Assembly (NCBI RefSeq): GCF_000526715.1
Contig: NZ_JAGP01000001.1
Coordinates: 1,922,001-1,986,000 of the forward strand
Source of the DNA: Hydrogenovibrio kuenenii DSM 12350
GTDB taxonomy: Bacteria; Pseudomonadota; Gammaproteobacteria; Thiomicrospirales; Thiomicrospiraceae
DNA length: 64,000 nucleotides
Direction: 5' to 3'
Part shown: in pieces, positions 1 through 64,000 of the stretch
Layout: each line of letters begins with the position of its first letter
Position numbering within the stretch: the stretch's first letter is position 1
Program-made: the position numbers and the translations under genes
Notes under the pieces: model-generated
Database searches by the model: none
Seen by the model: only the letters and a program-made list of their open reading frames with translations
Told to the model about the DNA's origin: nothing

Positions 1-1075
1 CCACCCCATGATGCACCTCGTAGCGTTCTTTCAGACCACGCAAAATCGCAATCGTATCCTCTTCAGTCGGTTCATCAACAATCACTTTTTGGAAACGACG
101 CTCCAATGCAGCATCTTTTTCGATATTTTCACGATATTCATCCAAAGTAGTGGCGCCGATACAATGCAATTCACCACGCGCCAAAGCGGGCTTCAGCATA
201 TTACCGGCATCCATCGACCCTTCGGTTTTACCAGCACCAACCATGGTATGGATTTCATCGATAAATAGAATGACCGAACCTTCCTGTTTTTCCAAGTCCT
301 TCAACAAGGCTTTTAAACGTTCTTCAAACTCACCACGATATTTTGCACCCGCAAGCAAACCTGCCAAATCCAATGACAATAGGCGTTTGTTTTTCAGACC
401 TTCCGGCACTTCACCATTAATGATGCGTTGCGCTAAACCTTCAACGATTGCAGTCTTACCGACACCCGGTTCACCAATCAACACAGGGTTGTTTTTAGTA
501 CGGCGTTGTAATACCTGAATCGCGCGGCGAATTTCGTCATCACGCCCAATTACAGGATCAAGTTTGCCCGCTTCTGCGCGTGCCGTTAAATCCAAAGTAT
601 ATTTATCCAACGCTTGTCTGTTTTCTTCTGCATTTTGATCTTGCACGCTCTCGCCTCCTCTTACCTGTTGAATGGCTGCTTCAATATTCTGTTCCGTTGC
701 GCCTGCTTGTTTTAAAACATCTTTAATCGAATCATTTGACTGCAATGCAGCCAAATAAAACAATTCGCTGGCAATATAGGCATCACCGTTTTTCTGCGCC
801 AACTGATCCATCAAATTCAAAATACGACCTGAATTTTGCGATAACTGTACATCACCGCCTGCTCCAGATACTTTTGGCAACCCTGTTAATTTTTGGTCGA
901 CCGTTGTTTTCAATTGTGCAACATTAATGCCCGCCAACTGCAATAAATGGCTCGGCTCCTGCAATAGTGCCGCCAAAATGTGCAATGGTTCGATAAACTG
1001 TTGCCCACCCCCAACAGCTAGCGATTGTGCTTGAGACAAAACCGACTGAAACTGTGACGTAAACTTATCTATCAT
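1..1075 (-). CDS. clpB: ATP-dependent disaggregase ClpB, N-terminal part (cut by window edge)
   Basis: This is the first 358 codons of ClpB, the Hsp100 AAA+ unfoldase that works with DnaK to dissolve cytosolic protein aggregates; the family is about 860 residues, so the rest lies left of the window. The start reads [10 protein letters not shown], like the ClpB N-domain. The first nucleotide-binding domain shows a Walker A (GEPGVGKT) near residue 200, and the visible end contains [18 protein letters not shown], typical of NBD1. ATG at 1075 is preceded by AGGAG six bases upstream. I looked for a sigma-32 promoter (CTTGAAA-N13-CCCCAT) upstream and found only an imperfect -35-like CTTGAAG, so heat-shock control is expected from the family but not shown here. 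Confidence 0.95.
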
Positions 1076-1249
1076 GAAAAACTCCTACAAAATCTATGGT
1101 TTCATACTTCAAGTAATAAGGACGATTTTGCGCTTTTAAAGTGACAAGATGCAAATATTTCTTATTGCAATATCAAATGGTTATTTTGAATTGATATAAA
1201 TTAAGAAATTTTAGCGACTTAAATGCACAGGTGATTTTCTAATGTTTAT

Positions 1250-1268
1250 AATGACAAAAACTGTCATT
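1250..1268. promoter_or_regulatory. Inverted repeat between clpB and the diguanylate cyclase gene
   Basis: AATGACA and TGTCATT are perfect 7-bp arms around the spacer AAAAC, 60 bases upstream of the likely GGDEF gene start. It could be an operator or a 5'-UTR stem. No regulator is evident nearby. Confidence 0.3.
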
Positions 1269-1328
1269 TAAAGACACTGGAAATTTTCTGAATTCAGTTA
1301 AAATTATGGATCAGTGGCAAGGAGCATC

Positions 1329-2618
1329 ATGAAAAAAATCTCTCCAGAGAATTTACCTCATTTAGATATCCTATTCGAATATCTCGCCGATGCCGTCTAT
1401 TTAATAGACCCTGAAACTTCTGATATCGTCTGGTGCAACCGCGCTGCACATGAAGATCTGGGCTTCGAACACAATGAAGTACTTCATCACTCCGTTCTTA
1501 GTCTGCAAAAAGACGTAATCGGAACCGCCCAATGGAAAGAAATTGCTCAAGTAATTTATCAGCAGTCGCCCTATACATTCATCGGGCAACATATCCATAA
1601 ATCTGGCGGCGAAATTCCAGTAGAGGTAATCACGACCCACTTTAAATTTCAAGAAGAAGATTTCTTTCTTTCAGTCGCGCGCAACATGAGCAAACGCGTG
1701 GCTCTTGAAAAGGAGATCATGGATCATAGCCAGAATATCTGGTTTGCATTGAATGACGCCGCTGATGGTATTTGGGATTGGGAAATCAGTACAGGAAAAG
1801 TCTACTTTAGCCCACAGCTTAAAGCCATGCTAGGATATGGCCCCGATGAAATGGATCCTCATATATCGACCTGGTCAGAAAATATCCATCCGGATGACCG
1901 AGTTCATATCGAAAAAGTATTGAATGAACACTTACACGGGTTACGTGCAAAATATGATGTCGAATACCGTCTAAAAAATCGCAATGGTCACTATATTTGG
2001 GTACATGACCGCGGAAAAGTCTGTAGCCGCGATGAGCATGGCAGCCCAACTCACGCTGTTGGCATGGTACAAAATATTACCGATCAAAAATACATGCAAT
2101 TCCAGCTGGAAGCTTTAGCTGCAAACGATGTACTGACCAACCTACCCAACCGAAGAGAGGGTGAACACCAGGCGCGTTTGCAAGTAGCCCTGAGTAAGCG
2201 TAATGAGCAACCACTTTGCTTGGCTATTATCGACTTAGATCACTTTAAGAACATCAATGATCTGTTTGGTCATCAAAAAGGTGATGATGTCTTGATCTTC
2301 GTAGCAAACCTATTTAAGAAAACACTGCGCTCTACTGACTTAATTTATCGCTGGGGAGGCGAAGAATTCGTACTCATCTTCCCCAACACAGATGCCAAAC
2401 ATGCAGAAAAAATTGCTCACAAAATGCACACTGCCTTCCGCGAAGCTAAATGGGAAGGTATTGGCGTACCGCCGATGACATTTAGCATGGGGATTTCTTG
2501 TTATCCACCTATAGAAGCCGACTTCGACACCCTAGTTAAATACGCAGATACTGCAGTCTACCTCGCAAAAGAGCAAGGCCGTAACCAAACCGTTTTTTCT
2601 GACAAAGAACAAACTTAA
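1329..2618 (+). CDS. PAS-PAS-GGDEF diguanylate cyclase
   Basis: A predicted soluble 429-residue sensor that makes the second messenger c-di-GMP from two GTP. Two PAS domains (about residues 10-115 and 135-260; the second is PAS_3-like, with YRLKNRNGHYIWVHDRG) precede a GGDEF domain (about 270-425). The active-site motif is GGEEF, an active variant, and RSTD lies five residues upstream, matching the RxxD inhibitory product-binding site, so the enzyme is probably catalytically competent and feedback-inhibited. There is no membrane segment, so the PAS domains should sense an intracellular ligand, redox state or cofactor. ATG at 1329 is preferred because AAGGAG lies just before it; an in-frame GTG at 1314 has no such site. 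Confidence 0.9.
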   Translation: MKKISPENLPHLDILFEYLADAVYLIDPETSDIVWCNRAAHEDLGFEHNEVLHHSVLSLQKDVIGTAQWKEIAQVIYQQSPYTFIGQHIHKSGGEIPVEVITTHFKFQEEDFFLSVARNMSKRVALEKEIMDHSQNIWFALNDAADGIWDWEISTGKVYFSPQLKAMLGYGPDEMDPHISTWSENIHPDDRVHIEKVLNEHLHGLRAKYDVEYRLKNRNGHYIWVHDRGKVCSRDEHGSPTHAVGMVQNITDQKYMQFQLEALAANDVLTNLPNRREGEHQARLQVALSKRNEQPLCLAIIDLDHFKNINDLFGHQKGDDVLIFVANLFKKTLRSTDLIYRWGGEEFVLIFPNTDAKHAEKIAHKMHTAFREAKWEGIGVPPMTFSMGISCYPPIEADFDTLVKYADTAVYLAKEQGRNQTVFSDKEQT

Positions 2619-2642
2619 TTTTTAAATTACCGGGAGCTACTC

Positions 2643-3470
2643 TTGGATCAAGTCTTCTTTGTACTTTCTAAACTTGCCTGGGCTTTATTAAGCCCTAGCA
2701 ATCTGATTTTATTTGCCTTTATTCTAGGCACATTAATGCTCGTTGCTGGTTTCAATGCATTTGCTAAACGCTTACTTATTATCACCTCTATTATTGCCTT
2801 TATTATCATGGGCTACCCCGTTGGTGATTACTTAATACGTCCACTAGAAAAACGTTTTCCAATTCTCACGCCCAATGAGCTTCCCCAGAAAGTTGATGGA
2901 ATCATTGTCCTTGGCGGTGGTGAAGATTTACCCAGAACGCTGAGCTGGCACCAACCACAAATCGGCAATGGTGGTGATCGCTATTTTGGCACTAAGAAAC
3001 TCGCAGACCACTATCCAAATGTACCTATAATTTTTACTGGCGGCAGCGGACAAATAAAACTACAACATATGGGTGGAACAGAAGGCTCTTTAGCAAAACA
3101 ACTTCTCACTACAATGGGAATTGCTCCTGAACGCTTGATCATCGAATCCAATTCGCGAAACACTTATGAGAATTTCAAATACATATACTCGCTTTTACCA
3201 AATAGAAATGGAAATTACCTACTTGTTACCTCTGCTTTCCATATGGCTAGAGCGGTTGGCGTTGCGCAAAAATTCGGCATTCATGTCACCCCCTACCCAG
3301 TTGATTTCCGCTCCAATAGCGCAAAAATTCGAACTTGGGATTTTGACTTTTTCGATCACTTAAAAACACTGGAACCCGCATGGAAAGAATGGATAGGCCT
3401 TACAGTCTATTACTTTACCGGTAGAACTTCGGCTTGGCTTCCTAAAGCCACACCCCCCAATCCAGCCTAA
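2643..3470 (+). CDS. DUF218 membrane protein, YdcF/ElyC-like
   Basis: A 275-residue inner-membrane protein with about two N-terminal hydrophobic segments (residues 15-65) followed by a DUF218 domain (about 80-250). Visible family marks are GIIVLGGGED, the central IIESNSRNTYEN and LVTSAFHMARAV. ElyC, a member with the same layout, affects envelope and peptidoglycan precursor metabolism in E. coli; the biochemical function of the family is not firmly known. The start is TTG at 2643, behind GGGAG; the next in-frame methionine is around residue 32, inside the first membrane segment, so TTG is the only reasonable start. It follows the diguanylate cyclase by 24 bases and may be co-transcribed with it. 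Confidence 0.8.
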   Translation: MDQVFFVLSKLAWALLSPSNLILFAFILGTLMLVAGFNAFAKRLLIITSIIAFIIMGYPVGDYLIRPLEKRFPILTPNELPQKVDGIIVLGGGEDLPRTLSWHQPQIGNGGDRYFGTKKLADHYPNVPIIFTGGSGQIKLQHMGGTEGSLAKQLLTTMGIAPERLIIESNSRNTYENFKYIYSLLPNRNGNYLLVTSAFHMARAVGVAQKFGIHVTPYPVDFRSNSAKIRTWDFDFFDHLKTLEPAWKEWIGLTVYYFTGRTSAWLPKATPPNPA

Positions 3471-3488
3471 AACAACCCTAGAACATCT

Positions 3489-4091
3489 ATGAACTACACT
3501 ATTTCAGAACTTAACGACCAACCACTTTATCCATTACTGGTCGGCGGCATTATTCCTCGCCCAATCGCGTGGATCAGCACCCTGAGTAAGCAAGGTATTG
3601 ATAATTTGGCACCCTATTCTTTTTTCAGCGTCGCCAGCTCCAATCCACCAATTCTGACAGTCACCCAAATCAATGCGCAAACTGAGAACGATAAAGACAC
3701 GCTAAGCAACCTGAAAGAAACGCATGAATGCGTCATCAATATCGTCAGCCAAGACCTGGCTGAACTAATGAATGAAACCTGTGCCCAGTTTCCCGCTGAC
3801 ATTAGCGAATTTGAAGCCGTTGGTGTAACCGCATGCAAGAGCGAGCACGTTAGAGCAAAAAGTGTGGCAGAAGCAAAAGTTCGTTATGAGTGTCGGCTAC
3901 GAGAAGTCGTGACCCTGTCAGAACAACCTGGCGGCGGTAAGTTGATTTTATTGGATGTGTTAAGCATCTATGTGGATGACAAGATCATGTCAAATGGTGT
4001 CATTCAGTCAGACCAACTTAGAGCAGTCGGAAAACTAGGGGGGAATGAGTACACTATCGCCACACAAGACTTTAGCATTGCCCGACCTTAA
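3489..4091 (+). CDS. Flavin reductase-like domain protein (FMN-binding split barrel)
   Basis: A 200-residue protein of the DIM6/NTAB flavin reductase-like family. The N-terminal half shows the usual signature: GGIIPRPIAWIST, then NLAPYSFFSVASSNPP, and later ECRLREVVTL. Members bind FMN; some are flavin reductase components of two-component oxygenases, others have no assigned reaction, and nothing nearby points to an oxygenase partner. The gene lies 18 bases behind the DUF218 gene, so it may close a three-gene transcription unit, and it is followed after 18 bases by a strong inverted-repeat hairpin. The Shine-Dalgarno sequence is weak. Substrate unknown. Confidence 0.8.
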   Translation: MNYTISELNDQPLYPLLVGGIIPRPIAWISTLSKQGIDNLAPYSFFSVASSNPPILTVTQINAQTENDKDTLSNLKETHECVINIVSQDLAELMNETCAQFPADISEFEAVGVTACKSEHVRAKSVAEAKVRYECRLREVVTLSEQPGGGKLILLDVLSIYVDDKIMSNGVIQSDQLRAVGKLGGNEYTIATQDFSIARP

Positions 4092-4109
4092 GAAGACTGT
4101 ATTTTGATC

Positions 4110-4161
4110 AAAATCTGCCAGGCTGGGGTCTTTATAATCTAGACCCAGCCTGGCAGATTTT
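4110..4161. terminator. Inverted pair of the 18-bp repeat; likely bidirectional terminator
   Basis: AAAATCTGCCAGGCTGGG (4110-4127) and its exact reverse complement (4144-4161) face each other, and the stem extends through GTCT/AGAC with one bulged G to about 21 bp. A-rich and T-rich ends flank the stem on either strand, as in a two-way intrinsic terminator. It lies between the convergent flavin reductase and UPF0114 genes. It is the clearest pair of a dispersed repeat family in this window. Confidence 0.8.
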
Positions 4162-4170
4162 AAAGCCTAT

Positions 4171-4752
4171 TCAATGAGAGTAGGCTTTGTGAGAAAGGTA
4201 AAGCGCTAAAGCCACCAACATAATTGCCAAGGCATAATAGAGCAGTTCAAGAGGCGCGGTCGGCTTTAGGAACAATGCTTGTTCAAAAAACATTACGACC
4301 AAAATCATCAAAATCACTTTCGCCAACTTGTCTTTTAGATCATCCAATGAATGAATCATCAGAATCTTACTGGAACTGGAATTACCTTCGGCAGCATCTA
4401 TTTTAGAGATAAACAGTTCATACAAACCTAGTGAAAAGATCAGCATGATAGTACCCAGTAAGAAACCATCTACCGAACCAACAACATGAGCAACCGTCTT
4501 AGATTTTAAGTCGGCTCTGGCAATATCATCCAGCTGTGCATAATGTGTTAAATGCGCCAACGTGTAGTAAACATCAACCGAAGTGACGTAGAAAATACCA
4601 AACGCCATCAGCAAACTCGCTACAACTGCAAACATCACCACAAAGCGGCTATTCCAAAGAAACGATTCAAACCAATCTTCTAATTTTGAACGATTGGCCG
4701 GCACGCAGATGAGTTCTTCGTTTTCCTGTGTTTTCTGCTGAGAATGTTCCAT
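4171..4752 (-). CDS. yqhA: UPF0114 (YqhA-like) membrane protein
   Basis: A 193-residue inner-membrane protein of the UPF0114 family. Hydrophobic segments are visible around residues 34-56 (FVVMFAVVASLLMAFGIFYV), 90-115, 145-163 and near the C-terminus (LLYYALAIMLVALALYLS). The function of the family is unknown. ATG at 4752 has AAGGGG seven bases upstream; a longer reading frame back to 4794 would overlap hslV and is not favoured. It is the last gene of the minus-strand xerC-hslV block, taking the position where hslU usually follows hslV. Confidence 0.8.
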   Translation of the reverse strand: MEHSQQKTQENEELICVPANRSKLEDWFESFLWNSRFVVMFAVVASLLMAFGIFYVTSVDVYYTLAHLTHYAQLDDIARADLKSKTVAHVVGSVDGFLLGTIMLIFSLGLYELFISKIDAAEGNSSSSKILMIHSLDDLKDKLAKVILMILVVMFFEQALFLKPTAPLELLYYALAIMLVALALYLSHKAYSH

Positions 4753-4774
4753 TCTAATCCCCTTAGTACTGAGC

Positions 4775-5320
4775 TTATTTAGATAGCTCTTCAATTGTTA
4801 AGTTATGGTTGGTATAAATACATAAATCAGCAGCAATGTTGAGTGATTTTTCTACAACTTCACGCGCACTAAGATCTGTATTTTGCATCAATGCTTGCGC
4901 TGCTGAGTGAGCATAGTTTCCGCCTGACCCGATAGCAATAAAATCATGTGCCGGTTCGATAACATCACCGGTACCGGAAATCAGCAACATATTTTCGTCA
5001 TCAGCTACCAGCATCATAGCTTCTAGCTTTCGCAACGCTCTGTCTGTACGCCAGTCTTTCGCCATCTCAACCGCTGCACGCATCAATTGACCATTATGGC
5101 TGTGCAATTTTGATTCGAAACGCTCAAACAGGGTAAAAGCATCGGCCGTTGCACCGGCAAACCCGGCTAAAATTTTGCCATTATGAAGACGACGAACCTT
5201 ACGGGCGTTGCCTTTCATCACAACATGTCCCAAGGTTACTTGACCATCACCACCGATGACCATTTGGCCTGCACGTTTGGCACATAAAATCGTGGTTCCG
5301 TGAAAAGTTTGTTCACTCAT
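4775..5320 (-). CDS. hslV: HslV, peptidase subunit of the HslVU protease
   Basis: HslV (ClpQ) forms the twelve-subunit proteolytic core of the HslVU protease and uses an N-terminal threonine nucleophile. The start [16 protein letters not shown] shows that an 8-residue propeptide must be removed to expose the Thr; the E. coli protein has only the initiator Met before it. Further family marks are [20 protein letters not shown] and [12 protein letters not shown] at the end; 181 residues is normal. ATG at 5320 lies 16 bases behind xerC, the usual xerC-hslV neighbourhood. The unusual point is that hslU does not follow: it lies near 13.8 kb on the other strand. Confidence 0.95.
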
Positions 5321-5336
5321 TTTTTTCTCGCAATAT

Positions 5337-6308
5337 TCATTCGATAGTTTGTTTATTCTGCCCGCGCTTTTTTGCGCGCGGATGAGCCGTATCATAGACT
5401 TTTGCCAAATGCTGTAAATCTAACTTGGTATAGATTTGTGTCGTCGACAAATTGGCGTGTCCCAATAAGTCTTGAACAGCTCTTAAATCTCCGCTAGATT
5501 CTAACACATGCGTTGCGCAGGCATGCCGCAATCTATGTGGTGACATTTTGGTGGGCAAGCCCGCTTCTAGCGTTCGTTTGTCTAAATGTTGTTGAATGCT
5601 TCTGATACCGATTCTATCGCCAAAACGATTGACAAACACTGCCTGTTCATCCGCTTTTGCATAATCACTACGCAAAGATAACCAATGGCGCAAAGCATCA
5701 ATGGCTTTTCTACCAAGCGGCGAAATTCTTTCTTTTTGTCCTTTACCGATAACCCGAATCCAACCATCATTCAACTGATCCAAACCGGGAGATAAATCTA
5801 AATCCGCCAGCTCAGATACACGCAACCCTGCGGAATATAGGCATTCAAACATGGCTTGGTCACGAATATCCTGCCAAGTATTTAACGGTTGATCAAGGAG
5901 TTGCTGGGTTAAATCTATATCAAGACTTTTGGGCAGTGGTTTGGGTTGTTTGGGTGCTTTAACACTCTTAGCTGGGTTAGCAAATGCCAATTCATGCTCA
6001 ATTAAAAACTGATAAAAAGAACGTAAAGCAGAAAGGTTGCGTGAGAGTGTTCGAGGATGAATGCCCGCTTCCATTCTGCTGGCGACAAAAGCTTGTATAG
6101 ACTCTACCGAAACGGCTTGCCAACCTTGAAAATCATCTAAAAATTGCCTCGGTTGATGTAACGCACTTTCAACCTCTTCAGCCATAAATTCGCCACGGTA
6201 AAAACGCAAAAACGCGAACAAATCGCGCTCATAACTCTCAATCGTTTTAGGAGATCGATTAAGACGTCTTAACGCTTCTAAAAAATGGCTGAAAATATTT
6301 TTACACAT
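5337..6308 (-). CDS. xerC: Tyrosine recombinase XerC
   Basis: XerC acts with XerD at dif to resolve chromosome dimers. The 323-residue protein has an N-terminal SAM-like core-binding domain (about 1-95) and a catalytic domain (about 110-310) with the full set of active residues: Arg in SAGLRVSEL, Lys in [31 protein letters not shown] with the second His and the Tyr nucleophile. ATG at 6308 is chosen because GAGGG lies just upstream; the frame stays open to 6344. Context dapF-DUF484-xerC is a classic gammaproteobacterial order, here broken by a nitroreductase gene between DUF484 and xerC. Confidence 0.93.
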
Positions 6309-6438
6309 ATTCCCTCTCATAGTATGATGCTGCCGCATATACAAATATTAAGAACTATTTTAATGTATATTTTGCCAATCCAATGGATAATTACAGGCCA
6401 TAGCTGCCGCAACAATTATTCGGTTTACAGGAGACATT

Positions 6439-7107
6439 ATGACCACTGTTTCAGATGCAATTAAACAACGCCACTCAGCACGTGCTTTTTTAGACAAACC
6501 TGTCTCACAAGATATCGTTTACGATATTTTAGAAACTGCTCGACATGCGCCTTCGGGAGTCAATACCCAACCTTGGCAGGTTGCAGTGGTGTCAGGCGAA
6601 TCCAAAACGCAACTGCAAAATAAAATGTTGTCCGCTTTTGAAGCTGGTGAATCCGAACAAATGGATTATCAATACTATCCTAAAACCTGGGTAGAGCCTT
6701 TTAAGAAGAGACGAGTCACAACCGGCACGCAACTCTATAGCGCACTGAATATTCAACGAGAAGATAAAGCTACCCGCTTAGCACAATGGGCAGCAAATTA
6801 TCGTTCGTTTGACGCACCTGTCGCACTGTATTTCTTTATGGATCCTAGCTTAGAAACCGGTTCTTACTTTGATTATGGTATGTTTGTGCAAAACATTATG
6901 TTACTGGCTATAGAAAAAGGCTTGGCAACTTGTCCACAAGGTGCATTAGCCGAGTTTCCCAGTATTGTAAAATCAACACTTGGCTATGATTCCAATTTGA
7001 TTTTATTAGGCGGTATGGCGCTAGGCTATGAAGACACTGATCATCCGGTTAATCAATATCGCACAGAAAGAGAAACGGTTGAAAACTTCAGCCAGTTCTT
7101 TGATTAA
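6439..7107 (+). CDS. Nitroreductase family protein (FMN-dependent)
   Basis: A 222-residue FMN-dependent oxidoreductase of the nitroreductase superfamily, expected to be a dimer using NAD(P)H. The N-terminus carries IKQRHSARAFLDKPV and APSGVNTQPWQV, which bind the FMN phosphate and ring; the second half has GLATCPQGAL and LGGMALGYED. Physiological substrate unknown; nitroaromatics or quinones are typical in vitro. AGGAG lies five bases before the ATG. It is oriented against its neighbours and separates DUF484 from xerC, so it looks like an insertion into an older block; its stop is 13 bases from the DUF484 stop. Confidence 0.85.
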   Translation: MTTVSDAIKQRHSARAFLDKPVSQDIVYDILETARHAPSGVNTQPWQVAVVSGESKTQLQNKMLSAFEAGESEQMDYQYYPKTWVEPFKKRRVTTGTQLYSALNIQREDKATRLAQWAANYRSFDAPVALYFFMDPSLETGSYFDYGMFVQNIMLLAIEKGLATCPQGALAEFPSIVKSTLGYDSNLILLGGMALGYEDTDHPVNQYRTERETVENFSQFFD

Positions 7108-7120
7108 CCCAATGATGTTA

Positions 7121-7792
7121 TTAAAAGAGTCGCTGTAATCTTTGGGTGATCATTTCACCCATCACTTCTAAAAAGTAAGTTCCAAGGTCGGGTTTGAAAC
7201 GATCTATAGGACTACCTAGCGCTAAAACACCCCAAACTCTATGTTCTCCCAGTGGAAGAATACAGACGGATTCGGTTTTTTCAGAAGTGGTAAACAAACC
7301 TTTTTGCCACTCGTTTTCAACCAGTCCACAAGCTGGGCGTCCAACGGTTAAGGTCGATTTCAGCGTTTCAGCCCATTGCTGACTAATGCCAAGCTGATTC
7401 ATTCCTTTTAGGCTTTCTCTCGGCAATTCCCAAGACATCAGAGAAACAAACTCCACCTCAAACACATCATGCATCACGCGATAAATAACATCGATCGCGT
7501 CCTGGTCTGTGTCTGCTGATAACAAAGCATTAGAAAGCTTATAAACATTATGCAAGAGTTTACCGTTCTCCCCTGCAATGTCCTTTAGGGTCTCGATTTC
7601 TACTTGTAAACGGTCTCGCTGATCGCGCAACTGATACACTTGACGTTCTAACAAGGAAATTTCTTTCCCAGTTTTCGGATGTGGCAAACTCAGCTCATCC
7701 AATAAATTTGGAAACACATGAAAAAACTGGCGGTTCTCATTCAAATAGTTCGCCACATCTTCCGCATGAATATCATTAATCAAGCTCGACAA
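7121..7792 (-). CDS. DUF484 (GAF-like) family protein
   Basis: A 223-residue DUF484 protein. The N-terminus (INDIHAEDVANYLNENRQFF) and the PHPKTGKEISLLERQVYQLR segment, with a short coiled coil (about residues 45-75), are typical; the C-terminal half is GAF-like, with a PLGEHRVWGVLALGS core. It is found between dapF and xerC in many gammaproteobacteria; no biochemical function is established. The start is TTG at 7792 with AGGGGG six bases upstream. The dapF stop lies 76 bases upstream, consistent with one transcription unit. Confidence 0.85.
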   Translation of the reverse strand: MSSLINDIHAEDVANYLNENRQFFHVFPNLLDELSLPHPKTGKEISLLERQVYQLRDQRDRLQVEIETLKDIAGENGKLLHNVYKLSNALLSADTDQDAIDVIYRVMHDVFEVEFVSLMSWELPRESLKGMNQLGISQQWAETLKSTLTVGRPACGLVENEWQKGLFTTSEKTESVCILPLGEHRVWGVLALGSPIDRFKPDLGTYFLEVMGEMITQRLQRLF

Positions 7793-7868
7793 CTTATCCC
7801 CCTTAGTTTGAAGCTATTTTCTTCTATTATTTCTTTAAACTTACCAAAAACGTCGTGAGTAGATTGTT

Positions 7869-8708
7869 TTATAACTCAATAACGCCATCAAATACCATCA
7901 CCGCTGGCCCTGTCATCCATACAGGATGCGAATCATCACCATCCCAAGCAACAGTTAAATCGCCCCCAGGAAGGCTAACTTTGACTTCATCCTCTACTTC
8001 ACCAAGCTTACGTAAACTCACCATCGCAGCACAAGCGCCAGTTCCGCACGCTAGGGTTTCTGCTGCACCACGCTCATAAACTCGCAGTTTAATATGCGAG
8101 TCATCCACACGCTCAGCAAAACCGACATTAACCCTTTCTGGAAAACTGATATGAGACTCAATTTTTTCGCCCAATTCTGCAACTGGTGCAGAGCCAATAT
8201 CAGAAACCCGTAAAACAGCATGAGGATTCCCCATCGAAACCGCACCTATTTGATACATCTCGCCGTCAACTTCTAACTGATAAACATCAGACTCGCCAGG
8301 CACTCTATAAGGTAAACTACTCGGAGAAAAATTCGGAGCGCCCATATTCACACGGACTTCACCATCAGCTGTCACATACAAAACAATAATGCCAGAGGCG
8401 GTTTCAACGGTAATTTTGGTTTTATCCGTCAATCCTTTGTCATAAACAAATTTAGCAAAACAGCGGGCACCATTACCGCATTGCTGCACTTCGGAACCAT
8501 CCGCATTGAAAATACGATACCGAAAATCCACACCTTCCGTATCAGTGGACTCGACCAACAAAAGTTGATCAAATCCAATTCCAAAATGACGATCCGCCCA
8601 GGCAATAATTTGCTCTGGCGTTAAATTAACCGTCTGCGCAATGGCATCAATCACCATAAAGTCATTACCTAGACCATGCATTTTGCTAAATTGGAGCTTT
8701 GCGCTCAT
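7869..8708 (-). CDS. dapF: Diaminopimelate epimerase DapF
   Basis: DapF converts LL- to meso-diaminopimelate, the direct precursor of lysine and of the peptidoglycan cross-linking residue; it is cytosolic and cofactor-free. The 279-residue protein begins [13 protein letters not shown] and carries both catalytic cysteines, in QQCGNGARC and in [12 protein letters not shown]. Length matches the family (about 275). ATG at 8708 follows GAGGG. It leads the minus-strand dapF-DUF484-(nitroreductase)-xerC-hslV block. Confidence 0.95.
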
Positions 8709-8769
8709 GTATTACCCTCTTAATCTTTTCACACTCTAGCCAAGATTTTACACTGCGTTATTTGGCTAT

Positions 8770-8790
8770 TTTGGTTTATGATAAACCAAA
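8770..8790. promoter_or_regulatory. 21-bp palindrome, likely operator of the efflux operon
   Basis: TTTGGTTTAT and ATAAACCAAA are perfect 10-bp arms around a single central G. A possible -10 element TATGAT (8777-8782) is embedded, with no convincing -35 at 17 bp. The site lies 106 bases before the TolC-like gene and 62 bases from dapF. A single-base centre and long arms suit a dimeric repressor of the TetR or MarR type. No regulator gene is adjacent. Confidence 0.55.
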
Positions 8791-8801
8791 CATCTTTCAA
8801 A

Positions 8802-8819
8802 CCCTAGCCTGACAGATGG
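8802..8819 (-). repeat. Possible decayed copy of the 18-bp repeat
   Basis: CCCTAGCCTGACAGATGG resembles CCCAGCCTGGCAGATTTT with an inserted T and several changes. It could be a degenerate member of the family or chance. Confidence 0.25.
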
Positions 8820-8895
8820 AAGAACTATTTTTTTATACCAAAACGAAGACTTTTACAGCGTCGCTCATATAAAGAAAAATCACTTGGAGAATTGA

Positions 8896-10347
8896 ATGCG
8901 ACATTTTTGGCTTGTTTTTGTCATAGTACCCCTTACTCTTTCGGGTTGCTCTACCATTGAAACACGCAGTTTCCCCAAACAAATCTTTCCGAAACAATGG
9001 GCACAGCAAGTTCAACAGCTTCAAACCCAAAGACAGACTCATCCCTGGTGGCAGGAACTTCATGATGCAGACCTCAATCAGTTAATTACAGAAGCAATCA
9101 AAGCCAACCCTGATGCGCTGACCGCTGAATCCGTTATTCGTGAATCACGAGCTTATCGCGTTCAAGCCAAAGCCGGGCTTTTGCCTAAAGCCACTATTGG
9201 CGCTAATGCCAAAAGTACTTACCTCAAAAGTACTGATGCCACGACCGACATCTATTCCGCCGTACTTGACGCCAGCTGGGAACCAGATATTTTCGGCAGC
9301 CAGCAACATACTCTCGCTGCGGCAAACGCTCAAGTAAAAGCTTCTGAGGCTAGTTATGCTGATGTATTGGTTACTTTAAGTGCCGAGGTGGCGACGAACT
9401 ATATCACCCTTCGTGGCTATCAAGCTCAATTGAACGTGACCCAAGACTCTTTAAAAAGTTGGAAAGAAACCCTACAACTGACTCAATGGCAACACCAAGC
9501 CGGCATGGTCACCGAACTGGATGTAGAACAAGCTAAGCGTAGCTATGAACAAACCGCCGCGTCCGTTCCAACCTTGAAACAAAGTATTCTAGAAACCCAA
9601 AACCAGCTGGCAATTTTACTTGGACGACCACCAGAATCCTTACCCGTTAGTTTAACTAAAACAGCCGCTTTACCTGACTCACCTAAAACGGTCTTTTTGC
9701 CAATTCCGACTGAAGTATTAAGACAAAGACCGGACGTTAGAGCTGCCGAACAAAAAGTGCTGGTCGCCATGTCGAAAACCGATGCCGCCAAAGCAAATCG
9801 TTGGCCTTCTTTTTCCTTAGGTGGAACACTCGGATTTACTTCGGCAAGCATTGGTAAACTAATAAACAGCGATTCTCTGTTTACCACACTCACAGCAGGC
9901 ATTACCCACACACTCTTTGATGGTGGTGCCTTAGATGCTCAGGTTGACGTGCAAAAAGAACAGGAAAAACAAGCCCTCTATAGCTACAAAAAAACCGTAT
10001 TGAGTGCGTTACAGGAAACTGAAAATGCGCTTGCTGGCCTTTACAACAGTAGAGAAAGCTATGCTGCGCTAAACCGTGCACTTGAAGCTTCAAAAAACGA
10101 AGAAAAACTTGCTGTTATGCAATATGAATCTGGGCAAACAAATTTCTCAAATGTCTTAGATGCACAAAGAACACAACTGACACTCAAACAAAAAAGCATT
10201 GAAGCCAAGGCAACCGAATTGGCAAAACTGATTACGCTCTCCAAAGCCATTGCAGGCAATTGGGCAATTAAACAAGCCAAAAAGAATGGCACTATCGATG
10301 AAAAACCATCGACTCAGTCGAAACCTATAAATGGAACATCATCATGA
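8896..10347 (+). CDS. TolC/NodT-family outer-membrane efflux lipoprotein
   Basis: A 483-residue outer-membrane channel of the RND-type efflux lipoprotein (NodT) family. The signal peptide ends in the lipobox LSGC (Cys about residue 18), so the mature protein should be lipid-anchored. Two OEP repeats (about 60-260 and 265-455) show the expected alanine- and glutamine-rich helices and motifs such as VATNYITLRGYQAQL and LRQRPDVRAAEQ. GGAGA precedes the ATG. It is the first gene of a four-gene efflux operon; its last codons overlap the next gene (ATGA). The neighbouring palindrome suggests repressor control. Confidence 0.88.
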   Translation: MRHFWLVFVIVPLTLSGCSTIETRSFPKQIFPKQWAQQVQQLQTQRQTHPWWQELHDADLNQLITEAIKANPDALTAESVIRESRAYRVQAKAGLLPKATIGANAKSTYLKSTDATTDIYSAVLDASWEPDIFGSQQHTLAAANAQVKASEASYADVLVTLSAEVATNYITLRGYQAQLNVTQDSLKSWKETLQLTQWQHQAGMVTELDVEQAKRSYEQTAASVPTLKQSILETQNQLAILLGRPPESLPVSLTKTAALPDSPKTVFLPIPTEVLRQRPDVRAAEQKVLVAMSKTDAAKANRWPSFSLGGTLGFTSASIGKLINSDSLFTTLTAGITHTLFDGGALDAQVDVQKEQEKQALYSYKKTVLSALQETENALAGLYNSRESYAALNRALEASKNEEKLAVMQYESGQTNFSNVLDAQRTQLTLKQKSIEAKATELAKLITLSKAIAGNWAIKQAKKNGTIDEKPSTQSKPINGTSS

Positions 10348-11645
10348 CACAAGACAAGCAATCACCTTCTTCTCAAACAGAATTTGAACAACTGCTCAAG
10401 CAGGGCGAAAAAAAACGCCATCGTTATGTCACGCTGTTGATATCAATATTGCTGATCATGGGGGCACTGTACCTAGGATGGAAATGGTGGATGCCTGCTC
10501 AAACCAATACAACGGTTTTTAAAACGGCAAAAGCAGAAAAAGGCGATATTCTCGCTACCGTTTCTGCTACGGGAACACTTCAGCCAACCAATAAAGTTGA
10601 TGTGGGCAGTGAACTTTCCGGCACCATCGACAAGGTATATGTCGACTACAACGATCAAGTCAAAAAAGGGCAACTGCTAGCACAACTGAATACCGACAAA
10701 CTTAATGCCCAAGTATTGCAAACCAAAGCTGCGCTGGCAGTTGCCAACGCTGGCGTGATTGAAGCCCAAGCAACGCTTGAGGAAACTGGTGCACAACTCA
10801 AACGATTAGAACATGTGCGCAAACTCACTAATGGCAAACTCCCATCACAAGCCGACTTTATTTCAGCTGAAGCAGCTAATAAACGTGCCATGGCTGCCAA
10901 AAATACTGCCATTGCAAAAGTGGAGCAGGCACAGGCAAATTTGGATCAAAATCTAACCGATTTATCTAAAACCAAAATCATTTCACCGATAGATGGTGTG
11001 GTACTGGTTCGCTCCATTGAACCAGGTCAAACGGTAGCAGCGGCCATGTCTGCCCCTGTATTGTTTACGCTGGCACAAGATCTCACCAGTATGGAATTGC
11101 AAGTAGATGTGGATGAAGCCGACGTCGGTCAAGTCAAAGCAGGACAAAAAGCCACTTTTACGGTGGATGCTTATCCCAACCATTTATTTCCAGCTGTCAT
11201 CAAACAAGTTCGCTATGGCGCTCAAACAACAGATGGTGTTGTCACCTACACTACGTTACTTGAAGTCCACAACCCTGATTTAAAACTACGCCCAGGCATG
11301 ACCGCAACGGCTGAAATACTGGTCAAAGAAAAACGTGATGTGTTGACCGTACCTATTGCCGCCACACGTTTTACACCAGAAATCTTGGGCGAACAAACAC
11401 CCGCGAAAAAAACTAGCATTATGAAGTCATTAATGCCCGGCCCCGGAAGCATTCGTCATAGTTTAAATATCAAAGCTGAAAAAGTGAAAAAAGGCTATGC
11501 CCGTGTATGGAAACTCATTAACAATCAACCTGAACCGGTATTGATTAAAACAGGGGAATCTAACGGTAATCGAATTGAAGTTATTGAAGGTGACATCAAA
11601 CCAGGCGATCCGGTAATCACCGGTGCTGAGGTACGCTTGAAATGA
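10344..11645 (+). CDS. macA: MacA-like periplasmic adaptor (HlyD family)
   Basis: A 433-residue membrane-fusion protein linking the inner-membrane MacB complex to the outer-membrane channel. There is one N-terminal membrane anchor (about residues 30-50, YVTLLISILLIMGALYLGW), then ATVSATGTLQPTNKVDVG (start of the beta-barrel and lipoyl halves), a long alpha-helical hairpin (about 115-205), the second lipoyl half (SPIDGVVLVRSIEPGQTV) and a membrane-proximal domain. It overlaps the upstream lipoprotein gene and the downstream ATPase gene by four bases each, so translation is probably coupled. The substrate cannot be read from sequence; MacAB systems export macrolides, peptides or lipids. Confidence 0.87.
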   Translation: MTQDKQSPSSQTEFEQLLKQGEKKRHRYVTLLISILLIMGALYLGWKWWMPAQTNTTVFKTAKAEKGDILATVSATGTLQPTNKVDVGSELSGTIDKVYVDYNDQVKKGQLLAQLNTDKLNAQVLQTKAALAVANAGVIEAQATLEETGAQLKRLEHVRKLTNGKLPSQADFISAEAANKRAMAAKNTAIAKVEQAQANLDQNLTDLSKTKIISPIDGVVLVRSIEPGQTVAAAMSAPVLFTLAQDLTSMELQVDVDEADVGQVKAGQKATFTVDAYPNHLFPAVIKQVRYGAQTTDGVVTYTTLLEVHNPDLKLRPGMTATAEILVKEKRDVLTVPIAATRFTPEILGEQTPAKKTSIMKSLMPGPGSIRHSLNIKAEKVKKGYARVWKLINNQPEPVLIKTGESNGNRIEVIEGDIKPGDPVITGAEVRLK

Positions 11646-12430
11646 TCTTTCCTTGGGGCAATTCCGCTAAACCCGAGAGCATTTCGGATGACGCTATGTG
11701 GTCCTCTGACAATAATAACAATACCAGAGAAACGCCATTGATCGCCTTTAAAGACATCACCAAAACCTACGGTCAAGGTGCGTCGGCATTTACTGCCCTA
11801 AAAGGTGTGAACTTTCAAATTGAATCCGGTGAGTTTGTTGCCATTATGGGACCGAGTGGTTCAGGCAAATCAACGGTTATGAATACCCTTGGCTGTTTGG
11901 ACATACCCAGTTCAGGTCATTACTATTTTCAAGGTGTTGCCGTTGAAAGCTTAACGCATGACCAACGCGCATTGTTACGTCGCCATTACTTAGGGTTTGT
12001 TTTTCAAGGTTTCAATCTTCTCGCGAGAACGTCTGCTATTGAGAATGTAGAGTTACCTCTTCTCTATCGCGGCATGAAAACTGCCGAACGCCGTGCAGAA
12101 GCACGCAAAGCATTGGCACTTGTCGGCTTGGGTGGTTGGGAAAACCATGCCCCCAGCGAACTGTCGGGTGGACAACAACAACGAGTCGCCATCGCACGTG
12201 CTTTGGTCACACACCCAAAAGTATTATTGGCGGACGAACCAACCGGAAACCTTGATACACAACGCAGTAGAGAAATCATGGAACTCTTGTCGCAACTCAA
12301 CAAAGAGTTAGGGATTACTGTAATTATGGTCACACATGAATCTGAAATGGCTGACTACGCGCATCGTTTGATCCATTTTATCGATGGGATGGTAGAAAAA
12401 GACCATACCCAAGCGGAGCGCACTGTATGA
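11642..12430 (+). CDS. macB: MacB-type ABC transporter ATP-binding subunit
   Basis: A 262-residue ATPase of the LolD/MacB class. Walker A is GPSGSGKST, the Q-loop segment is FVFQGFNLL, the signature is LSGGQQQRVAIARAL and Walker B is VLLADEPTGNLD; the switch His is in MVTHE. About 30 residues of charged, Asn-rich extension precede the domain. In E. coli the ATPase and permease are fused in MacB; here they are separate genes overlapping by four bases, a common variant. It pairs with the permease encoded immediately downstream. Confidence 0.92.
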   Translation: MIFPWGNSAKPESISDDAMWSSDNNNNTRETPLIAFKDITKTYGQGASAFTALKGVNFQIESGEFVAIMGPSGSGKSTVMNTLGCLDIPSSGHYYFQGVAVESLTHDQRALLRRHYLGFVFQGFNLLARTSAIENVELPLLYRGMKTAERRAEARKALALVGLGGWENHAPSELSGGQQQRVAIARALVTHPKVLLADEPTGNLDTQRSREIMELLSQLNKELGITVIMVTHESEMADYAHRLIHFIDGMVEKDHTQAERTV

Positions 12431-13647
12431 TTTGGAATGCCTTTATGCTTGCCATTCGCGAAATTCGCCGTAATTTGATGCGCTCCATTCTGACGATGCT
12501 TGGCATCATTATCGGCGTGGCGGCGGTCGTCACCATGGTCACTATTGGTAATGGTGCCACCGCAAAGATCGCTAAAGAAATTTCAACACTAGGTAGTAAC
12601 TTGCTGATGGTTCGCCCCGGCCAACACTTTGGGCCTGGACGTGGAAACTCTAATGCAAAAGCTTTCACCATGGATGATGTCAACGCAATCAAACAAGACG
12701 TTAGTTCCATTATCGCGGTTGCGCCAACAGTCACCACTTCCGTGACCGCAGTCTACGGCAACAGCAATTGGACCACTCTCGTTGTTGGCTCTGATAATGA
12801 CTATTTCATCACCGGTAATTGGGACTTTTCGGAAGGTCGGACATTTTTACCGTCTGAACTAAAAGCCGGCAAGACCAGCTGTATCATTGGAAAAACCATT
12901 GTAAAACAACTTTTCTCTGAACTACCAAAAGGCGAGTCCGTCTTAGGAAAATCTATTCGACTCAAAACCTTCTCCTGTCAGATTATCGGCATTTTAGAGT
13001 CAAAAGGTCAGTCGATGATGGGGAACGACCAAGACGATACGATTATTATGCCAATCAAAACCGTACAACGCCGTTTAGCTGGCAATCAAGATGTCAAAAT
13101 GATTCGCATCTCAGTTAAACCCAATATCGATACGGATGTCGTCAACCGCGCAATTACGCTATTACTAAGGGATCGACGACACCTAAGTGATCGTGAAAAA
13201 AATGACTTCTCGGTCTTAGACACACGAGAAATCACCAAAGCATTGACGGGGAGTACTAAAGTCATGACCATGTTACTCGGCGCCGTCGCAGCAGTAAGCT
13301 TAATCGTTGGTGGCATCGGTATTATGAATATTATGTTGGTTTCGGTAACTGAACGGACAAGAGAAATCGGTATTCGAATGGCGATTGGCGCATTGGAAAG
13401 AGAGGTGTTATTACAGTTCTTAGTTGAAGCTGTCGTACTATCTTCTTTGGGAGGAATTATCGGTATTATCCTCGCCGTAATTGCTTCAGCAGGCCTTAGT
13501 CACGCAATGTCCGTTCCTTATATACTGGATTTCGATATGATGGGAATTGCCTTTGCTTTTTCTGCCGTAGTGGGCGTAGTATTTGGTTTCTTTCCGGCAA
13601 GAAATGCAGCCCGTCTCAACCCGATAGATGCCTTGCGCCACGAATAA
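12427..13647 (+). CDS. macB: MacB-type ABC transporter permease
   Basis: A 406-residue permease with the MacB/FtsX layout: one N-terminal membrane helix (about 15-40, ILTMLGIIIGVAAVVTMV), a large periplasmic MacB_PCD domain (about 45-255), then three helices of the FtsX domain (about 280-395). The coupling region TERTREIGIRMAIGA contacts the ATPase. It works with the preceding ATPase, MacA and the outer-membrane lipoprotein as a mechanotransmission efflux pump. No intrinsic terminator is evident after the stop. Confidence 0.92.
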   Translation: MIWNAFMLAIREIRRNLMRSILTMLGIIIGVAAVVTMVTIGNGATAKIAKEISTLGSNLLMVRPGQHFGPGRGNSNAKAFTMDDVNAIKQDVSSIIAVAPTVTTSVTAVYGNSNWTTLVVGSDNDYFITGNWDFSEGRTFLPSELKAGKTSCIIGKTIVKQLFSELPKGESVLGKSIRLKTFSCQIIGILESKGQSMMGNDQDDTIIMPIKTVQRRLAGNQDVKMIRISVKPNIDTDVVNRAITLLLRDRRHLSDREKNDFSVLDTREITKALTGSTKVMTMLLGAVAAVSLIVGGIGIMNIMLVSVTERTREIGIRMAIGALEREVLLQFLVEAVVLSSLGGIIGIILAVIASAGLSHAMSVPYILDFDMMGIAFAFSAVVGVVFGFFPARNAARLNPIDALRHE

Positions 13648-13704
13648 ATAACTCAGTAAATGCAATTTAAAAAGGCCAAGTGTTCGTTCTCCCCCAATTT
13701 CCTT

Positions 13705-13710
13705 TATAAT
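13705..13710 (+). promoter_or_regulatory. Possible -10 element of hslU
   Basis: TATAAT lies about 100 bases before the hslU start in the 160-base gap after the MacB permease gene. The -35 region at suitable spacing (around TTCGTT) is poor, so this is only a candidate. Confidence 0.3.
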
Positions 13711-13809
13711 AACGCCTAATAAAAATACCTAAGAAATTTGAGTCTCAAAATCTCAGCCTGCCAACGATGGCTAAGTCAAAGACAAAAAACGAAGGAAGCT
13801 TCAAATCAA

Positions 13810-15129
13810 ATGATGACCCCAAAAGAAATCGTACACGAATTAGATCACCATATCATCGGACAACAAGATGCCAAGAAATCCGTTGCCATTGCTTTGCGTA
13901 ACCGTTGGAGACGTGCGCAACTACCAGAAGAATTGCGTCAGGAAGTCACGCCAAAAAACATCTTAATGATTGGGCCTACTGGGGTCGGTAAAACTGAAAT
14001 CGCTCGTCGTTTAGCAAAACTAGCAAACGCTCCCTTCATTAAGGTAGAAGCCACCAAATATACCGAAGTAGGTTATGTTGGTCGTGAAGTGGATTCCATC
14101 ATCAAAGACTTGATCGAAAGCGCAGTCAAAATGGTACGTGAAGAAGAAATGACGCGCGTACAGACGCAAGCTGCCGATATTGCTGAAAACCAAATTCTGG
14201 ATACGCTTTTACCGCCAGCACGTGGTCATGAAGAAGAAAGCTACGACAATATGTCCGAAACACGCCAAAAGTTCCGCAAACGTTTGCGCGAAGGTGACTT
14301 GGATGACAAAGAAATCGAAATTGATTTAGAAGCACGTTCTCCTCATGTAGAAATCATGGGCGCGCCTGGCATGGAAGAAATGACCAGCCAATTGCAAGAC
14401 ATGCTGGAAGGCATGAACCGCGGTAAAAAACAAAAACGCAAGCTGCCAATCAAGCAAGCCATGCGCATTCTGACAGAAGAAGCCGCGTCTCACTTAATCG
14501 ACTTAGAAGACATTAAGGCCAAAGCCGTTGAAAGTGTTGAACAACAAGGTATCGTCTTTATTGATGAAATCGACAAGGTTGCAAAGCGCCAAGAAGGTTC
14601 AGGTGGCGATGTTTCTCGTGAAGGGGTACAGCGTGACTTACTGCCTTTGATTGAAGGCTCTACTGTTTCCACTAAATACGGCATGATCAAGACCGACCAT
14701 ATTCTGTTTATTGCATCTGGTGCTTTCCACTTGTCTAAACCGTCTGATTTGATTCCCGAATTGCAAGGTCGTTTACCGATTCGCGTTGAGTTGAAATCGT
14801 TAAAAGTGGAAGATTTTGTTCGTATCCTTACCGAGCCAAAAGCTGCCCTAACCAAACAAGCAGAAGCTTTATTGGAAACAGAAGGCGTAACAGTCAAATT
14901 TGAAGAATCGGGTATTCAACGCCTAGCGGAAATCGCTTTTCAAGTGAACGAAACCACAGAAAACATTGGCGCGCGCCGTTTGCATACGGTCATGGAGCAC
15001 CTTTTGGAAGAAGTGTCTTTTAACGCCCCTGACAGCACCGGCACGGTTGTAACCGTTGACAGAGATTTTGTCGAAGAACGTTTGGGCGATCTGGCACAAG
15101 ATCAAGATTTGTCACAGTATATCCTTTAG
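13810..15129 (+). CDS. hslU: HslU, unfoldase ATPase of the HslVU protease
   Basis: HslU is the AAA+ hexamer that unfolds substrates and feeds them to HslV. The 439-residue protein begins [17 protein letters not shown], has Walker [16 protein letters not shown], an intermediate domain (about 110-240), Walker [10 protein letters not shown], and ends in the conserved tail YIL that activates HslV. ATG at 13810 (or the adjacent one at 13813) matches the E. coli start; the frame is open back to 13738, but the upstream part is not family-like. hslV is 8.5 kb away on the opposite strand, so the pair is not co-transcribed, unlike most proteobacteria. The downstream neighbours DUF971 and ubiE are the customary ones. 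Confidence 0.95.
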
Positions 15130-15146
15130 AATAATTGAACCGAGCC

Positions 15147-15527
15147 ATGCATCAGCCGATAGAAATTAAACTACAGCAAAAATCTCGCAAATTGGTCATC
15201 ACCTTCGATTCAGGTGAAACCTTTGAACTGCCTTGTGAGTATTTACGTGTCTATTCCCAGTCGGCGGAAGTCACTGGCCATGGTCCAGGGCAAGAAGTAT
15301 TACAAGTCGGCAAACAAAACGTCAATATCGACGCCATTACGCCTGTCGGCAACTATGCCGTTAAACTGCATTTTGATGATGGTCACGATACAGGCCTTTA
15401 CAGTTGGGAAACACTTTACGACTTAAGCAAAAACTACGATGCGTACTGGCAAGCTTATTTGGATAAACTCTTGGCTGCCGGGCATAAACACCCTGACATC
15501 AACACTCAGGTCACAAACTTGTTATAA
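15147..15527 (+). CDS. DUF971 family protein
   Basis: A 126-residue DUF971 protein (gamma-butyrobetaine hydroxylase N-terminal-like fold). Typical segments are FELPCEYLRVYSQSAEV, VNIDAITPVGNYAVKLHFDDGHDTGLYSW and LYDLSKNYDAYWQAYLDKL. Related domains occur in iron-sulfur and hydroxylase proteins, but the role of the stand-alone form next to hslU is unknown. The start could be ATG at 15147 or TTG at 15135; neither has a strong ribosome site. It follows hslU by 17 bases. Confidence 0.82.
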   Translation: MHQPIEIKLQQKSRKLVITFDSGETFELPCEYLRVYSQSAEVTGHGPGQEVLQVGKQNVNIDAITPVGNYAVKLHFDDGHDTGLYSWETLYDLSKNYDAYWQAYLDKLLAAGHKHPDINTQVTNLL

Positions 15528-15554
15528 CCGAACATTTTGAAAGAGGCTCAACTT

Positions 15555-16322
15555 ATGAACAATGCGAATAGCACGCAATCGGACAATACCATTGATTTTG
15601 GTTTTGCCAAGGTGCCTCTAGAAGAAAAGGTTAAACGTGTTAAAGGCGTTTTTGATTCTGTCGCTGAAAACTATGATTTAATGAACGATGTTATGTCTCT
15701 AGGCATCCACCGTTTATGGAAGCGCCATACCATTGAATTAAGTGGTATTCGACCAGGAAAAGTCGTTTTAGATTTAGCTGGCGGTACTGGCGACCTCACC
15801 AAAGCCTTTGCCAAACGCGTAGGTAAAACTGGCAAAGTTGTACTGGCAGATATCAACGAAAACATGGTTCGTGTAGGCCGAGATCGCATGATTAACGAAG
15901 GCATTATCGGCAATGTGGAATACGCCATTACCAATGCAGAAGCCCTGACTTTTCCTGACAACACCTTCGATTTAGTAACCATCGCTTTTGGTTTGCGTAA
16001 TGTCACTAATAAAGATAAAGCCCTAGAGGAAATTTACCGCGTGTTGAAACCAGGCGGACAATTAATGGTACTTGAGTTTTCTAAAGTTTCGCAGCCAATG
16101 ATGGCGAAAGCTTACGACTTTTATTCGTTTAGTATTTTGCCAAAAATGGGTAAATGGATTGCAGATGATGAAGCCAGCTACCAATATCTAGCCGAATCTA
16201 TTCGCATGCATCCAGATCAAGAAACTCTTAAACAAATGATGTTGGATGCTGGCTTTGATAAAGCCGAATACCTAAATATGAGTGAAGGCATTGTCGCCTT
16301 ACACCGCGGCTGGAAATATTAA
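15555..16322 (+). CDS. ubiE: Ubiquinone/menaquinone biosynthesis C-methyltransferase UbiE
   Basis: UbiE methylates the benzoquinone ring at C5 in ubiquinone synthesis, and demethylmenaquinone where present, using S-adenosylmethionine. The 255-residue protein has the Rossmann motif [16 protein letters not shown], then [20 protein letters not shown] and LEFSKVSQP, and ends [11 protein letters not shown], a family hallmark. ATG at 15555 follows AGAGG. It begins the ubiE-ubiJ-ubiB run. Confidence 0.95.
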
Positions 16323-16339
16323 CGGAGCGCTGGATACCG

Positions 16340-16999
16340 ATGGAAAATAAACAAACGCCCTTAGACACTATGAAGCAAGGTGTTGAATCTGCGCAAGAGT
16401 GGACATCGACCACCCTCTCAAAAATATTTGAAGTGATTCTCAACAAAACGCTGGCTATGGATGAAATGCAAGGCATTGGCTTTCAAATGCTGGATGAAAA
16501 AGTTATTCAACTGACTTTCACTGATTTAAAACTGACTTTTTTTATCATCTATCAAACCAACGTACAAAATAATGAAGAATCTGCCAGGCTGGGTCATTTC
16601 ACCGTACAAACCCATTTAATGGGCAGTGCCGATACCCATATCAAAACCACTTTACTGGATTGGTTGAATAAAACCACTGTAACGGAAAGCCCTCTCGGCA
16701 CTGCGTTTCTTGCTGCTCTTTACACCATAGACATTGATTGGGAAGAACAGCTCTCTCATTACACCGGTGATTTCATCGCTTTCAATATTGGCCAAACGGC
16801 GCGTAGTACAAAAGCTAACTTCAAGGCGGCAAAACAAAAAGCCGGCGTCACGCTAAAAGAATACCTGCAATTTGAAATTAACTTGCTGCCAACTAAACTG
16901 CAAGTATGCCACTTCAACCAGGAAGTAGATGAGCTTTCAGATGACGTTGATGCCCTATCTGCTCGAATTGATGCGCTAACCAACCCAAAACCGGAATAA
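16340..16999 (+). CDS. ubiJ: UbiJ, SCP2-domain ubiquinone biosynthesis factor
   Basis: UbiJ is an accessory lipid-binding factor of the soluble Ubi complex that makes ubiquinone under aerobic conditions. The 219-residue protein has an SCP2-like domain (about residues 25-130) and a C-terminal coiled coil (about 175-215, EVDELSDDVDALSARIDAL), as in E. coli UbiJ. It sits between ubiE and ubiB, the standard order, 17 bases behind ubiE and 10 before ubiB. Odd point: codons about 79-85 (ESARLG) are made of a near-exact copy of the dispersed 18-bp repeat (16576-16593). Confidence 0.85.
   Translation: MENKQTPLDTMKQGVESAQEWTSTTLSKIFEVILNKTLAMDEMQGIGFQMLDEKVIQLTFTDLKLTFFIIYQTNVQNNEESARLGHFTVQTHLMGSADTHIKTTLLDWLNKTTVTESPLGTAFLAALYTIDIDWEEQLSHYTGDFIAFNIGQTARSTKANFKAAKQKAGVTLKEYLQFEINLLPTKLQVCHFNQEVDELSDDVDALSARIDALTNPKPE
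16576..16593 (+). repeat. 18-bp repeat, single copy inside ubiJ
   Basis: AGAATCTGCCAGGCTGGG matches the family sequence AAAATCTGCCAGGCTGGG at 17 of 18 positions. It lies in the coding strand of ubiJ without breaking the frame. Confidence 0.8.
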
Positions 17000-17009
17000 C
17001 CGATTCTTT

Positions 17010-18650
17010 ATGATTTCCTTTATCAAAACACCTTTCAATCAATTTAAGCGCCTCATTAAAATCAACCGGGTTTTGACTTACTATCGCATTGATGAACTTT
17101 TGTTCGCCAACACAAAATATGAATGGCTGACACTGATAAATGGTTTATCTCCATGGAACTGGCGCCGCCACTCCAAAGCCTCCAGAGGCGAACGCATCCG
17201 ACTCGCATTAGAAGAGTTAGGGCCTATCTTTATTAAATTCGGTCAAGCACTCTCAACACGTAAAGACTTACTACCAGAAGACATCTCGGTTGAATTGCGT
17301 AAACTGCAAGATGATTGCCCTCCTTTCGACGAACAACACTCTATCCAAATAATAGAATCAGGTTTAAGACGTCCTATTGCCGAAGCTTATGCCAGCTTTG
17401 ATCCGATACCAATGGCTTCCGCATCTATTGCACAAGTGCATGCAGCAACCTTAATGGATGGCACCGAAGTAGTCGTGAAAGTGGTGCGTCCAGACATCAA
17501 GCCCGTTATCGAACAAGACGTTTCCATTATGCGCTCACTGGCGAAGCTAGTGGAAGCGGCCATTAAAGAATCACGTCGCCTACACCCTACGGAAGTCGTT
17601 GCTGAATTTGAAAAAACCCTGTTAGATGAATTGGATATGATGCGCGAAGCGTCGAATGCTGCGCAACTGCGTCGCAATTTTGAAGGTTCAGAACTGCTTT
17701 ATGTTCCAGAGATCTATTGGTCTCACACCAATGATCACGTCATGACAATGGAACGTATCTACGGCATTCGTATTTCAGATACAGACAAGCTCATTGAAGC
17801 AGGTGTTGACCTAACCGATCTGTCTGCCAAAGGCGTGACTATTTTCTTCACTCAGGTATTCAAGCACAACTTCTTTCATGCCGATATGCATCCAGGCAAT
17901 ATTTTCGTGCTGCCGGATGGCCGCTATGCTGCCATCGACTTCGGTATTATGGGAACACTGACGCCGGAAGACCAACGCTACCTAGCAGAAAACTTCCTTG
18001 CATTCTTTAACCGTGATTATTTGCGTGTTTCTGAACTGCACATCGAATCTGAATGGGTACCGCGTGACACAAGAGTCAATGAATTAGAGTCGGCAATTCG
18101 CTCTGTGTGCGAACCAATTTGGGACAGACCTTTAAAAGAAATCTCTTTCGGCTTGTTCTTAATGCGACTATTCCAGACTGCGCGCCGCTTTGGTATGGAA
18201 GTACAACCGCAACTTGTTTTGCTGCAAAAAACCCTACTCAATATCGAAGGGCTTGGACGTCAATTAGACGATGAACTTGATCTTTGGGATACCGCGAAAC
18301 CTTTCCTTGAAGACTGGATGCAGGAACGCGTTGGTCTAAAAAGTTTGGCGAAAAACGTCAAAAGCAATTTACCTTACTGGATTGAACAAGCACCTCAACT
18401 ACCAGGTCTGTTGCATCAATCGCTTAATAAATTGGCGCACGCGGACTTTCAACAAACCGCCTTGCAAATTCACCGACTTGAACAACAAATCGAAGCACAA
18501 AATAAAGCTCAGCGCCGTCGTATTTTGGGTGCGCTATTACTCGGCGCTGGTATTTTTTCAGGGCAATTCATTGGTTTGGATATGTTACAAAAAGAATGGA
18601 TACAAGGCGGGCTGGTTGTCCTAGGGTTGTATTTCTTGCTCAAGAAGTGA
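17010..18650 (+). CDS. ubiB: UbiB, atypical kinase/ATPase of ubiquinone biosynthesis
   Basis: A 546-residue member of the ABC1/ADCK/UbiB family, membrane-anchored and needed for ubiquinone synthesis, perhaps for extracting lipid precursors from the membrane. The KxGQ-type motif FIKFGQALSTRKDLLP, the Ala-rich loop ASASIAQVHAA (replacing the kinase G-loop), VVVKVVRP, HADMHPGNIFVLPDG and AIDFGIMG are all present. Two hydrophobic stretches near the C-terminus (about 505-545) are the membrane anchor. It ends the ubiE-ubiJ-ubiB run; a single 18-bp repeat follows 46 bases after the stop. Confidence 0.95.
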   Translation: MISFIKTPFNQFKRLIKINRVLTYYRIDELLFANTKYEWLTLINGLSPWNWRRHSKASRGERIRLALEELGPIFIKFGQALSTRKDLLPEDISVELRKLQDDCPPFDEQHSIQIIESGLRRPIAEAYASFDPIPMASASIAQVHAATLMDGTEVVVKVVRPDIKPVIEQDVSIMRSLAKLVEAAIKESRRLHPTEVVAEFEKTLLDELDMMREASNAAQLRRNFEGSELLYVPEIYWSHTNDHVMTMERIYGIRISDTDKLIEAGVDLTDLSAKGVTIFFTQVFKHNFFHADMHPGNIFVLPDGRYAAIDFGIMGTLTPEDQRYLAENFLAFFNRDYLRVSELHIESEWVPRDTRVNELESAIRSVCEPIWDRPLKEISFGLFLMRLFQTARRFGMEVQPQLVLLQKTLLNIEGLGRQLDDELDLWDTAKPFLEDWMQERVGLKSLAKNVKSNLPYWIEQAPQLPGLLHQSLNKLAHADFQQTALQIHRLEQQIEAQNKAQRRRILGALLLGAGIFSGQFIGLDMLQKEWIQGGLVVLGLYFLLKK

Positions 18651-18696
18651 TATCAGAGTCATACGTTCAAGTTTCGTAAAGCGACTATATACGCCT

Positions 18697-18714
18697 CCCA
18701 GCCTGGCAGATTTT
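18697..18714 (-). repeat. 18-bp repeat, single copy downstream of ubiB
   Basis: CCCAGCCTGGCAGATTTT is an exact reverse-oriented family member. There is no inverted partner nearby, so it does not by itself form a terminator stem. Confidence 0.85.
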
Positions 18715-18793
18715 ACTTAAAGCTCAAAGACACCAAAACCAAACATTCAGAACAACTGAGCACTCAAAAACACTTCTTCGTGTCTTCGTGTGG

Positions 18794-19651
18794 TTAATCT
18801 TCTGAAACTAAACGAATTTGGTTTGGCTCAATAATGATTTTGCGTTCTTTATAGAGTTGACTCAACGCTTTTTTATAAGCGGCTTTGCTGACACGATATT
18901 GCGCAAAAATATCTTCTGGCGAACTTTTATCCACTAGGGTTGATACGCCCTTATTTTCAGCCAAAAATGCCAAAATCTGACCGACTAAATCCTGCCTTCC
19001 AGCCTTACCAAGCTTTTGCAACGTGACATTAATTTTCAAATCAGGACGAATCCCTTTGATATAGCCCTTCATCTTTTGCCCCATACGCAGAGGTTGCAAT
19101 AAATCTGAGTTATGTATCAAGCCAAGATGCGTCCCGTTAATCACCACGGTATAGCCTAAATCACTACGACTGGCCACCATCAAACGTACTTCCTGACCTG
19201 TTTTAAAATCATCATTCGTCTCAGATAAGAACAGACTCAGTTTACTGGAAGCTGCAATACGTACACTATTATCAACATAGACATAAACGCAATAAGATCG
19301 CCCCTCTTCCATCGGTACACGTTGCTCGGCAAAAGGCACCAATAAATCTTTCGGCATCCCCCAGTCTAAAAATGCTCCTGTACGATTGACTTGGTTCACT
19401 TTTAAAAACGCCACTTCACCCACCGATGCCATCGGTGTTTCGGTCGTTGCCACTAAACGATCTTGTGAATCTTGGTAAACAAACACATCCAGTTCTTCAC
19501 CAACCTGAGCTTCAGCAGTCACATAACGAGACGGCAATAAAATTTCACCCAACTGTAAGCCATCAAGATACAAGCCAAATTCAACTTCTTTGACAACTTT
19601 TAGTCGATTGACCTGTCCGATATGGGTAGATTTAGCTGATTTTTTTACCAT
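18794..19651 (-). CDS. cvfB: CvfB-like S1 RNA-binding protein
   Basis: A 285-residue protein of the CvfB/YitL family, with S1-like OB-fold domains (about residues 5-65, 68-130 and 145-210) and a C-terminal winged-helix domain (about 225-282, SPEDIFAQYRVSKAAYKKAL). The S1 core is seen in VNRTGAFLDWGMPKDLLVP. CvfB proteins bind RNA and influence gene expression; the exact target is unknown. The start at 19651 (MVKKSAKS) leaves only a weak ribosome site; an upstream reading extends to 19705 but looks non-coding. It is transcribed alone, convergent with ubiB. Confidence 0.8.
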   Translation of the reverse strand: MVKKSAKSTHIGQVNRLKVVKEVEFGLYLDGLQLGEILLPSRYVTAEAQVGEELDVFVYQDSQDRLVATTETPMASVGEVAFLKVNQVNRTGAFLDWGMPKDLLVPFAEQRVPMEEGRSYCVYVYVDNSVRIAASSKLSLFLSETNDDFKTGQEVRLMVASRSDLGYTVVINGTHLGLIHNSDLLQPLRMGQKMKGYIKGIRPDLKINVTLQKLGKAGRQDLVGQILAFLAENKGVSTLVDKSSPEDIFAQYRVSKAAYKKALSQLYKERKIIIEPNQIRLVSED

Positions 19652-19697
19652 GATTAAGCCTGTTTTAAATGCGAAAGCATTCTTAAAAAGTGAAAGT

Positions 19698-19716
19698 AGG
19701 ATCAATTAATGATCCT
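19698..19716. promoter_or_regulatory. Short inverted repeat upstream of the CvfB-like gene
   Basis: AGGATCA and TGATCCT are perfect 7-bp arms with the spacer ATTAA, 46 bases before the start of the CvfB-like gene. Operator or UTR stem; no regulator known. Confidence 0.25.
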
Positions 19717-19910
19717 TACTTGAGCTCGATGCGAAGAAAAAAGATACGTTTTTGACCGTTAATAAGCGCATGCAATGAGCTTCTATTATAGAGAGTTATT
19801 CATAACACACAGATAGAATCTTGATTGACGATACCGTTTTTGTCTTTAATCTGTATTATCATAACGCTCAACGACAATACGCACTCAAACATTAAAAGAG
19901 ATATTTGATT

Positions 19911-21287
19911 TTGCACACCCTCGCACAACTAAGATCAGGGGCCTTCAAAAACGCCACTCGACTGACATTAACCGACAATTTAACCCAGTTTCCAACGGAG
20001 ATTTTTGACTTAGCAGATACTTTGGAAACGCTTGATTTATCCAATAATCAACTCAGCCAGTTACCAGAAGATCTACCGCGGTTACATCAACTGAAGCATT
20101 TATTTCTGAACAACAATCAATTTGAATCGGTACCGGAGTGCTTACAGGATTGCCCCTCTCTCGATTTAATCAGTTTTAAATCCAACCGAGTACGCCATCT
20201 GCCGGAAAATGCTTTGCCCAAGCAAACACGCTGGTTGATTTTGACTGACAACCAACTCAAAGAGCTGCCCAACTCATTGGGCAATCATGCACGACTTCAA
20301 AAGCTAATGTTGGCAGGCAATCAATTAACGACACTGCCAGACAGCTTAGAAAAATGCTCTCAGCTACAACTCATTCGTCTGTCTGCAAACCAATTGTCAC
20401 AGTTTCCAAAATGCTTATTGGCTTTACCAAATCTGGCTTGGGTGGCATTTTCTGGTAATCCATTTTGTCGCAATGCTGAGGCAACTCAACACTCTGCTCA
20501 GTCATCCACTCATTCAAACTTAACCAATGCCTCTCGCCCGACTTTGTCACTGGAGCACATTGAGTTGCATGAAGTGTTAGGACAAGGTGCATCAGGCGTG
20601 ATTCATCGTGCTAGCATGTCAACAACCGCTAACACACTTACCGTGTCGTCTGCTCAAATCGACCAAAATGAGCAGGTCGCCATCAAACTTTTTAAAGGTG
20701 AGGTTACCAGTGATGGCTATCCCCAAGATGAATTACACGCAAACCTGCTACTTGGCGCTCACCCAAATTTAGTGGAGGTTCTCGCACAAATTACTGATGC
20801 TGAACAATCAGGTATCGTAATGAATTTAATTCCTGATCATTACTTCAATCTCGGCCTACCGCCTGACTTAGTCAGCTGCACCCGAGATCGTTTTGTTGAC
20901 GGGATGACACTAACACTTGATGATATTGTTAAGATTGCGGTCAGCATGGCCGATGCTCTGGTACATTTACACACCCATCAATTAAGTCATGGCGATGTCT
21001 ATGCACACAATATCTTAATTGATGATCAAGCTAATGTACTGTTCGGTGACTTTGGTGCCAGCACCTACTATGGCGGATTAACCGAAGAGCTACAACAAGC
21101 GGTACAACAAATAGAAATCCGAGCTTATGGCTGGCTACTCGATGACTTACTTTCGATATGTGATTCGCCCAATGCCAATTCATCATATTTTAAATCCCTT
21201 GTCCGACTACAGAAAGCCTGTGTTCAGGATAACATCCAACACTTTACTGAACTATTAAAACAACTCAAACAAACCATCGCAAGCTAA
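19911..21287 (+). CDS. Leucine-rich-repeat protein with a C-terminal Ser/Thr kinase domain
   Basis: A 458-residue fusion. The N-terminal half (about 20-190) has seven or so bacterial leucine-rich repeats such as LETLDLSNNQLSQLPEDL; the C-terminal half (about 220-455) is a protein-kinase-like domain with a glycine loop LGQGASGVIHRA, VAIKLFK (Lys), LSHGDVYAHNILID (catalytic loop with HGD in place of HRD) and LFGDFGAS (DFG). Eukaryote-like LRR-kinases of this layout occur in some gammaproteobacteria; no substrate is known. There is no signal peptide or membrane segment. The start is TTG, at 19911 (giving MHTLAQLRSG, closest to relatives) or 19905. It stands alone between divergent and convergent neighbours. 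Confidence 0.82.
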   Translation: MHTLAQLRSGAFKNATRLTLTDNLTQFPTEIFDLADTLETLDLSNNQLSQLPEDLPRLHQLKHLFLNNNQFESVPECLQDCPSLDLISFKSNRVRHLPENALPKQTRWLILTDNQLKELPNSLGNHARLQKLMLAGNQLTTLPDSLEKCSQLQLIRLSANQLSQFPKCLLALPNLAWVAFSGNPFCRNAEATQHSAQSSTHSNLTNASRPTLSLEHIELHEVLGQGASGVIHRASMSTTANTLTVSSAQIDQNEQVAIKLFKGEVTSDGYPQDELHANLLLGAHPNLVEVLAQITDAEQSGIVMNLIPDHYFNLGLPPDLVSCTRDRFVDGMTLTLDDIVKIAVSMADALVHLHTHQLSHGDVYAHNILIDDQANVLFGDFGASTYYGGLTEELQQAVQQIEIRAYGWLLDDLLSICDSPNANSSYFKSLVRLQKACVQDNIQHFTELLKQLKQTIAS

Positions 21288-21291
21288 CGAT

Positions 21292-21309
21292 CCCAGCCTG
21301 GCAGATTTT
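21292..21309 (-). repeat. 18-bp repeat, single copy five bases after the LRR-kinase stop
   Basis: CCCAGCCTGGCAGATTTT is an exact family member, placed between the LRR-kinase stop (21287) and the rluF 3' end. Confidence 0.85.
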
Positions 21310-21347
21310 AAGGGTTGATCATATAGTTTTGAGGCAAACACCTAAGC

Positions 21348-22343
21348 TTAACGTGAACGGCGTTTTGGCGACTTGGGCGTTCTGGAATTTGTTTTTTTAG
21401 ACGATGGTTTGGATTGACCAGGCTTACCAGATGAATTAACTCTTCCAGAGGAATTAGACTTTCCTCGGTGATTTTTAGAAGCATTCGGTTTACGGGGATC
21501 AGAACGACCGGTTTTTTTACCATTCTTAGCAGGCGTTGAAGGTGCGTGTGACGTTGAAGCAGACTTATTTCGCCCTGTCTTTTTTGTAGCATTCGGCTTA
21601 ACTGCCTGTGCCGTTTTACTTGAACCTGCTACCGCAAGATTGAGTTCAGCCATTTCTTTGTCTGTCAGGTTTCGCCATTGGCCAACTTTTAAGTTCCCCA
21701 ATGACACATTCATAATGCGGTTGCGAATCAGCCGTGTCACGCGATAACCCAAATATTCACACATGCGGCGTATCTGTCGATTCAACCCTTGAGTCAATAT
21801 AATTTTAAAGACAAAACGGCTTTCAATACTCACCTGACAAGGTTTTGTAACAGTATTCAAGATTGGGATGCCTGACGACATTTTTTCAACAAACTGCGCG
21901 TTCAACGGCTTATCAACAGTGACGATATACTCCTTATCATGTGCATTTTCAGCACGCAGAATCTTATTCACAATATCGCCGTCACTGGTCAAAAAAATCA
22001 AGCCTTCTGAAGGCTTGTCCAAACGCCCTATAGGAAAAACCCGTTTTGGATGGTTCACCGCCGCGACAATATTGCCTTCAACCGTGTCCAAAGTCGTACA
22101 GGTAATTCCTACAGGTTTGTGATAAGCAATATAAATACGATCCGATTTATCTTCTGCACTGGTACGGATCCGCTTACCATTCACCGTCACCACATCGCCA
22201 GGCATTACTTTCTCGCCTACGGAAGCCGTTTTACCGTTCAAAGCAACACAATGCTCAGCCACCAAACGATCCGCTTCTCGACGAGAGCAATAACCGGAAT
22301 CACTGATAAATTTATTTAGGCGAATGCCTTGGGTGTCATTCAT
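21348..22343 (-). CDS. rluF: 23S rRNA pseudouridine synthase RluF
   Basis: A 331-residue RsuA-family pseudouridine synthase, resembling RluF, which modifies 23S rRNA U2604 and also tRNA-Tyr in E. coli. An S4 RNA-binding domain (about 7-65, RLNKFISDSGYCSRREADRLV) precedes the catalytic domain, with the active Asp in GRLDKPSEGLIFLT and the family segment GLNRQIRRMCEYLGY. Residues about 245-331 are a basic, Lys/Ser/Gly/Pro-rich disordered tail, longer than in E. coli RluF (290 residues). ATG at 22343. It is alone in its transcription unit. Confidence 0.9.
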   Translation of the reverse strand: MNDTQGIRLNKFISDSGYCSRREADRLVAEHCVALNGKTASVGEKVMPGDVVTVNGKRIRTSAEDKSDRIYIAYHKPVGITCTTLDTVEGNIVAAVNHPKRVFPIGRLDKPSEGLIFLTSDGDIVNKILRAENAHDKEYIVTVDKPLNAQFVEKMSSGIPILNTVTKPCQVSIESRFVFKIILTQGLNRQIRRMCEYLGYRVTRLIRNRIMNVSLGNLKVGQWRNLTDKEMAELNLAVAGSSKTAQAVKPNATKKTGRNKSASTSHAPSTPAKNGKKTGRSDPRKPNASKNHRGKSNSSGRVNSSGKPGQSKPSSKKTNSRTPKSPKRRSR

Positions 22344-22660
22344 AACAAATCTTTATAAAAAATAAGACAGAGTTTATTGAGCGAACAGTTTAACAAAAGA
22401 CGTTCTGAGCAATCATAAAAGTGACTAAAAATAAGATGTATTGCTCATGAGAGTCAAGAGCCAAGCCACTCCCTACAAAGGAGAACACTTTTTACGGTTC
22501 CTATAAACAACTCGGTTTGCCACATTTCTTTACACGAATAATGACTGTGAATTGTCTTTGCCCCAATTGATATTTATCTCATTATAAAAAAATAAGCTCC
22601 CATCATAACCCAGACAGACTAGCAAACAGCTACATCTAATAGTAAGATTATTGAATAAGA

Positions 22661-22674
22661 GTGAATATATTCAC
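22661..22674. promoter_or_regulatory. Perfect 14-bp palindrome, possible operator
   Basis: GTGAATATATTCAC is self-complementary and lies 101 bases before the start of the Cache-GGDEF-EAL gene. A transcription-factor site is plausible; the regulator is unknown. Confidence 0.35.
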
Positions 22675-22729
22675 CTCAAAAAAAACTATAGGAAATACAC
22701 TCAGCTTAGAAGAAGTTCTTCATGCTTTT

Positions 22730-22757
22730 GGTTCATGGATTTTTGAACCGTTTTTTT
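22730..22757 (+). terminator. Terminator-like hairpin in the leader of the GGDEF-EAL gene
   Basis: GGTTCA (22730-22735) and TGAACC (22744-22749) form a 6-bp stem, followed by G and seven T. It ends 17 bases before the TTG start and just before the ribosome site AGAGGA. In this position it could act as an attenuator, or stop transcription from upstream. The stem is short, so strength is uncertain. Confidence 0.45.
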
Positions 22758-22774
22758 GACAGAGGATGTAAACA

Positions 22775-25546
22775 TTGCTACCTAAGATCATGCGTTCGCG
22801 CCTTGCGAACAAAATCTATATGCCTATTTTGTTGACGATTTTTATCGGTCTTCTGGTGGTTATCATCAACTCGTTTTACAGCCTTTCCAATATTACTGAC
22901 CTCAAATATCAAGAAATCCGTAAAACCTATCAAAACTATCTTAAAAGAGCTTATGAGAGCAAAGCTTCTGTTGCCTTAACCAATGCTATCACCTTGTCAC
23001 AAAACCCTATCATCATCAACGCCCTGAAGACTGGTCAACGTGATGGTGCACTGCAGCTCCTTCGAAACATTTCGAACAATATGGGCGACTACTCCTCATT
23101 TAAGAATGTCAGGATTCATATTCATACGGCGGATTTAAAAAGCTTCATTCGCAGCTGGCGACCTAAAGATTATGGCGATGACCTCAGTGGTTTCAGAGAC
23201 TCTCTCGTCTATGAGAAACAAAACCAAAAACCTTTTGTTGTTAGCGAAATCGGACGCGCAGGCCTTTTATTACGTGGAATTGCTCCAATTATAGATCACG
23301 GTAAATACTTAGGTTCTATTGAAGTTGCAACAGGGTATGAAGATATCGGCCACCTTCTCCAACAAGACTATGGTCTGGATTTTATCGTGTTAGCAGCCCC
23401 GTCTCGCAGCAAAAGTTTTCAACGTTTTCACCACTCAAAAGCGATTGGCGACCGTTATTTGGCAATGGATGAAGCATTAGTAGAGCCTGAATTACTTAAG
23501 GCTCTAAAAGGATTTCAATCCATTGATATCCGTAAAACAGGCATGATGATAAGAAACAACCTGTTTATGACGTCTATCCCTATTAAAAATCTCGACAACG
23601 ATGTCGCTGGTTGTCTCATGGTTGCAGACAAAATGTCTCATATCAGCGCTATCGTTAATCAAACACGCCGTTCAATGATTTTTCAGATTGGTTTCATTGC
23701 ATTTATCGATCTGCTCATACTGTTATCTTTAACATGGATGATTAAACGTAATGTCTTAACACCTGTGATGAACCTGTCCCAAGATGTTCGTAATTTTTCA
23801 AGGAATATTGGTAAAAAGCTACCTTCAACGACATCAAATGACAGCTTATTATTGCGCCGCGATGAACTAGGAGGAATTGCTCGCGCCTTTAACAAATCTG
23901 CCAAACACATTTCCTTTTTATTCGAAAAAGTTGAAGAATCACAAAAAGTACAAGAAGAATATCTCAAAGCTGTTTATGCGGGCAGCATTGTCTCCAAGGC
24001 TGACCGTAAGGGCAATATCACTTTTGTTAACGACGAACTCTGTAAAGTTACAGGATACCAACCAGAAGAACTACTTGGACAACCCCACAGCATTTTAAAG
24101 CACTCTTCCACACCAACAGAAACGTTTTCTGAACTCTGGCGAACCATTACCAAAGGTCATATTTGGCATGGTTTACTCATAAACCAGAAAAAAGATGGCG
24201 GGGTATTTTATGCCAATACCACAATTGTCCCCATCTTGACGAGTGAAAGTACTATCAGCGAATACATTGCACTTAGGAATGATGTCACAGAACTAATCAA
24301 CAGCCAGCGGCAACTACGTGAGTCCTTATTTAAAGACGCCTTAACTGGGTTAGATAACCGCTTTAAACTGCTTGAAGATATCAAAGAAAGTGATCCGCAT
24401 TATATGGCTATTTTTGATATCCGTGCTTTCAAAGAGCTCAACGATTTTTATGGTTATGAAATTGGCGACAAGGTGTTGGTTTATATTGCGCACTATCTTC
24501 TCAATAACATCAAAGATAGCTTATGTAATGTATACAGACTTCAAGGCGACGAATTTGCTTTGGTCGGCACTGGAAAAAACGCTTATAGTTTTGAACAATT
24601 TATCGAACGCATTCAGGCTATGCTCTATAGCGTCACCAATCAAGTCATGCTGATTGATGATTACAGAATCACATTAGACTTAACCATTGGTATCACCCAA
24701 AAACATAATGACCTACTCTTTGAAGCTGATTTAGCACATAAAATTGCCAAAAAGCGTAATAAAGCCCAAGTGATTTATGACGAAGATTACAAACAAGAGC
24801 AAGTGCAACAAAACAATATCGAGTGGGTTAAAAAGCTAAAATCCGCCATTCACGACCACCGAATAAAGGCGCTTTACCAACCCATTATCAACAATCATAA
24901 TCAAAAGATAGAAAAGCATGAAGCACTGATACGTTTAGAAGCTTCTAGCGGCGAATTAATCAGCCCATTCTACTTTCTCAATATTGCTAAAAGAGCTCGC
25001 CTATACCCAGCACTGACACATATCATGATCCAAAAGGTCTTTGATACATTACATCAGTATGCCGGTGAATTCAGCATCAACCTCAGCATGGAAGATATTA
25101 ACACGCCAGAAATTCATGACTTTTTGATTGAAACTCTTAAAAACAATCCAAAACTTGGTGAACGCCTGGTATTGGAAATTGTTGAATCAGAAAGTATCGA
25201 AAGCTTTGATATAGTCGAAACCTTTATCAGTAATATGCGTACTTATGGTTGTAAAGTTGCGGTTGACGATTTTGGAACAGGTTACTCCAACTTTGAATTT
25301 TTACTAAACCTACACCCTGATTACATCAAAATCGATGGCAGCTTAATTAAAAACTTACCACAAGACCATAAAGCTTATGCGTTAGTAGAAAGTATCGTTA
25401 TCTTTGCTCAGAAAAACGATATCAAAACCATTGCGGAGTTTGTGCACTCCGAAGAGGTTTATCAAACCGTCAAAGAATTGGGAATAGATTATTCTCAAGG
25501 ATTCCTTCTAGGGCAGCCGGAAGTAGAGCCAAAACAAAGTCTATAA
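22775..25546 (+). CDS. Membrane Cache-HAMP-PAS-GGDEF-EAL protein, probable c-di-GMP phosphodiesterase
   Basis: A 923-residue inner-membrane sensor. A membrane helix (about 13-36) and a second (about 300-325) bracket a periplasmic double-Cache-like domain; then come HAMP (about 325-385), PAS (about 395-505), GGDEF (about 515-665) and EAL (about 690-920). The GGDEF motif is changed to QGDEF, so cyclase activity is doubtful. The EAL domain keeps EALIRL, SINLSMED, EIVESE, DDFGTGYS, YIKID and the late Glu and Gln (AEFVHSEE, SQGFLLGQP), so it should hydrolyse c-di-GMP. The start is TTG at 22775, with AGAGGA upstream. The sensor domain resembles that of the chemoreceptor at 34 kb. Confidence 0.88.
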   Translation: MLPKIMRSRLANKIYMPILLTIFIGLLVVIINSFYSLSNITDLKYQEIRKTYQNYLKRAYESKASVALTNAITLSQNPIIINALKTGQRDGALQLLRNISNNMGDYSSFKNVRIHIHTADLKSFIRSWRPKDYGDDLSGFRDSLVYEKQNQKPFVVSEIGRAGLLLRGIAPIIDHGKYLGSIEVATGYEDIGHLLQQDYGLDFIVLAAPSRSKSFQRFHHSKAIGDRYLAMDEALVEPELLKALKGFQSIDIRKTGMMIRNNLFMTSIPIKNLDNDVAGCLMVADKMSHISAIVNQTRRSMIFQIGFIAFIDLLILLSLTWMIKRNVLTPVMNLSQDVRNFSRNIGKKLPSTTSNDSLLLRRDELGGIARAFNKSAKHISFLFEKVEESQKVQEEYLKAVYAGSIVSKADRKGNITFVNDELCKVTGYQPEELLGQPHSILKHSSTPTETFSELWRTITKGHIWHGLLINQKKDGGVFYANTTIVPILTSESTISEYIALRNDVTELINSQRQLRESLFKDALTGLDNRFKLLEDIKESDPHYMAIFDIRAFKELNDFYGYEIGDKVLVYIAHYLLNNIKDSLCNVYRLQGDEFALVGTGKNAYSFEQFIERIQAMLYSVTNQVMLIDDYRITLDLTIGITQKHNDLLFEADLAHKIAKKRNKAQVIYDEDYKQEQVQQNNIEWVKKLKSAIHDHRIKALYQPIINNHNQKIEKHEALIRLEASSGELISPFYFLNIAKRARLYPALTHIMIQKVFDTLHQYAGEFSINLSMEDINTPEIHDFLIETLKNNPKLGERLVLEIVESESIESFDIVETFISNMRTYGCKVAVDDFGTGYSNFEFLLNLHPDYIKIDGSLIKNLPQDHKAYALVESIVIFAQKNDIKTIAEFVHSEEVYQTVKELGIDYSQGFLLGQPEVEPKQSL

Positions 25547-25562
25547 AAATTTGAACAGTAAG

Positions 25563-25639
25563 TGGCGCGCCCAAGAAGATTCGAACTCCCGGCCTTTCCC
25601 TCCGGAGGGGAACGCTCTATCCAGCTGAGCTATGGGCGC
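25563..25639 (-). tRNA. tRNA-Arg, anticodon CCG
   Basis: The reverse strand folds as a 77-nt tRNA with encoded CCA: acceptor stem GCGCCCA/TGGGCGC, D-arm GCTCAGCTGGATAGAGC, anticodon stem TTCCC/GGGAA with loop CTCCGGA (anticodon CCG, codon CGG), and T-arm with GTTCGAAT. All stems pair, with two G-U pairs in the T stem. No integrase or duplicated 3' end suggests an attachment site here. Confidence 0.95.
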
Positions 25640-25732
25640 GTGTTTTGATAAATGAGTGGTTTCAGGTTGGCTATTATAAAAGATTTTCTAAAACCATGCG
25701 GTCAAATCCGCGTGGTGTAAAAGTGAATGAAG

Positions 25733-27139
25733 CTAGCGCCCCAACACTTGCACGCGGAAGGTTTTCCCTTTGAGTTTACCAACAGTTAATTGCTGAATGG
25801 CTTGCTTAAGACAACCTCGCTCGACCGCCACAAAAGAGCGGATATCCGTAACTTTAATTTTGCCTATTTGAGAGGCTTCAAGCACTTGATTTGCTGTGAG
25901 TGCACCAACGATATCGCCTGGACGTAGCTTTTGTTTTTTACCACCATCAATCTGTAAGGTTCTCATTTTGGCTTGAATGGCAGGTTGTCTTAAGAGCTTG
26001 GCATCGGGTAGCGGTTCGCCTTGAACCCCTTGCTCTGTCCAACCCAAAGATTCTGCCAACAACGCGAGCTTATAACGATCTTTTTCACTAAAGAAACTAC
26101 AAGCCACTCCCTTACTGCCTGCACGTCCTGTGCGTCCAACGCGATGCAGATGAATTTCTGGATCATGTGCTAGATGGTAATTCACCACTGCGTCCAGTGC
26201 ATCGATATCCAAACCTCTAGCAGCGACATCGGTAGCAACGAGGATGGAAATGCTTTTATTAGCAAATTGAATTAAGGTTTGATCGCGTTCTTTCTGATCT
26301 AAATCACCATGTAAAGCCTGAGCACTGAATCCAAAATCAACCAGCGCATTCGCCACTTGCTGAGTTTCGGCCTTGGTATTACAAAACACCACACTGGACT
26401 CAGGTTTCAAATCTAATAACACCAAGCGCAAAGCCGTTAAGCGTTGTTCTGGTGTTTCTGCTCGGTAAAAATGCTGTGCAATTGTGTGATTATCATGTGT
26501 AGAATCCACCTGAACCCGTAACGGGTTCTTCATAATGCGTTGGCTAATGGCTTCTATCTGCTCTGGAAACGTCGCACTAAACAACAGGGTTTGACGTTGT
26601 GCCGGAAGTCTTTTCAAAATGGCATCCAATGCAGGTTGAAAGCCCATTTCCAACATTCTATCGGCTTCATCCAACACCCAAACTTTAAGACCTTCGAGCG
26701 CCAAACTATTTTTGTTTAGATGATCTTCAATACGACCAGGCGTGCCGACAATAATGTGAGCGCCTTGTTGTAGAGAACTGATTTGAGGGGCAATCGGCAC
26801 GCCACCGCAAAGTGTCAGCACTTTAATATTCGGTAACTGTCGTGCTAAACGACGAATTTCACTAGCGACTTGATCTGCTAACTCACGGGTAGGGCAAAGT
26901 ACCAAAGCTTGTATCGAAAATTGCTTGGCATCAATGGTTTGCAACAACCCCAATCCAAACGCAGCAGTTTTACCTGAACCGGTTTTACCCTGTGCAATAA
27001 CGTCCTTGCCTGCCAATATTGGCGGCAAGCTTTTGGCTTGAATATCGGTTAACCGTTTATAGCCCAAACTGTCTAAATTACCCAATAAACCGGGGAGCAA
27101 ATTGAGTGTCGAAAACGAAATCGATTCAGAGGCAGTCAT
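25733..27139 (-). CDS. dbpA: ATP-dependent RNA helicase DbpA
   Basis: A 468-residue DEAD-box helicase acting in 50S ribosome assembly, recruited by hairpin 92 of 23S rRNA. Motifs in order: Q motif region GYKRLTDIQ, Walker A AQGKTGSGKT, PTRELADQV, TPGRIEDHL, VLDEADRML (DEAD), LFSATFP (SAT), ATDVAARGLD, HRVGRTGRAG. The C-terminal DbpA RNA-binding domain (about 390-468) shows KLRPGDIVGALT and KIKVTDIRSFVAVER. ATG at 27139 gives a start (MTASESISFSTLNLLP) matching E. coli DbpA; the frame is open to 27187. Transcribed alone. Confidence 0.93.
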   Translation of the reverse strand: MTASESISFSTLNLLPGLLGNLDSLGYKRLTDIQAKSLPPILAGKDVIAQGKTGSGKTAAFGLGLLQTIDAKQFSIQALVLCPTRELADQVASEIRRLARQLPNIKVLTLCGGVPIAPQISSLQQGAHIIVGTPGRIEDHLNKNSLALEGLKVWVLDEADRMLEMGFQPALDAILKRLPAQRQTLLFSATFPEQIEAISQRIMKNPLRVQVDSTHDNHTIAQHFYRAETPEQRLTALRLVLLDLKPESSVVFCNTKAETQQVANALVDFGFSAQALHGDLDQKERDQTLIQFANKSISILVATDVAARGLDIDALDAVVNYHLAHDPEIHLHRVGRTGRAGSKGVACSFFSEKDRYKLALLAESLGWTEQGVQGEPLPDAKLLRQPAIQAKMRTLQIDGGKKQKLRPGDIVGALTANQVLEASQIGKIKVTDIRSFVAVERGCLKQAIQQLTVGKLKGKTFRVQVLGR

Positions 27140-27478
27140 AGCTATGCACAATCCTTTTAAGGAGGTGGATTCGCAAGTCAAATCCACAGATTAATTGAAC
27201 GCTATTGTATAACTTTCAGGCAACATAAATGAACCAATCGACTCAGGCACCAAGGAGAGTGTTGATCTTTTTAACATGATAGACATTTTATCAACGTCAT
27301 GGCGTATATGACCGTAAAGTTGCCATAGATGAGATGAATTTAAACACCGAACCGAAAAGCCTCACCTATGCTTCAATAGCGTAGCGAGACTCCTCACAAA
27401 CGAACCACTTATGCCTTCTTTTCAACTTTTACTTTTTATTAAAGTTTTCATCGTGAAAAAATAAATCAGGCACTCAGC
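27140..27478. other. 339-base region between dbpA and the usher gene
   Basis: No gene is supported. There are weak inverted repeats, for instance ACTTT-TTATT-AAAGT followed by TTTT near 27430-27450, too short to call a terminator with confidence. The dbpA promoter and the end of the usher transcript must lie here. Confidence 0.4.
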
Positions 27479-30400
27479 CTATAGACTGACTCGGCGTACC
27501 CAAGGCTTTAAGCCTGTTAACTTGGCAATGCCTTTGGAGGCTTTGATTGCTTGCAACCGTGTTTCATAACCACCAACAAGAACAGAATAGACATGCTTTC
27601 CACTTACTTCTTTTTGCTTAACAACCGCATCCTTAAGATCGTATTTATTGATAAAATCCTGAGCTTTTTGGCGTGAACCCGTTGTTAAAAGTTGTATCGT
27701 AAAGTTTTTTGGGGTTACTTGAGGCTGATCTTTTTTAGCAGAAACCTTCTCTACGGTTGGTTGTGTTTCAGTTGAATCATTAGTAGCAGCAGGACGTACA
27801 GCATCCGTCAAAACACGACAGTACAGACTAGAGCGCGCTAGGTTCTCACATAGATATTTTGGACGATTAATATCGTCAAATGGCCCCAGTATTAACTGAT
27901 AAGTTTCATCCGCATTTTTAGATAAAAGCATTTGATATGGACGTGAATTATTCAACCCGCCTAATACTGATGGGAAAACACTTCTTAAAGCTTGCAGTGC
28001 AGTTCTTGCATTTTTCTCGGATGAGAAATGCCCTAAGTCAACTGCATACCCGGTATTATCGGTAGGTTTGTCTTTAGAATAACTATAAATCTCTTTTGGA
28101 TAAAGTCTAAAGTGCGCACCAACAATCAACGTTCCCTTAGCACCTATAACAATTGGCATATCATCTCGGGATTTTAAACCATTTTTGGCCAAAAACTTTT
28201 TATCCACATTCAGTGTATAGTTACCGGGAGGAATGGTGTCGATTGAAAAGTAGCCATCATAAGCTGAAACAGCTTTGAATTCTTTTTTAGTCTTTGTACT
28301 CGTTAAAACCATAGGAACTTGCCCTAAAGGCTCAGGGAACGAAGAAAGTTGTTTAACAATAGTCGTTGTTCCTTCAACCTCACCTGAGGTAACTACTGGT
28401 ATCAGCACAGTTTTTACCATACCTGGACGCGGTAAAAATGACACTCCATCTTTTGTCGGAATCCAGAATGGATCTGGAAGAGAACTTGGTTCAAGCTTCA
28501 AATCCGTTACCATATTCGGATAGAGGCCGCTAATCAAAGCCACACCTTGAGCATCTGTTTTATCTTCGCGATGCGTTTGCGGACTGATAAACGTCGCATT
28601 TTTTATCGGCTTTTCACCAGGATCATATCGGTGATTATTATTCGCGTCTTCAAATACAAAAGCAGCAGCTGCACCACGAGTACTTGCACTTTGAGACGTC
28701 ATAAACAGACTGTTGTCGACCGGATTCTTACCTAAACCAAAACGGATTGAAAAATAAGCGCTGTTAAATCCATCCTGATCGCCTTGAAACTGTAAACTGG
28801 AAATAAAGTGACGTGTGTGCCAGTTAAGAGACAATTGACCATAATCATATTCAGTTTGAAAATCTCGGTTCAATGTCAGATCTGTATTAAAAGAATTAGT
28901 GAAATATTTTTGGACTGAGAAATACCCTCTCTTCGCTTTATTTTCGGGCTTTATATCGTAAGTCATCCCTGTTCGCCAAAACGTGTCATAAAAATAAGTC
29001 GATGCTTGAAAGTTACCATCCGCCGTTTTTACATTTTTATTCTGAGGAGACTGACTGATCAAATAGTTAATATTATTTGACAAACTGACTCGCCAAAGCT
29101 TTAACCCGAGACCCAGACCATATCTATCTACCTCAGTGTTATTGAACTGATAAATTTTCTGATAATTCAACCCATAATTCAACCCAGTAAGTCTAGTACG
29201 AAAAATGGGGCCACTCAAAGATACACTATGATTTTCTTCTATACTTGCAGTTTCTAAAGCAGTTCGTCTGAAATCACTACTTCCGGCCTGATACAGATAA
29301 CTAAACTGTTGATTAAAAAATTTACGAGATAGGCCAAAAGATCCTAAATATCCACCATTAACATCTTTTAGCCACTGAGCATGTAATAAAGTATCCAACA
29401 AAAATAAACGGATACCAGGCTGGATAAATTGATGTCGTTGTTTTTCTTCCAAGAAAGAGTAGCTACTAGCATCAAAAGTGAAAGATGCATTCAACCCCAA
29501 ACCTTTTTCAGCATGCATATTAATACGAGCTTCATCTTGTTTCAGATTGCTCTTAGCATCCACTACATAATTTTGCAAAAGCGTATTTTGCTGAGAAACA
29601 GAAAGATCATAAATCCACTTCCCTCCTACCAGAGAAGCTGGATCCAAATCGTAAGTTTGCGTTTTTTCTTCTCTTTGACCTTGAGGCCCATAAAACAACA
29701 ACTTAAACTCGTTTTTACCGACACTCAAAGACTGATCAAAAAACTGATATTGTCCATTGTCTGACACTTGTGTGGTCGATAAATATATGCCATTTCTGTA
29801 TAGTTCAACTTGCCAACCAGGTTGCTGAAACCCAACAATATTAACTGTTTGTGTATTGGTAACATGACCATAGGGTCTATTTGATACTCGAACCCCTACC
29901 TCATTAGTAGCTGACAAGTTGCTAATTTGTGTTGGTACTAGATCACCTACCTCCACCTGCGTTGCTTTCATTGGTCCTAATAAGTCATTATCAAGAGAAT
30001 ATCTTTCCAAACCAAGTCTGAAGTTAGTCACCTGACTCGGCTTCAAGCTTGAGTTGTAACTGGTGCCTACAAAATATCGTCCAGTCATATACGCCAAGTC
30101 TCCCGCACCCAACAATGACAACTGACCAGTATTCTGATCAAGTTTATTATGTGTTCCTGACAATTGAATATCAGCAAATACAGGACCGATTAATTGATAA
30201 GGTATATCTTGACGAGCGTATTTGGGAGCAAGATTACCCACTACAGAATCAGACACTTTGTTTTTAAGCCTAGCGTCTACTTGAATAGGCAATGGCTCAG
30301 AAGATTTTAAGGTGAGAGATAAACGCAAAAGGTTCATATCAGATTTGATATCAAACCAATTTAATGTTGGTGAAACTTTTACCCATAGTTGTTCGTTATG

Positions 30401-30838
30401 AACCCAAACATCTTTTTCTGTCAGATTAAACTCATGACCTTTGGCATTAACTTGCCAAGTATTATCTTTTAAATTTTGAATTGAAAAATGATGGTCTGGC
30501 CGGATAAACCAGCCGGAAGCTTTGATTTCAGATATTTTTCCACCTGAAATTTTGGTCGTTAAATCGATAGGAAAATTCAAAACAGTGATGAGTTGTTTTA
30601 AAGACGTCCAAACCCCATCATTCTTTTTAATTACATTTAATTGACCAAGCTGTAACTTTCCAACCTTAACATCAACTAAAAATGCATCACTAGTATTAGA
30701 AACTAGCTGATTGCCTCGAACATATTTACCTGAGACAGGGTCGTAATAAAGTGGGGCTTCTGCTGCATGAGCGCTTAATATGCTAAAACTGCTCAGCATA
30801 ACTATGAACAGCACACCTCGCTTAAGAAGTAGCATCAT
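27479..30838 (-). CDS. Fimbrial usher-like outer-membrane protein with two C-terminal SPOR domains
   Basis: A 1119-residue secreted protein (signal peptide about 1-25). Residues about 26-230 form an N-terminal soluble region; a long beta-strand-rich region (about 230-720) has the features of alternative chaperone-usher ushers, including VEVGDLVPTQIS and QVELYRNGIYLSTTQV. Next come carboxypeptidase-regulatory-like domains (about 724-929), starting with a calcium-loop-like DANNNHRYDPGE. Two SPOR domains follow (about 930-1012 and 1045-1119). SPOR domains bind denuded peptidoglycan at division sites, and their presence on an usher is unusual. Its ATG overlaps the stop of the chaperone gene by four bases, so the two are translationally linked. 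The chaperone neighbour supports an usher role; the exact clade is uncertain. Confidence 0.75.
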   Translation of the reverse strand: MMLLLKRGVLFIVMLSSFSILSAHAAEAPLYYDPVSGKYVRGNQLVSNTSDAFLVDVKVGKLQLGQLNVIKKNDGVWTSLKQLITVLNFPIDLTTKISGGKISEIKASGWFIRPDHHFSIQNLKDNTWQVNAKGHEFNLTEKDVWVHNEQLWVKVSPTLNWFDIKSDMNLLRLSLTLKSSEPLPIQVDARLKNKVSDSVVGNLAPKYARQDIPYQLIGPVFADIQLSGTHNKLDQNTGQLSLLGAGDLAYMTGRYFVGTSYNSSLKPSQVTNFRLGLERYSLDNDLLGPMKATQVEVGDLVPTQISNLSATNEVGVRVSNRPYGHVTNTQTVNIVGFQQPGWQVELYRNGIYLSTTQVSDNGQYQFFDQSLSVGKNEFKLLFYGPQGQREEKTQTYDLDPASLVGGKWIYDLSVSQQNTLLQNYVVDAKSNLKQDEARINMHAEKGLGLNASFTFDASSYSFLEEKQRHQFIQPGIRLFLLDTLLHAQWLKDVNGGYLGSFGLSRKFFNQQFSYLYQAGSSDFRRTALETASIEENHSVSLSGPIFRTRLTGLNYGLNYQKIYQFNNTEVDRYGLGLGLKLWRVSLSNNINYLISQSPQNKNVKTADGNFQASTYFYDTFWRTGMTYDIKPENKAKRGYFSVQKYFTNSFNTDLTLNRDFQTEYDYGQLSLNWHTRHFISSLQFQGDQDGFNSAYFSIRFGLGKNPVDNSLFMTSQSASTRGAAAAFVFEDANNNHRYDPGEKPIKNATFISPQTHREDKTDAQGVALISGLYPNMVTDLKLEPSSLPDPFWIPTKDGVSFLPRPGMVKTVLIPVVTSGEVEGTTTIVKQLSSFPEPLGQVPMVLTSTKTKKEFKAVSAYDGYFSIDTIPPGNYTLNVDKKFLAKNGLKSRDDMPIVIGAKGTLIVGAHFRLYPKEIYSYSKDKPTDNTGYAVDLGHFSSEKNARTALQALRSVFPSVLGGLNNSRPYQMLLSKNADETYQLILGPFDDINRPKYLCENLARSSLYCRVLTDAVRPAATNDSTETQPTVEKVSAKKDQPQVTPKNFTIQLLTTGSRQKAQDFINKYDLKDAVVKQKEVSGKHVYSVLVGGYETRLQAIKASKGIAKLTGLKPWVRRVSL

Positions 30839-31650
30839 TTGTAAACAAAAGATTTTTTAACAAATACTTGATTATTAAAAGCTTTTCCACCTTTATAAAC
30901 CAACTTATAATACCCTTTTTTAAGGGTAGGCATTTCCAGATTCACCCGGTTATTTTTTAGAAAAGTGTTCTCTCGATAGATAGCAACATTATTGAAAAAA
31001 CCAACGTTTCGATAATTACCGCTATCAAGTGATCGCCAATAGACATCAACTCGTCCATTGACGCCAAATTCACCACTTCTTTTAAGGTCAAATTGAATTT
31101 GTGGCTTTCCATTCGATGATAATTTGTTTGGAACAAATATCACGTGCTCCATATCGACCTTCGCTTTAAAATCAGTAGCTCTCACAAAAATCGGGATCGA
31201 AAACGACATTAGTATATGTAACTGAATCTTTGCATCGTTTTGCTTTGTAATAAGATTCGGCGGAGGCAACTCCGTAAACAGCATATGAGTCCTGTACTCT
31301 CCTGAACTTAAACCTGCAGGTCGTCGAACTCCGATGCGAATTTTTTGTGCCTGGCCGGGCGCCAAAGTCATTTGACGGGGACTGAATCGAATCATTCTTT
31401 TTGCAGAATTTAACTGTTGCAACTGCTTTTTATTTGGCTTAACGATAAGACCGCCGCCATATTTTTGCAGCATATTGATCAAGTCTATCCGATAGGTTTT
31501 GGTTTGATTGGAATCATTAACAACATTAACCACCTCTGCACGATCTCTAGGCTCAAAGATCACTCTTTTAGGTGTAATCATTAAACTGGCCTGAGCGACT
31601 TGTACCCAAATCATTAGTACAAAAAATCCAGTAAACCAAAGCTTCAACAT
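30835..31650 (-). CDS. Periplasmic fimbrial chaperone (PapD-like fold)
   Basis: A 271-residue periplasmic protein with a signal peptide (MLKLWFTGFFVLMIWVQVAQA, cleavage about residue 21). The N-terminal immunoglobulin-like domain (LMITPKRVIFEPRDRAEVVNVVN) and the MTLAPGQAQKIRIGVRRPAG strand resemble chaperones that donate a strand to pilin subunits; the C-terminal half is a divergent second domain. AGGAG lies five bases before the ATG. Placed between the pilin-like DUF4402 gene and the usher, which is the expected position for chaperoning the subunits. Divergent from the classical FimC/PapD group. Confidence 0.78.
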   Translation of the reverse strand: MLKLWFTGFFVLMIWVQVAQASLMITPKRVIFEPRDRAEVVNVVNDSNQTKTYRIDLINMLQKYGGGLIVKPNKKQLQQLNSAKRMIRFSPRQMTLAPGQAQKIRIGVRRPAGLSSGEYRTHMLFTELPPPNLITKQNDAKIQLHILMSFSIPIFVRATDFKAKVDMEHVIFVPNKLSSNGKPQIQFDLKRSGEFGVNGRVDVYWRSLDSGNYRNVGFFNNVAIYRENTFLKNNRVNLEMPTLKKGYYKLVYKGGKAFNNQVFVKKSFVYK

Positions 31651-31719
31651 TTTTACTCCTAATTAAAACCTGTTAAGGTTGCTTGAGCTGATTTTATAAG
31701 AAAATTCAATAAAGACAAA

Positions 31720-32238
31720 TTAATTGTAATTAAAGACAATCTGATAATTTCGGAAATAAGTGCCATCCAAATAAGCAAGACCAGTGCCACTTGTTTTCAA
31801 CCGACCAAAAACACGCAGTTCATAACTACCATTAGCATCGGTATTAAAAGTTTCAGTTTCTAAGGAAGGAAATATATCAAATTCTGTTGCTGTAGCAGAG
31901 CCTGATTGAAAGGTTGTTTGTGATGGAGCTGGCTGAATAGAAGCCGTTATTTGATAGTTAGCGGGAAAACCGTTTAATGCAAAAATACCAGGATTACCTG
32001 CTTGTAAAATAACAAAAGCGTTATCTGCAATAACACCATTATTAGGATCAAGAGCTAAAGTATAGACTGCATCATTTTTGGTAATAACGATTTTACCAAA
32101 CCATAAATGCTGAGTTTCGATAATTGTTTCTGCCGCAAAACTTGGTCTTGGACAGCTAAAAGAAAAGATTAATCCAATCATCTGCAAAAAAAGCGTTGCG
32201 GAGATGATTTTTTTAGATGGCTTGATTGTTAAGCGCAT
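31720..32238 (-). CDS. DUF4402-like secreted subunit of the chaperone-usher cluster
   Basis: A 172-residue protein with a long signal peptide (about 1-35, ending SFAAE). The mature part is beta-rich and glycine/threonine-rich, and ends in YFRNYQIVFNYN, a pattern like the C-terminal strand of pilin-type subunits. It resembles DUF4402 proteins but more weakly than the gene upstream. A minor or tip subunit is a reasonable inference. The ribosome site is weak. It lies 111 bases behind the first DUF4402 gene and 69 before the chaperone gene. Confidence 0.6.
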   Translation of the reverse strand: MRLTIKPSKKIISATLFLQMIGLIFSFSCPRPSFAAETIIETQHLWFGKIVITKNDAVYTLALDPNNGVIADNAFVILQAGNPGIFALNGFPANYQITASIQPAPSQTTFQSGSATATEFDIFPSLETETFNTDANGSYELRVFGRLKTSGTGLAYLDGTYFRNYQIVFNYN

Positions 32239-32349
32239 AGGTAGGGTAAATTCCCGTATTTTAAACTATTCAATAATAGAAAATCACCTATGCTAACAAA
32301 ATTTGTAAGGAGTGTATACAGCACACCCCCCACAAAGCAACAACCAAAA

Positions 32350-32988
32350 TTATTGGTAATTTGCTACAACAGTAAAAGTACCTGAGTAAGTACCATCTGA
32401 TGCCGGACCTGCTGTTGCACTATCATCTGCTGTGTTAGGAATAGTGATAGTTGCACCCATATTGAACTCTAACGCACCGGTAGCATCAGTTTGCAATGCA
32501 CCTGAAACACCACTGGTGAAAGAACCAAAAGAACTATTCGTTACATCATAGATAGTTGGTGTCCCGATTTTCAAAGGGTCTGCTGACGGATTTGAACCGT
32601 TCGTCAAAGTTAACAATCCACCGGCTTCTCCCAGATTGGTAGTAACCAAAATATTGGAATTAGCGCCCGCACCAGCAATAGTAAACTTGGCAGGTGTTCC
32701 CTGTGTCAAAATAGTGATCTTAGAAGCTGTACCATCCGTCTTGGTGGAAGGTGCTGCGGCACCCTCTAATGGGCTTAGAGCAAGAGTGGCACTATCCGAC
32801 GCAGTAGCCGAAATAGTGGCTACAATCGAACCAAAGTTCATGTCTGCAGATTTGGTTAGCGTAATAGCGCCATTAACTGCGACTGATGCTGTTGCATTAA
32901 TAGGGGTATTGGCAGCTTGTGCGGTAGACACACCTAACGCAGCCAAAAGCCCTAATGCGAGTTTTACTTTCTTATAAGAATGTTTCAT
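32350..32988 (-). CDS. DUF4402 domain protein, probable major pilin-like subunit
   Basis: A 212-residue secreted protein of the DUF4402 family. The signal peptide is MKHSYKKVKLALGLLAALG...AQAA (about 1-25). The mature part is Ala/Thr/Gly-rich with NGAITLTKSADMNFGSIV near the start and YSGTFTVVANYQ at the end, like subunits assembled by strand exchange. ATG at 32988 has GAGGAG six bases upstream, the strongest ribosome site of the cluster, which fits a highly made major subunit. Co-directional with chaperone and usher. Confidence 0.75.
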   Translation of the reverse strand: MKHSYKKVKLALGLLAALGVSTAQAANTPINATASVAVNGAITLTKSADMNFGSIVATISATASDSATLALSPLEGAAAPSTKTDGTASKITILTQGTPAKFTIAGAGANSNILVTTNLGEAGGLLTLTNGSNPSADPLKIGTPTIYDVTNSSFGSFTSGVSGALQTDATGALEFNMGATITIPNTADDSATAGPASDGTYSGTFTVVANYQ

Positions 32989-33322
32989 AACATACTCCTC
33001 AAGTTGATAGATATGGGTTGCCCCAACTAGCTTTATCGACAAAACTTTAACTAACTTTAACAGTTTTTACCAATAAACTTTCTTAAACTCATTTTTATTT
33101 AGATTTATAATTTTTCTCAATCAAAATAAAGAGTTAATTCTTTCACTGACCATTAGTTCAATAACGTTATTCAAACCTTTTGACAGCATGATTAATCGCC
33201 ACTCACATTCTTATAAAAGCAATTGTAATGGTTCATTAAATCCCGTAAATGCAACTTCGCTTGATTCCAATCCATAGTATTTCATTTGTCTTTTTCAGGC
33301 AAACTCAAACATCAAAACATAT
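32989..33322. other. 334-base intergenic region before the DUF4402 gene
   Basis: AT-rich, no reading frame supported. It must contain the promoter of the DUF4402-chaperone-usher genes, since the next upstream gene ends at its far side. No convincing promoter or operator could be picked out. Confidence 0.4.
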
Positions 33323-33859
33323 TTAAGGTGTAGGAGGCTGTAAATCATCGGATACGTGCTTCAATCCTTTTAAGTAATGCAACAGTTCATTAACTTCAGA
33401 ATCTTTCTTAGCCATAGCAAGCAACTTGGGCTCTAGTGTCTTCCACTGTTTTAAAATAGCTAACACCCTTGGAGAGTCTTCTCCGGTATTAGATACTTGA
33501 TTAATAAAACCTTGTGTACGGCGAATCAGCATCTCATTTGGCGTCAACGACGATACTCCACCACTCATTAACTGATTAGGCGACATAGCTCTAACTTGCC
33601 GAGAAGCAAACATCTCAGAAGGCGTAGAGGTTCTAAATAAAGCATCTGGCGAAGACGCATATTTTTCTTTGAGTGTTGTAACAGAATAACTATGCTTTAC
33701 TTCAGCTTTAACCGGCAATACGTAAAAAACACTAAATACACAAATAAGGTTAAAACAATTCAGATACTTTAATCCACTCTTCAATACTGCCAAAGCGCTG
33801 TTAAAAGCCATTTGATTTCTGAATGTTGTTGGCTCCTGCCAATCGATTTTGCCATCCAT
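33323..33859 (-). CDS. Secreted protein of unknown function with repeated [ST]-P motifs
   Basis: I do not recognise this 178-residue protein. A hydrophobic stretch at about 34-50 (CFNLICVFSVFYVLPVKA) looks like a signal peptide with an unusually long N-terminal region; a start at residue 17 (33811) would shorten it. The mature part has four related hexamers, SPDALF, TPSEMF, SPNQLM and TPNEML (residues about 70-111), followed by a helical C-terminus with two Leu-rich segments. It is co-directional with the usher cluster, 334 bases upstream of the pilin-like gene, so a link is possible but not shown. Confidence 0.6.
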   Translation of the reverse strand: MDGKIDWQEPTTFRNQMAFNSALAVLKSGLKYLNCFNLICVFSVFYVLPVKAEVKHSYSVTTLKEKYASSPDALFRTSTPSEMFASRQVRAMSPNQLMSGGVSSLTPNEMLIRRTQGFINQVSNTGEDSPRVLAILKQWKTLEPKLLAMAKKDSEVNELLHYLKGLKHVSDDLQPPTP

Positions 33860-34184
33860 ATTACTGCTCTCGATTTAAATTAAAAATTGTCGCCGAAGGC
33901 AAAGCAGGCATTATGCCAATATAAACTTTTATACTCGACACTTCCGTTATTTGGCCTCAAAAAGGCTCATTCACTTAATTTCAACGAGTGTAACTTACAA
34001 CCTGACAGAAATAACTCAAGCCTATGATAAAACACTATCCACTCATCTAAACCATTGCTCACCATATATAAAAATGTAATGGGAATACGACTTTTACAAG
34101 CTTGACATAGCTAGTTAAACGCCCCATTATTTCTTCATACTATTCGGAATAGAATAATAAACTTACATAACAGAGGTGTTCATA
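33860..34184. other. 325-base divergent region before the chemoreceptor gene
   Basis: No gene seen. It contains a good promoter for the chemoreceptor (34102-34130, separate entry) and a short palindrome CTATTC-G-GAATAG just downstream of it. Confidence 0.5.
34102..34130 (+). promoter_or_regulatory. Sigma-70-type promoter of the chemoreceptor gene
   Basis: A perfect -35 TTGACA (34102-34107) is followed after exactly 17 bases by CATTAT (34125-34130). This gives a leader of about 50 bases before the GTG start at 34185. It is the best sigma-70 match noticed in the window. Confidence 0.65.
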
Positions 34185-37085
34185 GTGAGTGAGGGCAGCC
34201 AAAATTTTCGCTTGGTTCTGCGTGTGGATGCAGATGGCAACATTACTGAAATTAATCAGGACTACTTAGAATGGACAGGTTATAGCAAGACAGAGGTTAT
34301 AGGCCAACATATTTCTTTCCTACGAAAGCCATACCCTAAAAGCCTGACCGAAGATATGGCAAAAACACTTCGTTCCGGCAAGCCTTATTACTTTTATGCG
34401 CATGAAATCAAGAAGTCCGGTGAAGATTATTGGACAGAAATGAGCTGTTTGCCTTTTATTGAAAATGGTGAATATCAAGGCTACACAACCATCAAACGCA
34501 TACTTGATAGCGAGGCCATTCCCAAAATACAAAAGACCTACCGCGATCTAGAGAAAGGCATACGACTGATTAAAGAAGGTCAGTTAATCAAAACCTGGAG
34601 CTTCCGCATTCTCCGATCGGTAGGGTTATATCATTTTGAAGCTAAAAATCTAATGATATTATTTGCACTAATCTTTGCCGTGGCGAGCGCTTCATTTCTT
34701 TATATCAATGAGTTAAATGAAAAGCACAAAGTAAAAAATCAAACACTGGCTAACTACAACAAAAAAACACGCATCACCATACACAACCTATTTGTCAGTA
34801 AGAAAAATGTTGGTGAGTCTATTATTACTGGCTTAATGATCAACCCTGATGTTCGTAAAGCCATTGTCAAAAAAGATTTACCGATGCTAACGCATTATTT
34901 CAATGCGCTAAAACCCTTCTATGCTAAACATACAACTTTTAAAAACATCAGAATTGATATTACCGATGCAAATGGCGTTTCTTTTTACCGCTCTTGGCAT
35001 GGGTATGACCAGCATGAAATCAGCGAGAATAATCGTGCTTATATCGTTGAACAAATAAAAAAACCAAAAATTAAAACCGTATTTGAGCTTGGCGAGCACG
35101 GTATAGGCTTCCGCACATTAATCCCTGTATTTGATAATGGAGGGCAATATCGTGCCTCGGTTGAGCTTATTCAAGGAACGGGCTCGGTTAGACGCCAACT
35201 GCTAAAAGATCGCTTACTATTCACTCCTATTCTAAATAAAGAATTTGTTGCAACTCTAGGTGGGACGATTGGGGGCAATATCAATAACCGTCCTGTTGGC
35301 AATGACGGACACTATGTCGTCGGGCATAAGGGGCGCTCTTCTCGCTCTGAAAGCCTGCAAGTCAAAGTATTGAAAGACATGCCTATTTCAGAGTTAATTA
35401 AGCGACAAACTTGGTTATATAATGGCTATATACATACCGCCATCCCAATTCAGAATGATGCAGGGAAAATCATCGGTTACTCAATCGTTTCTGAAGATGC
35501 GCAGACAATGCACAACGAACTTGAAGGCTTGTATGCGCCAATCGACAAAGGATTTTACATTGCTCTAGGCATGCTTGCTATTGCGATTATTGCCTTTATT
35601 AGCTTTGTTGTTTTCTTTATTATTCTACCGCTCAGAAAATCTAAAGACGCCATTCATGAAGCGGTAAAAGACTCAAACCTTTTCTTAAGACTGGATTCAT
35701 ACGGCAATAATGAAGTCGCACAAATGGGCGCGGCTTATAACCAACAAGCGATGCTGACTCAATTTGCTATTTCCGAGACATCCATGTCGTTAAGAGAAAT
35801 TGAAGAAGGTCATTTGGATCGCCAAATTGACTACCCTTTCCAATCCGATTTCGGGCTTCTGAAAGATTCCGTGAATAACACCACACAAGGGTTAAACAAT
35901 ACTTTCGCCCAAATAGCCCAAGTTATGAACGACCTAAAAAATGGTGAGTTTGACCACGAACACCAAAACAACCTTAAGGGGGCTTACTACCAAGTTGTCG
36001 ACGACTGCTTAAGTACAATGTCTACTCTTTCTGAAGTGTTTGCCGAAATCACTCGTGTAATGGAAATGGCGAAACGTGGCAACTTTAACGAATCCGTTTC
36101 TGTATCAGCACATGGCGACATTGAAAAACTAGCACAAACAATTAATGATTCCATGTCAAGGCTGGATGCTGGTTTTGAAGATATTGTTAAAGCTGCACAA
36201 CGTATTGCTGCTGGCGACTTTACGCATCCAATCACCAATAATTATGAGTTTGCTATTGATGAAGCCAAGCAGGCAATTAACCAATCTATCGAAGATTTGC
36301 GCATGACCATGGCAAACATTACTAATATTGCGCAATCTGTTTCCTCTTCAGTTTCTTCAGTTGCTTCTGGCACTGAATCCTTAAATGAACGTACACAGGA
36401 ACAAGCCGCTTCACTAGAAGAAACTTCTGCGGCCATGGAGCAAACAGCCTCTCAAGTTCATCACAACATGGAATCAACCCGAGAAGCGGCAACAATTGCC
36501 AATCAACAGGTTAGCGCTTTACATAGTGCCAACGCAGTCATGTCGGAAACCCAAACTGCCATGGCAGATATTAAAACGGCATCCGAGCAAATCCAAAACA
36601 TCACGAGTCTAATTGACAGCATTTCCTTTCAAACCAACTTATTGGCTTTAAATGCTGCTGTTGAAGCGGCAAGAGCTGGTGAACATGGACGTGGTTTTGC
36701 TGTGGTAGCGGGCGAAGTAAGAAGCCTTGCAGCTAAATCTGCAGATGCCGCAAAAGAAATCAGTCAACTTATTGAAAAAACGGCTATCGCTATTGATAGC
36801 GGTGTCGGCAAAGTAGACTCGGTTAACCAGCAACTGGAACAAATTACCGAAAAAACTGAAGAGTTGCAAAAAGTGGTCAATGACATATCCCAATCATCTT
36901 CAGAACAGGCCAAAGGTATTACCGAAGTAAACAATGCCATTTCAAGCATTGATAACATTACGCAACAAAACGCTGCACTGGTAGAAGAAACCTTCTCAAC
37001 CGTCGAACAAGTTCAGCAAGCATCGGACGACCTTATTGAAAGCATGAAAAAATTCAATATAGGCAATACCAAGTCACTCAACTAG
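34185..37085 (+). CDS. PAS-Cache methyl-accepting chemotaxis protein
   Basis: A 966-residue chemoreceptor. An N-terminal cytoplasmic PAS domain (about 8-108; Aer-like, with [14 protein letters not shown]) precedes a membrane helix (about 155-173), a periplasmic double-Cache-like domain (about 175-440), a second helix (about 458-485), HAMP-type segments (about 485-700) and an MCP signalling domain (about 715-960) with the hairpin tip [20 protein letters not shown]. There is no C-terminal CheR-tethering pentapeptide. GTG at 34185 is preferred, with AGAGG eight bases upstream. It can thus combine an internal (PAS) and an external (Cache) signal. No che genes are nearby. Confidence 0.9.
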
Positions 37086-37101
37086 CCTCTACTCAAATCA
37101 C

Positions 37102-37151
37102 CCCAGCCTGGCAGGTTTTGTCTTCACAACGCCAAAATCTACCAGGCTGGG
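37102..37151. terminator. Inverted pair of the 18-bp repeat between convergent genes
   Basis: CCCAGCCTGGCAGGTTTT (37102-37119) faces AAAATCTACCAGGCTGGG (37134-37151), with the G/C ends outside, the reverse polarity of the pair at 4.1 kb. The 18-bp stem has one mismatch and one G-U pair. It sits between the chemoreceptor stop and the emrB 3' end, where a bidirectional terminator is expected, though the T-rich part lies inside the loop side. Confidence 0.65.
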
Positions 37152-37171
37152 TCCGTCCGCTTCATCAACAA

Positions 37172-38713
37172 TCAAAATGAACGTCTTTTGATCAGCATTA
37201 ATAACGGCATGAGCACGATAAAGCTCAGCATCACGACCCAAAAGGTATCACTAAAGGCAATCATCATCGCTTGACGATTCACTTCGTCAGCTAAGGTTTG
37301 AATAGCGGTGGGCGAATTGAGAGTAAGGTTTTGATTGGCCAACCAACGAGTAACCTCGGGATTGTTTGGTGTAATATGCGCACTCAGCCCGACTTGACTC
37401 ATATGATTACTGTGTGAGAGCACGGTCATGGCAATCGAAATACCAACTGAGCTACCGAGCGTTCTCGCCACATTGTAAATACCGGCAGCTTCACTAGACT
37501 GTGATTTTTGTAGGGTTTCATATGCCAAGGTAGACAAAGGAATAAAAATCATTCCCATACCAAATCCCTGAATAACACTTGGTAAAATAAAATTTAACTC
37601 GGCAGAATCTAGGCTTTCAACAGTAAAGAGGTAAGTGCCGGAGGCTGCGAAACAGAACCCAACAAAAATCAGTTTTCGTAAATCAACTTTATTAATAAAA
37701 CGCGAAATCGCAAACATGGCGACTGCTGATGCCAATCCCCTCGGCGCCATCACCATACCTGTAGTCATGGCATCATAATGAAAGAGATTTTCCAACATCA
37801 AAGGCTGTAGAGCAATGGTGCCAAACATCCCCAACCCAAAAGCAAACATCATAAAACAAGAAGTAGCGAGATTACGGTCTTTAAGCAAAGCGAGGTTGAC
37901 GATGCTGTCTTCTCGGTTCCACGATCGAACGACAAAATACATCAACGATAAAAAACTCACTAGAGAAAAGGCTTGAATGGTTAAAGAATCAAACCAGTTA
38001 TCTTCGTTGCCTCTGTCCAAGACAAACTGCAAACTACCAATCCCCAGCGCCATAAAAAACGCCCCAGTCCAATCGGCTTTTACGCGCTGATTCGGCTCAC
38101 TTAACAATAAAACCGATGCCAGCACAAAATTCAAAATACCGACAGGCAGATTGATATAAAAAATCCAACGCCAATCCATGTGCGCGGTAATATAGCCACC
38201 CAAAGTCGGCCCTAATACCGGAGCAACCATCACGCCGACACCCCACAATGCCATCGCCTTTCCACGCTCTTCTTTCGGAAAGATATCGACCATAATCGAT
38301 TGCGACAAGGGCACGACAAACGCACCGAACATACCCTGTAATACTCGAAATGCAACCATCTCGGACAAACTGTCCGCCTGACCACACAATCCGGATGAAA
38401 TCACAAACCCAGCGATACAAATCATCATCAAACGCTTTCGGCCAAACATCCTCACCAAAAATCCGGTGAGCGGAATCATAATCGCTTCAATAACGATATA
38501 ACTGGTCAACACCCAACTAACCTGGTCAGAAGTCGCCCCCAGAGCGCCCATCATGTGCGGCAAAGCGACATTGACAATGGTCATATCCAACACCACCATA
38601 ATGGTGGTCAACATGACCGTCACCGTAATCAGACCACGCGAGACCCCCGGTTTGGCAACTGGGTTTTCTTGCTGATGGGTTTGAGGGTTGGTAGCCGTCT
38701 CTGAAGTCGACAT
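37172..38713 (-). CDS. emrB: EmrB/QacA-type multidrug efflux transporter (DHA2 family)
   Basis: A 513-residue major-facilitator protein with 14 predicted membrane helices. Family marks are LDMTIVNVALPHM (helix 1), WVLTSYIVIEAIMIPLTGFL, FGRKRLMM (loop 2-3) and GPTLGGYITAHMDWRWIFYINLPVGI (motif C region). It should use the proton gradient to export drugs or other amphipathic compounds through EmrA and an outer-membrane channel. It follows emrA by nine bases. Substrate not deducible. Confidence 0.93.
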   Translation of the reverse strand: MSTSETATNPQTHQQENPVAKPGVSRGLITVTVMLTTIMVVLDMTIVNVALPHMMGALGATSDQVSWVLTSYIVIEAIMIPLTGFLVRMFGRKRLMMICIAGFVISSGLCGQADSLSEMVAFRVLQGMFGAFVVPLSQSIMVDIFPKEERGKAMALWGVGVMVAPVLGPTLGGYITAHMDWRWIFYINLPVGILNFVLASVLLLSEPNQRVKADWTGAFFMALGIGSLQFVLDRGNEDNWFDSLTIQAFSLVSFLSLMYFVVRSWNREDSIVNLALLKDRNLATSCFMMFAFGLGMFGTIALQPLMLENLFHYDAMTTGMVMAPRGLASAVAMFAISRFINKVDLRKLIFVGFCFAASGTYLFTVESLDSAELNFILPSVIQGFGMGMIFIPLSTLAYETLQKSQSSEAAGIYNVARTLGSSVGISIAMTVLSHSNHMSQVGLSAHITPNNPEVTRWLANQNLTLNSPTAIQTLADEVNRQAMMIAFSDTFWVVMLSFIVLMPLLMLIKRRSF

Positions 38714-38722
38714 GGTGACAAC

Positions 38723-39748
38723 TTACTCGCTGATTGATTGAGTCGTTGGTTGAGAGGCGACAGACTGAGTGTCGATAGTGACAGTCGCACTTGATCCAAT
38801 CCGTAAATGCGACAAGCTTTGCGCCTGATTATCTTTCGGCACAATCTGAATTCTAACCGGAAAACGTTGCGTCACCTTTACCCAGTTTCCTGTCGCGTTT
38901 TCAGATGGAATCAACGAGAATGCTACCCCGCTGGCCGGGCTAATCGATTCGACTCGTCCCGTAAACTTTTGATCGGGATACATATCCAAACTGATTGCCA
39001 CCGATTGACCTAGCTTAATGTGATTCAAATCGGTTTCTTTAAAATTGGCTGACACCCAGTACTCATTGGTGCCAATCATTGGAAACAATTTTTCGCCTAC
39101 CGCCACATATTTACCTGGACGAACATCTACCTGTCCTAAAAATCCGTCAGCAGGTGCGGTAATCAAAGTATGCGAGATATTTAATTTTGCGGTATCCACA
39201 GCCACTTGCGCGGCGGCAATTTGCGCTTGGGCTTGTTGCAGATGTGCTTGAGCAGCGGCAATTTCCGATTCCGCCGCTTCATACTTGGCAACGGCCTCCT
39301 TGAGCTTGAAATTGGAGTCGTCTGCTTGCTGTTGCGACGCTAACCCTTTTTTGGTCAGAGACTTAATGCGGTGATAATCCAACAACAAATAGGCTTTTTC
39401 ATTCATCGCTTCGCGCGCCTGTGCTTGCGCTGTTTTTTCATCTGCCTCTGCTGAAGTGGCCTGAGTTTTCGACAAAGCCACTTGTGCCTGAGCTTGAGAT
39501 AAGGTTAGCTGATAATGGCTGTCGTCGATTTTCATCAACAACTGTCCTTTCTTGACCTGCTGATAAGAGCGCACCAGCACCTCAGATACAGCCCCTTCAA
39601 CCTGTGGACTCAAATAGACTCTGTTTGCCTCCACATACGCATCCGAAGTTGAAGGATGGATTGCTCGGTACTGCAACCATGCATAACCACCCGCCACGGC
39701 AGCCGAAACCAATAACAAAAGAAATAATAATTTTAAACGTTTCACCAT
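38723..39748 (-). CDS. emrA: EmrA-like membrane-fusion protein
   Basis: A 341-residue HlyD-family adaptor: one N-terminal membrane helix (about 6-26), first lipoyl half (YLSPQVEGAVSEVLV), a long Ala/Gln-rich coiled-coil hairpin (about 85-200), second lipoyl half (ITAPADGFLGQVDVRPGKYV) and a beta-barrel domain. It pairs with the EmrB transporter encoded immediately downstream. No outer-membrane component is in the operon; a TolC-type channel must come from elsewhere, perhaps including the lipoprotein of the MacAB operon. Confidence 0.92.
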   Translation of the reverse strand: MVKRLKLLFLLLLVSAAVAGGYAWLQYRAIHPSTSDAYVEANRVYLSPQVEGAVSEVLVRSYQQVKKGQLLMKIDDSHYQLTLSQAQAQVALSKTQATSAEADEKTAQAQAREAMNEKAYLLLDYHRIKSLTKKGLASQQQADDSNFKLKEAVAKYEAAESEIAAAQAHLQQAQAQIAAAQVAVDTAKLNISHTLITAPADGFLGQVDVRPGKYVAVGEKLFPMIGTNEYWVSANFKETDLNHIKLGQSVAISLDMYPDQKFTGRVESISPASGVAFSLIPSENATGNWVKVTQRFPVRIQIVPKDNQAQSLSHLRIGSSATVTIDTQSVASQPTTQSISE

Positions 39749-39926
39749 AAATCTCAGAACCCTGAATCAACGATAGGTGCAATAACTAAAAGCCTGTACT
39801 ATACATCCTTTTATATTGTAAGCCATACTCAAACTTATAGCTTTGCTTTTAGCGCCAACTTCATGACTTAATGAGCAGAAAATCATCCAGCAACAAGCAG
39901 CGTCTATATTTTCAGGTGTATAGAAA

Positions 39927-39953
39927 AGAAAAACCCCGGCAGAACCGGGGCTT
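39927..39953 (-). terminator. Intrinsic terminator of the cold-shock gene
   Basis: On the minus strand AAGCCCCGG pairs with CCGGGG around a TTCTG loop and runs straight into a T tract (TTTTTC). It lies 47 bases after the cold-shock protein stop. A textbook rho-independent terminator. Confidence 0.85.
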
Positions 39954-39999
39954 AATTAATCAAAGCAACAAGACTTTGACTAAAATGGCAGAGGGTTAT

Positions 40000-40209
40000 T
40001 TAAGCTGGAACTACATTTTCCGCTTGAGGCCCTTTTTCACCTTGAGTAACTTCCATCGTTACCGCTTGTCCTTCAACAAGAGTACGACGTCCACCGCCTT
40101 GAATTGCTGAAAAGTGTACAAATACATCTTTTCCGCCTTCTTGTTCGATAAACCCAAATCCTTTCTCGTCATTAAACCACTTAACAGTGCCTGAAACTGC
40201 TTCTGACAT
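40000..40209 (-). CDS. Cold-shock domain protein (CspA family)
   Basis: A 69-residue single OB-fold nucleic-acid chaperone. It has [21 protein letters not shown] with RNP1 (KGFGFI) and DVFVHFSAI with RNP2. Such proteins melt RNA secondary structure; some are cold-inducible, others constitutive. The upstream gap of more than 200 bases would allow a long 5' leader as in cspA, but I could not identify a cold-box or firm promoter. An intrinsic terminator follows. Confidence 0.95.
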
Positions 40210-40519
40210 GCTTCTTCCTTTTACTTAAATAAATGATAGTGCTGGAATTCCTAATCTATCTAAGGTTACTCTGAGGAAATACATCCAGTCAGGCAAACAT
40301 AAAACTTGCCGACACAAAAACCGATAAAAGGCGCATTGACAGAAGTGACTTTTGAAAAAATCAGTTGTTCCAAATAGCTTTTTAACAAAAAAACTCTTAG
40401 GAATCAATCCAAAAAACAGCAAAAACACGTTTTTAAGCTTAATCTAGTAATAGCAATGCTTTCCAATACCCTAAGTTTTTTTTATGATAGTCACAATATC
40501 TAATAGAGAATACTTACTC
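40210..40519. other. 310-base divergent region between the cold-shock gene and hemH
   Basis: No gene supported. It holds the promoters of both neighbours. A long untranslated leader for the cold-shock gene is possible. A short stem AAAAAC-AC-GTTTTT lies near 40420-40436. No firm promoter was identified. Confidence 0.4.
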
Positions 40520-41635
40520 ATGCCTTATCACAACCCAATCGAATTTGAACATGGAAACGACCAAGCCGTAGGCGTTTTGATTACCAACCTAGGTACACCG
40601 GACGCACCTACCAAAGAAGCATTGAAGCCATATCTGAAAGAGTTTTTATTAGATACGCGAGTTGTTGAGCCGCCTCCAGCAAGATGGTTGTGGAAACTGA
40701 TTCTAAACGGCATTATTTTGAATGCCCGCCCAGCAAAGTCCGCGGAAGCCTATCAGGAAGTCTGGGGGCACTATGGCGAAGGTTCCCCGTTATTGGATAT
40801 AGGCAAGGCGCAACTGGAAGCCATTGCCAACAAAGTTAGACCTCACTTTAGCGGTCGTGTTGAGTTTGCATTGGGCATGCGCTATGGCAATCCGTCCATT
40901 GCATCTGCCTTGGAAAGTCTCGCGGCAAAAGGTTGCACAAAGTTTGTCATACTGCCTTTGTACCCTCAATATGCCGCAGCCACAACAGGCTCGACATTTG
41001 ATGCTGTGTCAGCAGCCTTACAAAGTTGGCGCTGGGTACCCGACCTGCGCTTTGTTGCCAAATACCATCGACACCACGGTTATATTAAAGCGCTGGCAAA
41101 TTCTATTCGTGAACACCAAGCAGAACACGGCAAACCCGATTTACTTGTCATGTCATATCACGGCATCCCACAACGTTATTTTGATGGTGGCGACCCTTAT
41201 CATTGTGAATGTCATGTCACTTCAAGGCTGGTTGCTGAAGAGCTTGGGCTTAGTTCTGATGAATACCGTGTCACCTTCCAATCTTTGTTCGGTAAAGAGG
41301 AATGGATCAAACCCTATACCGATGCGACTATGAAAGCTTTACCATCAGAAGGTGTGAAACACGTACAAGTCATCTGCCCTGGGTTTTCTGCCGACTGCTT
41401 GGAAACCATCGAAGAAATAGATCAGGAAAATCGAGAATACTTTATGGAAGCTGGTGGAGAAAAATTCAGCTATATTCCAGCGCTCAATTCACGAGAAGAC
41501 CATACTGACGCGCTAACTGATATTATTCTGACTCAAACATTAGGCTGGCCGGAAAGACAAGGTTTAGACGCCTCTGCTGATGCATTGGAAAGACAAAAAG
41601 TAAAAGCCAATGCAGAGAAAATGCAAAACCAGTAG
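40520..41635 (+). CDS. hemH: Ferrochelatase HemH
   Basis: HemH inserts ferrous iron into protoporphyrin IX, the last step of heme synthesis, at the cytosolic face of the membrane. The 371-residue protein shows VGVLITNLGTPDAPT at the start, the metal-binding His in MSYHGIPQRYFDGGDPYHCECH, and FSADCLETIEEID with the catalytic Glu. ATG at 40520 (MPYHNPIEFEHG) is preferred on family similarity; another in-frame ATG lies at 40484. Convergent with folM, with seven bases between stops and no separate terminator. Confidence 0.94.
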   Translation: MPYHNPIEFEHGNDQAVGVLITNLGTPDAPTKEALKPYLKEFLLDTRVVEPPPARWLWKLILNGIILNARPAKSAEAYQEVWGHYGEGSPLLDIGKAQLEAIANKVRPHFSGRVEFALGMRYGNPSIASALESLAAKGCTKFVILPLYPQYAAATTGSTFDAVSAALQSWRWVPDLRFVAKYHRHHGYIKALANSIREHQAEHGKPDLLVMSYHGIPQRYFDGGDPYHCECHVTSRLVAEELGLSSDEYRVTFQSLFGKEEWIKPYTDATMKALPSEGVKHVQVICPGFSADCLETIEEIDQENREYFMEAGGEKFSYIPALNSREDHTDALTDIILTQTLGWPERQGLDASADALERQKVKANAEKMQNQ

Positions 41636-41642
41636 TATTGCA

Positions 41643-42365
41643 TTAACGCATTAATTGCCCTATCTCAATTTTAGAACCCGTTGAAGTTGGGCTATTCATC
41701 AAGAAGTCTACAGCTTGCCAAATCGATTCCATACCTGCGGGTTTTGGAATCGCACTTTCATCTAAACGTTTTTGTTTATAGTCTTCCGAATCCCCTTCAT
41801 TAAAACAAACCAACCCTGGTGCTATCGTATTCACTTTTACGTCAGGTGCAAACGCTCTGGCATGAGATAACATCAAAGATTCCAATGCCGCTTTACTGCT
41901 TAAATAACCGGCATAGTCCGCTTTACCTTCCGAAGTGCGGCAATCAGACAAGGCAATAATATCTTTTTGTTCGCAAGAACTGGCTTGCAACAGCGGCAAA
42001 CAAACTTGGTTTAACTGATAAGGTGTATGGACATGGACATCAAACATCGCTTGCATCAATTCCGGTTTTTGTAAGACAAGCTGCTCATCAATCCAAAGCG
42101 AAGCATTGTGAATGACAGCACGTAAACTCTGAACTTTTTCAGTCAAAACAGAACAACAATCGTGAACAGCGTTAGGATGCGTAAAATCAACTTGAATTCC
42201 CAAAGCACCGGCAGACTTCAGCTCTTCTACTGCTGGGCGCTCTGTGCGATAGGTAAAGATCACGGGATAATCGGTTTCATCTAAAAAGCGCTGCGCCAAA
42301 AAGCGTCCAATCCGCTGTCCAGCACCCGTAATCAACACCGCATTCTCTAGTTTGTCTCCAAGCAT
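41643..42365 (-). CDS. folM: FolM-type dihydromonapterin/dihydrofolate reductase (SDR)
   Basis: A 240-residue short-chain dehydrogenase, same length as E. coli FolM, which reduces dihydromonapterin with NADPH and has weak dihydrofolate reductase activity. Visible: LITGAGQRIGRFLAQ (cofactor loop with Arg after the Gly motif), LRAVIHNASLWI, the active Tyr and Lys in YAGYLSSKAALESL, and VNTIAPGLVCFNEGD, a FolM-like segment. A general SDR role cannot be excluded. folE2 lies 8 kb away, another pterin gene. Confidence 0.82.
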   Translation of the reverse strand: MLGDKLENAVLITGAGQRIGRFLAQRFLDETDYPVIFTYRTERPAVEELKSAGALGIQVDFTHPNAVHDCCSVLTEKVQSLRAVIHNASLWIDEQLVLQKPELMQAMFDVHVHTPYQLNQVCLPLLQASSCEQKDIIALSDCRTSEGKADYAGYLSSKAALESLMLSHARAFAPDVKVNTIAPGLVCFNEGDSEDYKQKRLDESAIPKPAGMESIWQAVDFLMNSPTSTGSKIEIGQLMR

Positions 42366-42483
42366 TTTTTGCTTTGTCCTTATTGGTGATTTGTTATTAA
42401 GTTTTGACTACTTTTATCGTTTGCACAACCGTTTCAATATGGTAAGCTGACTCGATAAAAATAATCATATCAGGATATTAGGA

Positions 42484-43056
42484 ATGACGGAAACACCTAA
42501 TCAAAATAACCAAGAACAAGATAAAGAAACGACAACATCAGCTATTGAACAACCTACAACCGATTCGACACTTGAAGCCGTTGATGAGGAACAAGAGCGC
42601 TATGACCTAGCGATGCTAGAAGCCTTTATACAAAAACCTTCTAAAATAACTTATTATCAGAATGCATTAGATAAAATGATGACAACAGGTACACCGAACC
42701 TTCAATGGAACTGGAGTTGGTGGAGTTTTTTTGGCGGCTGGGCATATTTACTCTACCGCAAAGCCTATTTGCCTGCATTCATCACATTTATTGTCACCTC
42801 AACCATCAGCTTTCTTCCTTTTGGCGGCATCATCAGCATGGTTGTTTTAGGCGGCATAGGCCCTTATTTTATAATCAAACGTTACGCCACCCTAAAGCAG
42901 CAAGTAGAAAACCGCTATGAAACAGAAGAAGATCGGTTTGAAGCGATGGAAAAAGTAGGCGGTTTCCATACCTGGGTCGCTTGGGCGGCACTTATTGTCT
43001 ACGCCGTTGTATTTTTAATGGTTGTATCCATTGCTTTGACAGGCACACACCACTAA
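42484..43056 (+). CDS. DUF2628-type membrane protein
   Basis: A 190-residue protein. The N-terminal 60 residues are acidic and Gln/Thr-rich; then NWSWWSFFGGWAYLLYRKAYLPAF is characteristic of DUF2628, followed by two hydrophobic segments (about 97-130) and a C-terminal membrane helix (about 165-188). Function unknown. AGGA lies eight bases before the ATG. It converges with arsJ, six bases apart, and is not obviously part of the arsenic island. Confidence 0.75.
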   Translation: MTETPNQNNQEQDKETTTSAIEQPTTDSTLEAVDEEQERYDLAMLEAFIQKPSKITYYQNALDKMMTTGTPNLQWNWSWWSFFGGWAYLLYRKAYLPAFITFIVTSTISFLPFGGIISMVVLGGIGPYFIIKRYATLKQQVENRYETEEDRFEAMEKVGGFHTWVAWAALIVYAVVFLMVVSIALTGTHH

Positions 43057-43062
43057 AAAAAT

Positions 43063-44283
43063 CTACGCAAGTTCTTCATGCGGCTTGGCTTTTAACACCA
43101 ATGCCGCAGCCAATATCACGAAAATAGACGACACAATTAAACTGGCCTCCATGCCTGCAAACTGATAGGTCAAACCTGACAGCAAAGTCCCGACTAAACG
43201 CCCTCCGGCATTCGCCATATAATAAAAACCAACATCTTTTGATGCGCCATCTTCATCAGCAAAAGACACGATTAAATAAGAATGCACCGCTGAGTTCAGC
43301 GCAAACACTACGCCAAAAATCATCAAGCCGACAACAATCACTGTTTGTGGATGCCAAGACAATAAAAACACCATTACAATTGGAATCAATGCCAAAACCA
43401 CTGCAAGCTTCATTGCGGTTAAAGAAGTCGGCTTATGTTGACCCGCCTCTATGTTTTTGCCTTTTTTCAGGCCCGTTAATTTTGGTGTTATCGCCTGCAC
43501 AAAACCATAACCAATCACCCATGCCGCCATAAATGTTCCCACCGCCATAAACGACCAACCGAGAACAGATTCCAAAAACACAGGTAGCGCCACCACAAAC
43601 CAAATATCTCGTGCACCAAATAAAAAGAAGCGTGCCGCAGACAACCAGTTGATGGCTTGTGACTTGGAAAAAATCTCACTGAACTTAGACTTGCCTTTCG
43701 CTTTACCAAGCGACTTATCCAATAGGAAAATGGATAAAATCAAAGGCAAAATAATGATAGCGACCAAAACATAGAGTGCATTGGTGAATCCAATACCCTC
43801 CAATAGAGCTGCGCCTATGAAAAAGCCAACGCCTTTTAACGCATTCTTTGACCCTGTCAGCAACGCTACCCAGGAATACAACTGCCCACTGGCATCAGAT
43901 GCCAAGCTTTTGATCGAGCTCTTTGCAGACATCTTGTTTAAATCTTTGGCAATACCGGATAATGCTTGAGCTGCCATTACATAAGCCACCGTTAAGTAGC
44001 TGACATCAACCGTGAGCATTAACAACGCAACTACTTGCAATACTAGGCCAAGATTCATCGTGACATTAAGACCTAATCTTGCGCCCAGCCAGCCGCCAAT
44101 CAGGTTAGTAACAACACCGAAAAATTCGTATAAAAGGAAAAGTAAGGCAATATCAAATGGAGAATAACCGAGTTGATTGAAGTAAAGCAACACCAACATA
44201 CGGATTGCACCATCTGTCAGGGTAAATGCCCAGTAGTTGGTTGTCACCAAACCATATTGCTGCAGTGCAGAGAGTCGAATCAT
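43063..44283 (-). CDS. arsJ: ArsJ-type organoarsenical efflux permease (MFS)
   Basis: A 406-residue major-facilitator protein with about 12 helices. The start LVTTNYWAFTLTDGAIRMLVLLYFNQLGYSPF and the association with a GAPDH gene identify the ArsJ family. ArsJ exports 1-arseno-3-phosphoglycerate, which GAPDH forms from arsenate and glyceraldehyde-3-phosphate and which then falls apart outside, giving arsenate resistance. ATG at 44283 is chosen; a longer frame starting with TTG at 44295 runs into the 18-bp repeat and is unlikely. It is the last gene of the ars block, with the repeat hairpin between it and gap. Confidence 0.87.
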   Translation of the reverse strand: MIRLSALQQYGLVTTNYWAFTLTDGAIRMLVLLYFNQLGYSPFDIALLFLLYEFFGVVTNLIGGWLGARLGLNVTMNLGLVLQVVALLMLTVDVSYLTVAYVMAAQALSGIAKDLNKMSAKSSIKSLASDASGQLYSWVALLTGSKNALKGVGFFIGAALLEGIGFTNALYVLVAIIILPLILSIFLLDKSLGKAKGKSKFSEIFSKSQAINWLSAARFFLFGARDIWFVVALPVFLESVLGWSFMAVGTFMAAWVIGYGFVQAITPKLTGLKKGKNIEAGQHKPTSLTAMKLAVVLALIPIVMVFLLSWHPQTVIVVGLMIFGVVFALNSAVHSYLIVSFADEDGASKDVGFYYMANAGGRLVGTLLSGLTYQFAGMEASLIVSSIFVILAAALVLKAKPHEELA

Positions 44284-44293
44284 AAGGTCATCC

Positions 44294-44345
44294 AAAATCT
44301 ACCAGGCTGGGACTTTGGCACGCCTGACCCAGCCTGGCAGATTTT
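44294..44345. terminator. Inverted pair of the 18-bp repeat between gap and arsJ
   Basis: AAAATCTACCAGGCTGGG (44294-44311) faces CCCAGCCTGGCAGATTTT (44328-44345), a stem of 18 bp with one A-C mismatch. The T-rich end follows the stem on the minus strand, so it could end or attenuate transcription coming from arsP-arsC-gap before arsJ. Its place inside a same-direction gene run is unlike the pairs at 4.1 and 37.1 kb. Confidence 0.7.
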
Positions 44346-44362
44346 ATTGGTTTACACGAAAA

Positions 44363-45391
44363 TTAGTGGACTGAAGCGTTCAGCTGCCCGGCTTTTACTG
44401 CTAGTTCCATCATGCGAAGCACGTAACCGATTTCATTATCGTACCAAGCAAGTAACTTTACTTGTGTACCGCTAACTACCATTGTTGATGGTGCATCAAT
44501 CACCGATGAACAAGGTTCACCTTCAAAATCAACTGAAACCAACGGACGTTCTTCAAAACCTAAAATACCTTGCAAATAGGTTTCAGACGCGTCTTTTAAT
44601 AAAGCATTTACTTCTTCTACCGAAGTTTCACGCTCCATTTCCAATACCAAATCCGTTAGGGATGCATTCATAAAAGGCACCCGCACGGCAATACCATTTA
44701 AACGACCATTCAACTCTGGAAAAATCGTTCCGATGGCTTTTGCTGAACCTGTCGTCGTCGGGATCAGAGATTCAAACGATGCTCTTGCACGACGCAAATC
44801 AGCATGACCATGGTCGACCACTTTTTGCGTATTGGTGCGGTCATGCATAGTGGTAATCATGCCATGCTTGATACCGAGCTTTTCGTGCATGACTTTAATC
44901 ACGGGCGCAATACAGTTGGTGGTACAAGAAGCAGAGGTAATAATTGGATCTGCACCGGCAACAAACACGTCATCATTAATCCCCATGACGATGTTCTTAA
45001 TCCCCTCTTTCATCGGTGCTGCCACAATCACTTGCTTAATGCCTTGATGCATATAAGACTGCAATGCTTCTTTGGTGCGGAATTTACCTGTGGCTTCAAT
45101 CACCACATCCACATTCAAAGCAGCCCAGTCGGTATCTGCAATAGCAGCATTGCTTGAATAAGAGATAACCTGTTCTTCAATACAGATCATATTATTTTCG
45201 GTATCTGCAGACACTTCATGATGCCAGCGTCCATGCGCAGAATCAAAGTGAAGTAAATGCGCAGAACCAACCACATCCGTTGCGATTTCATTGATATGAA
45301 CGAACTCGACATGAGGCCAATCAAAAGCTTCTCTTAATGCCAAACGCCCCATTCTTCCAAATCCATTAATGGCAACACGAACTTTTTTCAT
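44363..45391 (-). CDS. gap: Glyceraldehyde-3-phosphate dehydrogenase of the ars cluster
   Basis: A 342-residue NAD-dependent GAPDH with the N-terminal Rossmann motif [18 protein letters not shown], the catalytic Cys in [11 protein letters not shown] and the His in HDRTNTQ. Next to arsJ it most likely serves arsenic resistance by making 1-arseno-3-phosphoglycerate, rather than being the main glycolytic enzyme; this is an inference from context. It follows arsC by 23 bases. Confidence 0.9.
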
Positions 45392-45414
45392 CTTTTATCC
45401 TTAATTAAAAATGA

Positions 45415-45906
45415 CTATGCGTCGTCAGCATCATCTAAAGCAGCAATTTCTTGCAAATGCTGTTGTAACTTCAAATGCTCTAACTTCTCGACAGGCAGTT
45501 CGGCAAACAGACGAATACGATTTTCCAAATAACGCAACGCATCTTTAAAAGGCTTCACATCATCACTACCAGCAACTACAGGGTCTTCAATTCCCCAGTG
45601 AGCCAGCGCAGGGTGTCCCGGCCAAGTTGGGCAAACTTCGCCCTTCGCCGAGTCACAAACGGTAATAATCAAATCCATATGCGGTGCACCTGGTTGAGAA
45701 AATTCATCCCAACTTTTCGAACGCAACCCTTCTGTCTGAAGTTGTGCATTATTTAACAGCTCTAACGCTATCGGATTCACTTTTCCCGCTGGTTTACTTC
45801 CCGCACTATAAGCCTTAAAGCGTCCATCGGAACAATTGTTCAATAACACTTCCGCCATAATGCTACGTGCCGAATTTCCGGTACATAAAAATAAAACGTT
45901 AAACAT
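45415..45906 (-). CDS. arsC: Arsenate reductase ArsC, thioredoxin-coupled type
   Basis: A 163-residue enzyme of the low-molecular-weight phosphatase fold that reduces arsenate to arsenite. The catalytic loop is CTGNSARS (C-x5-R), and the two resolving cysteines are in TVCDSAKGEVCPTWPG, so the enzyme should be recycled by thioredoxin. ATG at 45906 has GGGAG six bases upstream. It lies between the Cys-rich thioredoxin-like gene and gap, giving the cell two arsenate routes: reduction and conversion to arseno-phosphoglycerate. Confidence 0.93.
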   Translation of the reverse strand: MFNVLFLCTGNSARSIMAEVLLNNCSDGRFKAYSAGSKPAGKVNPIALELLNNAQLQTEGLRSKSWDEFSQPGAPHMDLIITVCDSAKGEVCPTWPGHPALAHWGIEDPVVAGSDDVKPFKDALRYLENRIRLFAELPVEKLEHLKLQQHLQEIAALDDADDA

Positions 45907-45979
45907 CTCAATCTCCCACAACAAAACCTATACATTCCATCAATATTAAATGACGAAAATATGAAAGTCTGATGACATT

Positions 45980-46591
45980 TTATTTTTTAGGCGCTTGCTC
46001 AAGCCAGTCTTGGATTTTCTCTTTTGATGGGATGCTGCCAGAGTGAATCACTTCTTCGCTAATAACAACGGCTGGCGTTGACATTACGCCGTATTCCAAA
46101 ATTTTAGCGACATCATGAACAGCAACCACATTCACAGCAACACCCATTTCTTGCGCAACAGTTTCAATACGTTTAATGGTGCTTTCGCAGTTTGCACAAC
46201 CTGAACCTAAAACCTTGATGACCATTCCTTCTTCTGAAGAACCACAACAGGTGCCCTCAGCATTGTCCGAACAACATGACTCTTCTTTTGTATCTGAACA
46301 ACAAGCATCATCCTTTGTATCCGAACAACAAGACGATTCTGTCTTTTTAGGTTCAGCACTTGATGATGAACAACTTCCGCCAGGACAACATTCACCAGAT
46401 TTAGAAAACTTCCCTATCAAGTTGCTTGGGCACCATCCTGTAAAAGTGGCTTGCAATCCCATGAAAGCAGCGAACATACTCAACCATAACCAATTCATCT
46501 GGAACAAATTAACTTGTCCATATACATGCGCCAAAATAATCGACAACAGAATCATCGAAGTCATCATACGAACCATTAAATTATCTTTCAT
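45980..46591 (-). CDS. Membrane-anchored protein with Cys-Cys repeat linker and thioredoxin-like domain
   Basis: A 203-residue fusion. Residues 1-62 are a DUF2892/YgaP-like membrane segment with a GWCPSNLIGKF end. Residues 66-122 are a cysteine-rich linker with 11 Cys, including four tandem nine-residue units of the form xCC[SG][DS]xx[DE]x (CC at 88-89, 97-98, 106-107, 115-116). Residues 124-200 form a small thioredoxin-like domain of the redox-active disulfide protein 2 type with GSGCANC. The linker suggests binding of arsenite or metals; the thioredoxin part could reduce ArsC or a bound thiol complex. Both are inference. AGGAG precedes the ATG. It follows arsP by 21 bases. Confidence 0.8.
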   Translation of the reverse strand: MKDNLMVRMMTSMILLSIILAHVYGQVNLFQMNWLWLSMFAAFMGLQATFTGWCPSNLIGKFSKSGECCPGGSCSSSSAEPKKTESSCCSDTKDDACCSDTKEESCCSDNAEGTCCGSSEEGMVIKVLGSGCANCESTIKRIETVAQEMGVAVNVVAVHDVAKILEYGVMSTPAVVISEEVIHSGSIPSKEKIQDWLEQAPKK

Positions 46592-46612
46592 GCCTTTAAC
46601 TCCTAAGTAAAA

Positions 46613-47578
46613 CTAAGCAAACAAAAAATTAAATAAATAACCAACCAATATAAAAGCGACACTCAATACGCCAACAAATGCAGCCAATGCAGGCCAACGA
46701 ATCACTTTTCTTAAAATCAATAATTCAGGTAATGACAAAGCAGCAATACTCATCATCAATGCCAAACTGGTACCAATCGGCACGCCTTTATTCAGCATAG
46801 CTTCAACAATAGGTACCACGCCTGTTGCATTAGAATAAAGAGGCACACCTAGCAATACTGCCGCAGGCACAGACCACCAGTTTGAACTACCGCTCAAATA
46901 AGTTGTTACCCACTCTTGCGGAACATAGCCATGGAATAAAGCACCAAGCCCTACCCCGACAACGATCCACTTCCAAATTCGGTTTACGATTGTTTTTACT
47001 TCTTCACGGGCAAACTGATGACGCTGCGTCCAAGTCATTTTTTCATTCATCGCACCCTTTGCTGAGCCGTGGCTTTTCAATTCCCACACATAAGATTCTA
47101 CCCAGCGCTCAGGCTTAAACCACTCAAGTACAATAGAACCTATATAGGCTACGACTAAACCAGCAGCTACATAAAGCAACGTGACTTTCCAACCCAAAAT
47201 ACTCCAGAGCAATACTACTGCGACTTCATTAATCATTGGGCTGGCAATTAGAAACGCAAAGGTAATCCCCATCGGAATTCTTGCTTCCACAAAACCAACA
47301 AACAAGGGAACTGATGAACAAGAACAAAAAGGTGTCACACTACCCAGCGTAATTGCCAAACTTCTGGCCACCCATTTAGCTCTGCCCTGCACTTTATCTC
47401 GAATCCACTCGGTTGAAACAAATGCTCTAAATAAGCCAATGACATAAATAATCACCACCAGCATGAAAAATATCTTCAAAAGATCCATTACAAAAAAGTG
47501 TAAGGAATCTGCTGCTTGCGTATGCTCAGTCATAGATAAGACTTGATACACGAAAAAATTTGCAATTTGATCAAACAT
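46613..47578 (-). CDS. arsP: ArsP-type permease (DUF318 family)
   Basis: A 321-residue inner-membrane permease of the DUF318/ArsP family with about eight helices. Visible marks are LGSVTPFCSCSSVPLFVGFVEARIPMG and PLYSNATGVVPIVEAMLNKGVP; the FCSCSS cysteines are typical of the family. Characterised ArsP proteins export trivalent organoarsenicals such as MAs(III) and roxarsone(III); others may export different ions, so the substrate is open. First gene of the ars transcript, starting 45 bases after the operator. Confidence 0.83.
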   Translation of the reverse strand: MFDQIANFFVYQVLSMTEHTQAADSLHFFVMDLLKIFFMLVVIIYVIGLFRAFVSTEWIRDKVQGRAKWVARSLAITLGSVTPFCSCSSVPLFVGFVEARIPMGITFAFLIASPMINEVAVVLLWSILGWKVTLLYVAAGLVVAYIGSIVLEWFKPERWVESYVWELKSHGSAKGAMNEKMTWTQRHQFAREEVKTIVNRIWKWIVVGVGLGALFHGYVPQEWVTTYLSGSSNWWSVPAAVLLGVPLYSNATGVVPIVEAMLNKGVPIGTSLALMMSIAALSLPELLILRKVIRWPALAAFVGVLSVAFILVGYLFNFLFA

Positions 47579-47619
47579 ATTTAATCTCTGTTAATATAAG
47601 AAACAATAGTGTTAAATCC

Positions 47620-47648
47620 ATAATATCCGTTTATACGGATATATTCAA
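47620..47648 (-). promoter_or_regulatory. Promoter and candidate ArsR operator of the ars operon
   Basis: On the minus strand TTGAAT (47643-47648) and TATTAT (47620-47625) are spaced 17 bases. The spacer and -10 are covered by a perfect palindrome, ATATCCGT-TTAT-ACGGATAT (47623-47642). The overlap fits repression by ArsR, encoded divergently 57 bases away, with release on arsenite binding. Confidence 0.7.
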
Positions 47649-47698
47649 ATAAATATTTAACATCATCACAAAATTGTCACATTTAAAGCGGAGTCACC

Positions 47699-48049
47699 AT
47701 GACGAGTATTGAAGCCTATAGCCAGTTTTTTAAAGCTTTGAGCGAACCTATGCGCTTACGTATTCTCTACTTATTACTTAACAGAGAAGACCTTTGTGTT
47801 TGTGATTTTGTCACTGTCATGCAAGCTGGACAAAGTCTTATCTCAAGACACTTGGCCTATTTAAAAAACGCCGGTTGGGTTAAATCTCATCGCCAAGGTA
47901 CTTGGATGCATTATCAAATTGAAACCACTAACCTACCGATGACTTATCTGGAAACCCTAAAAGAACAACTTAGCCAGATTGAAACTTGCCAACAAGACCT
48001 TACATCGCTTGAGACTTACGAAACGCAAGAAAGACAATGTAATATCTAA
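47699..48049 (+). CDS. arsR: ArsR/SmtB-family arsenical repressor
   Basis: A 116-residue winged-helix repressor. It has FFKALSEPMRLRILYLLL, the metalloid-binding LCVCDF (Cys pair in helix 3) and GQSLISRHLAYLKNAGWVKSHRQGTW as recognition helix. Binding of arsenite to the cysteines should release it from DNA. Divergent from arsP, with the palindromic operator between. Length is typical. Confidence 0.9.
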   Translation: MTSIEAYSQFFKALSEPMRLRILYLLLNREDLCVCDFVTVMQAGQSLISRHLAYLKNAGWVKSHRQGTWMHYQIETTNLPMTYLETLKEQLSQIETCQQDLTSLETYETQERQCNI

Positions 48050-48163
48050 AAATACCGCGTAAAATGATAATAGTAGAAAGTGGCACAAAACCAAATTAGA
48101 TTAGAAAACACTTATTAATTCCATAAAATCGTTTTATAATACCCTGCTCTGAATTTCAAAGAA

Positions 48164-49519
48164 ATGGACAAGTCTATGCGAACCCGAAATTTTGATGTTG
48201 TTATAGTTGGTGGCGGTATCACAGGTACAGCCCTGAGCTACCTTCTAGCAAAATATACCGACATCAAAAACATCTGCATTTTGGAAAAGTACGGTAATAT
48301 CGCTGCTTTAAATTCTAATGCCACCAGCAACAGCCAAACCTTGCATTGCGGTGACATTGAGACCAACTACACCCTTGAAAAAGCTGTGCAAGTTAAGCAC
48401 ACAGCTAACATGCTGGTACGTTATTCAGAGCAAGTCGACAAAAACGATTTCATCTTTAAGTTTCCAAAAATGATTCTAGCGGTTGGTGACGAAGAGTGTG
48501 AGCGCTTAGAAAAACGTCACGAAGAGTTCAAAGAAGCCTTTCCATACATGGAGCTTTGGGACTTTGATCGTATTGCTGAAGTTGAGCCATCAGTTGCCTA
48601 TAAAGATGGCAAACCTCGCCCTGAAAAAATTCTAGCCAGCGGTTGTACGGATGAATACTCTGCCGTCAACTACGGCAACCTATCACGTTCTTTTATCGAC
48701 AGCGCGCGTAAAGCTGGTAAAGACGTTCAAGTTTATCTGAGCACAGAAGTAGAGCGTATCGTTGAAGTAGAACACGACCACTACGAATGCCAAACAGCGC
48801 AAGGCACTTTTAACGCGCGCTTTGTCGTTGTTTCTGCTGGCGCGCACAGCTTACTGCTTGCAAACCAACTGGGTCACGGCATGGATTTGTCTATTTTGCC
48901 AATGGCAGGTAGCTTCTATTTCACGCCAAAAACCCTAAACGGTAAAGTCTATACCATGCAAAACGACAAATTACCGTTCGCAGCCATTCACGGCGATCCA
49001 GACCTAACCGCACCAGACAAAACTCGCTTGGGGCCAACAGCCTTAATGCTTCCAAAACTGGAGCGCTATACTGGTGGCACCTACCTTGATTTCTGGCGTA
49101 GCTTAAAATTAGATGGCAAGGTTCTAAAAGTTTTCTGGGACTTAATGCGTGACAGCACCATTCGTAACTATGTACTTAAGAACTTCTTGTTTGAAGTGCC
49201 TTGGTTGAACAAACGCCTGTTCGTCAAAGATGCGCAAAAAATCCTACCTGATTTGAAAGCACCAGACATTTGCTATGCTGATGGTTATGGTGGTGTTCGC
49301 CCTCAGGTTATTGATAAAACAACCAGAGAGCTTAAGCTAGGCGAGGCCAGCATTGTTCCTGAAAATGATCACATTATTTTCAATATGACACCATCACCAG
49401 GCGCAACCACTTGTTTGGGTAATGCCTATCGCGATGCAAAAATCATCTGCGAACGTTTAGGCGTTCCAATGAAACGTGAACAATTGATCAACGACTTGCT
49501 AGATGGTGAAGACCTCTAA
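48164..49519 (+). CDS. mqo: Malate:quinone oxidoreductase, Helicobacter/Campylobacter-type
   Basis: A 451-residue FAD enzyme that oxidises malate to oxaloacetate and passes electrons to quinone at the membrane, in place of or beside NAD malate dehydrogenase. The N-terminal dinucleotide motif is VVIVGGGITGTALSYLLAK; other segments closely resemble the Helicobacter pylori enzyme, such as NSQTLHCGDIETNYT, KLPFAAIHGDPD, GPTALMLPKLER and FNMTPSPGATTCL. The start is ATG at 48164 or 48176. Its last 17 bases overlap the COG0523 gene. A TATAAT (48135-48140) upstream may be its -10. Confidence 0.87.
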   Translation: MDKSMRTRNFDVVIVGGGITGTALSYLLAKYTDIKNICILEKYGNIAALNSNATSNSQTLHCGDIETNYTLEKAVQVKHTANMLVRYSEQVDKNDFIFKFPKMILAVGDEECERLEKRHEEFKEAFPYMELWDFDRIAEVEPSVAYKDGKPRPEKILASGCTDEYSAVNYGNLSRSFIDSARKAGKDVQVYLSTEVERIVEVEHDHYECQTAQGTFNARFVVVSAGAHSLLLANQLGHGMDLSILPMAGSFYFTPKTLNGKVYTMQNDKLPFAAIHGDPDLTAPDKTRLGPTALMLPKLERYTGGTYLDFWRSLKLDGKVLKVFWDLMRDSTIRNYVLKNFLFEVPWLNKRLFVKDAQKILPDLKAPDICYADGYGGVRPQVIDKTTRELKLGEASIVPENDHIIFNMTPSPGATTCLGNAYRDAKIICERLGVPMKREQLINDLLDGEDL

Positions 49520-50573
49520 GCAATCTCCCACAAACACCAAGTGTCCGGTAAACCTCATTACCGGACTACTCGGGAGTGGCAAAACCACTTTTATTCAACA
49601 CCTCCTTAAGACAAAACCTCAAAATGAAACCTGGGGATTGTTAATCAATGACTTCGGCGAAATCGGTATTGATGCCGCCACCTTACAAACCTCAGAAACC
49701 AACTCGCAACCAATTGTAGAAGTATCCGGAGGCTGTCTTTGCTGCACCGCATTTCATGGCTACCAGCAAGCACTCTCAACACTATTGTCACAAAACGTTG
49801 ACCGCATTCTCATTGAACCCACTGGCTTGGGACATCCTGCCAAAATCATCGACCTTTTAAAACAACCGCCCTTTAATGAACAACTCTTCATTTCTGGTAT
49901 TATCAGCGTCGCAACAGCACAGCAACTTACACCCGATCGCTGGCAAAAATCCGCCATTATGCGCGATATCGTTACCCTTGCCGACACACTCATTGTCAAC
50001 AAAACCGACTTAGCATCTCAAGCAGAATTAGAGGCTACCAAAGCCCTTTTAGCCAACATCTACCCACCAAAAGAAAAGGTGACATTCTGCTCTCTGAAAA
50101 GCCAGACCAATGCCATCACCCCCAGCCTGGTAGATTTTAAACAAACCAAACAACCTTTTTACCTGCTAGCAGGATTGGAAGAGCACGCGCAACAAACAGC
50201 CGGCACTGCACAGCCATTCTCCTCATCTCTCCCCTTATGTACTCGTTCAGAAATGCGTATCGGCAACACCAGCACTATTGGATGGATATTTGATTCAACA
50301 CTACAATTTCACCGCACGCGATTTCTTGCCTGGTTAGACGCGCTGGTATCAAATAAATCTCATCAATTATTACGCGCAAAAGGGCTGATTAAAACTGGAA
50401 ACGAATGGCAGCAACTCAATTGGGTGGATGATAACGCACAGCTAAGTGACATTGCCTGGCGTCAAGACAGCCGCCTGGAGCTTATTTTCAATGCACCACT
50501 TACACCACAAGATATTACCCGTTTAGAGACCAACTTATCAAAAGCCCTTTTTACTCGACATCAAACATCTTAA
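49503..50573 (+). CDS. COG0523 (CobW-family) G3E GTPase, putative metallochaperone
   Basis: A 356-residue GTPase of the CobW/COG0523 family. It has Walker A GLLGSGKT, the metal-binding GGCLCC motif, EPTGLGHPAK, the guanine motif VNKTD, and a C-terminal CobW_C domain (about 245-352). Such proteins deliver zinc, cobalt or other metals. Being next to folE2, a known zinc-shortage backup enzyme, it may belong to a zinc-limitation response, but no Zur box was found. It overlaps mqo by 17 bases. A copy of the 18-bp repeat forms codons 207-212 (PSLVDF) in the linker between domains. Confidence 0.85.
   Translation: MVKTSKQSPTNTKCPVNLITGLLGSGKTTFIQHLLKTKPQNETWGLLINDFGEIGIDAATLQTSETNSQPIVEVSGGCLCCTAFHGYQQALSTLLSQNVDRILIEPTGLGHPAKIIDLLKQPPFNEQLFISGIISVATAQQLTPDRWQKSAIMRDIVTLADTLIVNKTDLASQAELEATKALLANIYPPKEKVTFCSLKSQTNAITPSLVDFKQTKQPFYLLAGLEEHAQQTAGTAQPFSSSLPLCTRSEMRIGNTSTIGWIFDSTLQFHRTRFLAWLDALVSNKSHQLLRAKGLIKTGNEWQQLNWVDDNAQLSDIAWRQDSRLELIFNAPLTPQDITRLETNLSKALFTRHQTS
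50121..50138 (-). repeat. 18-bp repeat, single copy inside the COG0523 gene
   Basis: CCCAGCCTGGTAGATTTT is an exact member of the A-type form. It is read in frame in the domain linker of the GTPase. Confidence 0.85.
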
Positions 50574-50712
50574 TAACCAACCAATTAGGTCAGGAATTAT
50601 TTTATATTTAATGCTATAATGCACCGCTTACTGTCAGCGCAATTAACCCAAACCCTTATACAATAGGCGTTCTAGGTGCTGACTTACTTACTCAACGTTT
50701 GAAAAAACACGA

Positions 50713-50732
50713 TCCCCTCAATCAAAAAGGGG
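50713..50732 (+). promoter_or_regulatory. Short hairpin in the folE2 leader
   Basis: CCCCT and AGGGG form a 5-bp stem around a nine-base loop, ending 24 bases before the folE2 ATG. It is too short to call as a terminator; a regulatory leader is possible. Confidence 0.25.
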
Positions 50733-50755
50733 CTCATAAAGCCGAAGGAAATTGC

Positions 50756-51709
50756 ATGACGAAGAACATGCCCGACATCGCTTGTCAGCCATATGAAAAT
50801 CCCCAAGGAAAACTAAACTGGGTCGGAATGTCCGGTATCGAACTACCGATTTTGGTCGAAAACGAACAAAGATCCCCTACTCAACTTTCCTCACAAGTCC
50901 AAGCCTACGTCAGTCTTGATGACCCACTTAGCAAAGGCATTCACATGTCTCGCTTGTATGTGATTTTGGACCAAAAAGGAGCCGAAGCGCCTTTATCCGC
51001 ACAACATGTCAAAAGCCTGTTGCAAGCGTTTATTGATTCCCACGAAGGATTGAGTAATCACGCCTTTGTTGAGTTTCGCTTCGACTACTACGAAAGACGT
51101 CGTTCATTGAAGTCTGATAACTCAGGCTGGAAGCACTACCCAACCACTTTGCGCGGTGAATTAAAGGACGGCAACTTCGAATGCGAAGTCAGCATCAGCG
51201 TACCCTATTCGTCAACCTGCCCTTGCTCGGCAGCACTGTCTCGCCAGCTTATCCAAGAAGCTTTTGAACAAAAGTTCTCAGGTGGCTCCGTGGACTACCA
51301 AGAAGTTTTGGCTTGGCTGGGCACACCGGAAGGTATTTGCGCCACACCTCACAGTCAGCGTTCTTATGCACAGGTAAAGGTTAAGATTTCCGAGGAAGCA
51401 CCTTTGTCGATTTCCGGCTTAATCAACCAGATTGAAGATGCAGTACAAACGCCAGTGCAATCAACCGTGAAACGTGAAGATGAGCAGGAATTCGCTCGCT
51501 TGAACGCCAGCAACCTAATGTTCTGTGAAGACGCAGCGCGTCGCCTACAGGCCAAGTTCAGCCAGCAAGCGGAATACATGGATTTCTGGATTCGTGTTAA
51601 CCACTTGGAAAGCCTGCATCCGCATGATGCGGTGGCAATTGTCACCAAGGGTGTTCCGGGCGGTTATGATGATGAACCAAACTTTATGGATCGCCTGTCG
51701 GTTAATTAG
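50756..51709 (+). CDS. folE2: GTP cyclohydrolase IB FolE2
   Basis: FolE2 makes dihydroneopterin triphosphate from GTP, the first step of folate synthesis; unlike FolE it can use metals other than zinc. The 317-residue protein shows KGIHMSRLYV, VEFRFDYYERR and the catalytic STCPCSAALSRQL, plus HPHDAVAI near the end. ATG at 50756 has AAGGAA six bases upstream; the frame is open from 50699. It follows the COG0523 GTPase in the same direction after 182 bases with a TATAAT at 50615-50620, so it may have its own promoter. Confidence 0.92.
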   Translation: MTKNMPDIACQPYENPQGKLNWVGMSGIELPILVENEQRSPTQLSSQVQAYVSLDDPLSKGIHMSRLYVILDQKGAEAPLSAQHVKSLLQAFIDSHEGLSNHAFVEFRFDYYERRRSLKSDNSGWKHYPTTLRGELKDGNFECEVSISVPYSSTCPCSAALSRQLIQEAFEQKFSGGSVDYQEVLAWLGTPEGICATPHSQRSYAQVKVKISEEAPLSISGLINQIEDAVQTPVQSTVKREDEQEFARLNASNLMFCEDAARRLQAKFSQQAEYMDFWIRVNHLESLHPHDAVAIVTKGVPGGYDDEPNFMDRLSVN

Positions 51710-51713
51710 AGTC

Positions 51714-51731
51714 AAAATCTACCAGGCTGGG
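51714..51731 (+). repeat. 18-bp repeat, single copy five bases after the folE2 stop
   Basis: AAAATCTACCAGGCTGGG is an exact member. A decayed partner (CTCAGCCTGACA, about 51738-51749) allows a 7-bp stem, so it may be a worn inverted pair serving as terminator between folE2 and the convergent lrp gene. Confidence 0.8.
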
Positions 51732-51756
51732 GCAATCTCAGCCTGACACACCTCTT

Positions 51757-52227
51757 TCACCCTATCGGCAAAGCCGTTTTATCCACCACTTTTCTCAATA
51801 CAAAACTGGTATGCACACCACTCACCCCTTCGATTTGCGTTAAATGATTCAATAGCAATTCTTGATACTCATCCATATCTTTGACCACCACTTTCAACTG
51901 ATAGTCAGCGGATTGCCCGGTCAATAACAAACACTCCAACACATTGGGCATGGCTTGTATGGCACTTTCAAACCCTTGAAAACGTTCTTTGGTGTGTTTA
52001 TCCATCGAGATATGCACCAGCGCCATTAAATCTAAGCCCAATTTTTTGGCATCCAATAACGCACGATAGCCGACAATCAACCCACTGGTTTCGAGTGCTT
52101 TGAAACGCCTTAAACAAGCAGAAGGTGACAGTCCGATTTTGTCTGCCAACTCCTGATTTGCCAATCGCCCATTTTCTTGCAATGCTAACAATATTGCCTT
52201 ATCAAACTTATCCAATTGCACAGTCAA
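51757..52227 (-). CDS. Lrp/AsnC-family transcriptional regulator
   Basis: A 156-residue regulator with an N-terminal winged helix (about 5-60, DKAILLALQENGRLANQELADKIGLSPSACLRRFKAL) and a C-terminal RAM ligand-binding domain (about 70-150). Family members bind amino acids such as leucine. It is divergent from leuA over 232 bases, so control of leucine synthesis, and autoregulation, is a natural guess. Similarity is to the Lrp-like group in general, so it need not be the global Lrp. Confidence 0.88.
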   Translation of the reverse strand: MTVQLDKFDKAILLALQENGRLANQELADKIGLSPSACLRRFKALETSGLIVGYRALLDAKKLGLDLMALVHISMDKHTKERFQGFESAIQAMPNVLECLLLTGQSADYQLKVVVKDMDEYQELLLNHLTQIEGVSGVHTSFVLRKVVDKTALPIG

Positions 52228-52459
52228 ACCTTCTCGTTAAATTCAATTTAAAACAATAGTATTTAAACCAAAAAACTTTTACAACAATTAAATTTCAATA
52301 ATTCTATAAATTTTAATCTTTTATGCCAAAAATACATTGTTAAACCCTATCTTTGCAATTAAATCCTGCGACTTACTTGATAGAATCTTTCTCAGAGTAT
52401 GGCGCTACACAACTCCTAGTACTCTACAGAACTCTAATTAACTGAATACGGGAAAATAA

Positions 52460-54088
52460 ATGAACACAATGAATTTCCACAAATATCGCCCAACGGCTAC
52501 ACCCGATTTACCCAATCGTCAGTGGCCGAACAAGCGCCTTACCCAGGCGCCGATTTGGGTGAGTGTCGATCTAAGAGATGGCAACCAAGCTTTGGCAAAA
52601 CCCATGACGGTTGAGCAAAAGCTAAAACTTTGGGACAAATTGGTTTCTATCGGCTTCAAAACTATTGAAATCGGTTTCCCGTCTGCCAGTCAATTAGAGT
52701 TCGATTTTACACGTCGCTTGATTGAAGAAAACCGTATTCCTGACGATGTCACGGTACAGGTTTTGGTACAAGCTCGCGAACACCTAATTAAACGAACTTA
52801 CGAAGCACTTGAAGGTGTTAAACAAGCAGTTATCCACGTTTACAACACTACATCACGCGTACAGCGAGACAAGGTCTTTGAAAAAACGCAAGACGAAATC
52901 AAGCAAATGGCCGTACAGGGTGCAACTTGGGTTCAAGATTATGCCAAGCAACATCCAACATCCAACTGGATTTTCCAATACTCGCCAGAGAGCTTTTCGC
53001 AAACTGAAACAGACTATGCCGTAGAAGTCTGCCAAGCCGTAATGGATGTATGGCAGCCAACACCACAAAACAAGTGCATTTTAAACCTTCCGGCAACCGT
53101 GGAAAGCACTTCGCCAAACCGTTTTGCAGATCAGATCGAATACTTCATCACGCATTTGCAAAATCGTGAATCCACCATTATTTCTGTACACACACACAAT
53201 GACAGAGGGTGCGCGGTTGCAGCGGCCGAATTGGCTATTCTAGCGGGAGCAGATCGTGTTGAAGGTACACTTTTGGGTAATGGCGAACGTACAGGCAACA
53301 TGGATATCGTTACCCTAGCGATGAATTTCTACAGTGAAGGCATTAACCCTGAGTTGAATTTCAGCAACCCGGATGATTGGATAGAAGTGGTGGAAGAAGT
53401 CACACAAATCCCAACACACATTCGCCACCCCTGGGTTGGGCAAGCGGTTTACACAGCCTATTCCGGCAGCCATCAGGATGCAATCCGTAAATGCTTAACG
53501 GTACAAAAAGACAGCAATCCTTGGGATGTGGCTTATTTACCCATCGATCCCAAAGACATTCAGCGCGATTATGAAGCGATTATCCGCGTAAACAGTCAGT
53601 CTGGAAAAGCAGGTGCGGCTTTTGTATTAGAGCAAGAATATGGACTTCATTTGCCAAAATGGGTGCAACAAGATTTTGCCCCTACTGCACAAAACTGTGC
53701 CGAATCGACCGACGGTGTCGTTAGCCACAAAATTTTGTACGATGCATTTATTAAGCACTACAAGCTAAGTGAAAGTGCCATTCAGCTTGATCATTACAAA
53801 CTGGATAAGCAAGACGGAAAAGAACATTTGAGTTTGAATGTTAACGGTGAGTCTTGGCAAGGCGTTGGCAACGGCACACTAAGTGCCTTGTGTAATGCTT
53901 GGCAAAACAAAACGAATCAAGAAATTGATGTACTGGATTATGCTGAGCACGCTATGCAACAGGGCAAAGAAGCAAAAGCTATCGCGTATATTTATGTACA
54001 AGTTGGTGATCAAAAGCGTATCGGTATCGCAATGATGGAAGACAGTCTTTCAGCAATGATGCAAGCGCTTATCTCAGCCGTACAATAA
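52460..54088 (+). CDS. leuA: 2-Isopropylmalate synthase LeuA, long (type 2) form
   Basis: LeuA condenses acetyl-CoA with 2-oxoisovalerate, the committed step of leucine synthesis. The 542-residue protein begins with [23 protein letters not shown], typical of the long form, and has [14 protein letters not shown] (catalytic Arg-Asp), [18 protein letters not shown] (metal His), [10 protein letters not shown], and a C-terminal regulatory LeuA_dimer domain (about 415-540) for leucine feedback. ATG at 52460. The divergent Lrp-type regulator may control it. The TAA stop overlaps the first base of an 18-bp repeat. Confidence 0.93.
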
Positions 54089-54105
54089 AAATCTACCAGG
54101 CTGGG
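54088..54105 (+). repeat. 18-bp repeat, single copy at the leuA stop
   Basis: AAAATCTACCAGGCTGGG is exact, beginning at the last base of the leuA stop codon. A worn partner (CCCTAGCTG) follows about 10 bases later. Confidence 0.8.
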
Positions 54106-54142
54106 CCTAACCCCTAGCTGCGCGATATTTTCTTAACGTCCA

Positions 54143-54178
54143 TAAAAAAGGGCATGCACTTAAAAAGTGATGCCCTTA
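54143..54178 (-). terminator. Intrinsic terminator of the amide-utilisation locus
   Basis: On the minus strand AAGGGCATCACTT pairs with AAGTGCATGCCCTT (one bulged C), followed by six T. It lies 45 bases after the fmdB stop and ends the long minus-strand run starting at urtA. Confidence 0.85.
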
Positions 54179-54222
54179 TCGTGAGAACAGGTTCAGTCCG
54201 ACTTCTATTTGGACCTATATCA

Positions 54223-54573
54223 TTAATGACCTAACATCCAAGGACGAGCTGTCTTTTTGGTCTGCATCTGTAAGCCAGGAGACTTGCTTTCTTTTTCTTC
54301 TGATGGCTTAGTACTGGTTGCCGAACAGGTATGCACACTGCTGGAACAACCACAACTCGAACGTCTTACTGCCTGGGGTGAATGCTTTGAGCGTTCATTT
54401 ATTTCCCACTTTTTGCGATCCTCTTCTGACAAGATCGCCAAATAAGGTGCACCAATTTGCATTTCAGACTCAGAACCACACATAGGACAGTAGCAAGGGT
54501 CATTGCGCTCAGACAAATCCCTTAACACTTCAAAATCCCCACATTCTCCACATTGATATTTGTATATTGGCAT
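54223..54573 (-). CDS. fmdB: FmdB-type zinc-ribbon protein
   Basis: A 116-residue protein with the FmdB putative regulatory zinc ribbon (about 1-40: MPIYKYQCGECGDFEV and CYCPMCGSES, two CxxC pairs). The rest is polar, with SSCGCSSSVHTC. In Methylophilus, FmdB accompanies formamidase; its role is thought to be regulatory but is not proved. AAGGG precedes ATG at 54573. Last gene of the amide locus, directly behind fmdA. Confidence 0.85.
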   Translation of the reverse strand: MPIYKYQCGECGDFEVLRDLSERNDPCYCPMCGSESEMQIGAPYLAILSEEDRKKWEINERSKHSPQAVRRSSCGCSSSVHTCSATSTKPSEEKESKSPGLQMQTKKTARPWMLGH

Positions 54574-54649
54574 TCTAAACCCTTCTTGAATTTGAGTGCG
54601 CACACCCTAAAAGGATGTACGCATGCTTTTACACTCTATTTTAGAGTGA

Positions 54650-55882
54650 TTACTTATCACTTGTTTTGGTCATATCTGGACCTTCAGGAACCAAGATTTT
54701 TGGCCCATCATTGTTTGGCATCATATCGAAATCAAAGATCTCGGTAGGTAGCCAAAGTGTTGCACAAGCATTCGGAATATCAACGATACCACTGATATGC
54801 CCTTCAACAGGTGCTGTACCCAGAATAGACAAGGCTTGCTCACCGGTATAACCAAACTTCTTCATATACTCGATAGCATTCAAACAAGCTTGCTGATATG
54901 CCACAGTCGTATCCATATAGAACTGCTTACCAGTGTGATCCACCGAAATACCTTCGAAAATCAGGTAATCTCTATACTTAGGATCAACTTTACTTGGCTT
55001 GAAGACTGGGTTTTTAATACCGTATTTCTTCACACCGTCTTTGATAATCTGAACGCGAAGTTCGATAGAACCTGCCATCTCAATCGCACCACAGAAAGTG
55101 ATTTCCCCATCCCCTTGCGAGAAGTGAAGATCCCCAACTGACAAACCTGCGCCTTTAACGTAAACAGGGAAATAGATACGAGATCCTTTTGAAAGGTTTT
55201 TGATATCACAGTTACCACCATGCTCACGAGGCGGTACAGTTCTAGCACCCTCAGCTCCTGCTGCTTTAGCTTCTGAGCCAGTCATTTGCCCCATTAAAGC
55301 TGTTTCTTCATAAGGCAAGGTTGCCAAAGGTGGCACACGATCAGGATCCGTTGCAACCAATCCACTTTCACGCTTGTTCCACTCTGCCAACAATTCTTTT
55401 GACGGCAAACAACCAATCAAACCTGGGTGCATAATCCCTTCGAATTCAACACCAGGAATATGTCTTGATGAAGTATAAATCCCTTTAAAATCCCAAATAG
55501 ATTTACGTGCTTCTGGGAAAAACTCGGTTAACAAACCACCACCGTTTTCTCTTGCAAAAATCCCGTTAAAACCCCAAGGGTCTTCCGCAACTGGTGCAAC
55601 ATCTAAAATGTCCACTACCAATAAATCGCCAGGCTCCGCACCTTCAACACCAACAGGACCTGTTAGGTAATGCACCTTGGTCAAGTCAACATCTCTAACA
55701 TCATCGGCACAATCATTGTTACCGATCTGACCACCAGTCCAGTCAAAACACTCTAGACGAAATTCCGCACCAGGCTTAACAGTAACAGCCATCGGGATGT
55801 CTGGATGCCAACGGTTATGAGGTTTAATATCCTGCTCTTCAGGTAGTTTGGATAAATCATAACTGATTAAAGTTTCTAACAT
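54650..55882 (-). CDS. fmdA: Formamidase/acetamidase FmdA
   Basis: A 410-residue FmdA/AmdA-family hydrolase releasing ammonium from formamide or acetamide. It has FRLECFDWTGGQIGNND, the substrate-site region GFNGIFARENGGGLLTEFFPEA, RHIPGVEFEGIMHPGLIG, REHGGNCDIKNL, and FSQGDGEITFCGAIEM, all typical. Length matches Methylophilus FmdA. ATG at 55882 has GGAGG six bases upstream; the frame is open to 55978. It is unrelated in fold to AmiE, encoded two genes upstream. A sigma-54-like promoter precedes it. Confidence 0.92.
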   Translation of the reverse strand: MLETLISYDLSKLPEEQDIKPHNRWHPDIPMAVTVKPGAEFRLECFDWTGGQIGNNDCADDVRDVDLTKVHYLTGPVGVEGAEPGDLLVVDILDVAPVAEDPWGFNGIFARENGGGLLTEFFPEARKSIWDFKGIYTSSRHIPGVEFEGIMHPGLIGCLPSKELLAEWNKRESGLVATDPDRVPPLATLPYEETALMGQMTGSEAKAAGAEGARTVPPREHGGNCDIKNLSKGSRIYFPVYVKGAGLSVGDLHFSQGDGEITFCGAIEMAGSIELRVQIIKDGVKKYGIKNPVFKPSKVDPKYRDYLIFEGISVDHTGKQFYMDTTVAYQQACLNAIEYMKKFGYTGEQALSILGTAPVEGHISGIVDIPNACATLWLPTEIFDFDMMPNNDGPKILVPEGPDMTKTSDK

Positions 55883-55973
55883 TATTGCCTCCACATACAA
55901 AATTTGGTTCCAATACATCCGTCTTTGCATGTATTTTTTTGGTTTTAATTTAACAACCGACAAATTTAATAAA

Positions 55974-55989
55974 AGCAACTTATATGCCC
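55974..55989 (-). promoter_or_regulatory. Sigma-54-like promoter upstream of fmdA
   Basis: The minus strand reads GGGCATATAAGTTGCT, with GG and GC ten bases apart and TTGC at -12, against the consensus TGGCACG-N4-TTGCA. It lies about 90 bases before the fmdA ATG. A single NtrC-like half-site (TGCACC, 56076-56081) lies upstream, too little to count on. Confidence 0.5.
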
Positions 55990-56098
55990 AACAAAAAAAC
56001 CTCTTTATAAATAAGAATATTAAGAAAGCATTAATATAAATTTTAAATACGATTAACGATCTAATGATTTATTTTGGTGCAGATAAGTATAAATATGG

Positions 56099-57799
56099 TT
56101 ATTTAAGAAATGATTTGAAAACTTTGAGGTAAAAACCAACTAAAAATTCAGACAATTTACGAGGATGATCCAGCACTTCAAAGTGATTTTTTCTAAAAAT
56201 TTGCTGCAGATAATCATCCGAATCCTTATCTAACGACAGGCAAAAAACCTTACAGCCACTGGCTTCAATTTCTTTAACAGCGTAGCCAGCATCTTCAGTC
56301 AAATAGCGACCATCATAGACATCTATATCCGATGGCTTTCCATCTGTAATTAATAAAATAAGCGGGTGTGCGGCCTTTTGTCGACTAACTTCACCATAAG
56401 CATGGCGTAATGCTGCACCTAATCGGGTCGAATATTGCGCCTTAACACCATCAACAACAATACTTTTCTTATCTTCGAAAGTCTTTAGATGCTGATAATT
56501 TACCTGATGACGACCATCCGAATTAAACCCATCCACTTGGTAATCATGCCCCAGCAGATCCAATAGTTGCGTTAACACCTGACTGGATTCAAGAGTAAGC
56601 GACAGAACGCTCTGATCAGTATCAGCCAACTTTTGATTCATTGACTCTGAAAGATCGAGCAACACCAGTACAGAAAAATCGTTATGCGACTGCCTTGTAC
56701 GATGTATATAGATATTTTGCTCGGAACCTACCTGCCCTGAACGCAACTGAACCGAGTAATCCACTAAGGCATCAATATCTAGATCATTCCCTTCTTTTTG
56801 ACGCTTCATTCTCTGGTGTTCGAACTGAAATCGTGAAATAGTCTGATACAAGCGCTTTGCCAAAAAAACACCCGATGCTCCTACATCCAGCGCAGCATCA
56901 GCCGGCTCAAAATGCATTTCATGCAACTTACACCAGTCTTTCTTTAAATGACCTATTCGATAATCCCATTCCGGATAGGACAAAACATCATCAAGAATGA
57001 TTGAATCTGACGTTAATTCATCATAACCCTGCTCATTCGCTTCAATTGCAAAATCAGTACTAAGCGCGCCAATAGATTGTGTCGCTACCTGCCGACCATG
57101 CTCAACCTCTTCAAAAGAAATACCCGATGAATGCACTTCATCTACCTCTTCAGGCTCTTGATCTGATACAGAAATGGCTTGCTCTTCTTTCCACAGAAAT
57201 GAATTATCATCACGATAATCAAGCAACATAAAAGTCTGCCGCTCATTCATACTGATACGCAACTGACCTATATCATTCGCCATTGAAAGACCAATTTTTC
57301 TGGAAGTTTCAACATCTGCCAGATCGGATTCATGAAACATTTTCAGGTATTTTGGCGAAAAATCACCAACACTTTTCTGACCATGAAACGCTTGAGCCAC
57401 TTCAAATGCCAAGTCGTCAAAATGCGTTGAAAAAATATGATCTTCAGAAAGAACTTGAGAAATTATTCGTCCAATACCTGGGAAATCGGCCTTTACCAGC
57501 GCTTCGACTCGAGCATCTTCAACAACACCAATCAATACTTTTTGGCGATTGTTCAACCCCTTGGCTTCAAATGGAGTGGAATAAACCTGATGTGCTGCAA
57601 GGTGAATAGCACAGATGAGAAATTTATCGTAAGCAGCTTTAATAGAATCTGCTTCGAAAGAATTTGGTAAATAAAGAGAATGAGCTTCCAGCTTGGGAAG
57701 CCCATCTGATAACAGAAGAGAAAACTCTCTGCCAAAAACCGCTGCCAACGTTAGTTCAAGCTGCCGCTTAATGTCTTGAAAATAAACAACCTCTTTCAT
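56099..57799 (-). CDS. NorD/CbbO-like von Willebrand factor A domain protein
   Basis: A 566-residue protein. The last 200 residues form a VWA domain with the metal-binding motif LLDLSES (DxSxS) and LLITDGKPSDIDVYDGRY, closely like NorD and CbbO; the first 350 residues have helical segments without a recognised catalytic motif. NorD and CbbO work with MoxR-type AAA ATPases (NorQ, CbbQ) to activate metalloenzymes. Here it stands between amiE and fmdA with no such ATPase in the operon. A maturation or remodelling role for the amidases is a hypothesis. The ribosome site is weak. Confidence 0.8.
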   Translation of the reverse strand: MKEVVYFQDIKRQLELTLAAVFGREFSLLLSDGLPKLEAHSLYLPNSFEADSIKAAYDKFLICAIHLAAHQVYSTPFEAKGLNNRQKVLIGVVEDARVEALVKADFPGIGRIISQVLSEDHIFSTHFDDLAFEVAQAFHGQKSVGDFSPKYLKMFHESDLADVETSRKIGLSMANDIGQLRISMNERQTFMLLDYRDDNSFLWKEEQAISVSDQEPEEVDEVHSSGISFEEVEHGRQVATQSIGALSTDFAIEANEQGYDELTSDSIILDDVLSYPEWDYRIGHLKKDWCKLHEMHFEPADAALDVGASGVFLAKRLYQTISRFQFEHQRMKRQKEGNDLDIDALVDYSVQLRSGQVGSEQNIYIHRTRQSHNDFSVLVLLDLSESMNQKLADTDQSVLSLTLESSQVLTQLLDLLGHDYQVDGFNSDGRHQVNYQHLKTFEDKKSIVVDGVKAQYSTRLGAALRHAYGEVSRQKAAHPLILLITDGKPSDIDVYDGRYLTEDAGYAVKEIEASGCKVFCLSLDKDSDDYLQQIFRKNHFEVLDHPRKLSEFLVGFYLKVFKSFLK

Positions 57800-57833
57800 T
57801 TAGCGACAACTTACAACGAACGTCAACACAAGG

Positions 57834-58877
57834 TTATTGATGCCCGGTTGGCGTTTCCTCGTTTGGAATACCTTCAATCGGACACTCAGCAGTACCAACA
57901 GTACTACGTGTAATGGCTTCAACCTGCTCTTTAGCTTTCTCAGGATCATTAATCCAAGTGTTATAAAACTCGTAAGGACAGGCCGCCACACCTTGATCAC
58001 CTTCACCAGAATTAATTTTTCCTGTATAACCGCGGTGCAACAACTTGAACAAGTGGTTCTGAGATTGTGCATTTTTACGGAAATCACGAATTTGAGAAAC
58101 GGACAACTCAGCATACTGAATACCGTAATCTTCTTCGCCACACTCACCTAGAGTATGCCCATCAAAACCAACGATAGCAGAGTGACCAAAGTAAGAATAA
58201 ACACCATCAAATCCGCTCGCATTCGCGACGGCAACGTAGGTATTATTCATCCATGCCATTGCCTTAGAGACCATGATTTGCTGCTCTTTTGCCGGATACA
58301 TATACCCCTGACAACGAACAATCAACTCAGCCCCTTTCATCGCACAATCACGCCAAATCTCTGGATAGTTACCATCATCACAGATTATTAAGCTGATTTT
58401 CATGCCTTTTGGCCCTTCGGTCACATAGGTTTTATCACCAGGATACCAACCCTCGACTGGACACCAAGGCATAATCTTGCGGTATTTTTGAACAATCTCA
58501 CCCTGATCATTAATCAAAATCAATGTGTTGTAAGGCGCTTTATTTGGATGATCTTCATGCTGCTCACCCGTTAAAGAAAATACACCCCAGGTTTTTGCTT
58601 GCTTACAGGCGGCTGAAAAAATTTCAGTTTCCGCACCAGGAACCGTTGATGCTGTGTCGTACATTTCTTTGGCATCATACATAATTCCGTGAGTTGAATA
58701 TTCTGGAAAAATAACCAGATCCATCCCAGGTAAACCTTTTTTCATACCGATAAGCATATCAGCGATCTTCTTCGCGTTTTCCAGCACCTCTGCCTTAGTA
58801 TGTAAACGTGGCATCTTGTAGTTAACAACTGCAACACCAACCGTATCTTTACTTGAAGAAATATCTCCGTGTCTCAT
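57834..58877 (-). CDS. amiE: Aliphatic amidase AmiE
   Basis: A 347-residue nitrilase-fold amidase, very close to Pseudomonas AmiE, hydrolysing short aliphatic amides (acetamide, propionamide) to acid and ammonium. The Glu-Lys-Cys triad is visible: Glu in FPEYS, Lys in [10 protein letters not shown], Cys in [40 protein letters not shown] is nearly identical to relatives. It directly follows the ABC transporter genes, 22 bases from urtE. Confidence 0.96.
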
Positions 58878-58899
58878 TTTTTTACACCTTCTTTAAAAT

Positions 58900-59589
58900 T
58901 TAAATCGACAAGAACTGACTTACTTGTTTCTCATCAACGTTTTCACGCAAGTCTTCATGAATAAACTTACCTTTCTCAATAACAATAATGCGATCTGCTA
59001 CTGCCATGGTAAAACTCAACACCTGCTCAGAAACGATGATAGAAATATTTCTCAGTTTCTTGATTTCATTTAGTGCGTTAGCAATATCTTTAATAATTGA
59101 AGGCTGAATACCTTCAGTCGGCTCATCCAACAGCAAAACTTTTGGATTGGTTACAAGTGCGCGCGCAATAGCAAGCTGCTGCTGCTGACCACCTGACAAG
59201 TTACCGCCTTTTCTGTGACGCATATCAAACAACACAGGAAACAAGGCATAAATATCTTCAGGAACACGCTTTGAAGGCGCTTGGGACATACCCGCTAAAA
59301 TATTATCCAAAACCGTTAGTTGTGGAAAAATCATGCGCCCTTGAGGAACATATGCAATCCCTTTATGAACACGCTCATAACTTTGCATTTTGCTGACGTC
59401 TTCACCTTCAATCGAAATCGAACCGTCACTCAATGGCAAAGCACCAATTAAGCTTTTAAACAGAGTGGTTTTACCCATTCCGTTACGTCCCATAATTGCC
59501 AAAGTCTCTTCTTGACCTAAAGTGAAATCAACACCATGTATCACTTCACTTTCTGAATAACTGACCTTTACACCCGATACATCTAACAT
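58900..59589 (-). CDS. urtE: Urea/amide ABC transporter ATPase UrtE
   Basis: A 229-residue LivF-like ATPase: Walker A GRNGMGKTT, Q-loop VPQGRMIFPQLTV, signature NLSGGQQQQLAIAR, Walker B VLLLDEPTEGIQPS, the last part typical of UrtE. Partner of UrtD on the UrtB-UrtC permease. GGAG lies before the ATG. Substrate urea or short amides, as in FmdF of Methylophilus. Confidence 0.92.
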   Translation of the reverse strand: MLDVSGVKVSYSESEVIHGVDFTLGQEETLAIMGRNGMGKTTLFKSLIGALPLSDGSISIEGEDVSKMQSYERVHKGIAYVPQGRMIFPQLTVLDNILAGMSQAPSKRVPEDIYALFPVLFDMRHRKGGNLSGGQQQQLAIARALVTNPKVLLLDEPTEGIQPSIIKDIANALNEIKKLRNISIIVSEQVLSFTMAVADRIIVIEKGKFIHEDLRENVDEKQVSQFLSI

Positions 59590-59600
59590 TTCAATTCTCC

Positions 59601-60347
59601 TTAATGCCCTAAATAGACTTCAATGACTTTAGGGTCATTTTGAACCTGTTCCATCGTGCCAAATGCCAAGATCTTGCCCTGGTGAAGCACCGTGACCTTA
59701 TGCGCAATCTTTTCAACAAAATGCATATCATGTTCAATAACCAATACAGAACGGTTTACGGTGATCTTTTTCAATAATTCAGCTGTTTGATCACGCTCTT
59801 TAACACTCATCCCAGCCACTGGTTCATCCAACATCAGCAACTCAGGATCCTGCATTAATAACATGCCGATTTCCAACCATTGCTTCTGACCATGACTCAA
59901 TAAACCCGCTTCCGTATCAAGAAAATCTTCCAATAAGATTTCCTTAGCTATTTCAGTGACCTTATCGACAACCTCTTGGCTTCTCTTGAAGACCAAGCTA
60001 CTAAAAACACCACGACCCTTTGGATAAGAAATTTCCAAATTCTCAAAAACACTCAGGTTTTCATAAATAGAAGGGTTCTGAAACTTTCGACCAACACCAC
60101 TACGTACGATCTTGTACTCAGGCATTTTGGTTAGTTCTGCATCTTTAAATTTGATACTACCTTCAGTCGCTTTCGTTCGCCCACAGATCAAATCTAGAAC
60201 CGTGGTCTTACCCGCACCGTTTGGCCCGATAATTACGTGTAACTCATTTCTGTCCAGATAGAAATTCAACCCATCAACCGCTTTAAACCCATCAAAGGAG
60301 ACAGTCAAATCTTCTATCGCTAAGACGATGTCATTACCACTACTCAT
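59601..60347 (-). CDS. urtD: Urea/amide ABC transporter ATPase UrtD
   Basis: A 248-residue LivG-like ATPase. Walker A is IGPNGAGKTTVLDLICG, the signature is LLSHGQKQWLEIGMLL, a variant (SHGQ) characteristic of UrtD, and Walker B is LLMLDEPVAGM. AGGAG precedes the ATG. Eleven bases separate it from urtE, 54 from urtC. Confidence 0.92.
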   Translation of the reverse strand: MSSGNDIVLAIEDLTVSFDGFKAVDGLNFYLDRNELHVIIGPNGAGKTTVLDLICGRTKATEGSIKFKDAELTKMPEYKIVRSGVGRKFQNPSIYENLSVFENLEISYPKGRGVFSSLVFKRSQEVVDKVTEIAKEILLEDFLDTEAGLLSHGQKQWLEIGMLLMQDPELLMLDEPVAGMSVKERDQTAELLKKITVNRSVLVIEHDMHFVEKIAHKVTVLHQGKILAFGTMEQVQNDPKVIEVYLGH

Positions 60348-60401
60348 TCTTTACTCCTATGAGCAAGGAAATTACTCCTTGCTACCGATACGTTTGATTC
60401 A

Positions 60402-61526
60402 CTAAGTTGATGACGCCACATCTTTACCCTTCTTGAATTTCGCAAAGAAGGCAAAAAGTTTCGCTTTGTGTTTGTTGTACTCTCCAGCAATACCATCTGG
60501 GAATGCCATAACCACGATGATAAATAGCGCACCCATCAGGAACAACCACATCTCTGGTGCCGTCTCTGAGAAATAAGTTTTTCCGTAAGACACCAACAAA
60601 GCACCATACACCGCACCAATCAAGGACATACGCCCTCCAACCGCCGCGAAAATTACCATTTCAATCGAAGGTACAATCCCAACAAAAGATGGCGACATAA
60701 AGCCAACCTGCAAGGTAAACATTGCACCACCAATACCGGAAATAACCGCTGACAAACAGAAGATAAATATCTTAAAGGCCGATACGTCATAACCTGAGAA
60801 ACGAACTCTATCCTCTTTATCTTTCATTGCTAGCAATAGACGACCGAACTTGGACGTCAAAACATATCTAGCCAATAAAATCACACCAATCAACAGGAAT
60901 GCATTTACGTAATAAAGAATATACTTAGCAGAATCAGTACGGATATCCCAACCATTCATGGTTCTTAAATCCGTCATTCCGTTAATACCACCGGTATACC
61001 CCTGATTCCCCACAATCAACAATGTCAGAATCAAAGCGATTGCCTGAGTAATGATTGAGAAATAAACCCCACCAACACGACGCTTAAAAATCGCCCAACC
61101 GATAAAGAAGGCCAAAATAGCTGGCACAACTAAAACAGCAATCAGTGAAAAAGTCAGACTATGGAAGGGTTCCCAGAACCACGGCAAGGCCGTCAACTGG
61201 TTCCAATCCATAAAGTCAGGAATACCTGGCGTTGACTGAATCTTGGTTGCTTCAGGCGTAGAAGCTTCAAGCTTGAGGTACATAGCCATAGCATAGCCAC
61301 CCAAACCAAAGAACACACCTTGACCCAAACTAAGGATACCGCCATAACCCCAAATCATTACCAAACTCACTGCAACAAAAGCATAAGTCAGGTACTTACC
61401 GACATTTCCTAAACGGAAGAGATCAAGCGCTAACGGAAGCACCAGCATAATCAACGCTGCTAGAAGTGCTAAATAGATAGCACCCTCTTTTCCACCTAAC
61501 AGCCTGCCATAAACAAAATCTTTCAT
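60402..61526 (-). CDS. urtC: Urea/amide ABC transporter permease UrtC
   Basis: A 374-residue LivM-type permease with about nine to ten helices and the conserved WGYGGILSLGQGVFFGLGGYAMAMYL and FRFSGY-like segment (VRFSGYDVSAFKIFIF). The C-terminus is basic and Ala/Lys-rich. Forms the channel with UrtB. AGGAG lies before the ATG; urtB ends 11 bases upstream. Confidence 0.92.
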   Translation of the reverse strand: MKDFVYGRLLGGKEGAIYLALLAALIMLVLPLALDLFRLGNVGKYLTYAFVAVSLVMIWGYGGILSLGQGVFFGLGGYAMAMYLKLEASTPEATKIQSTPGIPDFMDWNQLTALPWFWEPFHSLTFSLIAVLVVPAILAFFIGWAIFKRRVGGVYFSIITQAIALILTLLIVGNQGYTGGINGMTDLRTMNGWDIRTDSAKYILYYVNAFLLIGVILLARYVLTSKFGRLLLAMKDKEDRVRFSGYDVSAFKIFIFCLSAVISGIGGAMFTLQVGFMSPSFVGIVPSIEMVIFAAVGGRMSLIGAVYGALLVSYGKTYFSETAPEMWLFLMGALFIIVVMAFPDGIAGEYNKHKAKLFAFFAKFKKGKDVASST

Positions 61527-61537
61527 GCTTGACTCCT

Positions 61538-62455
61538 TTACTTACGAATCTTAGAAGGGAATAAACCTTCTGGTTTTGCCATAATCACACCAACAACCAT
61601 CAATAGCGTTAGCACTTTGGCAATGGTTCCACTCATAAAGAAGGACATAATTGAATCGGTCTCTGCAATCGTAAATGCGGAAACAATTGTTCCAACCAAG
61701 CTTCCTGCACCACCTAATACAACAACCATAAAGGTGTCTACGATATGCAATGATCCGGATGTAGGGCCTGTAGAAGCAATCGTTGTAAACGCCGCCCCAG
61801 CAACACCTGCAACACCACAACCAATCGCAAAAGTTAATCTATCTATTTTGGCGGTATTAATTCCAACTGCATTTGCCATCATACGGTTTTGCACTGTCGC
61901 ACGAACCTGAATACCCCAATGAGATTTATTCAAGAACATAAACACCAAAGCCGTTACTACAATCGACAACACCAATACAAACACACCGTTAATCGGAATC
62001 TGAATTAGATCAGTCAAATCAAACGACCCCATAATCCAATCTGGCATATCCGGGCTCACTTCTCGCGCCCCAAAAATGGAACGGAAAATTTGCTGCAGAA
62101 TCAAACTCAATCCCCATGTCGCTAACAGCGTATCCAAAGGACGTTTATACAAGAATCTAATAAAACTCCATTCAACTAAGTACCCGACAATAAATGCAAC
62201 CGCAAATGCCGCTAAAATAGCGAGTGGAAAGTACTCATTTAAAAAGCCGTAACTCGTGGCTATATGAGATAACAAATAGGTGGTATAAGCGCCAAGCGTC
62301 ATGAACTCACCATGCGCCATATTGATAACACCCATCTGACCAAAAATAATGGCCAATCCTAAAGCCATTAAGAGAAGCACACTGAACATGCTAATACCGG
62401 CGAAGCCCTGCATAGCTAAAATACTCAGCAACTCCGAAGATGTATACCCATCCAT
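61538..62455 (-). CDS. urtB: Urea/amide ABC transporter permease UrtB
   Basis: A 305-residue LivH-type permease with about eight helices. Typical segments are ALGLAIIFGQMGVINMAHGEFMTLGAYTTYL, VVLGGAGSLVGTIVSA and GVNT-like VGINTAKID. It lacks the long N-terminal extracytoplasmic part of some cyanobacterial UrtB, and so equals FmdE-like forms. AGGAG precedes the ATG. Separated from urtA by 121 bases holding a hairpin. Confidence 0.92.
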   Translation of the reverse strand: MDGYTSSELLSILAMQGFAGISMFSVLLLMALGLAIIFGQMGVINMAHGEFMTLGAYTTYLLSHIATSYGFLNEYFPLAILAAFAVAFIVGYLVEWSFIRFLYKRPLDTLLATWGLSLILQQIFRSIFGAREVSPDMPDWIMGSFDLTDLIQIPINGVFVLVLSIVVTALVFMFLNKSHWGIQVRATVQNRMMANAVGINTAKIDRLTFAIGCGVAGVAGAAFTTIASTGPTSGSLHIVDTFMVVVLGGAGSLVGTIVSAFTIAETDSIMSFFMSGTIAKVLTLLMVVGVIMAKPEGLFPSKIRK

Positions 62456-62485
62456 ACACCGACTCCTCTGATGTAACCTGATAAT

Positions 62486-62508
62486 CCTGCAACCAGGACG
62501 GTTGCAGG
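62486..62508 (-). promoter_or_regulatory. Intercistronic hairpin between urtA and urtB
   Basis: CCTGCAACC and GGTTGCAGG form a perfect 9-bp stem around AGGAC. No T tract follows on the minus strand, so it is not a usual terminator. It may protect the urtA message and give more binding protein than permease. Confidence 0.5.
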
Positions 62509-62576
62509 TACATTGAATTTAAACTGAATGAGAAGGGAGTCTGGCGACCCCCATCTATTAGAGAACCGTTACCGGC

Positions 62577-63818
62577 TTATTGATACCCTTTAGGGAATGG
62601 ATTTGGCTTGATAAGGTCTGATTCCCAAACCACTTTAGCCTGACCATTTGGCTGCCACTCACCAATACGCGTTTTGAAGTACATATGGTGGTTAGAATCC
62701 ACTTTTAGGTAACCGTTTGGAGAATCCTTCCAAACATGACCAATCTGTGCTGGAATAACTTTCTCGATATCAAAGCTACCTGCTTTTTCAACCGCAGCCT
62801 TCCACAACCAAGGACCAAGATATGCTGATTCAGTTACGTCACCGATAACCGCATCTTTACCATAAGCTGCTTTAAATGCTTTAACAAACTTCTTGTTGCC
62901 AGGAACGTCTAAAGACTGGAAGTATTTCATTGAAGAGTAGAAACCTTTCAAGTTTTCTCCGCCAATTCCTTTCGCTTCGTCTTCTGTTACAGAAAGTGTC
63001 AACAGTTTTTGCTTCTTAGAGTTCAAACCTGCTGCAATCATTTGCTTAAAGAATGCAACGTTACTTCCACCTACAACAGCAGAGAACACTAGATCAGGTC
63101 TTTTTAGTTTGATTTTATTAATCAAAGAACCGAACTGAGTACTACCTAGAGGATAATATTCTTCACCAACAACTTTTCCATGTAAATGTTGCTCAATATG
63201 CTTACGAGCAATTTTCATAGACGTTCTAGGCCAAATATAGTCAGAACCAACTAAGTAGAACTTTTTAGCATGCAATGTTTTGCTTGCCCAATCCAAACCA
63301 GCTAGGATTTGCTGAGTTGCTTCTTGACCTGTATAGAAAATATCATGAGACTCTTCCAACCCTTCATAGAAAGTTGGGTAGTAAAGCAAGCCCTTGTCTT
63401 TTTCAAGCACAGGCAGTACTGCTTTACGAGATGCAGACGTCCAACAACCGAAAATAGCAGGAACTTTATCACTCTCTAAAAGTTTCTTCGCTTTTTCAGC
63501 AAATGTTGGCCAATCCGACGCACCATCTTCGGTAATTACTTTAATTTGGCGTCCAAGAATACCACCAGATTCGTTGATTTGTTTAATCGCTAATTTTTCA
63601 GCCTGAACAGAACCAATCTCACTGATCGCCATTGTTCCTGTTAAAGAATGCAAAATCCCAACAGTAACTGTTTTATCATCTACCGCAAGGCCTGTTGTCA
63701 TTACTTTAGATGTTGGGTAATCACCGGCATGAGCGGCTGTCATTACACCTGTCAAAGCAATCCCACCGATTGCGGCAGTCATCGCTTTTAATAAGGTACG
63801 TCTTGTCTTTATCATCAT
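62577..63818 (-). CDS. urtA: Urea/short-chain amide substrate-binding protein UrtA
   Basis: A 413-residue periplasmic binding protein of the UrtA/FmdD family. The signal peptide has a twin-arginine motif (TRRTLLK) before a hydrophobic stretch ending AAHA, suggesting export folded by Tat. The mature part shows VTVGILHSLTGTMAISE, FGCWTSASRKAVLPV and YYPTFYEGLEESHDIFYTGQ, typical of UrtA. Linkage to amiE and fmdA favours amides over, or besides, urea; no urease or urea carboxylase gene is in the window. AGGAG before the ATG. A sigma-54-like promoter and a leader stem lie upstream. Confidence 0.92.
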   Translation of the reverse strand: MMIKTRRTLLKAMTAAIGGIALTGVMTAAHAGDYPTSKVMTTGLAVDDKTVTVGILHSLTGTMAISEIGSVQAEKLAIKQINESGGILGRQIKVITEDGASDWPTFAEKAKKLLESDKVPAIFGCWTSASRKAVLPVLEKDKGLLYYPTFYEGLEESHDIFYTGQEATQQILAGLDWASKTLHAKKFYLVGSDYIWPRTSMKIARKHIEQHLHGKVVGEEYYPLGSTQFGSLINKIKLKRPDLVFSAVVGGSNVAFFKQMIAAGLNSKKQKLLTLSVTEDEAKGIGGENLKGFYSSMKYFQSLDVPGNKKFVKAFKAAYGKDAVIGDVTESAYLGPWLWKAAVEKAGSFDIEKVIPAQIGHVWKDSPNGYLKVDSNHHMYFKTRIGEWQPNGQAKVVWESDLIKPNPFPKGYQ

Positions 63819-63833
63819 TAACTCCTAGTTTTA

Positions 63834-63852
63834 CTTGACTAAAACAGTCAAG
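63834..63852 (-). promoter_or_regulatory. Stem-loop in the urtA leader
   Basis: CTTGACT and AGTCAAG are perfect 7-bp arms around a five-base loop, 16 bases before the urtA ATG. Between the sigma-54-like promoter and the start, so it would be part of the mRNA leader. Confidence 0.4.
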
Positions 63853-63913
63853 AACTCGCTACACTCAGAAAATAAGAAACATATGCATAAACACATTTCT
63901 TTAAATCACTAAA

Positions 63914-63929
63914 AGCAACTAAAAGACCA
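63914..63929 (-). promoter_or_regulatory. Sigma-54-like promoter upstream of urtA
   Basis: The minus strand reads TGGTCTTTTAGTTGCT: TGG and TTGC with GG and GC ten bases apart, as in sigma-54 promoters. It shares AGTTGCTTTTA with the element before fmdA and lies at a like distance from its start codon (about 95 bases). The -24 half is less conserved after TGG. Confidence 0.5.
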
Positions 63930-64000
63930 AATTTTTAACTAAAATAAAACATAGCTACCATAAAAACCTTAAACCATTGTTTTTTATAAAAATTAATAAA

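Follow-up and report, generated by a model that had tools for sequence, protein, structure and literature searches.

We propose that a minus-strand gene cluster in the window, by which we mean the whole 64,000-nucleotide stretch of DNA analysed here, encodes a chaperone-usher pilus whose assembly platform has a cell-wall attachment module built into it, a reading to which we give a probability of roughly 0.6. The locus is a complete chaperone-usher operon, and its central product is, by its predicted structure, a true usher with the architecture of the chaperone-usher pathway, extended at its C-terminus by two SPOR domains. On the sequences of the relatives that we surveyed, about 80, the fusion of usher and SPOR is systematic. 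Ushers are usually viewed as free-standing pores of the outer membrane, and we know of no link between an usher and the cell wall; our literature searches found none either, nor any paper connecting ushers with SPOR domains beyond chance co-mention. The arrangement suggests that a fibre machine is tied to the wall in a manner not described for ushers.

All features of the operon lie on the minus strand. The usher gene (27479..30838, 1119 aa) overlaps by 4 bases at its start with the gene for a PapD-like periplasmic chaperone (30835..31650, 271 aa), and upstream of these stand a second, pilin-like subunit (31720..32238, 172 aa) and subunit 1 (32350..32988, 212 aa when counted from the likely start, the listed reading frame extending to 33042). 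A pattern scan placed a terminator-like hairpin of 15 pairs at 32302..32336, separating subunit 1 from the remainder of the operon, and hairpins occupy the equivalent place at the loci L036, L038, L039 and L047; the element is probably a partial terminator that raises the level of subunit 1. The first-pass annotation had put these four genes in a cluster spanning 27479-33042, and each was found where it was placed, but the extent was too short, as a fifth gene of the operon at 33323..33859 (178 aa), encoding a secreted helical protein, had been overlooked. NCBIfam offers no useful name for any gene of the cluster.

The identity of the usher is carried by its structure. The AlphaFold2 model is confident (pLDDT 86.7), its top Foldseek matches in the PDB are all FimD or PapC (E 1.5e-30), and VIA-align superposes residues 209-911 onto FimD with a Z of 20.2 over 545 aligned residues, residue 911 pairing with FimD residue 833. 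The chain runs from an N-terminal domain through a plugged beta-barrel (residues about 217-714, 28697..30190, as delimited by DSSP of the model and aligned to the FimD/PapC translocation domains) and two C-terminal domains (residues about 722-911, 28106..28675, with weak Pfam matches) to the two SPOR domains. The stretch 722-911 had been described as carboxypeptidase-like; it aligns with the ordinary C-terminal domains of the FimD usher, and its matches to CarboxypepD_reg and SdrD_B are sub-threshold, so that description does not hold. The usher family model PF00577 does not match this protein up to E 10 and picks a different gene in the same genome, and the suggested likeness to TcfC found no counterpart, with no TcfC-type model among the usher's Pfam matches up to the same limit. 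A PDB sequence search with the usher alone returned no match and its profile mainly Ig-like or sandwich repeats; structure comparison was needed. Likewise, a single-sequence protein query of the genome contigs gave no match, whereas an alignment query did.

The SPOR domains lie just beyond the FimD-equivalent C-terminus, their extents in the model (930-1013 and 1046-1116) agreeing with those first given, and the call of two such domains stands in both profile and model. PF05036 matches the usher in two stretches (E 1e-15, 58.2 bits, cut-off 21), and, scored singly, SPOR1 (residues 930-1013, 27800..28051) reaches 27.9 bits and SPOR2 (residues 1045-1116, 27491..27706) 40.3 bits, both above the Pfam cut-off. 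Each is modelled by AlphaFold2 as beta-alpha-beta-beta-alpha-beta, SPOR1 with one extra helix. A profile of SPOR2 matches the SPOR domain of DamX (2lfv) at E 2.2e-11; SPOR2 keeps a Gln, within FTIQLL, and a Trp equivalent to DamX W416, and has Thr at the position of DamX S354. The Gln contacts glycan in RlpA, FtsN and DamX (PMC6895207). SPOR1 has Asp where this residue is expected, the Gln is absent from every SPOR1-type usher tail, and a pair of Cys is invariant across relatives. At least one of the two usher SPOR domains may thus not bind the wall; the residues point to SPOR1 as the one that may not, and only SPOR2 looks like a canonical binder of the DamX type. A recent duplication giving rise to SPOR1 and SPOR2 was not adopted, since hhalign comparison of SPOR1- with SPOR2-type profiles is weak (37%); the Alteromonadales tails are likewise weak in this comparison (36%).

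The chaperone, which had been called divergent, is confirmed as a chaperone and passes the PapD_N cut-off (26.4 bits against 23); it holds the same position in all relatives. Of the two subunits said to be DUF4402-like, subunit 1 matches PF14352 over its full length just under the cut-off (23.1 bits against 25.2, E 1.2e-4), and subunit 2 has no family match, yet hhalign shows it to be a homologue of subunit 1 (95.5%, E 1.3e-8). No paper on DUF4402 came up in our literature search. In its AlphaFold2 model subunit 1 has an unstructured N-terminal extension followed, from residue 43, by an incomplete Ig-like fold, and the structures closest to it in the PDB are pilins (FimG, Z 8.8; CsuA/B, Z 8.7), making it the probable major pilin. 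The aligned part of subunit 2 begins about 9 residues past the predicted signal cleavage site. Lacking an N-terminal extension, subunit 2 would fit only at the tip, and is the probable tip subunit; homologues are present in nearly all SPOR1 loci.

Among the relatives, a C-terminal SPOR1 defines one clade of alpha- and gammaproteobacterial ushers (37 of 39), and the tails of the two classes are homologous by hhalign (95.8-97.5%) and HMM. Independent joins of SPOR and usher occur in Desulfobacterota, in Desulfuromonadaceae and in Marinobacter/Pseudomonas. Within the SPOR1 clade most loci also encode a partner, usually a lipoprotein, and these partners have one helical motif in common, found at 33 of 37 SPOR1 loci and at none of 30 tail-less loci. 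The two tail-less ushers of the clade represent one joint loss, with no detectable partner either. A small control set of nine classical usher loci has neither tail nor partner. The Fisher value for this co-occurrence, 4e-13, assumes independent loci, which kinship breaks; as the tree shows a single SPOR1 clade, we rely instead on SPOR having been gained separately more than once and on tail and partner having been lost together once. AMIN is another peptidoglycan-binding domain, and the partners carry SPOR or, in Alphaproteobacteria, AMIN; most partner SPOR domains keep the glycan-contacting Gln. AMIN (PF11741, cut-off 20.5) is over threshold in two of the alphaproteobacterial partners scanned (L119, 29.7 bits; L046, 22.5 bits), below it in L056, L082 and L111, very weakly AMIN-like in L068, and without a match in L076. 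An N-terminal extension of the Desulfobacterota ushers was considered as a fused partner helix and rejected for want of similarity.

The fifth gene of the window belongs to this pattern by way of a relative. Its product has a helix motif of the W-x5-P type and no wall-binding domain, and phmmer finds its family at the locus in five of five Thiomicrospiraceae loci. The L036 member matches the motif of the SPOR/AMIN lipoproteins (E 2e-5; hhalign 73%); the window's own protein falls below significance against the motif model and is linked through that relative. The window's family thus has a partner without a wall domain and an usher with an added SPOR2.

These observations fit the following model. 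The C-terminal domains of FimD lie on the periplasmic side, and the SPOR domains that follow them here would therefore be expected to point at the wall. SPOR1, which looks ancestral for this class of usher and is without the Gln, would have a structural or docking role, possibly towards the helical partner, and SPOR2 would bind glycan strands that have lost their peptides. In relatives, reading the wall would fall to a SPOR- or AMIN-bearing lipoprotein partner, or to several SPOR domains in a row on the usher itself. Once bound, the platform would withstand pulling and would also be placed where the cell produces denuded glycan, chiefly at septa and young poles; AMIN plays much the same part for the PilQ secretin. 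Both wall binding and localisation of the usher are what we infer. Put more broadly, the operon may belong to an undescribed, widespread chaperone-usher class with a dedicated wall-attachment module and interchangeable wall readers. SPOR1 on the usher would then be the dock for a helical partner supplying SPOR or AMIN, and in some lineages the reader, as SPOR2, would have become part of the usher; we put this wider reading a little short of even odds. The first-pass annotation was right to call the system, with its two-SPOR usher, poorly described. Its suggestion of a SPOR-mediated tie between usher and peptidoglycan is plausible, with comparative support from the repeated independent gains, the SPOR or AMIN domains of the partners and the loss of the tail together with the partner; it may not extend to SPOR1, where the Gln is missing.

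The same domains might mainly set where and when fibres are made, the usher being recruited to the division site and the fibres emerging at the septum or new poles, with anchoring secondary. SPOR2 is nearest to a septal protein, the denuded glycan to which SPOR binds is enriched at septa (PMC6895207) and the type IVa pilus machinery is recruited to prospective division sites by the AMIN domains of PilQ (PMC5285504), and we regard this emphasis as a real possibility, if not the one we would choose; AMIN and SPOR are generally both wall binders, and the recurrent long-linker lipoprotein partners suit anchoring equally. It is unlikely that the SPOR folds, which are RNP-like, serve purely as protein-protein modules, gating the usher or providing a docking site for the helical partner or for chaperone-subunit complexes, without glycan binding. 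A SPOR1 that lacks the Gln in every tail, yet is long conserved with its Cys pair and co-occurs with the helical partner, speaks for such a role, but the role leaves unexplained the DamX-type residues of SPOR2, the Gln of most partner SPOR domains and the exchange of SPOR for AMIN among the partners. Finally, numerous members of the wider usher family have no SPOR and presumably work without it, and SPOR is absent from the nine classical usher loci, which would agree with tails that are incidental to pilus assembly. We consider this highly improbable, as SPOR was gained separately at least four to five times within one usher family, SPOR1 is deeply conserved, and tail and partner are present and lost together.

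According to PMC6895207, the SPOR proteins known so far all function in division or morphogenesis, so a pilus usher bearing SPOR broadens both fields. If wall readers are indeed interchangeable, this class would be to the chaperone-usher pathway what AMIN-guided placement is to type IV pili, and would offer the first known way of positioning ushers on the cell. Furthermore, close relatives with SPOR, with AMIN on the partner and with neither make peptidoglycan anchoring or positioning of fibre platforms testable by swap or deletion of a single domain.

With FimD and PapC of type 1 and P pili, the classical pathway, this usher shares the plugged barrel, the N-terminal and two C-terminal domains (Z about 20), and the systems share a PapD-like chaperone and Ig-like pilins with an N-terminal extension. 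It differs in that similarity to PF00577 is not detectable by HMM, in the two SPOR domains past the end of FimD, and in the DUF4402-like subunits and helical fifth gene. The archaic Csu/CupE pili likewise have few subunits, and subunit 1 is equally near CsuA/B and FimG, but their usher is from a different sequence family; the literature searched makes no mention of a SPOR or AMIN module in them. SPOR2 aligns over its whole length with the SPOR domain of the E. coli septal protein DamX, with equivalents of Gln351 and Trp416, but the role of DamX is in division and, to our knowledge, DamX is not an outer-membrane pore. The PilQ secretin of type IVa pili is likewise an outer-membrane fibre pore, and its wall-binding AMIN domains recruit it to division sites (PMC5285504, PMC10653833); pore and pilus are unrelated to those described here, and whereas AMIN sits on the secretin itself, here the usher bears SPOR and its partner SPOR or AMIN.

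The cluster lies where the first-pass annotation had placed it, as four genes on the minus strand of the window (positions 1,922,001-1,986,000 of contig 1; genome 2.45 Mb): usher (27479-30838, 1119 aa), chaperone (30835-31650), subunit 2 (31720-32238) and subunit 1 (32350-33042, likely start 32988). A fifth gene (33323-33859, 178 aa) is part of the locus, as its family accompanies the cluster at all five Thiomicrospiraceae loci found. Thiomicrospira species are among the family relatives, which makes the source a gammaproteobacterium of that group. Distribution is patchy (5/63 family genomes), and the 11 other genomes of the genus hold no cluster, their matches being stand-alone SPOR proteins only. 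The flanks encode, by sequence reading, a GGDEF/EAL-type protein (22775-25546) and a chemoreceptor-like protein (34176-37085); a tRNA-Arg (CCG) gene lies about 2 kb from the cluster (25563-25639). The same genome encodes a second, classical usher without SPOR (PF00577, open frame 769 aa) outside the window, at G000:C1:1360450-1361874.

In Pfam searches the chaperone passes PapD_N and subunit 1 scores slightly under the DUF4402 cut-off. The subunit 1 model has an unstructured N-terminal stretch followed by an Ig-like core, with pilins as its best PDB matches (FimG, Z 8.8; CsuA/B, Z 8.7). Subunit 2 shares homology with subunit 1 (hhalign 95.5%, E 1.3e-8) and lacks the N-terminal extension; it could thus accept a strand and not donate one, which would fit the fibre tip. 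A terminator-like hairpin separates the two subunit genes, and several relatives have hairpins at this position, as would be expected were subunit 1 produced in surplus.

The usher itself gave no match to PF00577 in a profile search, and its structure was therefore predicted, from an alignment of 75 relatives (mean pLDDT 86.7). The model is closest to FimD and PapC (Foldseek against the PDB, E 1.5e-30); VIA-align matched 545 residues to FimD with Z 20.2, clearly above the Z 14 of unrelated barrels. Since model residues 209-911 align with FimD 131-833, the stretch read in the first-pass annotation as carboxypeptidase-like is instead the ordinary usher C-terminal domain pair. The two SPOR domains claimed behind it do hold: PF05036 matches two stretches (E 1e-15), SPOR1 (930-1013) and SPOR2 (1046-1116) score 27.9 and 40.3 bits in the genome search against a curated cut-off of 21, and both follow the SPOR order beta-alpha-beta-beta-alpha-beta in the model.

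SPOR tails on ushers proved to occur in several lineages when GTDB genomes were surveyed with an alignment of eight usher cores (305 candidate loci, the best 80 kept; the family occurs in 12/370 genomes under class-level sampling). C-terminal tails are carried by many relatives, and Pfam recognises SPOR in Desulfobacterales (three copies), a deltaproteobacterium (two copies), Vibrio, Pseudomonas tumuqii, Marinobacter denitrificans, Desulfuromonadaceae and others. In Pseudoalteromonas and Alphaproteobacteria the tails gave no Pfam match, but hhalign shows homology between the two groups (97.5%, E 7.5e-12) and with the window's SPOR1 (95.8%, E 7.6e-9). A model built from these tails also matches SPOR domains in lipoproteins encoded nearby, several of which are Pfam-recognised. 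In a tree of 81 usher cores all 37 SPOR1-type tails fall within one clade of 39, whose two remaining members (L042 and L048, Ectothiorhodospiraceae-like) have lost the tail. Other SPOR tails sit apart, in a Desulfobacterota clade, a Desulfuromonadaceae usher and Marinobacter/Pseudomonas, and SPOR2 is a further addition in the window's family; the usher of Thiomicrospira sp. UBA5634 ends after SPOR1. Given these separate places and the addition of SPOR2, SPOR was joined to ushers of this family on at least four to five occasions.

Other termini were also seen. A Nitrospinaceae usher of this family (L069, 6584-9973) ends in a ShlB-type POTRA domain instead of SPOR (9476-9970; POTRA_2, E 1.4e-16). 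Krumholzibacteriota and related ushers (L088, L094, L110, L120) finish with a linker rich in proline and a short conserved motif, VRTLHLIYELL..S.LF-like. In four Desulfobacterota ushers (L045, L057, L063, L071) the usher domain is preceded by an N-terminal extension that is conserved among them, and the called ORFs show no evident signal peptide; identity of this extension with the partner helix described below was rejected, the two being unrelated. A more distant usher-like protein on Pseudoalteromonas plasmid pPBSW1 (L034, 4158-7346), annotated SdrD B-like, also carries SPOR (E 6.9e-7).

The SPOR1-type tail co-occurs with a partner protein. In Alteromonadales one to three separate SPOR proteins, most with a lipobox, adjoin the usher and share an N-terminal helix motif, roughly EWxxxKPxIxRLxxxExDLxLLIxQL. 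A model of the motif picks up the fifth-gene family (L036, E 2e-5; hhalign 73%) as well as lipoproteins with a C-terminal AMIN domain encoded next to the ushers of Alphaproteobacteria (29.7 and 22.5 bits for AMIN in two, cut-off 20.5; weaker in others). Of the SPOR1 loci with enough flank 33/37 have the motif, against 0/30 tail-less loci. Among the four exceptions, the window, L039 and L080 are Thiomicrospiraceae loci that do have the fifth-gene family, and L059 lies on a short contig. No convincing partner was found at L048 (both flanks) or L042 (one flank), which suggests a joint loss of tail and partner there. Nine classical usher loci had neither SPOR tail nor partner.

A first-strand Gln contacts glycan in RlpA, FtsN and DamX (PMC6895207). 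In the alignment, whose rows include same-locus duplicates, this Gln is missing from every SPOR1-type usher tail, the two usher rows with Gln being L128, a SPOR of different type; it is present in 24/33 partner SPOR rows. SPOR2 has the Gln and, like DamX, has Trp at the place of W416; its profile matches the DamX SPOR structure 2lfv (E 2.2e-11).

Beside the observed architecture, homology, co-occurrence and residue pattern we set a model in which SPOR1 would be a docking or structural domain, and denuded peptidoglycan would be bound by SPOR2 in the window usher and by the partner's SPOR or AMIN elsewhere. Wall binding may then serve to anchor the platform, to direct it to septa or young poles, or to do both. 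We read this as a chaperone-usher system whose predicted wall-attachment module has repeatedly been rebuilt from differing wall-binding domains. A literature search, whose coverage excluded most subscription papers, found none joining ushers with SPOR and none describing DUF4402 pili. Another pilus type offers a strong precedent: recruitment of the type IVa pilus machine depends on the AMIN domains of PilQ, both at the division sites of Pseudomonas and at the nascent poles of Myxococcus (PMC5285504, PMC10653833).

Follow-up and report, generated by a model that had tools for sequence, protein, structure and literature searches.

The window (the whole stretch of DNA analysed, 64,000 nucleotides from Hydrogenovibrio kuenenii DSM 12350) comes from a sulphur-oxidising marine bacterium and carries an ars operon on its reverse strand. 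The gene order is ArsP_1 permease, a gene whose product joins a membrane segment (TM), vicinal cysteine pairs (CC) and a thioredoxin-like domain (Trx), then arsC, a gene for an ArsJ-associated GAPDH, and arsJ. Only 21 bases separate the first two genes, and an arsR-type gene is divergent from the operon.

The permease (46613..47578, minus strand; 321 amino acids) matches PF03773 with 239 bits (cut-off 32.3). It has just two cysteines, C85 and C87, so that almost all thiols of the permease/partner pair are on the partner. The two lie in the sequence TPFCSCS, which corresponds to the tPF form described for cluster 2 (PMC4435449). With a score of 97.5 against a cut-off of 300 for NF033936, it is not a member of the SO_0444 family. 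The downstream genes, also on the minus strand, encode an arsenate reductase of the LMWP fold (ArsC, 45415..45906; CTGNSARS, with two further cysteines in ITVCD and EVCP), which scores below the curated ArsC cut-offs, the ArsJ-associated GAPDH (44363..45391; NF033735, 525.5 bits, cut-off 450) and ArsJ, the 1-arseno-3-phosphoglycerate transporter (43063..44295; NF033734, 577.7 bits, cut-off 400). The divergent ArsR-family regulator (47699..48049, plus strand) has a CVC motif (C33, C35). Between arsR and the permease gene lies a perfect 8+8 palindrome, ATATCCGT-TTAT-ACGGATAT (47623..47642), which is likely to be the ArsR operator. No arsA was seen in the operon, and neither ArsF nor ArsG among the ORFs flanking the TM-CC-Trx gene (permease, ArsC, GAPDH, ArsJ and ArsR).

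Architecture of the TM-CC-Trx protein

The protein (45980..46591, minus strand; 203 amino acids) is recognised by Thioredoxin_3 (3.6e-24) and by TIGR00412 (88.4 bits, cut-off 62). It begins with a YgaP-like membrane hairpin (46418..46573, minus strand; residues 7-58) that ends in TGWCP. In the Pfam search this hairpin remains below the gathering cut-off for PF11127 (YgaP-like TM/DUF2892; 21.3 bits against 25.3), which is passed by three homologues: L106 (46.6 bits), L122 (30.0) and L131 (30.4). The AlphaFold2 (AF2) model places two helices in it, at residues 5-23 and 35-51. At the other end is a thioredoxin-like domain of the ArsE/MTH895 type (45998..46225, minus strand; residues 123-198), with GCANC at 131-135 (C132, C135) and the cis-Pro motif STPA. 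The model gives a confident thioredoxin fold over residues 121-200, and the closest structure to this domain is MTH895 (1ilo; VIA Z 10.3, rmsd 2.2, 77 aligned). Both the membrane hairpin and the thioredoxin domain are predicted with confidence.

Between them lies a linker that is predicted to be disordered (pLDDT <50 over residues 63-118). It contains CCPGGSC, a CC-x4-C motif (46370..46390, minus strand; residues 68-74), followed by four nine-residue CC units (46226..46333, minus strand; residues 87-122) that read SCCSDTKDD/ACCSDTKEE/SCCSDNAEG/TCCGSSEEG. The CC pairs therefore start at residues 68, 88, 97, 106 and 115, with an additional C74. These features had been described in an initial annotation of this DNA, which was accurate on the location of the four units (exactly residues 87-122) and of their cysteine pairs, on the further CC at 68-69 with C74 and on the GCANC motif; the membrane tethering that it proposed agrees with the two modelled helices and the YgaP-like domain. 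An ORF on the opposite strand (46176-46610, plus strand) with SSFVSEQQ repeats was read as an antisense shadow of the CC units.

Conservation of the cysteine pairs

At the DNA level the CC array has a 27-bp period (Tandem Repeats Finder (TRF) score 96). Units 1 and 2 are identical at 22 of 27 bases and the remaining unit pairs at 12-17 of 27; only part of the array therefore represents a recent duplication. To measure pairing, each linker was shuffled in 2000 trials. Ten of the 11 linker cysteines in the query are paired, against 3.0 in the shuffles, and across 22 homologues the figure is 188/223 (shuffle mean 54, maximum 84). Among six independent close pairs of proteins, conservation holds for 55 of 59 linker cysteines but for only 263 of the 381 remaining linker residues (p 3e-5); the CC pairs therefore persist as the sequence around them drifts. 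By these sequence measures cysteine pairing is under selection.

The period itself behaves differently. The best-matching named relatives, those of highest identity, belong to Hydrogenovibrio, Thiomicrospira and Thiomicrorhabdus. In the orthologues nearest to the query (75-77% identical) there are two nine-residue CC units, not four, with CC spacings of 18 and 9. Across homologues the number of CC pairs in the linker ranges from 2 to 6 and their spacing from 6 to 36, which rules out the nine-residue period as a conserved trait. On this comparison a conserved property has been expanded locally into the nine-residue array. The CC-x4-C motif is found in 22 of the 32 homologues with fused domains, including all four with reversed domain order; when CC blocks and residues were shuffled the mean was 6.6 and the maximum 15, but since the homologues are related this enrichment is a guide and not a probability.

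A frame-blind DNA pattern for three CC, applied to the whole genome, gave 35 matches, few of them open in frame besides the query gene. The other in-frame, stop-free matches were Cys-rich strings resembling shadow frames and were rejected. Because of its gap limit, the pattern also missed the CC-rich loop of an SO_0444-family protein encoded in the same genome (see below), and it is therefore not evidence that the array is unique.

Recurrence beside the permease

We analysed 132 non-redundant loci with the Trx domain, sampled by similarity to the query and not at random. In 122 of them an ArsP_1 permease is encoded in the same orientation no more than 3 kb away, and most of the others are at contig ends. 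Fused proteins occur at 32 loci, 28 as TM-CC-Trx and 4 as Trx-CC-TM, every one with at least two CC; 31 of these 32 have the permease within 3 kb. An arsC gene is nearby in only five (6/33 if the window is included). The constant partner is, on gene neighbourhood, the permease and not ArsC, and the suggestion in the initial annotation that the protein keeps ArsC reduced is disfavoured. At 33 other loci a small CC-tailed protein is encoded separately nearby, again with at least two CC in all 33 cases; this companion has a sub-threshold CMD-like domain. The CC segment thus recurs around the ArsP_1 permease in three arrangements: TM-CC-Trx, Trx-CC-TM and a separate CC-tailed protein.

The initial annotation had named ars homologues that keep full function without CC repeats as possible evidence against its reading, and this applies in part: 67 of the 132 loci lack both a fused TM-CC part and a CC-tailed companion, so the core permease/Trx pair does not need the repeats. 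Such CC-free pairs are common in Campylobacterota and Chromatiaceae, which makes the arm an add-on. In a tree of the permeases the reversed fusions fall in a distant clade, while the Sulfurovum TM-CC-Trx lies among CC-free Campylobacterota. The tree thus needs at least two separate placements of the TM-CC-Trx arrangement (two changes, bootstrap 2-3), with the reversed form in addition. Nitratiruptor NIS_RS00150 was considered as a CC-fused protein and set aside; Campylobacterota relatives are mostly CC-free.

Several variants were encountered at individual loci. In L131-L134 (genomes G011, G017, G024 and G028) the order is Trx, CC segment and a TM hairpin ending in KKSCC, and a more distant ArsP_1 permease adjoins. 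In G023 (L136:6833-7327 and the CC-tailed protein encoded just upstream) the gene between those for the permease and a single-domain thioredoxin codes for a small CMD-like protein of its own, with six CC pairs. At L141:6022-6354 (plus strand) and L137:7590-7958 (minus strand) there are paralogous TM-hairpin proteins that have a short CC tail but lack the thioredoxin domain, and two relatives have a second small TM-hairpin protein between the permease and TM-CC-Trx (L118:7212-7553 and L119:7796-8101). CC-rich extensions seem to be common on ars proteins. For example, an ArsI/CadI-family enzyme has a multi-CC tail (L043:2991-3675, plus strand), and flavoproteins near ars genes have multi-CC N-termini (L102:14564-16102 and L107:12041-13792, both plus strand; L102 has a weak ArsO match).

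The same genome also encodes a paralogue of the permease that belongs to the SO_0444 Cu/Zn efflux family (G000:C1, about 2306597-2307700; L151:5597-6700, plus strand). It is a full member (NF033936, 426.3 bits, cut-off 300) and its central loop includes three CC units, ASCCHEEAPKSSCCSTEKAEETDKEESCCGAEK. One to four CC are present in the central loop of most SO_0444-family proteins examined.

Candidate ligands and arsenite export

Arsenite exporters were surveyed in 34 genomes of the family. An ArsP_1 permease is present in 30, with the Trx partner adjoining in all but one (a broken contig). Above cut-off, these 30 genomes include no ACR3 and four ArsB; 26 of the 30 are without either. Among the four genomes lacking the permease, two have ACR3 and one has ArsB (p 0.02 for the contrast, with kinship ignored). 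No ArsM arsenite methyltransferase was found above cut-off in the 34 genomes, and self-made methylarsenite is therefore an unlikely substrate. Most of the genomes have genes of the arsC Pfam family, which is weak evidence because this family also contains Spx/YffB-type proteins. Taken together, the exporter pattern, the lack of an ArsM above cut-off and the arsC genes would fit inorganic As(III) as a substrate, although C. jejuni ArsP does not transport it (PMC6205960).

How As(III) reacts with vicinal thiols is well-established chemistry, and we consider it probable that the linker binds a metal or metalloid. For arsenite as a main ligand the chances appear to be slightly below even. In Nitratiruptor, Cd and Cu induce an operon of permease, Trx and ArsC genes (PMC10092412); together with the Cu/Zn role of SO_0444, this means that the ligand may not be arsenic.

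Interpretation

Our preferred reading, to which we give about an even chance, is that the protein assists the adjoining ArsP_1 permease as an accessory subunit anchored in the membrane, providing a thiol arm that would capture As(III) or other soft metal ions. In its favour are the paired and conserved cysteines, the constant permease neighbour, the recurrence of the CC segment in different arrangements, the cis version in the SO_0444 paralogue, the ArsD-like CC-x4-C spacing and the exporter and ArsM survey; the common CC-free pairs, the Cd- and Cu-induced operon, the Cu/Zn role of SO_0444 and the failure of C. jejuni ArsP to export inorganic arsenite count against it. The hairpin would keep the linker at the cytosolic face beside the permease, where the CC pairs and the CC-x4-C motif would take up As(III) and probably also Sb(III) and further soft metal ions. 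Thiol exchange would then bring the load to the CSC motif of the permease, perhaps by way of the thioredoxin domain with its GCANC; this domain may either relay the load or regenerate the thiols. Additional CC units would increase capacity and reach without bringing a new activity. Whether the load is in fact handed to the permease is, in our estimate, evenly balanced. The initial annotation had proposed a membrane-tethered arsenite or metal trap serving the permease. The trap fits both the gene order and the version in cis found in SO_0444, but As(III) may not be the sole ligand.

The protein might instead be a membrane-tethered, metallothionein-like sponge that buffers Cu(I), Cd(II) or Zn(II) as well as As(III), with no directed transfer to the permease. 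The number (2-6) and spacing of the CC pairs vary freely, as they would in a capacity device, the same repeats occur in the loop of the SO_0444 Cu/Zn permease, and a related permease-Trx operon is Cd- and Cu-responsive (PMC10092412). A pure sponge, however, would need neither a membrane anchor nor a constant permease neighbour, and one sponge per membrane protein would have a low capacity; we regard this explanation as unlikely, at perhaps half the weight of an accessory subunit. A further explanation is a drifting low-complexity repeat that merely joins two domains. The 27-bp repeat in the DNA, with first two units identical at 22 of 27 bases, and the different CC numbers of close relatives are what such a spacer would give. 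It is largely refuted by the conservation test, in which cysteines are kept and paired far above chance while their neighbours change, and by the recurrence of the CC feature with different anchors and in a paralogue, and is therefore very improbable.

A redox role is also rather improbable, less so than the spacer. Here the Trx domain would reduce ArsC or, in the manner of ArsE with ArsF, (nitro-)arsenicals; the CC linker would be no more than an electron relay or a redox-sensitive hinge. The domain lies within the MTH895/ArsE family and arsC is the next gene in the operon. In addition, Castillo and Saier proposed that redox-active disulfide protein 2 works together with ArsC (PMC2963123). 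Against this, arsC is rare near the fused relatives (5/32), ArsF and ArsG were not seen among the ORFs adjoining the gene, and four to six CC pairs would be superfluous for reduction.

An accessory thiol arm of this kind may have a wider meaning, which we put forward tentatively and rate at somewhat worse than even. The ArsP_1 superfamily would share a delivery principle in which a disordered CC arm at the cytosolic face is supplied in cis (the SO_0444 loop) or in trans by unrelated anchors (a TM hairpin, a thioredoxin or a CMD-like helical protein) that were recruited or rearranged repeatedly, and in the relatives of Thiomicrospira the unit would replace ACR3/ArsB as the arsenite exporter. 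If true, this would give a testable answer to how Cys-poor ArsP-type permeases obtain trivalent arsenic or soft metals, link the arsenic and Cu/Zn branches of the superfamily by a common disordered thiol arm, account for arsenic resistance in many sulphur-oxidising bacteria that lack the standard arsenite exporters and provide a compact metalloid-binding module that could be tuned for biosensing or remediation.

Comparison with known systems

The Trx family, the permease family, ArsJ with its GAPDH, and ArsD are already known. In the literature covered by a limited search we found no description of a linker with variable CC repeats, of the domain reversal or of the counterpart in cis. The N-terminal hairpin is that of the YgaP-like TM proteins (PF11127/DUF2892), with the conserved TGxCP ending, but here there is no rhodanese domain and the hairpin is fused to the CC linker and Trx. 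By profile and fold the C-terminal domain is a member of the MTH895/ArsE family (TIGR00412, PF13192; 1ilo), whose typical members are soluble proteins of 75-80 amino acids that have no TM or CC segment. Characterised ArsE works with ArsF and ArsG, and both are found beside ArsE in Shewanella (L105). Unlike this roxarsone/nitarsone system (ArsEFG), the genes flanking TM-CC-Trx include no ArsF or ArsG.

Among permeases, the SO_0444 family is part of the ArsP_1 superfamily and carries tandem CC repeats in cis in its central loop, whereas here the permease has the CSC cysteines alone and the partner protein carries the repeats. Growth under stress from Zn or Cu requires SO_0444 (PMC3219624). Castillo and Saier described ArsP forms in which a hydrophilic insertion separates TMS 4 from TMS 5 (PMC2963123), without discussion of CC content in the portion of the article consulted. 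Campylobacter jejuni ArsP is of the same superfamily and has a C(S/T)C motif (PMC4435449); it exports trivalent organoarsenicals and not inorganic arsenite (PMC6205960), and no CC partner for it is reported in the literature searched.

The ArsD fold is thioredoxin-like. The CC-x4-C site of ArsD (Cys12/13/18) binds As(III) and is required for chaperone activity, and ArsD has extra CC pairs too (PMC4562236). C68, C69 and C74 of the linker have the same spacing, which is a resemblance only: here the motif lies in the linker, outside the Trx fold, the protein is membrane-anchored and its partner is a permease, not ArsA. The ArsD profile (PF06953) gave no match to the protein at E up to 1 and a weak sub-threshold match in a permuted (Trx-CC-TM) homologue; ArsD is absent among the structural matches listed for the Trx domain. 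The best reading, by analogy, is of a membrane-tethered thiol arm that would work like ArsD without belonging to the ArsD family.
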